The translations under genes were made by a program, and so were the position numbers. From positions 18,255,759-18,319,758 of the forward strand of contig CAIIXF020000009.1 in assembly GCA_903813345.2 (NCBI GenBank): a DNA stretch of 64,000 bases. The letters are read 5' to 3'. Below the pieces are notes generated by a model. That model did not search any database. It was not told where the DNA came from and was given only the letters and a program-made list of their open reading frames with translations. The stretch comes from Owenia fusiformis (Eukaryota > Annelida > Polychaeta > Sabellida > Oweniidae). Position 1 is the stretch's first letter; each line of letters starts with the position of its first letter. Positions 1 through 64,000 of the stretch are shown in pieces.

Positions 1-1
1 A

Positions 2-3000
2 CGCCAACAAACTACATCCCAAACACAGACACTCAAGGAGAAAATTATGGCTCCTGCAGGGGACACTGGTAAATTTTTAGAACTTTTTTGTTAAGCATCA
101 AGCAAAAAAACATACAGGCCCTTCCATTGGACTTCTTGTTTATTAGACCTATATCTATCAAATGCCAGATTCCAAATCTCATATTTAAGGTGTTGATTTT
201 AATAACAAAATTTATATCTTGTTGGACGGCAGTAATTCACTTAGATTTTGAGGTTCTTGACAATTTCTAAAGATTGATTGAAAAAAGTGTGTATTCTCTT
301 GGTTTAAATTTGGCATCTCAATCATTCACATGGAAACATTCATATTTGCCACTAAATTTTTATGCCTTTAGATAGTTATCGCAGTGAAAAAGTATTGAAT
401 CTAACTGATTGCATTATTTTGAGGTTCAGTCCACTCTTATGAACATACAATCTTGTTGAGATAATCATGAAATGCAATGCATGGTTTGATGTTTATCACT
501 CTTTTGAAGTTTTATATCCTAAACAAAAACATATTTTATATAAACGATGATATATGTACTTACGAATGAAGCTATATTTTAAATATGAGTGAATATCCAT
601 GTAATTTTGTTTTTAAATCAATGTTTCAGCATTCACTATGGGACGGGGTCTAGTTGCCGGAGCTTCTTTACTGGGTATAGGAAGTCTGGCTTTCTATGGT
701 CTTGGCTTGTCCAATCAGGTTGGAGCTATAGACAGAGCTGTGTAAGTCCTACTTCAGTCATATTTTCAAGAGTGTACACTCATACAGTTAATATGCCCAG
801 TTTTGATGGTTTCTTGATTGGGTAATATGTTACATTTTGTAAAAGAGAAGTACCTACACAACATACATGTAGGGTGCATATACACTGAGCTTTTTATCAA
901 ATGTAAATTAAAAAAAGTAAATTTGATGAAATTAGATTCAACCTGGGTAAACAAGCATCTTGAATTTTTTTGTGCTTAAACAATGTTTTAATTTACAGTT
1001 TATGGCCTCAGATAGTGAGGGATCGTATCAAGACAACCTACATGTACTTTGGTGGAGGCATTGCAATCACGGCTGCATCAGCTCTGGCAGCCAGCAGATC
1101 ACCTGTTATCCTGAATTTGATGATGAAAAATTCTATAATGGTATGGATTTTAAACCATTGGATAGCTTGATACTTTTAAACTGCCAAACTAAACAATTAT
1201 GCTTTTTCAAGGTAATCAAAATTTTGACCAACTAATGTTTGTCTATATTTGACCTGCTATTATTGATCCCAGAATGGAGAAATGACAAGTAGGATGCTCT
1301 TAGGGTAGGAAATTTGACAGTCGAGTTTTTATTTTGTCAAAATCCCTACCTTTCCTGTGTGGAGATGTCATCCAAACCTTTGAATGGTGCACTAATGCTG
1401 ATACTAATGTAGGCCATTGCATTAAGAACAATTAGGTTAATAAGCTCGGACATAGTCTAGTTTATTCACAAAATGCACAAAGTTGTTAATGTTATGCATG
1501 GCTGAGACAGAGTCGCGGTGACAAGGCCTGTGAACACTGACTTCATTACGTAGTAAATGATTCTACTTTCAGGCCATGATTGGAACATTTGCAGTTATAA
1601 TCGGCAGTGGTATGGTAGTGAGATCTATACCATATAAGGAAGGATTTGGTGCTAAACAGCTGGCCTGGATGGGACATGCAGGAATTATGGGTGCAGTAAT
1701 AGCCCCTCTGTGTTTATTAGGGGGCCCCATACTGGTGAGAGCAGCATGGATGACAGCTGGTATAGTAGGAGGTGGGTTTTACTTGATACAACATATTGAA
1801 ACTATACAATCTAAGTTACTTTGTCCAGGTCTTGTTTTACACATATTTCACTCTATCGAAAACTTGATTGGACTTGATATTCTTAAATTCCAATTTAATA
1901 GTAAATACTTGCTTGTTCACTTTATTCAATTTTGTTTTTGCATATTCAATATTAAAACTATTAATTATGAAATTTTTATATATATACTTTATAATTTACA
2001 ATTTTGTACATATTATGTAATATGAAATTTTAAAATTAAATAGATTGAATTCAATTATATGCTTAAGTGACATATCAATATACATTGTTCTCGTATTCAA
2101 TTCATAATATAATCATGTACATGTATATTCATAGGTTTGTCTACCATAGCAGCCTGTGCACCTAGTGAAAAGTTTCTCAACATGGGAGGTCCTCTAGCTT
2201 GTGGCCTGGGACTTGTGTTTGCATCATCCATTGGTAAGTGATGTAGCATGGTATTAGGCAGGTCAGATCATTGCTTTATTGTCACTATGATCACAGTAGC
2301 CTACCGAATGTTCTAGACAAGGAAGAAATCCTGATTTTTATAAAATAAAAATTCCAACTTTTAAATGTTCATTTCTTATTTGGAAGAATATACAGTAAAA
2401 CCTATTTCAGTGAACTTCTTTCTTGTGAACACCTGTTTCTCTGTATGGCTACTGTATAAGTTACCCACACTGTATTGAACATCTACCTAAAGTGAACACA
2501 TTTTTGTGGCTCCATAGGTGTTCATTGTACGCAGGTTTTACTGTAGAATGTGGTGGGGGATAAAATGCTCTTTGATATATACCATTCTTAAATTCAAGAC
2601 TTTTTTGAATTAAAGAAAATAAGTGGTAAATTAGTATACTACAGTTGTAATAGTCTAACTGACTAATAAACTTTCATGAGCTCATTGGACTGAGAAAATG
2701 AGAAAGATATATGTATACCATTGTAAACATATATTGGATAACTAATAATGGCCAATCATGTCACTCCACTCATATAATTACTAGAAATGTTATTTTCAAG
2801 ATATCAAATAGTACTCTCCATCTAACTTTCATTTGTGTAATTGAAACAACTAGGAAAATATAATATGCTTTCTCAATTATATAAATATGTATTCAATACA
2901 AATAATAAATAATGACATATAAAAATCACAAAGTTGATTTTATCCAACAATGGCGTTAATAAGGTCATCCAGGTCGTTGGGCTGTTTCTTGTCAACATAT

Positions 3001-6000
3001 GTGCAATCAGCTTCATGTGGGGTGAATATGGGTCTGGTGTAATCTTCTGTGAATCCAGTATCGACAAGGAACTCTCGGATTTCTTTATCATATAGGCTCA
3101 TGTACCCAGCACGGTCACGTGTAAGCACATAGAGTTGACTGCCCTTATTATTGGTCACAACAGAATACTGGTATTGGTCATTCTTTACTGGTCCAAGCTT
3201 TATGATCCAGTCTAAAATACATAGTCATGATACTTCAATTTTCTGAACTCAGTCTTTTCTGTTGGTTTATTTTGTCACTATAGGCTTTGGAATATTTTTT
3301 TTTCAAAAATTGATCTCTTTGCTTTCTTTTCATGTACTAATTTTTTTTAAAGATTTATAATTAAAATACATTGTTCTACTTCGAAGATTAACTTACAAGT
3401 TCCTGGGAAGGGTACATATTCGAGGAGAAGTTGGAATTTTCCAGGAGCAGCAGCTGGGTCAACCTGTGTTGCAGATCCCTCTATCTGTGCCCATTCACCA
3501 GTTGGGGAGCCCAGTTTACCAGAGTTGAATACTGTGATTGTTGTTGCGTTGAAGAGCTTGTCTGTATCATAGAGAAAGATGATCTTAGTAAACATACTGT
3601 AGATCAAAACAACCTTAGGAGTACTGTAGATTGGGTTAATTTGGCGCCCGCTTTAATTTGGCGAATTTGGCGAAATTGAAAAATTCGCCAATATAAATCT
3701 TCGCCAAAATTTAGAATGAATCCCCGGGAATTATCTAGGGTATTTCGTCCAGTGTATTTAGGTCACTTCCGGTTTAGTTTTTTCCAAAAATATGAAAAAA
3801 CGTCTCATAAATTGGCTCAGAACTGGTCAGTCACTCATTAATACTCAGGAAAAACTAGAAAGGAAAAGCGTGGTATAGAAGCAGCATCGATCGAGATGCA
3901 AAATGTAAAGGATGATCTCACAAAAATGTACAAACATGGTGAATATCGCCAGTGGTCCTCAAAAGAAAAAAATGAACATAGCCAAACATGCCCAATTTTT
4001 TGCATATCCGCCAAATTAAATAGCCGCCAATATGCCAAAAATGGCAAAATCGCCAAATTAAGTAGCGCCAAATTAACCCAATCTACAGTAATTATAAGGT
4101 TTCATACTCCTGGATAGTATGCACAGATATATCTTGAAGAATATGTTCTCACCATATGACAAAAATCTTGACATTTTAAAGTCTCTTATTCTATCCTTTC
4201 CAAATATTTTTCAAACATGTACTCTTAGTATTTACTTACAGTCTGCCATTACACAGTGCTGGTTCGCTCCATTAGTGTCCTCTCCAAACTTGTTGGTGTA
4301 CATCTACAATAAAAGGTTTACATAGCCCTGAATAGAGTTAGTTTCAGCTTGATAATAAATGATTTACATGGCCCTGAATATTACATCATGCAAATTGTAT
4401 TTTAATAGCAAAGGGGGAATGAATTAATAGATGTTGAGTAGGCTTGAAATATTCCTCATTATATAAATCTTGATCCTTGAGACATTCTGTGACCTTGATT
4501 AACCTTTTGAATCCCAGGCTCTAAAATCGGTTTTTCATTTTTGCTACCTTTTGACATTTTACTACATATGGATACAACTTTTGATGCAGAACTTAGTAAA
4601 ATTAGATGACAGATATAATTTCTACACATTTTAAAACAATTTTTGTGTTAATTGGATTAAAATTGTTCAAATAAGAGCAATTTTAGTGAACAATTTTGTG
4701 ACAGATTTTCTCGTCACTTTGGGTTTCAAGGTCATTTCTGAGATGACGAGAAATCTCGTCACTCCAGGTAGTCAAGAGGTTAACACCTTTGATAGTAATA
4801 ATCAAATCTTTTGTTGAAGATCTATTAATCTTGCTTTATAATAAAAAAAATTGTTGATTATTATAGCAGAAATATTAACCATACCTGGTACCAGCGTCCA
4901 ACATATTTGTCAGCATCAACTCTATCAACAGTAGGGATTTGTCTTTCATTGAACTCTGGCTTAGGTAGGATAAAGCCTTGAGCCAACCCAATCAGTGCTA
5001 CAGCTAAAATACAGTACATCTTCAGATTCTGAATTCTTCTAGTCCTTTTGTGTCTAGTTGGTGCAAGTGGTTTGTGAATTCTGATTGGAATATTAAGGTT
5101 TATATAGGGATGGTTTATGTAATATAATTGTTGGTTCAGAATGATAAGTTAGCAACTGATAGGGAGATATGATAAGGTCAAAACCATCTCAAAGTTTTCT
5201 TATTTAACACAACCTCTTTGATACTAATATATGCCATGTCATTCATTATATCTTTATAAAATTTAGGTTGCTACAGTTAATCCCTGTTCAATTTATTTCT
5301 ATACAACACCCATTCTTTTTCAATATTTTACTTTTAGGTAATGTGAAAATGTAATTATTTGTATTGGTTTAGATTTGGTGATAAGATTGAGGGATGTGGT
5401 TCAGCAACGAGTTACTGATTTGATGATGTCATCAATGGGTGAAATGTTATGAAACATAACTGCAGTCATGTTTCAAAATGTGACTTCTAAAGCTCACATG
5501 CATCGTACCCACATACTTTTTATTCTGATTTTAAAAAATGCCATGTAAAATTTAAAATAAATTGATCTTGATATTAATGGAGTTTGAATGATATATTATT
5601 TGCTCATGTTTCAGGGTCCATGTTCCTACCACCCACAAGTGCCCTTGGGGCAGGCTTATATTCTGTGGCGATGTATGGGGGCCTTGTCCTGTTCAGTTTA
5701 TTCCTTCTTTACGATACACAGAAGATTATAAAAAGAGCAGAAACTCATCCAGTCTATTCTACAGTTCCATTTGATCCCATTAATTCGTAAGTTTTAAAAA
5801 TACCAAGTTGTTCTTTTAATTTTATTGCACTTTGTTTTTTAGAGAAGCATTTTGATTCATTTAACTAAATCTTAAAAACACTCAAAATAATTCTAAAATA
5901 ACTCATGTAAAAAATGATTGAAATAGCCCAATTTGTTATTGATTATTCAATTACTTGTTTCTCTTTTTCAGATCAATCAGTATATATCTGGACACATTGA

Positions 6001-6056
6001 ATATTTTCATCAGACTTGCAATGATAATGGCTGGAGGTGGTGGCCGCAGGAAGTAA
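2..6056 (+). CDS. GHITM: GHITM/TMBIM5 homologue, growth-hormone-inducible transmembrane protein (5' partial)
   Basis: Seven coding exons splice in frame: 2-68, 630-741, 999-1140, 1573-1771, 2135-2233, 5615-5786 and 5972-6056 (stop TAA), giving 291 residues. The upstream exon or exons, expected to encode the mitochondrial targeting peptide, lie outside the window. All introns are GT-AG. The protein has the family hallmarks YYGLGLSN-like (here FYGLGLSNQVGAIDRAV), MVVRSIPY, GGLSTIAACAPSEKFLNMG, SMFLPPT and YDTQKIIKRAE, and is hydrophobic with several membrane spans throughout. In vertebrates this TMBIM-family protein sits in the mitochondrial inner membrane, where it affects cristae structure and cation exchange (family knowledge). 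The tail ends GGGGRRK. Intron 5 (2234-5614) hosts an antisense lipocalin gene. Identification is by recognised family sequence and is very secure. Confidence 0.96.
2393..2543. mobile_element. Short pogo/Tc1-type MITE with CAGTAAAACC termini
   Basis: A 151-bp element in GHITM intron 5, flanked by TA on both sides. Ends are CAGTAAAACCT and its complement AGGTTTTACTG. The interior repeats GTGAACAC-like motifs. A longer copy with the same ends lies at 15952-16607. No coding capacity. Confidence 0.7.
2940..5019 (-). CDS. Secreted lipocalin (apolipoprotein D-like), nested in a GHITM intron
   Basis: Four minus-strand exons join in frame: 5019-4885, 4303-4240, 3561-3397 and 3211-2940, giving 211 residues. 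Residues 1-15 (MYCILAVALIGLAQG) form a signal peptide. The lipocalin G-x-W motif is at 41-43 (GRWYQ), followed by a strand-like CVMADYKLFN segment, then YWIIKLGP and YQYSVVTN, and the late motif LYVLTRD (about 147-153). Cys62 and Cys191 are placed to form the usual strand-to-C-terminus disulfide. Length and motif order match invertebrate lipocalins, secreted beta-barrels that carry small hydrophobic ligands; the ligand cannot be told from sequence. All introns are GT-AG. The first ATG after a TATA box is taken as the start. The whole gene lies inside GHITM intron 5 on the other strand. Intron 1 carries a piggyBac-like MITE and intron 2 a 469-bp TIR element. Confidence 0.93.
3622..4090. mobile_element. 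469-bp TIR element (Tc1/mariner-type MITE) in lipocalin intron 2
   Basis: The ends are inverted repeats of about 24 bases (CTGTAGATTGGGTTAATTTG and complement) flanked by TA. The interior is studded with direct and inverted copies of a CGCCAAAT/ATTTGGCG motif near both ends, a subterminal-repeat layout typical of transposase binding. No transposase is encoded. It sits between the third and second exons of the antisense lipocalin gene and therefore also inside GHITM intron 5. Confidence 0.8.
4499..4783. mobile_element. piggyBac-like MITE (TTAA flanks) in lipocalin intron 1
   Basis: Both ends abut TTAA (4499-4502 and 4780-4783). The termini CCTTTTGAATCCCAGG and, on the other strand, CCTCTTGACTACCTGG agree at 12 of 16 positions. 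The TTAA target and CC start are typical of piggyBac-type elements. Near the right end is a small palindrome TGACGAGAAATCTCGTCA. No coding sequence. Confidence 0.55.
5099..5107 (-). promoter_or_regulatory. TATA box of the nested lipocalin gene
   Basis: Minus-strand CTATATAAA lies about 80 bases upstream of the lipocalin ATG, so the transcription start would be near 5070. A TATA promoter suits a tissue-restricted secreted protein (inference). Confidence 0.6.
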
Positions 6057-6433
6057 ACAAACAAGTTTTGGAATAAACTCCGTCTGCTAGATCTGTTTAG
6101 TGTTGTATTATGGGAAGGCCAAAAAATACTGAATGAGCTTGAAAGATGGGACACAGCAGTATAATATAAACATATATTGAAACTCAAGGAGTGTTTCTTT
6201 GATATGACTTTAGGATTTGAAAAAAGTACAAATACAGAAGACTTTCCATACATGTTTTACTGTGCATATACAAAATATCAGAGTATGGTGTAAAATTGAA
6301 CATTTAATTTTCAAAAGATTTCAAAAGAATCAGTGTTGTTTCTTTATTTTTACCTGTTATCGCATGTTTTATTTACTAGATGGTATTTAAAAGATATGTT
6401 GTGCATCCGAAAAAATTGGCAAAAGTTATTGTA

Positions 6434-6457
6434 AATAAAATGTACATAATGAATAAA
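6434..6457 (+). promoter_or_regulatory. Poly(A) signals of the GHITM gene
   Basis: Two AATAAA hexamers at 6434-6439 and 6452-6457, about 380-400 bases after the GHITM stop codon. They are the first canonical signals downstream, so the 3' UTR probably ends near 6470-6480. Confidence 0.6.
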
Positions 6458-8552
6458 TTATATATACCTTAAAATGCTAATTTATCCATCGAATTTCACG
6501 TTAATCTGAGAATTGTTGTTGGGCAGTTTTTAAATCAATGATGTGACAAGATTCAAAATCTAAAGAAAAGCAAGGAGTTAAAGTTTCACAATTAAGGAAA
6601 ATACTACTGCGTGATATTCATTGACACTACTTGTAGCTACCACTGGTTCTCTCTTTGTATTTAGAAGCCCATATATAATGTTTGAAGAACCTGATTTGTA
6701 TTGTATCTTGTTTACCACCAATGAAGGTGAGCAATATCTCTTAGGTACATCCCGGATATGTCTGATCGTAATTAACACATGTAACCATGAAAGGCAAACC
6801 TAGGAACCCCAGGAGGAGGCCGTGATCTTTTTTATATACTCATACATAATTATCATACAGGTACACATCTTTTTACGAGTTGTGGACCACTCAGTCAAAC
6901 ACCTTGAAGTACTTTCTGCAAACAAGCAAATTAGGTATTGCCTGAACTGGGGATCAAATCGGGACCTATTCATGCTATTGTGTAAGACGTACATGCGCTA
7001 CAGCTGAGCTATATGGGTGGACCATAAATTGCTATGATTTAAAGATAGAATCAGATACATAGGGGGAATAGTGTACATGCAAGGGACAATAAAGTGCTCA
7101 TTAATACAACAAAAATACTAAGTATAACAGAAATATTAGTTAGGAAATGGTTCCCATAGTAACCAAAAATAAAGGGACCCATGCCAAATAAAAAAAATTG
7201 CCAGAATAACCCCATTTACCATGTTTATAAAACTATTATGAACTATTATAATAGTGTGAGTAGTGTGTTCTCAAATGGATGATTGACATGCTCCATTAGA
7301 AAGGATGTTAGACCCTATGATTATTTTGTCAAATATTCTGAGGAAATTAATTAAGTTGATTTTGCCACTTTAGTTCATTTTAATTATGTTCAAACCACAG
7401 TCCCATAATTTTGTTGATATATTTGCAATAAAGTTGTTTTAAATCATCTTAAACTGAGCAAAGGATTTTACAAATTTAACAGAACTTTTTATCGGTATAA
7501 TTTTATATATCTGAAGATCTCTGCATCTATTACATTATCTTACTCATATCAGTCATTTCGGATAATTAGCTGTGATTGTCAAAGTTATCACATCTAATCC
7601 CTATGACATCAAATGATTCACATAGTTTTTTTAATGGACTAGAAGTTAACATTATAATGTGTTTGGTAACTAATAAAGGTTATGTATATAAACATGGTTA
7701 ATTTGGATCATTCTCTCTATTTTTCCCTTGTTTTCTGTTACTATGGCAACTATTTCTAACTTAATACTTCTATTTACTAAAAAAAAATGCTAGATTAAAA
7801 GTGGATTCTGAGCAATTTACGAGCAAATACAAGCATATTTCATGTTTCAAAGCACTGAAATATCTTATTTCACAGAATAAATTGGAATTCAAAACTTGAA
7901 AGTTTTTGAAGACGTTGGTTTAGGGGTGCATGTACCCAGCGAGTCAGCGACCCACCCTGTAACAGCATCCGCCACTTACCAGTCAATGAACTAAGTTCAT
8001 TGTACATGTATTTTAATTAAATAGTTAAAACTGGTTCTTTAGATTCTAATTAGTATTTCAATATTTATTATTTATTAATATTTATTTACTATCCGCCTTC
8101 TGATAGTCAACGTCTCTAAGGGCAGGACAGCATAATATACCAATGATACATCATTCAAACCCTAAGCCATGAAATGACATTTGGATAAAGCAAATTAGAG
8201 TGCTCTTAAAACTTGATCTATTGAAAGATGGCAGCACTCTTTTACTTTAATTGATTGAACCGCCTAATGTAGTTTATAATTCCAATTGGTATTTATTTAA
8301 ATTGCATTTAATTGACAGTTTAACCACAACAATTAAATTAAATTTATGACAAAGAATTCTATCAATAACAGAAACGTTTTGAAATAGCATTGAATTGAAA
8401 GTAATAAAGTAAAATCAATATTAGACCTCATAAACTATTTGGGGTGTCCAAGCCATATATCACCATAGGGACATGATAACAAAACAAGGTCAATACTTCA
8501 CATCAGTTCATTTACAGTACAGCTACGTGATAAGAAGCAATCAAAAATCAAG
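6458..8552. other. Intergenic region, GHITM to CFAP97D1-like gene
   Basis: No protein-coding exon is recognisable on either strand. Apart from the SINE-like stretch (6800-7022) it is AT-rich unique-looking DNA. The downstream gene's promoter should lie near its right end; no clear TATA box was found. Confidence 0.6.
6800..7022 (-). repeat. Probable tRNA-derived SINE head
   Basis: On the minus strand, from 7022 downwards, the sequence starts tRNA-like: TATAGCTCAGCTGTAGCGC resembles an A box, and CCGATTTGATCCCC about 35 bases later resembles a B box (GGTTCGANTCC). It does not fold as a functional tRNA: the anticodon and T arms are degenerate. This suggests a SINE whose body continues towards about 6800. 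The left boundary is uncertain. Confidence 0.5.
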
Positions 8553-10613
<2,061 letters not shown>

Positions 10614-11693
10614 TGAATGATGCAGTTTAAGTATCCCAAATAGTATTCAAAGTTCATTGTATATCTGAACTTTACCTGATGTTATTTTGTCTTCTTGAAA
10701 ATAACATATTGTAACCAATTGCAGTCTATGTAGTCGTACATTTTGTAGTCATACATCACATCAAGTCCCTGTACCATCAGTTAGTTTGGGACTTTGTCAA
10801 AATTACTCACTTTTCTGATTATAGAAAGATGTTAAATAAGAACAAAAGAAGATAAGATATTTTTTTAATACTCATTGATGCCTTATAGGTTGGTACGAAG
10901 TGGTGAAGAAATTCTGCTTTCACTGTGATATTTAGTAAGATGTGATAGTTTTAAGATGTGATATAAAGAATGAAGATCTGCACCAAATCAGTATATAATG
11001 TGGTCAACAATTCATTTATCATTTTATCATTAGACCTATGCACTTTTTATGACACAAAAGCTCATGCGAGGTATAAAAGAATGTTTGAGTTTCTTTGTTT
11101 CACAAAATCCATGACATTTTGATTTCCATTTGTAATTCTCATAAATATTAATTTGATGCAATGTTAATATTGATTTCAATTTGATTTATTCATTGTATTG
11201 TGTGCCAAGCTTCTATATTTATTAATAATTAAGAAGACATTGTGTATATTGAATTATGATATTCCCATAAGAATAGGGTATGCATGTTTCTGAATGATAT
11301 ATTATTGAGCTCATAATAACTTAAGCATTCCTACTTAAAAACCTACTTAAAACATGAGCACTAATCGAACTGCTTATTACATGTTGTATATTTTACATTT
11401 ATATAATACTTATAATACTCTTTTAAATGGATTTTTACTTTGAATATTGAATTTAAGACAAAAGGTAACTAGTTCTGTTGAGATAAATGATTGTTTCAAT
11501 GCAGTAGCTTTAATGTGTGTCTTCAGATAAGAAATTTGGAAAATTAGAAAAGTATTATTTGGTACAAACAATGTATGAATTTTGGAAGAACAGAATGAAT
11601 GTATTCTATAATGTAAATGAAAAGAAATATTTATTTTTTAATAACAACACTAAGCATTATATATGTACATGTACTGTTTTTTATTAAGATGTG

Positions 11694-11699
11694 AATAAA
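11694..11699 (+). promoter_or_regulatory. Poly(A) signal, CFAP97D1-like gene
   Basis: AATAAA about 1.08 kb after the stop codon; the intervening AT-rich sequence reads as a long 3' UTR. No nearer AATAAA was noticed. Confidence 0.45.
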
Positions 11700-12929
11700 G
11701 TGAAGAAAACTGAATCAACTGAATTTTTTCTCTTGTTTATAAATGATGTGCTGATAGATGAAATAACCTATTGATGGGTTACCATAGGAACTAAAAGCCC
11801 TTGAGAAGAAAATGGCCCTTGAGATGAAAAATTATACATTTTTATTACATTGAAAGATGAAGTATGAGGGTATTACATATTCATATTTAGTGCCATGTAA
11901 CATGTTAATCATCTTCTATGATCACTTTAGAGTGGAATGAGCAAGGAATAAAAATGAATAGACAAGTAATGAACACTTCAAAATGAATTACAAAAAAAGT
12001 AAATATTATTCTTATTGTCATGTACCTTTGAAAATCAAAGCATTATCATCATGAAAGTCTGTTGGAGTATTATATGTAGAAAATAGACATGGCATGAAGT
12101 CAGATTGTCTCCATAACATATTTGTCGTTATCAACCATTTTAGCACAATAGGGCCACTTCAGTTGGATTTACATTAGATAGTATTTGTTTTCAAAAGATA
12201 TAAAGGAACAACTTCTGCAATGAGATAAGATATCAACTGAAATGTTTAAACTCATTTTATTATCACAAGCGCATTTGCAAAGTCTATACTTAACTCCCGT
12301 AAGGCAAGCAACTAGACTGAACTTCATTTGCACGTCTCACTTATCGAGCCTAAATAATATGCCTGTAGGAAGATGTGCAAGCCTTGGAAAATTATGTCAT
12401 TTTATACATTTTGATTCTTGGCCGTAAATTTGTCTATCGATATTTCTTGATTCCCTTATATTGTCTTACTGTAAAAAGACTAATACCCATGAAATATAAT
12501 AAGAAAGATATTTGAAGTTTGGACATAATAATTAAATTGTAAATCACACTGATGCTCGTCCTAGCATTGAGGGGGTAACATTGATGTAATCTAAGAAGTG
12601 ATATATTTGACCACATCACCAAGATTCAAATAAACTTCGCATTTAAGAAGGGTACCCTAAGACATGCAAAAATCGATGTTGAAATTTGGTGAATCGGGTT
12701 TAAAAATCCAGAGTTTTCCGTTACGAACTGTTCATTAGTACTTGAAGATAGAGTTAAAGTTCTGAGGCCTCATTATCCGATCAGCGCTAATTACATGTAA
12801 ATCAACATTTAACCAACATGGCATTGTGGATATTTCCGATTAGATGCACCTTAATGTAAGAGTGCCACTGTTAAAGTCTCTAAATAAATTAATAAATAAA
12901 AATAAATAAATCAACGTTGCGATTTGGGA

Positions 12930-12964
12930 TGCGCTTGCGAATATTAATAATATTCGCAAGCGCA
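12930..12964. repeat. Perfect 35-bp palindrome
   Basis: Arms of 16 bases (TGCGCTTGCGAATATT and complement) around AAT. It sits in a short GC-rich island that also repeats GCGTTTGC/GACGCAA motifs, unlike the AT-rich surroundings; probably the core of a degenerate fold-back transposon. Confidence 0.7.
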
Positions 12965-13204
12965 AATCGTTTTTTGCGTGGTATCACGCGCTTCACGCAA
13001 ACTCAGACGCAACGTGGACGCAAACGTGTGCTAATCGAACTTAAAAGGAGATCGCAAATCAATTTAGAAACGCGGCCATAGAGCTTGAAATAGATTTATG
13101 GAAAAACAATATCTCATGATTGGATCTTTTTCAAATAATTTGTAATTTAATTTATGTCATTATGAATCATTTATTAACTACGAAATGAAAAATTGAATGC
13201 ATAT

Positions 13205-13405
13205 TATAAAAAATGTTTAGGATTGTATCATCTGTTTTTGCACATATTATACAATGGTGGCATATTAAATGTGAAATCAGAAATATCTAAATTAAGATGA
13301 ACACGTAAAGCAAATAGAATGAATATTGTCAAAAAATGTTACATGTTTAGGACTGTAACACTTGTTTTTAAACCTATTTTATGGTGGCAGATTACAAATC
13401 AGACC
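13205..13405. repeat. Degenerate direct repeat
   Basis: Two related stretches of about 75 bases start near 13208 and 13333. Both contain AAAAAATGTT, then TGTTTAGGA(T/C)TGTA, CTTGTTTTT-like and TGGTGGCA motifs in the same order. Divergence is high; function unknown. Confidence 0.4.
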
Positions 13406-13787
13406 CTAGAGTTTTAACTTGTTGTAGAACTGTTACATGTGTAACCATTTCAAGGACATGAATCACATGATTGAAAAACCCTGGTCATAAGGGCTGCAAT
13501 TTTCAGAATACTGAATACTGGTTTAAACAGAACACAAAAATGTCATATCCCCAATGCCGGGCCCCAATGACACACTGATGTGTTTTATATTTCGAGCAAG
13601 AAAGTATTTAATTTGCATGTTTACAATAGTATAAGAAATGGTCGATAAGAAATACTAATTACCCTCAACATTCTTCCGGGTTTCCACTGGTCTTTTCTGG
13701 GGACTTAATTTCGTATTTTAAAACGCCTAAGAACGCTTCACAATGCAATCTTGGGGGGTTCTCCCCCCACCCCCCTCAAACTTCACT

Positions 13788-13845
13788 TGCTTTGCTCACT
13801 AGTGGTGTACACTCAAAAAATACGCACGCTACGCCACTGTTTTAA
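13788..13845. repeat. hAT-like terminal fragment (CAGTGGCGTAGC type)
   Basis: The stretch ending ACGCTACGCCACTG, preceded by GTACACTCAAAAAATAC, recurs at 15662-15712 with a few changes. CAGTGGCGTAGC is a common hAT terminus (family knowledge). No partner end was identified. Confidence 0.45.
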
Positions 13846-13890
13846 GAACTTTAACCCATCCAAAGACTGTATCGTGGGTACGTAGCCCGG

Positions 13891-14187
13891 CAGGGGCGGA
13901 TCTGGGAACCAACAAGGGGGGGGGGCAAATCTTAGGTCAGAGAAAAAAACGTCCCTTTTGGGCCCCTAAAAGACAAAAGTGGGCCCAAATTTTGAAATTT
14001 TGAGGCCCATTTTCTTCAAATTTTGGCCTGAATTTAAAAAATAAGGCCTTAAAAGGCCCAGTAATGACCAAAAAGGCCGACTTTTTGGGGCCTTAAGGCC
14101 TTTTTTTGGGCCCAATTTTTTTTTCTAGGCCCACCCAAGGGGAGGGGGCCCGGGCCTCCAGGCCCCCCCCCCCCTTATCCGCCAGTG
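13891..14187. mobile_element. GGCC-rich hAT-like MITE
   Basis: Ends CAGGGGCGGATC and, on the other strand, CACTGGCGGATA are near-identical over 12 bases and of hAT type. The interior is a striking mix of GGGCCC, AAGGCC and AAATTT blocks with long C and G runs. No coding capacity. I could not find a clean 8-bp target duplication. Confidence 0.5.
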
Positions 14188-14418
14188 CCCGGGTACATAG
14201 GTAGTAGGTACGAGGTACGAGGTACGAGGCTTTTATACAAAGGGAGTATAATTTTACATATTTATATTAAAAGATGGCAGTCATTTTTATCATTCAACAG
14301 AACAGTGCGAACAAAAGCTCCATAAATCATACGTTCGTAAATATAGTGCATTCAATTTACAGGGCGAAAAGTCAACAAGTGCATTAAAGTTCTAAATAAT
14401 GTCATAATGTGAACGACT

Positions 14419-17400
14419 ATGGCTAAATCATTGAGCCATACTGGATCAGATGATCCGCGACTGTCTGATTATTTTAGTGAACCTTTGCCTGATATGGTAA
14501 GTTAGACGAAATTTTAAATAGATTCACTATTTCGAAAACTTTCACCAAAAATTATTACTTCCGGTTTGTGTTGGGTATAAACATTTGCTTATTTTATAGG
14601 GTTTCTCATTATACATTATATCATTTTCAGGAGATCATTTATTTCATCATTAGTTATGTAACATTCTTTTGTATCCCATATTAATTTTGTTCATAAATGG
14701 TCTGAGAAATGCCTTAAACCGTTGACCTTGTTGGCCCAGTCTCATAAATACCCATGACATCATCATTTTCCTAGAACAGCAACTGTTTGGTTGAGAAAGT
14801 CCATGGGTAAGGGAAGAAAGCAACCTACTTTTACAGCCATTGAAATACAAATACATGTGAAATTTACAAAGTTAAAATGATAATTTCTCAAATCCCAGCC
14901 CATCGAATCCTTGCATCCATTCAGATCATGTAGAGTAGATTTCATGGCCTGACTTCGTCGGTAGAACTTGAAAAATAAGATTTACCTGAAGATTAGGAGT
15001 CTTACTTACCCTCTAGAGGTTAAAACACACATTTTAATGAAACTCTATCACCTTTGTTGCGTCAACTATAGAGCATTTAGCACAATATCCAAGAGGTAAA
15101 TTATGGATCGTGAAAATGAATGATTTCCTAGTAAGTTCCGGAAGTTTCAATACGATAAATTACCGAACATTTGTGAAAATTGAATCTTTATTCGTTGATT
15201 TTATAATTTACACGTGCATGTATTTGTCTACACTTTGGTCTAAATTATAAAGCATCACAAACAGGTCTTAGAATATTAATAGACTAATACAGCTGACGAC
15301 CCATTCATACTTTCCGCGTAGCATTTCATTCAGACCAATAGTTCAACTGTAGATCATGCACTTTTTCTATCTTTGAACAGGCCATCCTCCTTTGCCCTGT
15401 CCTAAACTCGTCTGCAGAAGAGACCACAAAACATTATTTTAAGATATTTTAATTATTTTTACATCAGACATGGTTGGATGATATGTCACAAAATTAAAGT
15501 TCAAGGTCAATACAGTATTTCGTGATAGAGGCAAAGCTGCCCCGGAAGTAAACACGAGGAAAATGGAAAAGTCCAAAAAGCATTAACACAAATTTCAATC
15601 AAGTAATGTGCTTATGCTTCATCATGAACAAAACATAGCTGATATGGTTTCATTAAAATGTGTGTTCTGGCGGCGTACACTCACAAAATACCCACGCTAC
15701 GCCACTGATATAGAATTAAATATTTGTATAATATTCCATGAAGCAGTTCATTTCGGTAACAAAATGTTGGAACATCTAAGGTACAATTGTAATGGGTTAA
15801 AAATGCAGATCTTGAAGTAAAAAAAGATAATCCTCATGAAATTTACTCCAGGTAGTGAAAAATTGATTGCTTATTCTAAATTGTATTCTTATACATGTAC
15901 TGCAATTCAAAACTCTTGTCACAAATATTTTATATTAGCTAACTACATGTACAGTAAAACCTTTACATCGGAACACCTCTTTTGTCCAGACACCTCTCAA
16001 TGTGAACACTTTTTCTTGGTCCAAAAACTCCCAATAACTCACATATTAATAAACCATAAAGCGGGACTGTCGAATAAAGGCACAATTTAAGTACCCCCCC
16101 CCTTAAGATTTTGACGCTAAAAGATGTACAGCAAGTTTGTCTATCTACTTGAGGACTCGACTAATTCGTTACAATATCAATTTTTCCTATCTAAGTTTTC
16201 TGGTTTTCTGGTTCGTGGGTTCAAATCCCGTCTGTACCTATTTTTTATTTCTTTTTTTTAACAACAACAGTTAAATGTTTCTAGTTATGTAAGTTTAATA
16301 TTTATTACCTTTTAAAAGTTTTAAAAATAGATAAAACGATTATATATTGCTTTAGGCTAATTGTGTTTCATCTGACAGTTGGTTGTTCTGTTGGTTGTTC
16401 TATTGATTTTCTCAGTATATTGGGAGTACCATGCTCAAAAGGTGGTCTAAATATATTAATACGATATGTAAGAAAGTATATAGGCTGTTGGAATGGAATA
16501 TCACTGATTGTCCGTGAGAAAAATCACAAGAGAGTCCTGTTTTAAAATGTGAACATCAAACACTTTTTGGTGGCCATAGAGGTGTTCAGATTAAACAGGT
16601 TTTACTGTATAAGAGTGAAGTCCAGGATGTTGTCCTCTACTAATAATCCCAACATTTCACACCTGTCGCATGTATAACAGTGATTGGTGCAGATTGTATA
16701 TAAATGTTAATACATCACAATGTTATATCATTTATAATCATACACTGTACATAATATCATAATATCACATCATTCTTAGTGATCTCCTATTTATCAGTGT
16801 CTAATATCAAAAACAAGTTAAGCTACGCATTTCCGTGTGAAATCAGTTTCTTGAAAAATATCACAATCATTTTTTAAACCTCAGTTACCAGTTATCTGAT
16901 TTTATGGGTTGATTCCTCATAGCCAATATTACTGCCTATGTTAAATATGAGGAGTGATTTGTTCAAATGTGTTTGGATGGATTTGCTACTCCAGAGTTGC
17001 TGTTTTTCTAGTTATCATTATGGATTAATAACATTGTATTTTGCAACTCCCATGTGCCAAAGGAAGTAGTGCGCTCTCCATTATGATCTCCCCATGAAAA
17101 AAAATTAATTCATCTGATTTTTCAAAATGAGTATACTGTCTTTATTATTACATATATATGCACACTAGTATCTTGTTGACCTATATTCAGCACTGTATTG
17201 GTGTATAGGCCACTTATTATTCAATCATGAAGTGTAGAGGCATAGATTCCAAACCAGGAAGTATTTTTATGCTTATCAAAATCCATTTGCATTCCAGGCA
17301 TCCCTACATCTTATCCAAATATGTTACTAAATAATGAAATAGTATAATCTTTGGTTTTACAAATGTGTATGATATTTGATGAGTATAAAAGTTGTTTTTG

Positions 17401-20400
17401 GAGCATTTTTCTAGAGCCATTTTTAGGGAAAAAATGGTGAAAAAATGTACAATCTTTTAATTTAAAGTATGAACTGAATCGATTGCAACCTTCATATTTG
17501 CACATTTGATGAGATAAAGCATTTGTGTCATATTGTGAAATTATTAAGTTTGCAAGTGATTCAGGTCAGAGTGTATTTTTGGTATTTTTGTGATAATCAA
17601 TGGAAACCAATGGCCTCTATTTTCGATCTGCTGATATCCTCATGTTAAGTCAATGATGCACAGCCCCATGTAAGTCAATTAACCTTACTGAATCAAATGG
17701 CCCCTATCTCAGCCTATGTGTGCCCGAGCACTTAATATTTCCCAAAGAGTTATATGACATTCTATTCTTCATGTTACACCTAAGAATTATTCATTTTGAC
17801 CATAGGGGTATTTGCCACTAAACGCACCTCTTCCTTTTTTCATGAATGTTAAATTTGAAATGCTAAATAAGAAGAACAGGGATTAGCAAGGAATAAAGTA
17901 GCTTGGAATGATTAATGCATTATATATAAAACTGTCAAAATATCTTTCGAGAATTAGAGAGGTATCCATTAGAATATAAACCAGGTGTTGAACTAATTAG
18001 TCTTTGGATTACATCTATTTCAGACCAGTGTGAACTCTCCATTTGTGACCAGTCCAACTACTGTGTTTTCTCCAGTGCAGGCCAGGAGTATCCATGGTAA
18101 GTAAATATAATATATATATATAATATGGTGGGGTAACCATTGCAAATTAGAGGAAAATAGAGGGACGATAAATTTTATTTTGTGCCCTTTATCCTTTGGA
18201 AAAAAGAAATTATTTCAGAAAAGATAAAGGTGAGGAAAACTTTAGGCAGCCCCTCTGTACGTGTCTGAAGATCATTGGGATAAAATACCATAATGAGAAT
18301 TTAGTCAATATGCAAAACATCAGAGTGATTTAGATATTCAGTAGAAATTAAAGAAACATCTTAGCAAACAACATTGGGTACATTTAATAGATTAACAAAT
18401 ATGTAAATAAATAAACATGTGTTGTTTACAAATTGATGAAGGTACATACTAAAAAATGTTTGTAAGGGATGTGGCCCAATGTCAACAGATGTGGAAAAAC
18501 ATACTTAATTTTGCAATTGCGTTATGTTGGGTTAGATCTTGATCTCATTTTTGAAAAATGCTGATTTTTTAAAAACGAAGAGAAAAGCTAATCAGCATTT
18601 CTTTTTATGGAGGTTTGGGTAAGATCATAATGAAATGTACATGTACTTGGTCTTTCTTTTGACATTTGGACACAACCCTTACTATTCCATCTGTTAAATA
18701 AAGTTAAATCTGTATAATATAAATACCACAGAGATCTGACTAAATTCTTCTGATTAGTGACTGTTTTTTACGTGTTACATTGGAGTCAATTGGAAAATTA
18801 AAAAAAATGTATTATGAATTAGTTCACATCTTCTGGATCGCTAACTTAGAATTTACAGCCAGTTACTAATGTCAGACATTAACGACATTTCGTCCAGTTT
18901 TCGAATATCGCCATTTTTCTTGGAGCCATTTGTTTTAATTTTAGACGAAATCCTGACGAAATCATGCAATATCTCATCAAGGAGCCGAGCCGGTCCCATT
19001 TTAATTAATGATTTATTTATCTGGCGATTTTTAAAATATTCAATAAATTTATGACACTCCGGCCAGCTTTTTTCAAATGGAGTTCACAGTATTCCATATG
19101 AAATTACCTCTAGCCAAGAATTTGCTAGACTTGAGTAAGTTTAACTCCTATTATATTTCCTGTAAATGTTGTGCACTATGTGCTTATAACTCTGTTTATG
19201 TTAAATAGATGGCAGCGACAGTGGCATAACTACCAGTTCTCCGACTTCTATGTTCTCATACCACAGTGACAATGGGAATGAATCAGTGGTAAGCCTATAT
19301 TTATACCTTTAGTCTTAAGATAAGAAAATGTTTGAATATACAAGGGATGATCAAAAACTAAGGATATAGTGTATAGTTTGTGGAAACTTGACCAGGGGGA
19401 GAAATATGGATTTATAATCCCATTTGTCATTATATTATCATATATTTTGTGATAAGGACAAAATCTGCTCAGCTTATCTCAATGCTTTAAGTATGGAATT
19501 AACTTTTTGATTGCTCCTTGTATATAGTTTCTTAGACTTGCATCAAGTCTCTGTCCTCACTGTCATAGGAATGATGGGATTTGAAACAAAACTAATGTAA
19601 ATGTTGTACTGTGAATGTTGTATTTTATGTTGCATAATGTTGTCAAATTTTTATTGTAATTTGCCCTGTTCCAATGACCATTTCTTAAAACTTAGAATTT
19701 ACAATTTGAATAGTCAAACTGAAGAAATGGTTCTCAAAGAATGCATGCTTGGGTATTGTAAAGCTTAAGATATTCATTCTTATTTTATATATTATATTTC
19801 AAAAAGGGAAATTATGATTTTTATTATGTCACCTATTATGTATCTAAAAAGACCTCAATATACCAATTATAAGGTCAAGTAACAACTGTACCTTTTATAC
19901 TTTTCAATAAAGAAATAAGCCTCTACAAAATGCATGGTTTGAGTAGTATTGCCTCATTAGTCCTTGAGACCTTCCAAACATGCATACCCCACCTAAAGTA
20001 GGTAGATGGGGGGTTAACAAGAGCTTAAAGCAAAACTAGGTTTGGGTGTTTCTTCTAACCTAATTGAAGTACATGTACACTATAACCACACTGATAACAC
20101 ATAGTTTTAGCTAAAATATTATTTTAGTTTTATTTATTTTTGCTTCATCAAATAAGCATTTACAAAAGGATCTGATTTTCTTGTTTCTTTTATCAGATTT
20201 ATAAAATTTCTTATAATTTATACAAATATATAAAATCCTAGATGAAAAAAATTAAAAACCTAAATAGATCTTAATTGGTATCACATGGAGAATAAAAAGA
20301 TGATATATGCTGAATTACTATGATATCCTCAGATATACATGTAGTGCTAATTTGCTTAACCACATGTATAACAAGGGAACTAGTATTTTCTATTTATACA

Positions 20401-23400
20401 TGTATGTTATATTGAAATGGTCCAGTTGTACAGGGTGTCAAAAAAGTCCCGTCCCCCTCATACAGGTAAAACGTTGATAGATGGTACCTTGAATGATATA
20501 CCATTGGAAAGATCATCCAAAGTTATATTAACTTACCAACTCTGGAGTATTTTGAAATATCAGCCCAAATCCTGTTGATATCATATGACACTTTATTGTT
20601 ATCTGTTGAAAAGTTCTTGATTTAATCAAATTGATTTCTGACATCACATTAAAATTCATTGATCACTATTACTAATATGTAGCAAATTCAACTCATTTGC
20701 TTTTGATGAATTAAATCATGCACCAGCTTCACATTATAAGCTTTCACAATTTAATCGAATTGTTCATTTACATCATATTACAATTCATCATCGCTGGCAT
20801 CTTGTATTGTCTGATTACTGACAGGAAGTTGTTGGGAATTGCGATGGTTACCACGTTTTCCACCCATACGTCGATATATAGACGTGGTTGTCTTTGGCAT
20901 TATTGAATGAGCCGGTTGTTTCCTCCTGATGCAGCGGAACAGGATATATCCCAGAATTATTAGAAGACCTATCGCTAGCAGCACTCCCAGTACAATGCCT
21001 ATGATAGAAACTGCACTATGGGGGCAGTGAAGGGTCTCTTCATTTAGATACTTGAAGTTCTGACCGTGGACATCTGTAGGAGTTTTACATCTGAAAATGA
21101 AATAATTTGAAACATCTGTTATTAAAGACAAAATTACTTTCTCCAAAAATACAGCAGTCGTTTAATAATAAGGCTTCATTCAGTCATATATGTTCGTAAA
21201 TCCTGTAAATATATACTGTGAAGTTTTTGCTTTGCTAGCAAGTTTAACTTCTTAAAGTACATCTTGCTGTTTCGCATTCACAACTGGTTTATCGCTGTAC
21301 ATGTATTTACTTAAAATATTGTGTTGCATCTACACTTCTAGGATTTGTATTCTTATTTTCAAAGCTCTTATGAGGATTGTGTTATATTCTGATAATATAG
21401 AAATCTGGGCAAGGTCCTTGAATTTGAAAGAAAAAATTCTTATGTACAGTACTCACATGATTGAGGTGCTGTTATTAATCACAGCTTCAATAGACCACAT
21501 CCATGTAGCATGGCACGTGCACTCCCAAGGATTCCTTTCCAAAGTTATCACTTTCAGCTGTCTCCATGGTAACAGATGGGGGTGTATCACATCAATGTTG
21601 TTGCTATGAAGATATACCTCTTGTAGTGTTTCCCAGGGAACATGGAATAAATTATACCATAGAAGACGCAATTGATTGTTCTCTAAGTGTATGACATTTA
21701 AATGTTTCAATGACCAAAATGCAGAATGTGGCAAGTCAGTAAGCATATTACCATCCAAGGAAAGTATCTTTAAGTAGGTTAGTGTTTTAAATCCATCGTG
21801 TGGAACTTGCTCTATCTTGTTGTCACCTAGGTTCAGATCATCCAAGTCTAAAGCCGCATTTTCAAATAAAGGCACTGAGGCTAAATTATTATTGCGTAGG
21901 TTTAGCTTGGAGAGGTTTCGCAGATATTGGAATGAGGTATCCCCGATATCAGAAATTGAATTGTTTGACAAATCAAGAATGTTTAATAATGGCAGATAAC
22001 CATAGTAGAATGCTTGTTCAGGTAGAATTCTCATAGAATTACCTGTTAGGTAAAGTTTCTCTAAGCTGGTCAGTCCGATAAAAGTGTGACGTTGGATATC
22101 TCTTATCAGGTTGTATTTCAAGCTCAGCAATTTAAGTTTTGAAAGGTGTCTGAACGCCTCGCTTACAACAACTATTGCATTGTTGCTTTCCAGGTATAAT
22201 TCCTCCAAAGTGTCATAAATTATTGATGTGATTTGGGTGATATTATTTTCGTTGATTAACAAATGTCTCGGGGGATAATTTCCTGGTAGGCATGCTGGGA
22301 TGGTTTCAAGTCCAATGTTGTTACACGTCACAGTTGGTGCACCCTCTAACATCTGAAATTGGCAGCCATCTGGTGGTATACATCCTGGTTCTTTTCCACT
22401 ATGAATTCCATCTGATGACTGGGTAATTGTCATGAAAACTATTATGAGTCCCTTCAGTGACATCATAGTTTTTGGTTAATTAAGGGAAAGGATTGTTTAT
22501 CTACATTGCTGTGTGCTGGATTCCTTCTGAAAGTTTAATAGAATGGCAATTATTTTAAAATATAACTCTACGGGCTTCAGGAGGATTCTTACTATGATCA
22601 AGCTTTCTGTACAAAATGCAGATAATAGTAGAAAATAGTCATTGCATAATTCTATCCAAAATTTGGATTTTCTATTCAGAAACTAAAATAATCATCAATA
22701 TAATCAAAACAATCAAACGTGTAAACCTTTAAACCTAAATCATTGATATGAATACAGCTTCATCTCTCTAATTAATTCATTCTTCCAAATCATGATGTTC
22801 TTCTACTACTCCATTTTTCTCTCCTGACACTTTAATACTATTTTACAGGGCGTTCAGTAAGTAAAGCTAATTTTGCTCTCAAACTTTTATTTTTTGTCAT
22901 TTATCTTTCAAATTTTCAGTGAAGAAGCATTTGACATTTTTCTAACTGCCCTGAAAAATTAAATAAGATATGATGAATAATAGCAAAACAATGGTTGTCA
23001 TAGTAACGTGAATACGGGTTCTGCGGAGCAATTTCTTTCTTTAATAAAAATGTTATAATGCAATGAAATTGATTAAGATTAATGCTGCATATGTCTTTGT
23101 TTGCTATGGCTGAAAGTCACAACAAATATAACCACAACATACACAAATATGATACCATGGCAACAGTAGTATATGACATCACAGACAGATGATACCCTAC
23201 AACAGATGGAATGATCCAGAATGATCCATCAGACACTGCTCCATGACATCATTAAAATCATGGCTGCCAGGATTGCCAATGGAAGCAAAATGAACAATGA
23301 AATGAAACTACAATTGAGAAGTAGCATCAGATACAATGTGTTGCTAGGGAAATCCAAGCAGGATACCATTAGGGATATCCAAAAACGCTGGAGATGGAGG

Positions 23401-26400
23401 TTCAAGGCCAGTCAGCGTATTCTCCTGACAAGGCACCATGCGATTTTGGGGTATTTTCATGTTTGAAAAATGATCTGCGTGGTAAGATCCACGCAAATAT
23501 TCACGAGCTTCAGAATGCCGTTCAACATTCGCTGACAAAGAACTTTCCAGATGGCTTCCACAGGATATATCAGAAGTGGATAGAACGACATCAGCTGTGT
23601 GTGAAAGCTAAGGGGAATTACTTTGAACATGAAATAGAATGCTAACTTGAAAGTAGAAATGTGGAGTAGCCACAGAACTATGGTTGATATATAGACAGGA
23701 CAGAAACTAACGTTAACAAAATCTACTATGCTGTGAACTTATAAAATTGCTCCGCAGAACCCGTATTCGCGTTACTATGACAACCACCATTTTGCTGTTA
23801 TTCATTATATCTTGATCATTTTTTCAGGATAGTTAGAAAAGTGTCTGATGCTTCTCCACTGAAAATTTGAACGATGATAGACAAGAAATAAAAGTTTGAG
23901 AGCAAAATTAGCTTTACTTACTGAACGCCCTGTATATCTACTTTATTTTCCCGAATTAATAAAAAACAAGACTAAGGTCTTCATTATCCAAGGGTCAACT
24001 CACTTGTACTATACTAGTGGTAAAGCAAAAACATAACTGTATATGCTATTAAATTATCTATTTTCACGATGGTTTCCCTCATAACTTGCCAAGCTAATTA
24101 CATGGACCAGTGACCTAATGAAGTAATATTAGGGATAGTCCCCAAATGTAAACAGTTGCGAAAAAATGAGTTGGGTCTCCCCTTTCTTAATATAATAAAG
24201 GAAAAATAACTTTCTTTGCAAATTAAATCATCATTTATTTTAAAAAGTTTGTTGTTCCACAGCTGTTGATTTCATTCTTAACCAGTTGACAGTCGCCTGG
24301 TCTAATAAATATTAGATTCATTGAAGCTGGTGATTTATCAGCATTTGAACAGTTATGAACCTAATAACTGAAAGCTGTCATCATGAAAGGGTTAATAACA
24401 TTTTAACCCATTGGCAACCTTATAAAGTGAGTTGAGGCCAAACACAGGCTCTTAGTTATGCCTGGGTCACATATGCTCCGATCCATCGGTCGGAGCCCGG
24501 CTGATTGAGTGTTTTGTTCAATAGTGTATTCAATTTTGAACAAAACACTCAATCGGCCGGGCCCTGTAGTGAAAATCGGAGCAAATGTGACCAATGTATT
24601 ACTTACCAGTATGATTTTCATCAAACACAATGAAATGCAAAAGTCACCAATCATGTTAATGATCTCCTTCTAGTCCAGACTACCATTTTCAATATATCAT
24701 GTCTTTAGGTCCATTTAAAAGAGAGCTTCATGTACATTGAGCCCCATGGTTTTCCTAGCACTATCCCTTCAATGGAGAATTCTCCTTACCTCTATTCTCT
24801 CATTTGGATCCTTGCTAACCTCTCTCTAGTAATATGTTTATCAGTTTCTATCAGGGACAACTTGACATTTTTACATGTATGTTTTCATGTTTTCACAGTC
24901 TCTAGTTTTCTTAAGAGCTGTTTTGTTTTTATAGGTGCATATAGACCTGTTTTGTTTTTTATACACTAGCCTTGAATTTACCAATGTTTAGAAATTCTAG
25001 AAGTTAAATCTTTTTTCACTAAATGAAATGTGTATTCACAATCATATACATTCTCAGGTTACAAGTATTTCATGACTGGTATATCCAATTTTCAGAATGT
25101 TGATATAAAGACTTAATTATGTATACATTGCCCTATGTATTATCAAACTAAGTTCTTAAAGTACCACTAATATATTGCTAAACACTTCATTTTCTGCAAG
25201 AAATAACAGCTAAATCAGCAATAAGTAACATTTAATTTTTACTGATCCAGAAATGTAGGAAATAAAGACCACTGATCTTATGTAATATAGATTAATATAC
25301 TTGTGATTCAACAGAATGGTTTTTAAATCTTTTAGTTAAGTGATCAATTAATTTAGGCACTCAGACACTGCAAACTACAGCTAATAACTACAACTCCAAA
25401 AATACAATGAATATTAACAAATCCCATACATACTACAAGACATTAAAGCAATACTTATAAATCAGACAATTTATGTCCTGTAATTCAGATTTAATACATT
25501 TCTAGTCAATTTTGAAATGAATCCTAATAGAAGAATTAAAAACAGAACTTACCAAACATATACACGCTTGAATCAAATAACTGCTGAATTAAATTCATAC
25601 TATTGAATCCAATAGAATGACCTCATGGGTTAAAGTCCAAAAGATTACAGTAAAACCATGTTATGACTTTGAGTTTTCTGACATGAACATTATTAGGATA
25701 AAGTCATTCCCAAAAATATCAATACATCTCTCGCTTGTTATAAATCTTTAGCATTTGTGTCACAAACATACTCCCAAGCTGTAATGTTTTCATGAGTTTT
25801 GAAGTTCAAAATTGTGAAAAAGTTCTAACACTATACAGTATTATAATAAGACATGTATATTGTAATTCTGTAAATATTTAGCTATAAGTGACTGGTTAGA
25901 CTATTTATATATACTTGTATTAAGTATTGCTTTAAATAGATATAGTGATAAGGTCCTGATCTTTTATCAATAGATTTGATTGGAGTTAACAAGTGCTTAA
26001 TCTGGATGTACTTTATACAGTAAATGACACAAACCCTTTACAAGAAATTGACTCTGTCTGCACTCTTTGATATGACAATACTTTGATCTAACTGATATCT
26101 AATTAGACTATCTACTTTCTACCTATAAGTTGTTAATATTCATTTCACATTTTAACTTTTACATTTGAGATTGTTAAGATCTCAAAAAGATCTAAATATT
26201 GTCTGGTAGATTGGCTATGTTGTCTGAAGTCAGGGCAAATGGCCTTCATGTTCAACATCATCTTCACATACTCGGTCTTCACTGCATTCACCGACCGACG
26301 GGACCTGAATGTACGAAGATGGTTCGACACACTAATCTGAAATATCTTACAAAGGTCAATGTTGTTACAAATTCACAATGGATCAATATAAATACACCTA

Positions 26401-29400
26401 AATAGGTGAATGTGATACTTCATATTACAAGATAAAAAAGGTACATGTACTTCATGATTTCATGAACTAACATTTTACTAACATGTTTTGTCTCTGTCAA
26501 CATTGGAATTTAGTTATAGATATAAGGGTTTATTCTATGACAAGTGAGGTTTTACTAGTATGTACATAACAGCGGGATATAGAATTGATATCTTGGGGAA
26601 GCGGGACTTATATATAAGGATTATGTACTGGAAGGTTTTGGATATAGGGATATATTTATATCTCCCCGAGGGACCAAAGGGACCAAGGGGAGATATAAAT
26701 ATTTCCTGAGGGAAATTCGATAAATCAAATTTATCGCTAATTGATAAAAGTGAGTTTCCGCCTAAGTTTCACCTAAGTGATATACCCCCATATCCAAGAC
26801 TTCTCGTAACATAACCCTCATATATGCTATACTAAGTAGAAACCATATCCTTGGGATAAACATTATATCAGCATCCAAAATTATTGTTTAATTTCATTGT
26901 TCCTATTTAGTTTTCAGTATTGATCTAAACCAATTGTTTTAAAACTTTCCATTTTATTTCATTCTCTATTGAAGCATTATATCAATGGAGTTGGGACTAT
27001 TTTTCAGAGTCATAATATCTTACATGTGCCACCTCATCCAAGAAGTAGTTCCGGACTCTCTGGCCGCCTGTCTCAGACGTCGTTTTTATCTGAAGGTGGT
27101 AAATCAGAGGTGCGACTTATAAAGTTAATAATTGAAGTGAATTTTCAACAATTTCTTTGATGTGTGAAAATCGCAACCTTTAACCATTTTGGGGCACAGG
27201 GACCTTGGAGGCTAATTGATGAAAGGAAACATACAAAAAATATTGAACCAAAATTGATCCTGAAATGGCCAGCAAACATTAATAAATTTTTTATACTTGT
27301 TGCATTTTAATTAGTTTCTTAGATTCAAGGCCCCTTGTCCCATAAATTCAAATAAAAGATGCGGTTTTCATCCCCTAAAGATCTTAAATTGGAGAATTTC
27401 TCAAATAAGACATGGATCCTTACATTTTAAAATGGAGATAAACAAATAACATTTCATTCTTCATTTGGCATACCGTTACATTTGTAATTTGAATCACGTC
27501 CTTATTTTAAAATTTAGTTTTTGTTTTTGCAAAAGAGATTAACAAATTACTGCATGTACATGTTTAGTTTTAGTAAACCTGTTATCTTGAAACACTTCTA
27601 GCATATCCTGAAGTTTCAAGAACAGTAAATTAATGGGGAAAACAATTCCAATTTGCTTTATTTAGTGCATGAAATAGTTCACTTGTACAGTAATGCTATC
27701 TAAATCTGCACATTTGTACTTCTGATATTACTTATTAATGTTGTATATTGTGAAATATAGGGTGTATATTGTGCGTGTATATATACAGGGTTGTCTAAAT
27801 AATTGGGACATTTTATTTTGAATATATAATTGTTGTTGTATCTGTTGAATGCTCCTCATCAACAAGAGAAAATGGATTTATATAAATTCAGACCAAAAAT
27901 GATTCTGCCCTGGAACTCAGTTTAATGTACATGTATGTACATATACATGTACTGTCATTTATGTACACATATCTACCTGTACTTATATTAATAGCTACGA
28001 GGGTTGATCCAAAAGTTCCGAACCATTTGCTCTAAAAATCTTAATACTATATGAAAATTGTTCATAATTGGCCACAACCACCCAATCAATACCAGTTTCA
28101 TTTTGTGTAAAAAATATGCAATAAATTTGACCAGCAACACAGGTATCTAGTTACCATACTAACATGACAACAGGGTTGTGGAGCAAGAGTACGATATAAC
28201 GTAGAGGTGGAAAAAAGTTGATTCTAAAAGACCAAATTTCAAATGTGTCAGTCCTGCCTATTAACCAATTATTTTTTCAATTTGTCCATATTTCATTGTT
28301 AGTTCTTGATTTATTTCGCAAAACAGTCTCTTATCCCCTTATTTACACTTGTGTGTTTGATCAAAGGGTCGGCAGATATACTAAGTTAGTATATCTGCTG
28401 ACCCTTTGATCAAACACATCTTTAAATTTACCATTATCTGTCTCAGAAAGCCACTCAAGAACAGCAAGACTTAATTCAATATTCAAAAGCATGTCTTGGC
28501 TTGCAATTTGTACTTCAGGTCACTATAAAGATAAACGTCAGAGGAGTAACGTTTGAGTAACGTTTGAGTAAGTATAGAGGTATGGAATTGCGCATTGTCG
28601 AAATCGAACTGGATTTCATGCTTTAATTTGACTGCTTTTGGCGCAAGGCATTCTTCTGGTCAATGACATTACACTTGCCAACTATATTGTATGATATCAG
28701 ATCACACATATAGAATTGGTCTAATGAAAGAATAATTGATTAATAGGCATGGCTAGCAAATTTGAAATACATTTGGTACCCTGTATACACCCTTTAAGTG
28801 TCAACTTTTTTCCAACTCTATTCTCTTGCTCCACATACCCTGTTGTCATGTTGCTATGGTAACCAGATACCTATGTTACTTGTCAAATTAATTGTTTATT
28901 TTTACAAAAAATGAAACTACTATATATGGGGTGGTTGAGGCCAAATAGGAACAATATTCATTAAATATTAAGATTTTTAGAGCAAACGGTTCGGAACTTT
29001 TGGATCAACCCTCGTATTAATAAAACTACATAAATTAACATTAACATTTTATTTGGATATCTATCATGATTTCTAAACTTTTGCTAGCTAGAGCAAGCCC
29101 CAAATTATCAGTTCAGACATGTTTCAGGATCCGCTGGTGTTTGTAGAAGAACCCAACAAGACTCTGTTCTGTAATCTTTGTAATAAAGTCCTTAACGATC
29201 CTGTAATAACATCATGTGGGGTAAGTCTAAAATTGCGTTTAAAATGTCTGTTTGCTTGATTTACTTTTTTTTCTCTCTATAAGAGTCACCAAATATTTGC
29301 ATATACATGTATATCCAGTTCTAGACCAAATTGGTAAAAAAGAAAATCCCTGGATTGTCTTCTTCCTTTACTTTTTGCATCGTCAAAATCCTGTGAAAGT

Positions 29401-32400
29401 TAACATAATGGATCAGTTGCATAATTGAAAGCATGCATTATATGCTTTTAGATACAAATTTGATTTTCTTGATCAGGGCAAATGTCAGGGGTAAATATAC
29501 ACACTAGACTACACTGTCAATGCATATTAATAATATTATAATTTACGTTGTCTTTATTGTAGCATTCATTCTGCAAGCGATGTGTTCGTCCTGATGGTAA
29601 GTTAAAAGAATTATATGATGAAAATGAAATATAAGTTGAAGTAGCTTTTCCATTATGGACATGATTAATTTCAGCAAATTATGTGGACTACTTTAAATAA
29701 GTCTGACTCACTGCATTAACATTAGAAAATGGGAAAACAGAATCTTATCTTTTTCCAGGAGTTGAAACTCATTTCACCCCAGCCAGACTTAATGCTCTAC
29801 TACTTGGGATTAATATTTTTTCTTACTTTTTAAAGTGACATGTCCTACAGATCGAGCACAGTTAAATATCCTAGCACCTAATCTGGCGGTATCAGAACAA
29901 GTGGGGGGCCTTCTGATCCATTGCAGATACGGCTGTAAACTATCAGAAGATGGATCAGGTTATGTTGTTGACTCAAGTGGATGCCCTGGAACATGTAAAC
30001 TGAATTCAAGAAAGTAGGTTCTTATAAAATTTTTACAATAGTAAAACTTTTGAATATGAAACACATTTTATACTGCCAATATTGTTCCTTGTAGATAGGT
30101 ATTCTTCACAAGGAGTGTTCATAGACATGTTAATCAATGGGACTTGGTTCTCATGAAATATATTCTATATAAAACTGTTCCATCAGATGATTTCATCTCA
30201 AATGTTATATACAATCCACTTTGTTAATTGTTACACCCCTACCCTCCCTCCCTCCCTTCTCTGTTAATAAAACTGACTTTTTGAATATAAACTGGTAAAC
30301 TATAAACATATTTCAACTCATGAAATAACCTTTACAATTCACTTACAAAAAGCCAATGCATTATGTGTGAATGATAAAATAGATGTCATCATAAGTGATC
30401 CATCATTCAGTATTGTCGAGATGTTGTTCTTCATTCTTCTAATGTTAGTCAATATCAAAAGAATCTTTATCATAGTCTGATAAAATAAAAAGCTTTGCAA
30501 AAGATGTCTCTTGGAGTGTATCAGAGCATGAGTATTGAATATGAATGTCTTCACCTCTCACAATCTCTACTCAGAAATACTTATAGATGTCACTATGAGT
30601 ACATCAGGGTAGGAGCTGAAGTGAAATGTTGTTTGTAAATCTATACTTTCAGGGACCACGAAGATAATTGTGATTACGCTCCTGTACAGTGCCCTAACAA
30701 TCCCCACTGCCCAATACTTATTAAAAAAGTAAGGCTGAAAGTTATGGAATCAGCAAGAAAGAAAACAGTTAGATTTAGATATTTTAACAAACGGTGTAAT
30801 GTTCACACAAGAATGTAACTATGCACTTGGGTTGTATCCTTATCTTTGTTGTTTAAATTCATTGTTATGAAATTGAAATACTTCTCAAAGCTCAGACCAA
30901 ATATATGTACATACGAGTGTCCTGGTAAATGTATGTTATTTTATACATCTTATTTTATTCTTTTTTATAGGATTTAAATGACCACATTAAAAGCTGCAAC
31001 CATGTAAAGTGTCCTCATCATAAACACGGGTAAGTTCCCTACAGCAGGTAACACCACTGTATATTAAAAGATTAAAGCATGAAAATGCATGCCTAATTTG
31101 TGAGACCATGCACAAAGTACCTTATATTTAATAAAAAGATTGTTTGTTTAACCCTGCATACAATGTAATAAGTTTGGCTGTGAGACAATGAACAATTATA
31201 CAATGTATTTTGATAGTCAGAAGTAACAATGTATGCCTAGCTATGTTTGAATACGATAATATGAATTTCTGCTGAAAATAATCCATCATAGCTGATGTCC
31301 AGATGTCCAGAAATAAACTTTTAAAAAGGGACATTGACCCAGCTATAATTGGTGTCTATAGATCCATCGGAGTAGGAGCTGAAGCAACAATGACTTTGAT
31401 ATTATGATCCTTATGGTCATCACATTATGGAATAAGATAGCAATTTCTTTCAGATATATGTTATACAGATAAAGACAAATAATAGATCCAGGAAGTTGTA
31501 TGTTTTGAAACTTAAAAGAAAGACTTATGTTGTTTCAGTTGTGAATTTCATGGTACACAAGAGGAATTTGATATTCACTTACACGAGTGCAAGTTCGAAG
31601 GCATGAAGGACTTTATTCAACGTACAGATGACCGACTGACAGATTTAGCTGAGCAGGTGGCGGATAAAGATGAACAGATTGACTTTCTACGTGCAATATT
31701 AAGCACCCTCTCTGAAAGGTTTGAACGCCTTGAAAAAGACAATGAAATGAAACTAAGTAAGTTTTACGACTTTAAACTTGCTAGCAACTCTCATTAAAAT
31801 ATCAGGTTACATGATTGGCTAAGTTTGAGGACTTTTAAATTTGAAAAATGTTATTACTGTTTTTAAATGTCCTATCACAATCCAACAAAATGATGAAGTT
31901 GAAATCTAACTGCAGAATATGAACTTAAAAACATTGAAAGATACACATAACAAAATTGGAAGCAATACATCTTCTCAATCAATATGAAATATGAGAAAAT
32001 TGACCAGCTTTGTGAAAATATCGAAAATACAGTTATTTTGGCTGTTCCATTAGTCTGCCTCCTATTTATACCCCATGTCCCTCTTTAAATTCAATTTTCA
32101 TGTCAACTGAGGGTGGGATTAACGCTGTGATTTAAGGTTTTGCGGTATAATAATGCATTATGGATGTTTGGAAGTATGACAAAGACCACTAAAGTATAAC
32201 GTGAAAAGGAGTAATCACGATTTTAATGTTTAATGAGAAACATAATGTTAAACTTTCTCATTTAAGACCTGTTGGGAGAAACAAACAAACAGATCACTTC
32301 AGAATTAGTTGATAACAGGAGAGACATAGAAATCATACATGTAAGTACCTTTTTTTTGATAAATTTATTTAATACAAACAACTACGGTATTTGCCTCTTC

Positions 32401-35400
32401 CATGTTGGATTTTGAAACGAATGGGAGGGAGAAATGATTTGCATGATATGAGAGATGGGGATTTCTATTCAATTTCCTGTGATGAACTGACGAAAGGTAG
32501 GCTGTGCTAGATAAGTCATCGGCCATATATATGGAGGGAAAACTTAAGAATAAGGCCAAATGAGAGAATGAATGGATTTTTTGATTGTCTGACTCCAAGA
32601 GGCAAATACTTTATATACAATATTTACAAAAAATGTTACAGTGTGTAACTTTGGAAATACATTACCTTAATTGAACACATATAAAAGTGAATCTCTGGAA
32701 GTGCTCCTCTGAATCCATGTTGTATGCTGTTTCTCTAATATATAAGTTAAGTATCATGTTGACAGAATATCAGGTTAATGTACTTCAGATATTTATTCCC
32801 AGGTTATGTGTAGATGCTATACTTCTGCAAATTGCATTCAGAACAATGATTTGCATACGTATACCTGATACTTATATCAAAGTATCTAAGTATTTTGAAA
32901 TTGTATTATAGGATGAATTAAACCATTTAGGGGGCAGACTAAACATGAGCTTACAGATGGCAGGAGGTGAGCTTTGCTTATTTCTGACCTATATCGAGTA
33001 AATATGATGTTAAATTGAAATATGAATTATTTCTCCTAAAGAGCATGATTCAGTTTGAATGACATGTCAAAAGTACATGTTGAAGTTATGTATTGTATAT
33101 ATCCCATTCCTTGTAATAATTTTTTTATTTTTTGTTATTATTTGGGTTTAATTCAACATATTTCATTTTGTAGCATTTGATCCACAGCAGATATTCAAGT
33201 GCAGGGGAACATTTGTTGGTCACCAGGTAAAAATTCCATAAATTATAATAAATTATGAGCTTTTGAGACCTTAGGAAATCAGCATGAGAAGGAATGATAA
33301 AAGAAAAACCAAAAATTTAGACTTTTTGGAAATTTATTTGTATGATCTGTGATGAACCCTTTATTGATTGAACAAGTATGGAATGTGCTTTCTGAAATAA
33401 TGATGGATGTACATATATGTATGAGGATATGATGGATCAGGATTTGTGCAAAAGTAACTCTTATTCTCTGTATTCTCCAGGGACCTGTCTGGTGTCTATG
33501 TGTACATGGAGACTTTCTCCTCAGTGGATCTTCTGATAAAACAGTCAAGGTAATCAGCATTTTTAAATACATCGGTATGATACTACATGTATATATTTGT
33601 GTTACAAAGTCCCTATAGTGTAAACATTTGATAGTTTTGAACTTCTGATATATTTCATATAGGTTTGGGACACTACAACTAACTACAAATGCATTAAGAC
33701 ACTGGATGGGCACAATGGCATAGTGTTAACAATATGTGTGTTTGGTAACAAACTGTATAGCGGGTCACAAGATTGCTCAATTGTCGTGAGTATACCTATC
33801 TACTTCACAGTGGTACTGCAAAAATAATGGTCCCCAAAATTTGTCCCTTTCCATTTACATGGCCTAGATGAGTATGGACTAGTTGGGAGAATAGTAGTTA
33901 TTTGCTCTGTATAAACAAATATGGATGTAACATTTACTTTATATAAGGGGCATCTGACTCTGGGAAGATCTAAAGAGCAATGTCCAATGAGGCTTATTTT
34001 TCATTAGGCTACATCATACTTGTATATGGAGATTCACAACCTTGAGTTTTAATCTAAATTTCGAAAAAAAGAAGGTCTCCTGTTAATATATGTGACTGCA
34101 TAAAAGTGTTTAATTTTTGAGGTTTTAAATATTGACATATTTACTATTAGTCTATATCATACTGTATAATACTTCGAACATGAAACCATATGTCTTTATT
34201 CTAGGTTTGGAATATGGATACGTTTGAGAAGATTACCTCTATTGAGGCCCATGATAATCCTGTTTGTACACTGGTGTCAGCGAGGAACATGCTCTTCTCA
34301 GGCTCTCTCAAATGTATCAAGGTAAACTCAGGCTCCATCAAGTGATTGCCTAGCTCTACTTTTTTATAGATTGAATTGTATTTTGCATTCACTCGTGTAG
34401 TGAAAGATCATCCTCTTCATGGACAAATCAAAAAAGGTGTAATAGTGTTTATACATGTACAACCTCTCTAGACCATCTAGACTTGCGAGGTAACAAGTCA
34501 CAGAATTTTTTACTCAAGTTGCACAAACTTTGTCACTTTTAATCCAATCCTTACTTATTATTTTTTAAGATATGAAGAAAAGATTGATGCTTTCTAACCA
34601 AATTGATGAGTATGTGCTATATGCATCTCTTATTAGTTTTATGACAAAAACTGGGACAAATGAAGAGCACTCATGTTTCAAACCCATTTTAGAGCCTGCA
34701 AGTTTGTTTATTAATGAAATTGAATGATTTTAAAAGTAACTAGGGGTGTAACTTGCCAATCTTGTAACTTGTATTTTCCATACTTTTCCATTCCATAGAA
34801 GTGCTGATTCATCAAATTATTTTAATGTTTTAGGTGTGGGATGTCCATAATTATCAACTGAAGAAAGAAATCACAGGCCTCAATCACTGGGTGCGGGCCC
34901 TTGTTGCATCACAGAATCACCTTTACAGCGGATCCTATCAAACTATCAAGGTATACTTAAAACCCAAACCTCAGAGGTATATAAAAAATATTGACTTCAT
35001 CAGTTGAAATAGTTTATGTTTTAGGGGTCTTTTGTGATTTCTGTGCTGCTTGGTTTATATTCATTATATTTTTTCATGTCAACTGAGCCTTTGTGATGCC
35101 TCACCTTTGATGGTCACATTTATTTTGTCCCTTGTCTGTTTTTCTCATTAATTGAGCAATGTTCTTCAACATTATTCAGCTAAATAACTGTCTCAGGAAC
35201 ATAAACGGTAGAGTTGAGGATATAGTTTTCAAAGTTTACACTTTTCGCCTCCATTGAAAAAATCTTTACCATATAAACCCAGTTAAAACATCTTACCACT
35301 CTTATGCTTCATTCCAAGTACAAACCATACAATATAATGGCTTCAAAGTTCTGATTTAGGTAAGCACTATATGAGCAATTATTCATATGCATCATTTTGG

Positions 35401-38400
35401 ATAATTACACCGAACAAGATGACACAGTGCTAATTACTTCAAATGCTCATAATTTCAGTCCTTACTATGAATTAATTGCATTCATTGTCTGTCATGTAAC
35501 TCCTTAACTCTCTGTTGAATATAACAAAGTACTTTGTAAATTACGTCATTATGTCATGCTCAAGAAGTGGGGACATATTGCTACAGCTTCCAATTTTAAG
35601 TGATAATATGAAACTTGTATAACATAAATGTGTTGCACATTTCGCACTGTTGGGTTCTGATATCATAATCAATGTTTTATTTCAAGATATGGGATCTGGA
35701 AACATTAGAATGTGTGCGCAACTTGGAAACATCTGGGGGAAGTGTCTACTCTATAGCTATTACTAGTCACCACATTCTATGTGGGACATATGAGAACTGC
35801 ATCCATGTAAGTTACCATAGTTATCAACTCTATAGCTATTACTAGTCACCACATTCTATGTGGGACATATGAGAACTGCATCCATGTAAGTTACCATAGT
35901 TATCAACTCTATAGCTATTACTAGTCACCACATTCTATGTGGGACATATGAGAACTGCATCCATGTGAGTTACCATAGTTATCAACTCTATAGCTATTAC
36001 TAGTCACCACATTCTATGTGGGACATATGAGAACTGCATCCATGTAAGTTACCATAGTTGCCAAAGTATACTGTAATATACTGTATCTAAAACATTATAT
36101 GCTACATGTACCTTCAGAATTATATATGTTTAAGGAAAATAGGATTATCATAAAACAAATATTTCATTCTATTTTCTGTGAATACCCATTGCACTTTAAC
36201 AATATTGCAAATTATCACTTGTGAAACATGCACAGGTATTCAGTCACCTCAATACAATGAAGTATTTGTATGTTATTTGTTTATTTACTTCTATTGTGAT
36301 AAACCCCTCGTTTTCTAACTCCTGTTTTACATTCTCTATTTTGTCTTATGTATTAAATGCAATGTCTGTATTAATGCTTTTATGAAATTAGAAATATGTG
36401 TAATAAAGAAAAATCACTAAAATCATTTATCATGTATATAATAGATTTGTCAGCCTCTGTAGGGGACACTTTCGTCATACTCTATCTAATCATGAAAACG
36501 TTTAAAGGTAATTTGACTACTCTGTTTATAATTGCGGGTTAAGTAATGATGTTTCTACGTCATACAGTGTCTAAATGACTGTTAATAAGTCTACCTATGA
36601 AGCTCAGTGCTGAAAGAGTAGATTATCTATGACGCAGTTGCCTATTTAATTCCTGATTCAGGCAAGACTAATTTGATTGTTGTATTAAGGAACATGTTTA
36701 ACTGAGTGGTCAAAAACCTGTACAATTCAAGACTACAGTGACGGTGTTCACTTGTATGACCTTGAATCAGTGAACACTTGCAAATCACTTACAGATAGTT
36801 TATCCTTTACTAAACTATATTACTACATGTACATACATGTATATTGTACATGTCACATGTACATACATGTATATTGTAACTGACATGTCTTAATATAAAA
36901 TGAAGATTCAAATTAATATATACATGTATACATGTGTGTATTTCAAATAATAAATAAACAAACAAACAAACAATATGCTTCTTTCTGTAGTATGATGCTG
37001 ATGATTAAGTTCCTAAACACTGGAATTTTTGTCAAAACTATTTCATTGATTAAATACAAGTATATATCAATATTATGGGCTCTAAATTAGCATCTAATAG
37101 TAAGCCCATAGCAATATGACATAGTATGACATTCAAGTTGAAAAGTGTTCACGTGCATTGTACTTGACTTTCAGGTTTGGGAATTGGATGGGTTCCAACA
37201 GATTACAACACTTATGGGTCATAATGGGACAGTCTATGCCCTTGCAGCCCTACAAACCCCCTCAGGCACAAAGGTCTTCAGTGCCTCTTATGATAGGTCA
37301 TTACGGGTAAGAATTTCATTCAGTATGATTTACTATTGTTCTTTATTTCCATTTGGTCAAAGGAACAAGCTTATAACACAAGATTTCACACGCAGGCATT
37401 TCAAATAGGATGTGTTTTTTTTCAATGTGAAATATAGCTGAAATGTGTGAAATCTTTTGAGGAATAAAGAAAAAGGCCTCACAATAACACCCTACCCTAA
37501 TAATGAAAAAGAAATTAAGTAAGCATTTTCAAATATTTTCTAAACATTATGCCTCATGCTGAAAAGTCACTGTTTGTCCATCTGTCCGTTTGGTCATTCA
37601 TATTTCACTCCATATCTCAGGAAATATTAAATAAAGTACATGTTTTTGATTGTACAGCATTTTGAGTCTTGACTGCATGTTTGTTTACTTGTTTTTCTCA
37701 CTTATTCCACTCTAAATGACTCTATTCCTCACTTCAAAACTTTACTTTTGTGACATTTGCAACTTGATTTCTCTTTCTGATGAATAATAAGCAAGAATAA
37801 CAGCTGCTTACAAATCAAACAATAAGTTTTGTTTTTTTAATCATCCGGATATTAATAGCTAACCGCTTAAGGCATTATGAATTGTTCTTCTGTTGAGAAG
37901 ATTTTCTGTACAAATATGGATATATCTAACTTGATGTCGCTTAGAGGAGTCTATTCAGGCACTTGCACGATTGAAATATGTCAGAAATGTTGTCAAGATT
38001 TGTGACATTAAACTCCACGTCTTTCCAGAAGCTTTGCTTTTATGATTCCTAAATCAAGTATTGCTTTGAATCATGATGTCTTAGAAAGAGAACAAACTAT
38101 TTAGAAATTCTAAACTTCATGAAATTTTCTGATACTGACTCCCTTAGTAAGAACTCAGCTGTCAGTCGATTATGTCCCAAGCACTGTTGAAAAAATTAAT
38201 GTTTAAATGGTAGTTTTTTTACAGCATGAAAATTATGTGTTCAGATTGTTTATTTCCATACACTTAAACAACTACAAAATTATGTAATTCTGAGACATAT
38301 TACTGATTGAAATTCAAATTCAAAAATGAAATATTTTTCAGTCCACAACAGATTATGTTGCATCACTTTTAAAAATTTCTATAAATGCTTTTAAAAAGTG

Positions 38401-41400
38401 AACACAGGTAGCAAATTCAAATTTTGTTTGGACATCTGCCTCTACTGAAAGTCTCTTAGAGCTACTGACTTTGGATAGTCTGTGGACAGCTTATATATTT
38501 AAATAATCTAGCTTTATGAGGCGTTTACCTTATGGAACATAACTATTTATGTTACCATGGCAACCTTTGGATGCTATGACAACATAAACAATATTCCATG
38601 CCCTAATAATTGAGAACTAAAGTATTGGAAAATATGAGATAAGGCTGAAATCAGAAAATTGAATTAATGCCCAGAATGAAATCTAAGGTCTAAATACATT
38701 TGGGATAATTCATGGAATCAAGGTCTTTGTTATATTTATAATATCTTAAAATAAACTATTGCAAATGTTGTAGACCTCATTTATCAGATTTTCCCTAAAG
38801 AATTTCTGCATTGATAATGAAACTGACATCATATATTAGGTCTTTCATACCTCATTTCTTACTCCGTACCAGTATCTTATGAGAAAAATAAGTTTATTTC
38901 GGCAATTGTAAAATTCATTGTTTATTCCATAGTTACTGTGATATTCAGAGGATATCATGTCAAAATAAAAAAAATTTAAACAGTGGAATAATGTTTTATT
39001 TTCGGCAAGCATTCATTAAGCCATTGAATTTGGCTTTTAACCATTCAATGAGATACTGTCCCCTTTCCAATGGTTCACTGATTTTCACTCAAAAGGAGGC
39101 TGACAGTAACAATGACTGATCAGTCATTTGGAAGTTGGATTTGAATCATTTAAACTATGGACTAAAAAGAACATCTTATGATTTACTCATGATATAATTT
39201 TTATCCACTCCTGGATATTGATATTGATATCTGCCTACCTTCGCTCAACAGATATCAATTACCATATATGGATAAAATCATATAACTCATAAATTATCCT
39301 CTATTTATATCAACACCAAGCAAATAATTTCAGTGCCAGTATAGATAAAAATAAGTCAACTGAACATAAAATTCCATAATTATTATTAGCGTTTATTTTT
39401 TATTGAAGATTGAGATGAAATTATTTATAGTTGGTACAGTATATAGAATTTCACATTAAGTAGAATAGAATACTGAAGTGACGACTTTTATGATTTATTC
39501 CTGTATTTAATCTGAGAAAAGTCATGATGTAGTCCTGTATGCAAGCACGATACATCATTCAAATCTATTTTGAATCTGCATGTAGTCAAATATTTTGATC
39601 ATCCCATTTTTACAACAGATATTAAGTCCATGATGGTTCTGCCTTTCTTTCAATAGTTTGACCTATTCGGTAACATAATTATCTTGTCTTGAGGAATATT
39701 TAGCTGTTGGAGGGTACAGTTTCATGTCTTTACTTTAATCGGATAGATCTTTAGTAATCAGTATGCCCACCGTTTACTGGGCATTTAGAGCAACAAGAAT
39801 CATGCTGGATTTGATTTAAGAAAGTTGCATTTGACAATCTCTTCTAATGAGTGTCTCTAACATCGTGGATTTCTAGAGATTCTCCCTTGAGGAGGTCACG
39901 TATCTGTCCAGTGAGTATACCCCCTCCCCGTATGCTCAGCACAATTTAGGTTTAACTTCAATTTATACCAATGTTTATAACTATTTTATTTGAATTAGTT
40001 ATCAATTATATCTGATGGGTGTTAAGACAAATGAACGAGGCATGACGCTTAATTTTGACAAATCACTGGAGATGTTTGACTTGAACACAGGACTAGGCTG
40101 ACAATAGTCTAGGTTGATTTGATTAGAGTCAAATGTTTATATTCATTTCTTTCCAACTTGTTCCAGGATGTCAATTAAGACTCCCAACATGGCTGGATCT
40201 TGTTCTAAACGCTGTAGATCTATCTTGTCATGGACCTTGTGTTCACCATCTGGGACTCCTGAAAAAAAGATTCATGTTTGAAATTATATTCATTGATGTA
40301 ACAGTCACTTTTAGCAAGTACCTCTATCTATAGAGATAGACGTACTTGCTTTTAGTTACTAGTAATATTACAAAAATCCTTTTAGATCAATGGTGGATGG
40401 GTGTTCTACCAAATAAGAAAAATATAATATGTAGAATAAATGTAAAACTTTCGAGATGTCTTTTCAGTATGTAGCCTGCCAAAGTAATTTAAGATTAACT
40501 AAGGACTAAACTGAGTTAGCATTCATTTAGCATCATTTACATTTTGGTCAACTATTGAATTAATTTCTTAGCCTTCCAAGAAATCTAATTTTACACCTGG
40601 GGCTCTGAAACTCTGAAGGAAGAAAAAATATCCATAATATAATTCTAGTTGAAAAGGAAGTAATTATGATGATTAAAAGCATTTCATAAAAGATAGAATA
40701 GCAATGATTTCAGGTGATTTTAGTTGTCAATTTTGATAACTACTGTTTCAGTTTCAAAATGGCGGTCATACAAAGTATGGAAGAGTGCATTTCAGTTCAT
40801 TACATTAATGAATGTATTATTTAACAAAGAGTAGATAATTGTTTTGTTGACCAATGATGTTGACCAATGGTAGGTAGGCGATAATTCTCACATATACCTT
40901 GGACCATGTTTTACCTCATTAGTGTGGTATCATTGAGATAATGATTTGATAATTACGAGCAGTAAGTCATCTATAGATGATTATTTCACTTAACTTATAC
41001 CCACTTAATCTCTGACTTGTGAGGACATATCTGGTATTTCATTTAAACTTTATCCTGATTTAAGAGAGAAAATATAGGGATATCCAGGCTTATACGTATC
41101 AAAACAAAGGGATCGCTATCTAAATATAGTGTCACCGTTTTATATATAAGTGACATCTCGAATCAAATTATACATCTTGATTTTTCCCCGTAGGTTCTTC
41201 CTAGTTTTACACATGCATCTTAAGAAGAATGAAAAGCTCCAAGGAATGAGCCTGGAATCAGATTGGCAGGAAATTATATTTCTGATTAATGTTTTAAGAT
41301 CCTATTGATGGTGTATTGACTGTATTTAACTGGTCCAAATATGTCTTTAAGCAATTCTGTCAACCTTGCCACTCAGAATACTATAAAATTGTGGAATACC

Positions 41401-44400
41401 AGAATGCCCAAACTAGTATTCCTATGTGTACTCTATCCCTCATTGAAAGCAATCATTTATATGAAAATATAGAAAAAATAAAAAAAAGTGGAAGATCACA
41501 CAGCAAATAATAAGGACCTATAATAATATACTCATATGAATCTCTCAGTTTGAAATCTTTGAAAATCTTTATTTATGTCTCTCTTTTATGTCTTCTTTTC
41601 TCTGAAATAGCAAAAACTACCCAAAAAGCTATTTTACCTGGCCTTATATCCCCATTTGGACTATTCTTTTCTGTAGTGCTATAATATTCATGAAAGGAAG
41701 CTCTTAAAGTGTTATTATTTGGTTAATGAATTCCATCATTACACTTACATGTATCTGATGAGCCATAGTTACAAAAGGAGTGGTATCGATATGGACAATT
41801 TTTTGAACACACGTTTCTCTTAAAACCAAAAATTAACACATCGTCAATTTAATGGTCATCTTTTGAATGGTAACAATATAATTTGAAAAATTTAGAAAAC
41901 ACATCAAATACTTGTTTTGTTCTTGGTATCATGTTTCCAGAGTGACTTGAAACATTTTTCCGAACCTCATTGGAACAAAACGACATAAACACAACATGTT
42001 TAGATCTCTCAATATTGTACAAAGGAAATTTTGGTTGATTTTAAAAAAGTATCTTGTTAATGAAATAAAAGGTTTATTTTGATTTTTATCTATTTTGGGG
42101 GAATTTTGTTTTAATTTTTTGAATTCCTTTGTATAACTATAATATTGAGAGGTCTAAAAACATGTTGTATATGCTATTTGGTTCCAACAAGGTTCGGAAA
42201 GACATTTTATTTCATTCTCAAGAATTGGTAGAAAGGAGCAAAAACAATTGCACTAAAAAAAAAAAAAATGTTAACAAAAACAGTTATATAAAATATTTCT
42301 AAATAATTTTCGCATTAAATTGTTGTCAATCAGTCAACATTACATAAAATACCATGTTTTTTTACAGAATGTTTTCAATGATTGGTTTTAGAGAAAAACA
42401 TTGTTGAATTCAGTTCTCCATATCGACACCACTCCTTTGTTATATACATTTTTGTACTATATTTTTCCACATCCAGAGGAGACAATAATCCTTGTCATTG
42501 ATAAAGGGGCTATGACCAAGAATCGGTTAATAAATGGGGTTGTGTAAGCGAGCCACTGGCTATAGAGGCAGGGGGTATTTCCTTGAAGGTAAATGCAATT
42601 TATTTTCTAATCTGATGAAAATCAGTTGAGAAAGATGAGGTGAATTAATCAAAATCTATGTCACAGTTTAATTTATTTCTTTTTAAATAATCAGGAACTT
42701 GTTTTGCTTGCTATTAACGAGAGTTTCTGAAGTCTTTGATGTTCAGGAAAATAACATGAAATCTCAAGCCATCCGTATGATTGTACATGCTTGATCTGGA
42801 GTGATGAATAACAACTGAATGGAGTGATATAATTATAGCCTCATATCTCAGCTATTGCTCTATCAAGAGTTAAATGTTAATCAAAGGATTGATATGGAAA
42901 GAATGGCCACCATGCTGAATTATGCGGATATTTTGAACTTTTGTTGTGATACGAGGGTTGTCCCACGAGTTATTGAATTCTGAAGTTATAGCTCTGTAAC
43001 TAGTTTCTGGAATCTAAGGTTGATCATCACTAATGTTGAAACAAACACTGATTGATATATCAAATTCCAAAACAAATTATAATGTCATTTGATTTTGATA
43101 TCTAATACTTTTGTGGTAATGTCTAAAAGATAAAACATGGAATCTATACCCCCCCCCCCCCGAGGTGTCCTTTTCATATCTCTTGTAAATTTATATGGTA
43201 TGAAAACTAGAATTGAATAATAAATTGAAAATTGAAATTGAATTCACAATACATATGTACTGGTCAAAAAAGTGTAGTTACTTATGGAGCATTTAGTTTA
43301 GGACATCTGGAACTACCCTCGTATTATACCAAAACAAGATCAGAATTAAAGAATTAGGAAATGATGATTGGATAGAGTTAGACTAATAAGTCTGAAAATT
43401 ACACAAGACCTTAATCCACCCATATGATAGAACATGCTTGTTCTGGAGTTATAAATGAAAAATGGATGGAGTGTTATAATTAAAGCCTCATATGCCGTTT
43501 CATCACGAGACAACTCAACGAATGTTTCTCCAAGGATTGATATGTAATGAATGAACAGAATATTAATTACATTTCAAACTACAATTTATTTTGACATTGA
43601 CTAAAATAACAGACCTTGATTAAAGATGTTAACAAGCACTGATTCAGAGAGTTTTTAGATTTTTTTAAAGGATAGGTATCGATATGGAGAACTGAATTCA
43701 ACAATGTTTTTCTCTTAAACCAATCATTTTGAAAACATTCTGTAAAAAAACATGGTATTTTATGTAATGTTGACTGATTGACAACAATTTAATGCGAAAA
43801 TTATTAAGAAATATTTTATATAACTGTTTTTGTTAACATTTTTTGTTTTTTTAGTGCAATTGTTTTTGCTCCTTTCTACCAATTCTTGAGAATGAAATAG
43901 AATGTCTTTCCGAACCTTGTTGGAACAAAATAGCATATACAACATGTTTTTAGACCTCTCAATATTAAAGTTATACAAAGGAATTTTTGGTTGATTTTAA
44001 AAAGTATTCAAAACATTAAAACAAAATCCCCCCAAAAAAGATAAAAATCAAGAAAAACCTTTTATTTTATTAACAAGATACTTTTTTAAAATCAACCAAA
44101 ATTTCCTTTGTACAATTACAATATTGAGAGACCTAAACATGTTGTGTTTATGTCGTTTTGTTCCAATGAGGTTCGGAAAGATGTTTCATTTTACTCTGGA
44201 AACATGATACCAAGAACAAAACAAGTGTTTGATGTGTTTTTTAAAACAATATAGATGAAAGTATGTATATCTATTTCAAATTATATTGTTACCATTCAAA
44301 AGATGGCCATTAAATTGACAATTTGTAAGATTTTCAGAAATTTTTGATGACTGGTTTAAGAGAAACGTGTGTTCAAAAAGTTCGCCATATCGATACCCAT

Positions 44401-47400
44401 TCTTTTACAAAATATAGTTGAGAGATGAGATAGAAAGAATAAAAGTCAATTGATTATATAAGAAAGATAATCATTTACGGATTCCTTCAGTCATGTTTCA
44501 GTAAATCAGTTTTTGATAGGCAGTGTGAATATTACATACTATTTAGTTGGTGAAATATTTTGCATTTGGGCATGTTAAAATATATATTTGAAATTCTTGA
44601 AATTTGTGATTATTATTTTATATGTTCTTATAGATTCATCATTCAAAGACAATCAAATCAATTTGTAAGAGGGTCTGTTGAATTGAGCTGCTCAGAGCTG
44701 CAGAAAGGTGTCAGAAGAAACTAAATCAAGAAATTAAAGAAAATATATAATGACAATATGTTTTATAAGGCTAGCATATTGCCCCTTTAAAGCCTAATTG
44801 GTGATAAGTCATGTGTCACTTTGATTTTCTAAAGCTACAGTAATCTGGATATATGAATATAAGTATGTACAGAACATTCAATTCCTGAATTTACTCAGCC
44901 TAAGAATACAAGAAGAAAATCAAAGGTGACTACCCTACAGTATAGCAAATTCAAAAAATGAAACATCTCTATGCTTCCATCATTCCAAATGACTGCACTT
45001 TCAAAGGTTATAACCTCCCCTCCACCTTTTCCAACCTTCTATCATTAAGTTTCTGTGCAAGGCCCATACCATAATCCATCCAAGCAAATGTCTTGGTGTT
45101 TTAATCAGATAGACAAGACTGTGAAGGTCATTAATAGGGGAAAGCATGTCTTCATTATTCACTGCTAACATGTTTGTTTAATTAATTTTCTGAGATTTGA
45201 GACGCACAAGAGTGTTGCTGATTAATTGGGTACAATTCACTCCATGTAGGTTGCTAATCCTATGAGCCAAATTTAAAGTGTCTTATATTGATAATGAACA
45301 TATTACAATGTTACATAATGTTAGAAGATGCAAAGTAAATGATATTTGTTGTTCGTGTAACATGTATTTTTCATTTAATGCTGCAACAAGTACACAGGTA
45401 CCAAAAAGTGCCACGCCCACTTTTTCCTAAATGTAGTTGTTTGTGACTATATTTGATAAATATTATTGATTTGCGTGATCATCACATAAACTTTTTAGTG
45501 CTTTAGTTTGAATATATACATTTTAATACAATTTTTGACAAAGTAGTAGCCACAAAATCTCAACATATTTGCAAATATTTCAATTTGAGTACTAAGGGAC
45601 ACATTTGGGAGGGGGTCAAATTGAGACGATTGTGAGATATAAATACTGTTTCCATGGTAACCATTATAAATTAAAGATTGGAAATTTCTGGCACTGACTA
45701 AACATGGCGTACCCTACCCAATATAAAACTAAGAATTAATAGCATGTATTAGTATTATTTTTATTGGGTGGTATTAAACTACCCCAAAGGTTTTCTTGGG
45801 GTAGGGGTATAAATTGATCTGAGGGCCGTCTGCCACCCCTTTGTGAAGTCCAACTACCCATAAAGTGTCCAGCATAATCATACAGATTGTTTGAAATATG
45901 TTGGAATATGTGACCTTCCATGACAGTAGGTGTTACAATTATCAGAGTGGGCCATAGTCTCAATCTATATCAAATGTCAAAATCATTTTTAAAATCTGGA
46001 ATCTGGAGTCTCAAATTGAACTAATATAATATCAACAATATAGTTCTTTATAATTTGGGAGTGTTGATTGTCCATCTGCATTTCTAAATGCATGTATTTT
46101 TGATAAAGTCAAAATGATTCCTGTTTTTGAGTGGGGATTTCATAGTGCTTCAAATGGGATTCTTTGCTGAATTTCTTATGCATGTTTGAAATATGTTGGA
46201 ATATGTGACCTTCCATGACAGTAGGTGTTACAATTATCAGAGTGGGCCATAGTCTATCTATATCAAATGTCAAAATCATTTTTAAATGAAAATCTGGAAT
46301 CTGGAGTCTCAAATTGAACTAATATATATCACCAATATAGTTCTTTATAATTTGGGAGTGTTGATTGTCCATCTGCATTTCTAAATGCATGTATTTTTGA
46401 TAAAGTTAAAATGATCCCTGTTTTTGAGTTTTTTACAAACCAAGAAGCAGGCAGTTTAAGTAGTCAAAATTGTTCAAAATAATATGTAAATATATATTCA
46501 CATTTCATTCTGGATGGGAATAAAGGTAGAACTTTAATCACTTACTTTTATGGAAGCCCATGGTTTTCCATCTTGACTCAAAGCTTGATGGACGTGCATG
46601 AACAGCCACTGCAAGTACACATACAAAGTTTTTTTTACATTTACCTAGAATTCTGCTTCTTGCAAGCTATCTAGCGCTCCAATGATTTTAAAGAGTTTTG
46701 TCTTATCATTTAGTTTTAGTTGGTTTATTGATATCATGGTCAAACTTTGGGCTTTTTCACTCTTATGATTTTGTTTCAGTTCAATTTATTTTGGTTTCTA
46801 AATAGCTCCACCTATGTAGCTTATTGTTTTAGAGCATAAAATACAGCCAATTTTCCCTAGGGTGTAGTGTCGCAAATGATAATGAGCTTTTGAAACCCTA
46901 GTCCATATAATGGATTTATCAATGGATTTGGATTTTCAAAATGGCTGCTTGATTCAAAATGGCCACTATTTTTCATGCAAATTTCTTTTTGATAACTTAA
47001 GTACCATGTAAAGGATATGGTCCAAATTCTGAAAGCTAATATCATTAACCTATGTTTAAGAGGAAATTCCCAATATGACCACTCTTCAAATGACCTTCAT
47101 TTTTTAAAAGAAATTTCACAGGGTCATGCTAAGGGCTGCAGGGCTCTTAAGAAAGAAAGCTGAATTCAAAATGGCCGCCATTCCTCAGGAGAAATCTCAT
47201 AATGCAAATAGCAGTTATCAGATTTGGTCCTAATTTTATAGGTTAATGACTTATGGTCAGAACACCTCTACTCAAGAAGGATATTATAGTATGGCATCAT
47301 GTCACATCATGGGTGTAGATTTTGCAAAAAGGAGAATATACTTATATCTACTGCTATACTTTGTCCTGGTTATTTCTGTCCTGTTATATTAAAAAAGATG

Positions 47401-50400
47401 ACTGATTTGATAAAAAAAAGAATTGCTGTTTTCTGTTTTTTTAACATTTAGATATTTGATATCAGGAAAGATCATGTTTCAACTAATGATTAATATGTTT
47501 TTAGCAAGTCAGTAAATTAGAATTAATTTTCTAGGAAATTCATGTGATCAAATAAACTCAGTTTTGATTGAAAGTCAGGCTCTGACAATTTTAGAATCAG
47601 CAGCTTTGTTTTGAATCTCACCAGAGACTGTCACAATATGTACAATATACTGAGAATATGTACAATATGTACAATGCAGTGATGATATGTACAATATAAT
47701 AAGAATATGAAATACTTGTACAATCTTGTTTTAACAAAAAGTATGAGGTGGGGTTTATGGTGAAAAAATGTCAGTTTTATCATTTTTATCACAATATGCC
47801 ATGTCTCGATGATTTCTCTAAACAGTTCCAAGAGTTCTGATTTCGTGAATATGACTTGATTTTTAGATAAAAGTTAATTGGCAACAATTCTGTTCATTTA
47901 CACTTCTAAACAATTTCCCTGTCCTAGTGAACACTTCTCTCTAGTGAACTCATGTACTTAGTGAACACCACAAGGCACACTTTACATCACCATAAAATAG
48001 GTTTTCTCTGATTTGGTTGTTAAATGCCAGTGTGAGGACAATGATGAAGATCTCCATTTTATGATTTATGGCATATATATGACCTGAGATTCTATTCTGC
48101 CTGTTGCAAAAGAATTCTTCACTTTGTAACTCTAATCTTTTAGCTATGATCAAAAAATTATTGGTCATATTTTATCTGTTAATACCATAGAAATCTCAGA
48201 ATGTTAGGCATTAAAATCTAAATTCAAAATGGAATAAATTCAGCAAGACCACAAAAATGACACCCTTTTAAGTGTATGGCTCATGTTTTAATTTGAATCA
48301 TAAAATTGTTGATTTTTTATTTATAGTTTATGTGTAACTTGTATTGCCTTGTATTCTGTGGCAAAGATCCATGTGGAGTATGGCAAGTGATTTTAGACAG
48401 TCATATCTTTCACCATGAGTACTTTCTTGGTATAAATACAGTGGTTTTTATTATTAAAACAATATGTTTGCTTTCAAGTGAAGTACCTATGATGATAAAA
48501 ATAGCAATCAAACAATTCGAAAAATTATGAATAGGGACCCCATGTCAACATTTTTTTCAAAATATTGAACCTATTTACTCAAAAGATGATCTTCTCTCTC
48601 TGATTTTTACTGCATGAAAAGATTATTCAATAAGGGGTCTAAAACATCTTCAATAATAGAATGGTATTGAAAGTCTAGTTTTGAAGATATCAATTTTCGA
48701 TGACCAAAATTATGCTGAAAACAATGGATAGCACGAGTTTTCCCTATGGGAAAATAGCATGGAATGTATATGATTTTTAACTTTAAAGCATTTCAATACC
48801 CATCCCCTTTTCAGAAATTGAAATTAGAAAATAAGACACATTTTTTAAAAAGTGCCAAAGTGGGGCCCCAATCCATAATTTTTCAGAAAGTTGGATTGAT
48901 ATTTTACTATCATGGGGACTTCACTTGAAAGAAAACATGTTTTAATAAAAACGACTGTATTTATGGCCAGAAAGTACTCATGGTGAAAGATATGCCCCGT
49001 TTAAAATCACTTGCCATACTGCACGTGGACCTTTCAGTAACATTCAACAAAATTGAATGCAACTATATGTTTCTCACCTTAAGCTTACTTCCTGTAAAGA
49101 CAAAGTATTTGTACAGTGTATATGTATTGTCATAGGAATTAAACATAAAATGAAGAATGAATGAATTAAGATAAATATTGAATAAAAAAAGATTAAAATA
49201 CATACCAAGTAGACTTCCCACTAGGATGATTAACAAAGACTTCTGCATGATTTCTTGAGATTCAAGACGTTCACAATGTTTTTCAGAGATTCAGCAAATA
49301 TGTAAAGATTCATCCAAATCTGCTGCTTTATAGCTCTGTCATTCTCTTCATTCACCTCCCACTCAAAGCTGACAAATAAGAACAAATGTATATCACATCA
49401 TGAATCGAGTTAGCACTTATGAAGGTTAACGTGTCATTGAATTCTGATTTGGAATTCTGATTGGTTACTTGTTGGCATGAACTGTAACAATAAGCGTGTA
49501 ATGATAATGGCAACGGGATGTTATTATATTTGAGTATTTTGTAAAAACAGGAATTTGGTTGTTAAGTAAAGCTAATGACGGCTTCATCTATTTTCATTAT
49601 TTTACATTGACAGACATAATGTTTCCCAGTTTCCAGATATACTTATTGTATAATAAAAGGACTTCATATATTTCATGATCAATTTATGAGCTGATGAATA
49701 ATTACAACTTGAGGTGGTTTAATTAGTTTGTCATTTTTCTATTTAAACTTCTCATAATGTTTAGCTCCCATTTAGCCAAATAATGAAGATCAATGTATTA
49801 TATGGATGTATATATTTAATGTATTTGAAGATACAGGGTGTCAAATAAGTCTCGCCCCCCCCCCCCCCTCTACAGCCAAAACCAAGATATTTGGTACCAA
49901 GTGTAATATACCATTGGAAAGGTCTTCCAAAGTTACGTTGATTGGCATATATCTGACACATGTCAATCAATCTCACAAATTTTTACATTGTATCAATTGA
50001 GGAGACCATAGCCCTAGAAACATGGCAATTTGGCAGGATTTTAAGTACCCTGCGTGCAGAGTCTAGTTAAACTACTACTGAAGACCGAACGAATGCAAAG
50101 GGTAGATTTTAAGAATCAGATATAGGAAAGGTCAAAGAAACAAAAGTTGATTAAACATGTGTATGGCAATGAATTCAACCAATTTCTGGAAAGGGTGAGA
50201 TGTATAGAAAATAGAGGTGCAAGGAAAGTGCAGTGGTGAAAACCTTTTTGTAACAAGTGGAATGCGAAAAGGATTAACTTTTTGACGTATTTCTGAGGTC
50301 ATATCCTTGTCATTTTGACGCAAAAAAGCTGCTTAAAAGAGGGTACGTTAGCCATAAAGGACATCATAAAAATATAGGTAAATTTCATCCAAAATACTTG

Positions 50401-53400
50401 AGAGTTGGTGAGTTAACATAACTTTGGATGATCTTTCCAATGGTATATCACACTAGGTATCATTTATTAAGATTTTAGCTGTAGCAGGGGGACGGGACTT
50501 ATTTGACACCCTGTATATATTAATTTGTATGATTGTTTCCAGTGTTACATAGCAGGCATTAACTTAATATATAATAGATGCATAACATTATAAGTTATTG
50601 AATGATTTGAAGTGCAATACAGGATATATTCTGCTTGAAAAATTCCGTATTGGAATGAGACGAAGTCGAGTGCCAATACAGAATATCGAGAGCAGAATAT
50701 ATATCCTGTATTGAACTTCAAATCATTCTATAACGTTTTTATTGTGTGATCCTCTGTATTGCTACTGAGAATGTCCCTCCGTACCCATATTTACTGTATT
50801 GCGACAGAGATGATCAATGGGGACAATCTCAATAGCAATATAGATTGGTACAGCACAAGAACTGACCAATCAGAAGGCTTCATTTAACAGATCATACAAT
50901 AATGCTATAGCTCATACTATACTACATAATGTCTCATACAATACAAGCACAATACCTTATTTATGGTACATCTATCAAATACTATACAGTATATAATATG
51001 TCAACAGTATTTGACATCTCTCATGAAAAGGATACACAATGTCTCTAATATAATACATGCATAATATCTCATACAATACATGTGTAATATCTTATACGAT
51101 ATAATACAATACATACAGAATATCTCATATAAAACATGAACAATGTCTCATACAATAAGAGTTTCCTTTTTTCTTTGTTTTAGGTTTGGAGTATGGACAA
51201 TATGATTTGTACACAGACACTTGTTAGACATCAAGGTAGCGTGGCATGTCTTGCAATATCACGAGGGAGAGTTTTCTCAGGGGCAGTAGACAGTACAGTC
51301 AAGGTAGATATCTTCCATATTTCTTTAAAGCAGTTTATGTCGTCATGAAGAAGTGTGTACATATTGTAACTGCTCCTATTTTTAGTCACCAGCATTTTAA
51401 AATTGTTATTTTTCACCTGTTAACATTTAACTACATTTTCAATTGCAACCTCAGGTGGTGACATTTTGTCATGTTAATGCATTGTATGTATCTTCCATTG
51501 ACTCTTTAAATGTCATAACTTGTCATATTAATCTTTTCAGAAATAGAGTCAATCATGCTACATTTGCGTATACCTCTAAATTGATAACTTTATCATTCAC
51601 CATAGGGTTTTCATGAATTTGATTGTGTAAAACGAGGGTTCAATGCGGGAAATAGCGATGTCAACAGCTATGTCATTTGGAGAATTAACATTTTCTCTCT
51701 TAAAAAACTTCAAAAATGCAATTTGTGCTTGCCATCATTTCTGTTATGTGTTAACAGAAAATACACAAAAGTTGCAGTCGACATATGAGGACATGGTTGT
51801 TTCCCACACCGAACACTATCTACAAATGAAAAATCATGAGAAAGTTATTCCTGTCAAAAATGATAGCTTAATTTTTATCTCACGCTGTATATGTGTGTCT
51901 TTGATTATGTCCAGATAATGCCACTTATATGGATAGAAATTGTCAACCGAAATGGCGGAATATATCAGAAACATTTAAGAATAAAAATTAAGTTGATTAG
52001 ATATATTATCACTGAGATATTTTAATAGTACTGGGAGTGCATACACAACAAAGGTTAATACCCTCCCTGAAATGCCCCCATAATATCATGAATGAAAAAT
52101 ATAAACAACAAGCCCTGGTATTCTATGCCTTGGTCTATTTTATATAATTACATTGGTAAACATTCATAAGATTTTGTAACAAGGAGGATTGGCTCCCAGA
52201 GTGCACCACCGATATTCTGTCCCATATATGGGTATGTCGTAATACAAAATTCGAATTCAAACAGCCGCCATTTTGTTCACTTCAACATTTAAATCGTGAA
52301 TTTTGGTCTTATTTCCAAACGAAAAATTCCAAAACTCACAAGAAATGATCGAGATATTGGTTCAAATCTTTTGAACTGTTTATTTTGAATTTATAGTCGG
52401 TTTTAATTTCAGAAAATAACGACATTTCGACGTTTTCATTGTTGGAAAATATCGAGTTTCGATCCTGGGAGCCAATCCTCCTTGATTTTGTAATAACAAA
52501 CTCAAACTGTTAATTGTTGATCATCGGTCAGTCTATCATTTTATCCAAAGCTCAACATTGACATATTTAGCTTTAGCAGATCTTTAGCAAAGATTGCACT
52601 TCATCCAATTACCGCAAAATATGAATTGAATCACGGTTACATCGTGACTGCAAGCATTTATCAGTGAAAGAAAGGCATTAATATTAGGACAAATTAAGCT
52701 TGTGATGATTCTGATATCCTTAATGTAGATTGATTAGAAAGAAATGATGTTCAAAGATGAAAGCGATGGAGTTGATATTTTCCTGAGTTAAGAGTATCAA
52801 CAGGCTACTAAGAAATAATACCATCTTGGTGAACACGATTAAGTGAAACATAAGTGAAATAAAATGAAAAAGAGTGAACAAGCTTGTAGACTGAAATCGT
52901 GAAGCAATATACTGATGTCTTTGGCAAAAATCAGAATAACATCTAAGACTATGCATTTGCCTATATCATAGAATCAAGTATTTTGTTACAATTCTATGAT
53001 GATAAATTAACTCTCTATTTTTTCTTGCGTATCATATTTAAATTCATTCAATTTGTTTAATTATATATTGTGTATTTAATGTAATATCATATAATGCTCA
53101 TAATGTGCTAGACGCCAATGAGGCTCATCTCATTGTAAGGTGTAAAATTAATGTTTTATAATTAAATTTAGACTACATCTAAGACTGCCTATACCAGTTG
53201 TTGCCAAGTAAGCAATAAGCATTACCCTGACTGAACTTGTGAATGTGACAATGGTATTGCTCAATCTCAAAACAATGCTTACATATATCAATAAAGTGTA
53301 TGGTTGACACATGCTACATTTCTATCAGTGCATTAATGTTGATGTCAAAATGTTTCTAAACTTAACTGAAATTCTAAATTTTTTTGAAAATTGTATTTAT

Positions 53401-53422
53401 TCTTTTTCAGGTTTGGCAGTAA
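14419..53422 (+). CDS. TRAF7: TRAF7, E3 ubiquitin ligase with RING, TRAF zinc fingers and WD40 repeats (complete)
   Basis: Twenty-one exons join in frame to 660 residues: 14419-14496, 18024-18096, 19209-19288, 27008-27098, 29117-29220, 29563-29596, 29836-30013, 30653-30728, 30971-31029, 31539-31756, 32267-32340, 32912-32966, 33174-33226, 33481-33549, 33663-33785, 34205-34321, 34834-34950, 35687-35806, 37175-37306, 51184-51303 and 53411-53422. An in-frame TGA at 14410 fixes the start. Ser-rich N-terminus; RING ligands C126, C129, C141, H143, C146, C149, C156 and D159 (C3HC3D, as in vertebrate TRAF7); TRAF-type zinc fingers (about 170-265); coiled coil (about 270-350); WD40 repeats from [15 protein letters not shown] to the terminal KVWQ. 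Vertebrate TRAF7 ubiquitinates targets and works with MEKK3 in JNK/p38 signalling (family knowledge). WD exons 14-20 are all phase 0, and most begin with a V/I-W codon pair. Exon 4 could end at 27095 instead. Introns 3 and 19 host antisense genes. Confidence 0.97.
15662..15712. repeat. hAT-like terminal fragment, second copy
   Basis: GTACACTCACAAAATACC followed by CACGCTACGCCACTG matches 13788-13845. It lies in TRAF7 intron 1. Confidence 0.4.
15952..16607. mobile_element. 656-bp pogo/Tc1-type element with CAGTAAAACC termini
   Basis: TA-flanked, with ends CAGTAAAACCTTTAC and AACAGGTTTTACTG. Subterminal regions carry GAACACCTCT and its complement. It is a longer relative of the 151-bp copy at 2393-2543. 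Around 16205-16240 it contains GGTTCGTGGGTTCAAATCCC, an RNA polymerase III B-box-like (tRNA T-arm) motif, suggesting a nested tRNA/SINE fragment. No transposase reading frame was recognised. Confidence 0.65.
20431..20545. mobile_element. Left-end relic of the CAGGGTGTCA TIR family
   Basis: Starts CAGGGTGTCAAAAAAGTCCC after TA and continues through ATATACCATTGGAAAGATC, matching the first ~115 bases of the complete element at 49834-50513. No matching right end was seen, so it appears truncated. It lies in TRAF7 intron 3, next to the LRR gene's 3' end. Confidence 0.65.
20592..20597 (-). promoter_or_regulatory. Poly(A) signal of the nested LRR gene
   Basis: AATAAA on the minus strand, about 180 bases after the LRR stop codon. 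Confidence 0.5.
20778..22466 (-). CDS. LRR single-pass transmembrane protein, nested in TRAF7 intron 3
   Basis: Two minus-strand exons, 22466-21457 and 21090-20778, give 440 residues; the split isoleucine codon and GT-AG sites are clean. Residues 1-20 are a signal peptide ([16 protein letters not shown]...). A cysteine-flanked LRRNT follows (Cys29, 35, 48, 59), then about ten to eleven leucine-rich repeats of LxxLxLxxNxL type, and an LRRCT starting NPWECTC whose last cysteines come from exon 2. The transmembrane helix is about 364-388 ([19 protein letters not shown] region). A 50-residue cytoplasmic tail starts CIRRK and ends in DASDDEL. The layout is that of cell-surface adhesion or recognition LRR proteins of the LRRC/LRTM type; ligand and orthologue are not identifiable here. 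Antisense to TRAF7. A second ATG codon follows the first immediately. Confidence 0.93.
22846..23932 (+). mobile_element. Internally deleted mariner-like transposon with ~190-bp TIRs
   Basis: A 1087-bp element flanked by TA. Ends CAGGGCGTTCAGTAAGTAAA and complement extend into inverted repeats of roughly 180-190 bases, long for mariner. The plus strand holds broken transposase: an N-terminal helix-turn-helix-like piece around 23296-23385 ([19 protein letters not shown]), then, in another frame at about 23415-23645, the C-terminal part with PDKAPCDF, which carries the third catalytic aspartate, and a [19 protein letters not shown] tail. The middle of the catalytic domain is missing, so it is not autonomous. 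It lies in TRAF7 intron 3, just upstream of the antisense LRR gene. Confidence 0.88.
24465..24592. repeat. 128-bp fold-back MITE
   Basis: GGTCACATATGCTCCGAT at the left pairs with ATCGGAGCAAATGTGACC at the right. Inner arms TTGAGTGTTTTGTTCA-like also pair, so nearly the whole unit is one hairpin. TRAF7 intron 3. Confidence 0.7.
26163..26336 (-). other. Orphan candidate coding exon on the minus strand
   Basis: On the minus strand a good acceptor (ATATTTCAG) precedes a 174-base open stretch, followed by a plausible donor GTAAAA. The 58 codons are phase 0 at both ends and contain basic [20 protein letters not shown] and CPDFRQ segments. Its GC content exceeds that of the flanks. No partner exons, signal peptide or family could be recognised. 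It could be an exon of another nested gene, an upstream exon of the LRR gene, or chance. Confidence 0.3.
26607..26829. repeat. Fold-back repeat with CCCC/GGGG core
   Basis: Inner arms ATATTTATATCTCCCC (26652) and GGGGAGATATAAATAT (ending 26702). Outer arms TTTTGGATATAGGGATAT and the complement ATACCCCCATATCCAAG extend the palindrome to about 220 bp. TRAF7 intron 3, just upstream of exon 4. Confidence 0.6.
27998..29014 (-). mobile_element. Degenerate mariner-like transposon with long TIRs
   Basis: A 1017-bp element flanked by TA; ends CGAGGGTTGATCCAAAAGTT and complement run into inverted repeats of well over 100 bases. The minus strand carries transposase remnants: [12 protein letters not shown], resembling the HDNARPH catalytic aspartate block, and an out-of-frame C-terminal stretch including [12 protein letters not shown] and [13 protein letters not shown]. 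Stops and frameshifts make it inactive. It also contains a 67-bp near-perfect palindrome (28352-28418). It ends about 100 bases upstream of TRAF7 exon 5. Confidence 0.82.
28352..28418. repeat. 67-bp near-perfect palindrome inside mariner remnant
   Basis: Arms of 33 bases around a single G, with one mismatch (GGGTCGGCAG versus the complement of CTGCTGACCC). It duplicates the transposase segment encoding FDQRVSRYT in inverted orientation, so it arose by a local inverted duplication at the element's interior. Confidence 0.85.
32387..32609. repeat. Small TIR element in TRAF7 intron 11
   Basis: GTATTTGCCTCTT near the left is complemented by AAGAGGCAAATAC at the right, 223 bp overall. No coding capacity. 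The short TIR makes this a moderate call. Confidence 0.45.
35748..36058 (+). repeat. Four-copy 79-bp tandem duplication including the 3' part of TRAF7 exon 18 and its donor
   Basis: The unit begins ACTCTATAGC within exon 18 and runs through the exon end (ATCCAT), the splice donor and about 20 intronic bases. Copies start at 35748, 35827, 35906 and 35985; the donors (GT) fall at 35807, 35886, 35965 and 36044. Copy 3 has GTGAGT, the others GTAAGT. Only the first copy is attached to the rest of exon 18. Use of a later donor would add 79 bases or multiples; with one unit added the frame meets TAG within 14 codons. Confidence 0.95.
36812..36930. repeat. TACATGTA-rich tandem stretch
   Basis: Two tandem units of about 30 bases built from ACATGTACATACATGTATATTGTA, each palindromic in parts, followed by further TACATGTATACATGT. 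This motif recurs singly all over the window. Confidence 0.6.
39183..39293. repeat. 111-bp fold-back repeat
   Basis: Left TTTATCCA and GATATTGATATCTG are complemented by CAGATATCAAT and TGGATAAAAT at the right, with outer arms extending the hairpin. TRAF7 intron 19. Confidence 0.55.
39985..39990 (-). promoter_or_regulatory. Poly(A) signal for the putative peptide-precursor gene
   Basis: AATAAA on the minus strand, about 150 bases after the predicted stop codon at 40143-40145. Confidence 0.5.
40143..49248 (-). CDS. Putative secreted, amidated peptide-hormone precursor, nested in TRAF7 intron 19
   Basis: Three minus-strand exons, 49248-49206, 46608-46546 and 40258-40143, join in frame to 73 residues with consistent phases (1, 1) and good GT-AG sites, including a TTTTTTTCAG acceptor at exon 3. 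Residues 1-19 ([19 protein letters not shown]) are a textbook signal peptide ending VHA. A 15-residue spacer ([15 protein letters not shown]) leads to dibasic KR at 35-36, the arginine codon being split by the exon junction. Residues 37-70 (from [10 protein letters not shown] to LIDILEQV) have no cysteine and an amphipathic character, followed by terminal GKK, the standard C-terminal amidation signal. The predicted product is one 34-residue amidated peptide. I do not recognise the family. In size and processing it resembles long helical hormones such as ELH or CRF/DH44, but no signature matches. A TATA box and a poly(A) signal flank it. Transcription is unproven. Confidence 0.72.
40313..40350. 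repeat. 38-bp hairpin upstream of peptide-precursor exon 3
   Basis: AGCAAGTAC at the left and GTACTTGCT at the right, with CTCTATCTATAGAGATAG between, form a nearly perfect palindrome. It lies 55 bases upstream (in antisense) of the exon 3 acceptor of the nested gene. Confidence 0.65.
41772..42439. mobile_element. Fold-back element, copy A (~668 bp)
   Basis: Ends CAAAAGGAGTGGTATCGATA and the complement CATATCGACACCACTCCTTTG-like sequence, flanked by TTA on both sides. The two halves are inverted copies of each other: CCGAACCTCATTGGAACAAA in the left half mirrors GGTTCCAACAAGGTTCGG in the right. There is no coding capacity. The TTA flanks suggest a PIF/Harbinger-type target (inference). Confidence 0.7.
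42952..43321. mobile_element. 370-bp MITE with mariner-like CGAGGGT ends
   Basis: TA-flanked; left end CGAGGGTTGTCCC, right end complement CGAGGGTAGTTCC. The ends resemble those of the mariner remnant at 27998-29014. It lies between fold-back copies A and B. The TIR is short, so the call is moderate. Confidence 0.5.
43667..44406. mobile_element. Fold-back element, copy B (~740 bp)
   Basis: Same family as copy A, lying 1.2 kb away in inverted orientation: GGTATCGATATGGAGAACTG, TTTTTGCTCCTTTCTACC and GAGAATGAAATAGAATG all match the complement of copy A. Like copy A it is itself palindromic, with each end carrying the ATATCGATACC motif. Confidence 0.7.
45889..46429. repeat. 244-bp direct duplication
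   Basis: 45889-46132 and 46184-46429 are near-identical (for example GGAATATGTGACCTTCCATG, GTAGGTGTTACAATTATCAG and GGGAGTGTTGATTGTCCATC occur in both). About 50 unrelated bases separate them, and there are only scattered substitutions and small indels. The purpose is unknown; recent local duplication. Confidence 0.9.
48361..49037. mobile_element. Long fold-back MITE within peptide-gene intron 1
   Basis: Outer arms GTATGGCAAGTGATTTTA and its complement TAAAATCACTTGCCATAC. Pairing continues through CATGAGTACTTTC, ACAGTCGTTTTT-like, TTTCAAGTGAAG and GGACCCC/GGGGCCCC blocks for about 300 bases per arm. No coding capacity. Its right end lies about 170 bases from the first exon of the nested peptide-precursor gene. 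Confidence 0.7.
49326..49333 (-). promoter_or_regulatory. TATA box of the putative peptide-precursor gene
   Basis: Minus-strand CTATAAAG about 80 bases upstream of the ATG at 49248, so transcription would start near 49300. Same spacing as the TATA box of the nested lipocalin gene. Confidence 0.55.
49834..50513. mobile_element. 680-bp TIR element, CAGGGTGTCA family (complete)
   Basis: TA-flanked; left end CAGGGTGTCAAATAAGTCTC and right end GGGACTTATTTGACACCCTG form terminal inverted repeats. Homology continues inward for about 100 bases (ATACCATTGGAAAG and complement). No transposase recognised. A truncated relative is at 20431-20545. Confidence 0.75.
50594..50735. repeat. 142-bp fold-back repeat
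   Basis: GTTATTGAATGATTTGAAG and CAATACAGGATATATTCTGC at the left are complemented by GCAGAATATATATCCTGTAT and CTTCAAATCATTCTATAAC at the right. A second hairpin follows at about 50757-50840 (TATTGCTACTGAGA with complement). Confidence 0.7.
50925..51160. repeat. Degenerate minisatellite
   Basis: Repeated ATATCTCATACAATACATG-like units of 20-40 bases in one orientation, immediately upstream of TRAF7 exon 20 (51184), replacing much of the expected branch-point region. Confidence 0.6.
52171..52493. mobile_element. 305-bp MITE with 9-bp target duplication (Mutator/Merlin-like)
   Basis: Terminal inverted repeats CAAGGAGGATTGGCTCCCAG and complement at 52180-52484. Identical 9-base flanks ATTTTGTAA lie at 52171-52179 and 52485-52493. 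A 9-bp duplication is typical of Mutator-like elements and also fits Merlin. TRAF7 intron 20. Confidence 0.75.
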
Positions 53423-56400
53423 CTATGGCAACTTACAGTGAATGCAATGGCAGTTACTATGATACCTTTACAAAGTTAACATGTGGTGTCTCATGGCGAA
53501 CACAGTATGGGCACAAGATACTTTGGGCTGCTGATAGTGTTATATAAGATGATAATCATATGATATCTGGCTGACAAACAGTCCCTATATGATCTATTTG
53601 ACTGATTGCTTGATAATTATTATGAGGTCCTAGACATTAGCCAAGGGAGCAGTGGTGCAGTGTTGAAACACTTCGTGGGTGATCAATGTGAAAGTCAGAC
53701 ATCACATGATCATTTGCTTTGATGATTTCTTACAACAGAGGCATAGAGGCAGTTTAGTTTAGTTTTCAGTTTACGTCTATCATAATTATACCTCCCTTTT
53801 AGTCGATGACAACGTTATGAAGAGGACATGCCAGTCACATAGTATTTACGATGTGCAGAATTACAGTTTCCAGCGACATCATCATCTTGTGGCTATAATA
53901 ACTAAAAATAGATCAGTGTTAGATTCATATGTATCAGGTCAAAATTTTGATGTCTATCAAAAAATCGTAAATATATCTCAGTTTTGTTTTGTTTTGCGAT
54001 TAATTTTTTTGATGGGAATCAGTATTTTGATCAAACTCCATACTTATATGAAATTCATAGCAGTTTATCTTAATCAAAAAAATGAAACCAGTTACTTAGT
54101 GTCAATCAATGTATTACCTCAACGAATGCAGTGCAACTTACACCAGTATATACATGTAAATATATTATAAGAAAGCAGTTATTTTAGTATCCAATAGATA
54201 GTATGCAAATGCATGAACAATCACATTGCTAAACAATATTTCATCTTCCAAAAGCAGGGTACCAGAGTTCCTTACTGAAAGAAGTTATTTTGGATCATGT
54301 AGCCCTGCGTTTGGTTGTGATATGCATTAAGGATGTACATATTACCAAAGCAATTATAGCAACATACTATAATATAGCTATAGTAACCATAGTTACCAGC
54401 AATCTCCATTCTTATATTAGTAACCATGGTAACAGATGTACAATTATTGTTGTAACTACGAAGCAGTTAATGTTATTGTTTGATTTTTAAGTAATTATGT
54501 GAAATATTGCAGTGGACATCATTAAGATTTGGCATGGGAAAGATTAAAAGGTGGATTAGATCAAGTTGATTGGATTCATGTAAAAGGTGGATTGGATCGG
54601 GAATCTTTAAAATATGCAATATCTTTAAGATTTTTTTCTGTTGATCTCCCTTTAAGGGATTTGCGACAAGTATATTGTGACCACTTGGGTCCCTTTGAGG
54701 AATAAGAACAAAGCAACCACAAATACATACTGCAATAAGTTGATGTATGCTCTAAAGTATTTAACTAGACTAGCTGCTTTCCCTTGTATATCAACGTTTA
54801 TAAGACATAATAAACATAGATCTGTAGATAAAAACTGTCATTCAAATTGATGTGTGGAAGTTCCCAAAACATTTCTGCTATGTTCTGTTAGGACTGAAAA
54901 CAGATGATATGGATCTTCAAACCAGTCTGCCTTATGATTTATGAAATGTCTAAAATTACCCTTGAAATGAATTCATCAAGAATCATGAAGATTGTGTATC
55001 AGAAAGCAGGTACCAGGTCACCCTTCTAGCCCACCCAAGCAAAATTAATATTGCATCTATTATCTAACATTGTGGAAGCGAGGATTAAGCACCAATCTTC
55101 CGAGAGGGAGATCAATATAATTTTTTAAGGAAACTCCATATTTTGAAGATTCTCGATCCAATCCACCTTTTACATGACTAATGTAATCATGTTATGATAC
55201 AATATGTCAATAAAAGTTATATATATATATGTACATGAATCCAATCCACTCGATCCAATCCACCTTTTAATCTTTACCAGCATGGTAATTTTAATCTTTA
55301 CCTTTAGCATATCATTAAATGTATAAAGTGGTATATTGATATATATGACTGCAGCTATATTAATGGTATAACTAACCTGAAGAACATATTAATGGTTATT
55401 CCAAAGTGACATGTTGCTGCATCTAGTACATCAGTGTTACTTTTAACAACAAATGGATGCATCGATTCATGTAATCAAAACAAATTCTGAGTTTTGTGCA
55501 TCATATTCCAAACTTTTTGCATAATAATATGTATTTTTTCCTTGAAAACATTTGTAGTTGGTTGTGAGAATATCTATTTAGTGATTGTCCCAAGATGTGA
55601 AAATGTTGCGCACAGATCCTGTAAGTATGAATATACTCAAGATAAAAGACATTCTGTTGATGTTACCATCCCTGTGTGTGTAGTGTATTAGTTTCTAAAA
55701 TAGAACAATTAGCAGCAATCAACTTAAGGGATTTGAAAAAAGAAACTAGTAATTGAAGATTTATTAACTACGTATTTTTGTAGACCTACACCTGTCATAT
55801 CAATTCATTCTATTCCAAGATACATATCAGAAAAGATTTGCTGAAAAATTTGAAGACTCTCTGAAAATATAGTCTTTTACAAATGTTTTTCTTGTTAATC
55901 GTTTTGAGAGAAAATTACTTGTTGAATCTAGAGATATGACATAAGAACATGTTTCTTCTTACCAACAATACAAAACTGCTATTTGAAGGACACAATTTGT
56001 TGAGGATCTAAAATTATGTTATCTTCATGTGCATTTATTTCAAGATCAGATCCTAATAATAAAGTTTAATTTGGACAAGTTCTTGACAAAATTAATGTTT
56101 GCTTCATATTGCCTGCCTGGTTTGAAGGATCTTTCTTTTTCACAAGTATATTTTCAGTTTTAGTTTTAAAAATAGAATTTTTCACCTAAGTGAACAAATT
56201 GATATTTGTTTTCATTATTGACAGATATGAGGTCATTTTCGTAGACACTTTATAAGTGATCGGGTATTAATTACTATTTTAGTCTTGCTTCAAGTCTCTT
56301 GACCCCCCCCCCCTCACCACTAACTCACCACCTATACCAGGTTGTGGTGTGTAATGGCATCAAATTGTCACAAGAGACAAAAGACAGTTGTATGGCACAT

Positions 56401-57822
56401 TGGAAATGGGAGTGGCTAGCTACCCAAATGGGAGTGGCTGCCCATTTTACTATGCAGTACTTGTACATGTTAATGCTTAGGAAAATCTGGGGGAAAATCA
56501 TTTGTTCTTATTGTATACAATTTAATGTTAAAAGTCTCATAAATGCAGTCACATATTTCCATTAATCAGTCCGATCCGTCAGTTTTCTTTGGGAAGTGTA
56601 CTTGACTGTATCTTGTATTCCATGTAACAGTAGTGTTAAATCGTCCATGTATTTCTTCAATTTGTTGTATCATCATTTCATATCAATTAAATGTTCAAGT
56701 TTTTCGTAAATTGTAAGGTAAAACTATTTATGTAAATAAGAAATAAATAATATTATCTATTCTATTATTATAAACTTTTGTTATTCTGTTGTTGTGTTAT
56801 ATTTTCCTTTACTCACTTACTGGTTCACATCCAGTCAACAGCTAACTCCACACAGAGACATATAAAACACTCAGAGATGAGCATGCTGGGCTAGGCACTG
56901 ATGCCATAACCATGAGGTCATGAGTTCAAGACACGTGAGCTCCTGCGTTTATTCATTTACAGTCCAGATTATATTCTTACATTGATTGGATAACTAGATA
57001 AATGCAACTCCAAGGCGTAGCAAATCCCATCAGTCATAATTTTTACAAACCCATTACAAAAACATTGTTTTGAACAATCGAATCTATGGGGTCACAGATG
57101 ATAGACTTTCTAATAAATTGTGAACCCTTGACTTTAAATTGGCTAAATTTGAAATGTCACACTTAATATATTTTTCAACTATGGTAAAACTAAAAATGAA
57201 GTGCCTCGCCAATATAAATTGTCCCTAGATCCTAGCTAATAATGCCTTCTTCTAAGGCCACTGTATCGTGAAGAATTGGCCAGAGACTTGAGTAAGCTAT
57301 GCCCATTGGTGGTAAATAGTGTTCTTGTTTATCTTCAGGTAAGCAATGCAATTACATTATAATATGATTCAATTCTTTACACAAATGAAATAATATCATG
57401 AATGATAAACAACAACACGTGCCAGTGTTTACAAATGTTTAATTTCGCTTTATTTTTACGATTGCGCATGCTCAGTGGGTCATTGGTGTCTCATTCCAAT
57501 TTAATCCAGTTTTTAGAATATTTATATAAACTTTGTCTTAGTTAAGTAGATTTACAATTTTTTATTACATAATTTTATTTTATGTATAATTGTAGTTATA
57601 TATTGATATTTAGAGATATTTTAAACACGATATCAATGTATTGACCATGACCTCAAGAATAGCATCTAAGTTTTTGTTTGCGACACCGATATTTTGTAAA
57701 ATAAAATTCACAAATATTATCTTATATTTTTGACGATTTAATCCAAATCCTGGTCCCCTTCCGGCATATAATGGTCCAAAAGACGTTTTGAATTTACACC
57801 GACAGCATCGTATCGAGCAAAT
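53423..57822. other. TRAF7 3' UTR and intergenic region
   Basis: The first part is TRAF7 3' UTR; candidate poly(A) signals are at 54809, 55209 and 56742. It contains the TIR element at 54537-55279 and a C run at 56306. A weak tRNA-like stretch lies near 56880-56945. No further protein-coding exon is recognisable. The right end is the cytohesin promoter and 5' UTR, with an NRF1-like GCGCATGC at 57464-57471. Confidence 0.5.
54537..55279. mobile_element. ~743-bp TIR element downstream of TRAF7
   Basis: The left end GGAAAGATTAAAAGGTGGAT and right end CCACCTTTTAATCTTTACC are inverted repeats of about 45 bases. A second, subterminal pair (AAAAGGTGGATTGGATCG and complement, at 54582 and 55153) is arranged the same way. 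No coding capacity. It may supply the poly(A) site of TRAF7 transcripts. Confidence 0.65.
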
Positions 57823-60800
57823 ATGCAGAATCAGGAAGGAGGAGGCTTCAGTGTTTCAGGTATTTCCACTTCCTCTTTTCTGAAAATATTTGGTCAAGGA
57901 AAATAAAATAGAAGTTGACTTTTTGTCAATACTCCAAGACATCAGTGATTTGAGATACCATAAATATCTTATACTGTCTAGAAAGATCTCTTGTAAAATG
58001 CATTCACCTGTATTTCCTTGTATGTAGTTTCATATTTACCCTCATTTACCACCCCCATTTTTCAAATCACCCGTGACCCTTGCAACCTTTTGTGTATTGA
58101 AATCTTACAGTTGAAAATTAGCTGGGTTAGAGGTTATTTAGATAAAATTTAGCTTTTTGACAACATCTCTTGAAAGCCCATGATTTCACAACCCCCAGAT
58201 TTCAATACACAAGTTGTTGTGCGGTTGATTTGAAAAACATTCATGGGGGTTTTTCATACCAGAGTATGCATGATAATACTCCTATTAGCGATAAGAGTTC
58301 AGGTGGTAATTTACATAAATATCTCCCATGATGCATCGCTTTGGAAGGGACAAATTTTCATTGGCCCGCTGAACGAGTCGAATACTCTGAACGTTTCTCA
58401 GCTTCTGATCTTCCATTAGCCCTCAAGTATAGTTAGGCCGGGGCCTATATGATCCAATTTATTGAATAATCAGAAAGATAATCAGAGATTCAAAGTAACA
58501 TTATTTATATTTTTTCGATCTTCGATGAAGTCTGAGCAATTTCTGGGAAATCAGTGAAGTCACTGGTATTGGACGGCATTTTCAACTACAGATTTCTTCG
58601 GATTTGGGGATTACAGTTCAAAAAGCCTTGTTTTATATCTTAATTACATACATACCTATCATTTGTGCAAATGCAACTCTACATAAATGTTAAAAAGAGT
58701 CGCAGTGCGGCATTGAAAATAGCACCCCTGGTTAATCCAATGGGAAAGAACCCGGATGTAGACGAAGTTGTACCATACATGAGAGCTCTTTAAACGGGAG
58801 GTAACTAATCTGAACTAAAACTAAACGTTATCGCGTATTGGTATATTCCTCATAAATTTAAATACAAATTTCGATTACTGAAGTAGGGGGATTCTCCATC
58901 AATTGTGGTTTGATTTTTATGATAAGTGCTCAGGAGTGAATAAATCATGCACATGAAATATGAAATAATCTGATTGGTTTAAATTTACAATCCTATATGT
59001 TCATGTGTGTTGTTTTTTCTAGTCCTTTTTCGTTCCATGGGAATATGTGTTTAACACAAGTTCCATTGAATGAAAAAAGTTCTGAAAAGCAGATGGTGGA
59101 AGCATGAAGATTTAACAGTAGGGGAAGTGGTCCTAATTATCGCACGGTCCTAATTATCGCACGATTGTCCTAAATAGCTAAAATATACACCCACCATCTT
59201 TTAAACCAGTGTTACGAAAAACAGTTCAACACCATTACTCCCAATCTTCATGATTTATTCATATATTTAGAAATATCTCTTCATTTTTTAAGAATTGTTT
59301 ACTTCCGCTATTGTCATGTATGCTATTGCGCAAAAAGTGAAATTCATCTGACATAGTTTGACCCACCTCCAAATAAAGACAGAAAAGTAAGTGTGTGATG
59401 TATATTTTGTTGATATTTTACACTAAAACTGATAGAAAAATGATTATAGCATATGTATATATCTGTTATAAACAGAGAAATGTATACAGTATCGTGAAAT
59501 GACATCTGAAACACAACTGTGCGATAATTAGGACGACTGTGCGATAATTAGGACCACTGCACATGCGAGTCTAAGGGGTCTTAAAGTGTTAGCGTTCGGA
59601 GATTGAGAAATGTCAAACACTATTGAATTTTAGAAGAAAGGTTGATCTTTCATCTCATATTCTCAAAGTAAATTGAAGTTATCATATTTGAAATCGTCAG
59701 TAGTTTTCCAGAGTACCCGTGCGGTGATAGGACCATTTCCCCTATTGGAGAGATAATTTTGCCCGTATTAGCAAAACTTTTGCTTTATCTGTGCATTTTA
59801 TCGTTGAGATAAGAGGTGTCTATAGGTGAATATGTTTCAGAAGAAACTCTCTATTTATTTTGAAAAACCAATTCTTATTTTTATTGTTATTTAGACTAAT
59901 TTTAAAGTTCATCTTAAGGAAAAATTGTCCTAATTAGCGCATGATTCTAATTATCGCACAATTGTCATAAATAACTCAAATATCCACTCACCACTTTTAA
60001 CACCATTACTCCAAATCTCATGATTAATCCATATACAAATATCCCTTCATTTTTTAAGAATTGTTTACTTTCACTATTGTCATAAATGCAAATGCGCAAG
60101 AAGTGAAATTCGTTTGACAAGGTTTGATACTCCTCCAAATAAAGACAGAAAAGTAAGTGAATACTGAATAATGTACATTTTGTTGATATTTTACACTAGA
60201 ACTGATAGAAAATGACTATAGCGTATGCAATATGCATGTATCTATTATGAACAGTGAAATGTCTACAGTATCATAAAATGACAATCAGGACAGATTTTGC
60301 AGTTTTAGTTGTCCAAATAGCTCATAAGCATATGTGCTACTTTCAGTTCAAAGATAAATCATTCCCCCTATCAGGTCTAAAAAATTTACACAAACGAAAC
60401 GACAAAAAAGAAAACCTCCAGATTTACACCATTCTAATACTAATACTGACAAAGATAGAGAAGACATGGCTTACCATGATATAAATGCGCAATTGCTTAA
60501 AAGTATCTCAGATGTATAATTAAAGACATACAGGAGCATTTGTACAGCTCAGGTTTTAATAATATTTTGTAATTTGAAGTTTGTTTCTTGAGAGATTCAA
60601 TTTTCATATTTTTGTACTTTTGGCCAACTTTAGTTGTTATTGACTTCTAGACAAGTTGATCTGCCAGTTACATCTAATTACTTCTCACTGCATATTCTCT
60701 TGTGAGTCTGGGCTACACCACTGCCATCCAATTCGAAACTTGACAAATCTTCAAGATGTATTTTTGTCTACAAAAGTGTTACTTTGGGCATATTTCCTCA

Positions 60801-63800
60801 ATTTGGAAGCTTCATTCTCCATATTTATATCCATTCACTTATGCCAAGAACGCACATAATTGCTTGCTTTTTAAATAAATTTCAACTCAACAAATTGCTT
60901 TTAATTTAACATCTGATAATAGGAACCGCAGGGTCTTAAAATCATATATTTATATTCTGTCTCTAGTTACTTACTTCAAGTTACTTCTTAAAACTTAAAT
61001 ATAATCAAGTCTTTATCTATCATCATATCAGTTTTGTTTTATTTTGCCATTGATTGGTATCAAAATGTGAAATTAGCACTGTTATGTCAGTTAAGTTTTA
61101 AGAACAGTTAAGTTGTTTTAGGTCTCGCTTTGAAATAATATTTGATAACAGATTTAGAAAAAGATAAACTTATTTAGGAGTTGATTGTTTGCACCAAATA
61201 TTGTACAAACAATGATATTTCATGCATATAATCAGAACTCTAAATTGTCTTACACATATTTCTCTCACTTTCATCATAGTAAATGTAATAGGATTAAAAA
61301 AAGAAATACATGTATTCAAGAAAAGTAGGCATAAGATGTATCTTATTTTGTTTGGTGAATTTGTAACATTATAAAGGATCTTCTCACTACTCTACGTGCA
61401 AATAAAAAACTGGAATGTAAATGACAGGATTGAATCTAAGACATTTCAATATCATATAAGAAAATAACACCTCATAATACTTCAGTTCTTAAATATCAAA
61501 GGAGTTTTTTAAGCATCATAAGAAAGCCTGGACTCTTCATACGAGAACAAAGGAAGATTTGTAGATGTGACTGAAATGATATAAACTATCAATGAAGGGC
61601 TAAAAAGGAGAAAAATGCAGATGTTACATACCCCACAGAAACCATGTATAAACAACCAGATGTTTATGGAATGTAGGTTATGATATGATTATTAATATCT
61701 TTACTTTTAATATATTATTTGATTGAAATATACACTTTGGAAGTCATTTTGTTTAGTCGTAATAAAGATGAAGTGTACATGCTCCGATTGAAAGATGGCG
61801 CCATAAATTAGTAAATCAGTATTTGGAAGGTAGATACAAGAAACCCACATATACGGTTTCAGCTGTGCTACATGTACATATTTGAATATTCTCTCTCCAT
61901 TTCTTCCAACTGTTTTGTTTGTGTGTATCAGAAAATAAGTCTGTCTTTGTGTTACCAAAGTCAAGTTGTCAGATTATTATAAAACGTAGATATCTATTAT
62001 CTCATGGGGGAGATAGAGGATAATCTCTTACTACTCCTCTGGATAATTGTATTCTTTATTTTCATCTTAGTTTAGGTAGACAGAGAGTTTGAAAAAAATA
62101 TGGGACATCATCAGTAAATTAGACTGCATTATGAAAGGTCCAAGTTCAAATATCAAGAAAAGATAACGTTTAAGAAAAGTTAAGAGACCTTTTTATTATT
62201 TATAAACTACGGTAGTTATATATGGCTATTAAAATCCTGAAAATACTTGAAGAAATAATTGAAACTTGATTAATTTTGTAATCTGTTTGAGCTGCAGAAA
62301 GATCTTAATTCATACCACAGGTGCAGAATTTAGTTCTAAACTAATGTAGATGAAGCTATCTTTTAAGAAGCTATTAAAGTCATATGATTTAATGCATTAT
62401 TTATCTCAGCAATTTTTCTCTTGAGTTCTGGAAATGAAAATTGTCATATTGCCCTTTTTCTGACCATTGCAGTTTAACACTCATAAATGTTCCAGTTCAT
62501 TTACAGAATTCACACTTGATATGGTAGAAGAATTGTATCTATCTATGGTAAGAAGTTATATTACAAAATCAATAAGCCACCCCTCCAATAGATGTGTCAT
62601 GAAATCTCAATTCTATCATTATCCCTTAAACTAAAAATTGTAGAGTTCTTCATTTTTATTACACATGGTGTTTTGTAATACAAATTTTATTCTTCACAAC
62701 TCTCTGGTTTTTGTCAAATTGCATACATGTAGTATATGGAAAAGTGGGAATTATCATATAGTTTTATTGAATGAGATATTCCCTCTCTGACCTGCTATTA
62801 TCCAGGCAGAAAATATAACCATGGTGATTTTTATTTGTGATTCATCTCTTTTGAATAAGAATGGCATATCTGAATTTTAGGTATATTATATCACTTAAGT
62901 CTTATATTTTTTCAGCCCATATAAGTAAGTATTAATTTTGATGTAAATTTTGTAGTTTTACAAAAGGAAATTTGAATGTCTGGACATTTTTTGAGTGCTA
63001 AGTCCCCTGCCTGCTAAGCTATCTGGTGCATCTGAGTATCAACCAGTGGTCAAGGAAGCCATTAACTGAAAAATGACAGGATAATAATTCTGTTTTGCAC
63101 AAACATTTACTTCTTTGAAATCAAGATTCGGTTTAATCTCACTTATACTTGCTTTTGGGATATCATAATAAATGTAAAGGTAAGGTTTTTCATGTAATGA
63201 TTCTTGTTCTTACATCAAATCACCTTATGGAGAGAAGTCACATTGGTTAATATTACAGGTACCTCGATTATTTAAGTAATCAAGTTTTTAAGTGTTGTAT
63301 ATGTAATCAAAAATTATGTACTTTTGTTGTTGCCAATATTTTTTGTGGTTGATAAACAAGTGAAGACACAATTATGGAGAAACTAATTATTATTCTTACT
63401 ATGGGGTATCATATTTTTTCAGTCAATATTATTGAGAGTGTCTGCACTCTTAAAATCTGCATTACTCATATTGTTGAAAATGTTTGGCAATTATGGATTT
63501 CTTGCAGCTGACAAAGGATTTGTGTAAACATCCAGTGTATTGTCTGAGGCAGGTTTAATCCATTGCCACATGTTTTTCTTCAAATTTTCACCTTGATTTG
63601 AATATTGAATAGGCATCTAACAAAGACATTTTGAGACTAAATAACAAAATTATCAAGATATTCGGGAAAAACTTATTCTGGGAATTCTTCTTTATCTTGT
63701 CTGGAAAGGTAAGTGCAGAAAATGGGATTTACTAATGTCTTGATTTAATGTATTACGTTAACAGTTATACAGTACTCAATTTTCCTGTATTTCATTATTA

Positions 63801-63950
63801 CCTCAATGTATTAATTGTCTCTGTTTATCAGATCGTTCTCTGATATTACATTGTTTGTCATTGCTTGTATTTGTAGACCTGACACTAGAGGAACAAGAGC
63901 TTCTAGAAGACATCAGGCGTAGGAAACTTCAATTACTCGAAGAAATCCAG
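57823..63950 (+). CDS. Cytohesin (Arf guanine-nucleotide exchange factor), N-terminal part, runs off the window
   Basis: Exon 57823-57859 encodes MQNQEGGGFSVS and one base of the next codon. Exon 63877-63950 adds DLTLEEQELLEDIRRRKLQL and LEEIQ, in frame, with GT-AG sites and a further donor at 63951. The second exon matches the start of the cytohesin coiled coil (vertebrate pattern LTAEERQELENIRRRKQELL). The Sec7 and PH domains expected next lie beyond the window. Cytohesins activate Arf1/Arf6 at membranes and, in invertebrates, affect insulin signalling (family knowledge). The 37 visible residues are few but distinctive. The 6-kb first intron is typical. Alternative first exons are possible. 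Confidence 0.82.
59119..59744. mobile_element. 626-bp TIR element with TCCTAATTATCGCAC subterminal repeats
   Basis: The left end TAGGGGAAGTGGTCCTAATT is complemented by the right end GGACCATTTCCCCTA. Inside, CCTAATTATCGCAC occurs twice near the left and its complement GTGCGATAATTAGG twice around 59518-59555, like clustered transposase-binding sites. No coding frame recognised. Confidence 0.65.
59930..60300. repeat. Partial direct copy of the 59119-59744 element
   Basis: CTAATTATCGCACAATTGTC, CTTCATTTTTTAAGAATTGT and CCAAATAAAGACAGAAAAGT align collinearly with 59140-59510. The right third and both outer termini are missing or degraded. Confidence 0.75.
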
Positions 63951-64000
63951 GTAAATATAGATTTATAAAACTTAACTTTACAGGAGAAAAGATGGCCCTG

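Follow-up and report, generated by a model that had tools for sequence, protein, structure and literature searches.

Among the described systems closest to the locus analyzed here are the iPTH/PXXXamide/QSGamide peptides and the CCWamide/agatoxin-like peptides. Insect iPTH activates an insect PTH-type receptor and carries an SD dipeptide that is conserved close to its N-terminal end, the earlier name PXXXamide coming from cuttlefish, as set out in the relevant parts of PMC7224569. The QSGamides of Lophotrochozoa are described orthologs of iPTH, with receptor pairing there unproven, according to the section of PMC8557429 that covers them, and oyster QSGamide forms are reported in part of PMC8398477. 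Genes of the CCWamide/agatoxin-like type usually have three exons, with the signal peptide in the first and the mature peptide in the last, and an intron that splits the basic cleavage site (PMC8557429, passages on these genes).

The locus considered here lies in a window of 64,000 nucleotides, by which we mean the whole stretch of DNA that was analyzed. Judged from its sequence, it is likely a real single-copy gene of three exons, antisense within a TRAF7 intron, that would encode a secreted, amidated regulatory peptide.

Three exons antisense to TRAF7

TRAF7-type WD40 exons are found on the plus strand between 33478 and 37306 and then between 51184 and 51306, the last of these matching a fragment of human TRAF7 at 88% identity along 41 residues. 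The intron between them holds the candidate gene, whose features, in positions of the window, are as follows.

37307 to 51183, plus strand: host TRAF7 intron, 13,877 bp, with WD40-repeat exons on either side (...YDRSLR / VWSMDNM...)
49327 to 49332, minus strand: TATAAA as a weak piece of evidence, 84 nt 5' of the ATG
49206 to 49248, minus strand: exon 1 (coding part), M1-L14 plus the V15 codon's first base; bulk of the signal-peptide-like stretch; donor G/GTATGT
46609 to 49205, minus strand: intron 1, phase 1
46546 to 46608, minus strand: exon 2, from the remaining two bases of V15 through K35 to the R36 codon's first base; holds the last part of the signal peptide (VHA) and the spacer
46550 to 46594, minus strand: spacer peptide R20-H34, 15 residues
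46546 to 46549, minus strand: K35 codon plus the base that opens the R36 codon, with 40258-40257 completing the KR site across intron 2
40259 to 46545, minus strand: intron 2, phase 1; contains repeats and a hairpin
40143 to 40258, minus strand: exon 3, remainder of R36, the peptide of 34 residues, GKK and TGA
40155 to 40256, minus strand: predicted mature peptide V37-V70, 34 residues, cysteine-free, presumed amidated; pI 4.44, charge about -5; calculated monoisotopic mass 3862.03 Da as the free acid and about 3861.05 Da as the amide
40146 to 40154, minus strand: G71-K72-K73, presumably the donor of the amide and the dibasic site for trimming
39985 to 39990, minus strand: AATAAA as a weak piece of evidence, 153 nt 3' of the stop

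Joined by GT-AG introns, the three minus-strand exons contribute 43, 63 and 116 nt and give a product of 73 amino acids followed by TGA. On that strand the junctions read ATG...G/GTATGT, then ...GCAG/TG...A/GTAAGT, then ...TTTTTTTCAG/GA...TGA, so that the V15 codon is split by the first junction (G/TG) and that of R36, in the KR site, by the second (A/GA). The preliminary description had proposed this three-exon model, with a codon of the signal peptide and the arginine codon of the KR site completed across the junctions and with the whole gene nested antisense in one TRAF7 intron; its coordinates, splice dinucleotides, phases and product all match, both completed codons are confirmed in the sequence, and the candidate lies wholly within the intron on the opposite strand. 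The three-exon observation itself is confirmed. The splice sites differ in how selective they are across the window's minus strand: 129 sites are as good as the exon 1 donor (score 6.4), 282 as good as the exon 2 acceptor (5.65) and 48 as good as the exon 2 donor (8.1), while just 8 equal the exon 3 acceptor (9.96). The TATA box and polyadenylation hexamer said to frame the gene are both present, and they add little weight because such hexamers are common in the host intron (2.6 and 1.7 per kb for TATAAA and AATAAA, respectively). Intron 2 carries a dispersed repeat of about 740 bp in two copies of opposite orientation, both within the interval 41773-44406, and no Rfam family is found in the window at gathering scores.

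A search of the same genome (498 Mb in 525 contigs) with the whole product, taken to an E-value of 10, matched exons 2 and 3 at the candidate locus and nothing else, so that no second copy of the precursor was found. This search missed exon 1 and is therefore of limited sensitivity where exons are short; at the DNA level, exon 1 has one match in the same genome.

The product consists of a 19-residue signal-like start, a 15-residue spacer, KR, the 34-residue peptide and GKK. Its N-terminus has a 12-residue core with a mean hydropathy of 3.1, followed by a V-x-A site, which a rule of thumb, used in place of a dedicated predictor, takes for the signal peptide expected of an amidated precursor; KR at 35-36 and GKK at 71-73 provide the dibasic and amidation signals, and the product carries no other domain (no match in Pfam up to E 10). 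The neuropeptide grammar announced earlier, namely VHA, spacer, KR, a cysteine-free 34-mer and GKK, can all be read in it. The route by which the peptide would arise is standard prohormone chemistry, in which signal removal and a convertase cut are followed by trimming of basic residues and conversion of glycine to an amide. At this locus, the three exons would be transcribed and spliced, the signal peptide removed after VHA and the precursor cut after KR by a prohormone convertase, after which trimming of KK would allow Gly71 to become the amide on Val70.

The AlphaFold2 model of the peptide with GKK, made from the single sequence, places helices at 14-19 and 21-36 (mean pLDDT, 76.5) and gives low confidence to the N-terminus (pLDDT, 52 over the first ten residues), suggesting a peptide whose N-terminus is mobile and whose C-terminus is helical. 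The peptide had also been called amphipathic. For the whole 34-mer this does not hold, the hydrophobic moment being 0.13 and equally high in 59% of shuffles, and borderline support is confined to the last 13 residues, with a moment of 0.39 that is matched by 5.5% of shuffles.

Coding signal and expectation by chance

The exons are richer in GC than their surroundings, as had been claimed, with values of 0.395, 0.444 and 0.431 for exons 1, 2 and 3 against 0.31 regionally. Among 200,000 random triples of windows drawn from the TRAF7 intron, not conditioned on open frames, 0.11% reach the summed GC and 0.0085% reach all three exon values.

A codon score trained on 733 codons, from seven TRAF7 exon segments and two long open reading frames of the window, gives the candidate 0.149 bit per codon, and all nine leave-one-out controls are lower (-0.094 to 0.119). 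The summed score of the three exons is reached in 0.01% of 20,000 null combinations. The exons contribute unequally: the score of exon 3 is equalled by none of 3000 open stretches of the TRAF7 intron, while exons 1 and 2 are weakly coding when taken alone, 4.4% and 16% of such stretches, respectively, scoring equally. Part of the score reflects base composition, because the joined exons also score above zero in their other two frames (0.013 and 0.044 per codon) and when read antisense (0.077). In a harsher test, exon 3 is equalled by 37 of 9158 open 38-codon stretches of the window, and by 13 of 2136 at matched GC; this set excluded the training and candidate exons and left the exons of other genes unmasked. 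Overall, codon usage looks coding, chiefly in exon 3.

The precursor layout was also turned into a search grammar, which accepts two- or three-exon models with a signal-like start, a dibasic site, a cysteine-free peptide of 15-60 residues and G[KR][KR]-stop, its cut-offs being chosen post hoc with the candidate already known. Over both strands of the window it returns a single model, which is the candidate, and in the reversed window it finds no model. A model of any kind appears in 0 of 1500 null windows from an order-3 Markov chain, in 1 of 1500 from order 5 and in 1 of 1000 obtained by resampling 400-base blocks. With looser splice and signal cut-offs, the block-resampled nulls give 1/400, 2/300 and 1/100, and the real window still yields the candidate alone. 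When the ending is relaxed as well, to G[KR]-stop, models occur in 11 of 60 null windows, and in the real window 29 plus-strand models stand beside one on the minus strand. In its stricter form, the precursor grammar is rare in null sequence.

Comparison with described peptide families

The claim that the precursor is apparently undescribed stands uncontradicted in Pfam, the PDB and the running text of the literature. Pfam gives no family at E up to 10, the PDB a single weak match (E 0.48) to an unrelated bacterial sensor kinase, and six fragments of the candidate peptide have no match in the running text of the papers covered. Pairwise alignments were made against 25 known peptides, tested by shuffling, and the best 8 in each mode were considered. 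The best global alignments are those with VIP and MCH (scores reached by 3.2% and 3.3% of shuffles) and the best local one is that with PTHrP (5.6%), all uncorrected and taken from the best 8 of 25; because the values are uncorrected for 25 trials and two modes, none of these resemblances is convincing.

With the iPTH/PXXXamide/QSGamide peptides the candidate shares a signal peptide, KR, one long peptide and G followed by two basic residues, the last of these present as GKK (PMC7224569, PMC8398477 and PMC8557429, in the parts that describe the precursors), as well as the absence of cysteine, judged on the family side from the printed parts. The 34-mer differs in having no SD dipeptide and no Pro at position -4, a mildly conserved mark, and in ending LEQV where the beetle peptide, as printed, ends PGRIamide; furthermore, the beetle precursor, in the part shown, extends C-terminally past GRR, whereas the candidate stops after GKK. 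On these described marks, by which the comparison was made, we do not file the candidate under this family, since SD, Pro at -4 and a PGRI-like end are all missing.

The gene structure resembles that of the CCWamide/agatoxin-like genes in its three exons, with the signal peptide first and the mature peptide last, and in the intron that splits the basic cleavage site. The candidate peptide, however, has none of the eight conserved cysteines of CCWamides, and its intron enters the basic codon after the first nucleotide rather than after the second (PMC8557429, as far as these genes are described there). Since such genes also interrupt the cleavage site, an intron-split KR appears typical of them and not exceptional.

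The misfit to known families that the preliminary description had noted is borne out by the marks of three further groups; its list of families had left out iPTH/PXXXamide/QSGamide. The CRF/DH44/ELH peptides are likewise long, amidated, cysteine-free and helical, but there is no Pfam match, the CRH local score, the best for this group among the best 8 alignments per mode, is reached by 8.7% of shuffles, and DH44 and ELH are absent from the best 8 alignments in each mode. Moreover, the Platynereis DH44 precursors have 13 and 16 copies of the peptide, where the candidate has one (PMC3890597, part on these precursors). Calcitonin/DH31 peptides are marked by a Pro-amide C-terminus (SPamide in the scallop forms), whereas the candidate has Val before GKK. 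PDF/cerebrin peptides have about 17-20 residues, compared to 34 here, and the candidate shows no Pfam match to them and no PDF/cerebrin alignment among the best 8.

The candidate looks like PTH/PTHrP by eye, through EHxxxHDK and the length of 34 residues, and shares with them KR just before the peptide and an intron near the cleavage site. PTH and PTHrP are not known to be amidated at residue 34. Shuffles reach the ungapped score in 38% of cases for PTHrP and in 69% for PTH, and the global PTHrP score in 13.5%, so that the shuffles, like Pfam and the PDB, lend this resemblance no support.

Genome setting, alternatives and significance

The preliminary description had placed the peptide in a molluscan frame. 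The pattern RGWGKR has 26 matches in the genome, including two clusters of three on one contig (C5); as a control pattern has 23, the evidence lies in the clusters and not in the total. One of these clusters can be read as a precursor that has a signal-peptide-like start, a KR and RGWGKR in three copies. The pattern PGWGKR has 1 isolated match (control pattern, 1), and this pattern search found no APGWamide cluster in the genome; an APGWamide-repeat protein query gave 48 matches at 26-46% identity, with no APGWamide precursor in the 5 places inspected. No COX1 sequence turned up in the genome, and telomere repeats in 9 stretches at contig ends, one of them consisting of N, gave no guidance on the kind of animal. 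RGWamide precursors are known from annelids, nemerteans and brachiopods, the molluscan ortholog being APGWamide (PMC8557429, passage on this family). The presence of RGWamide clusters with no APGWamide cluster found contradicts the molluscan framing, and the animal is probably an annelid, brachiopod or nemertean.

Regarding the receptor, ligands of class B1 (secretin type) receptors are often about 30-45 residues long, amidated and C-terminally helical. The peptide, which is family-unassigned and an ordinary kind of object, probably acts on a G protein-coupled receptor, most plausibly one of class B1, which we propose because length, amide and C-terminal helix suit these traits. In the genome, the HRM-domain profile has 9 matches over the cut-off among 36 listed, and class B receptor exons are also listed by the 7tm_2 profile at exon level. 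As adhesion GPCRs can carry HRM and the matches are at exon level, the 9 matches do not count class B1 receptors. It is rather improbable that the candidate founds a spiralian peptide family not yet described and is the native ligand of an orphan class B1 receptor, missed so far because its three short exons sit within an intron, on the opposite strand to a conserved gene.

Other explanations of the locus need to be weighed against the evidence given above. An assembly by chance, in which selective reading joined three unrelated open segments of the intron, is unlikely, if far from negligible: the locus is a post hoc pick among many windows, exons 1 and 2 are weakly coding, and, with about 7800 such windows in the genome and about one null model per 1000-3000 windows, a few false models are expected genome-wide. 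Such an assembly would have to account for exon 3, which alone is unusually coding-like and starts at one of the 8 best acceptors of the strand, and for GC raised in all three exons. We regard it as quite improbable that the gene is real and its peptide non-neural, that is, a gland, epithelial or defense peptide secreted by the same pathway. The sequence would leave the site of expression free; the acidic character of the peptide (pI 4.44, charge about -5) speaks against a cationic antimicrobial peptide, and KR and GKK suit prohormone processing.

Very improbable, in turn, is a divergent iPTH/PXXXamide/QSGamide or PTH-type peptide acting on the protostome PTH-type (cluster B) receptor. The shared layout, the resemblance of EHxxxHDK to PTHrP and the local alignment score would favor it, while the missing SD and Pro at -4, the LEQV end, the ungapped and global shuffles and the lack of a Pfam or PDB match all argue against it. 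A spliced precursor of an amidated peptide is the best reading of the locus, given a grammar that is rare in null sequences and codon usage that is coding-like.

If real, the gene would enlarge the repertoire of an annelid-like, brachiopod or nemertean animal by one amidated peptide with no assigned family, by itself a modest addition because lineage-restricted amidated peptides are common, and it would offer a candidate ligand for orphan class B1 receptors. The candidate would also show how peptide genes with short exons, lying antisense within introns, elude annotation based on open reading frames.

Hairpin and repeats of intron 2

Intron 2 of the candidate peptide-precursor gene carries a near-perfect hairpin, which lies a short way upstream of the 3' splice site, as well as dispersed and tandem repeats:

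40313-40350, minus strand: near-perfect hairpin, about 55-92 nt upstream of the acceptor at 40258
41773-42438 and 43667-44406: dispersed repeat of about 740 bp, two copies inverted to each other
45888-46429: tandem repeat, 297-nt unit in 1.8 copies, 95% matching

The 76-nt stretch of the hairpin has a folding energy of -28.1 kcal/mol (z = -6.3 relative to shuffled sequences), a value equalled by none of 200 shuffles, and a genome-wide search with the 159 bases around it returned a single match; this hairpin is possibly a splicing element. The dispersed repeat has at least 91 matches across the genome (40 scored of 3818 first-look candidates), and the tandem repeat lies near exon 2.

Other open reading frames of the window

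1576-5790, plus strand: ORFs, possibly exons of a GHITM/Bax-inhibitor-type membrane protein, a likeness judged by eye
20778-22466, minus strand: long ORFs of 337 and 122 aa

The minus-strand ORFs, whose appearance on visual inspection suggests a leucine-rich-repeat membrane protein, served as coding controls in the codon-usage test of the candidate gene.

RGWamide-type clusters

C5:24995208-24998919 (contig C5 of the source genome, G000), common strand: two clusters of RGWamide-type repeats, separated by about 3.7 kb

One cluster has its own signal-peptide-like start, and the other lies within an exon, its repeats downstream of a KR; the two may represent either two genes or a duplicated exon.
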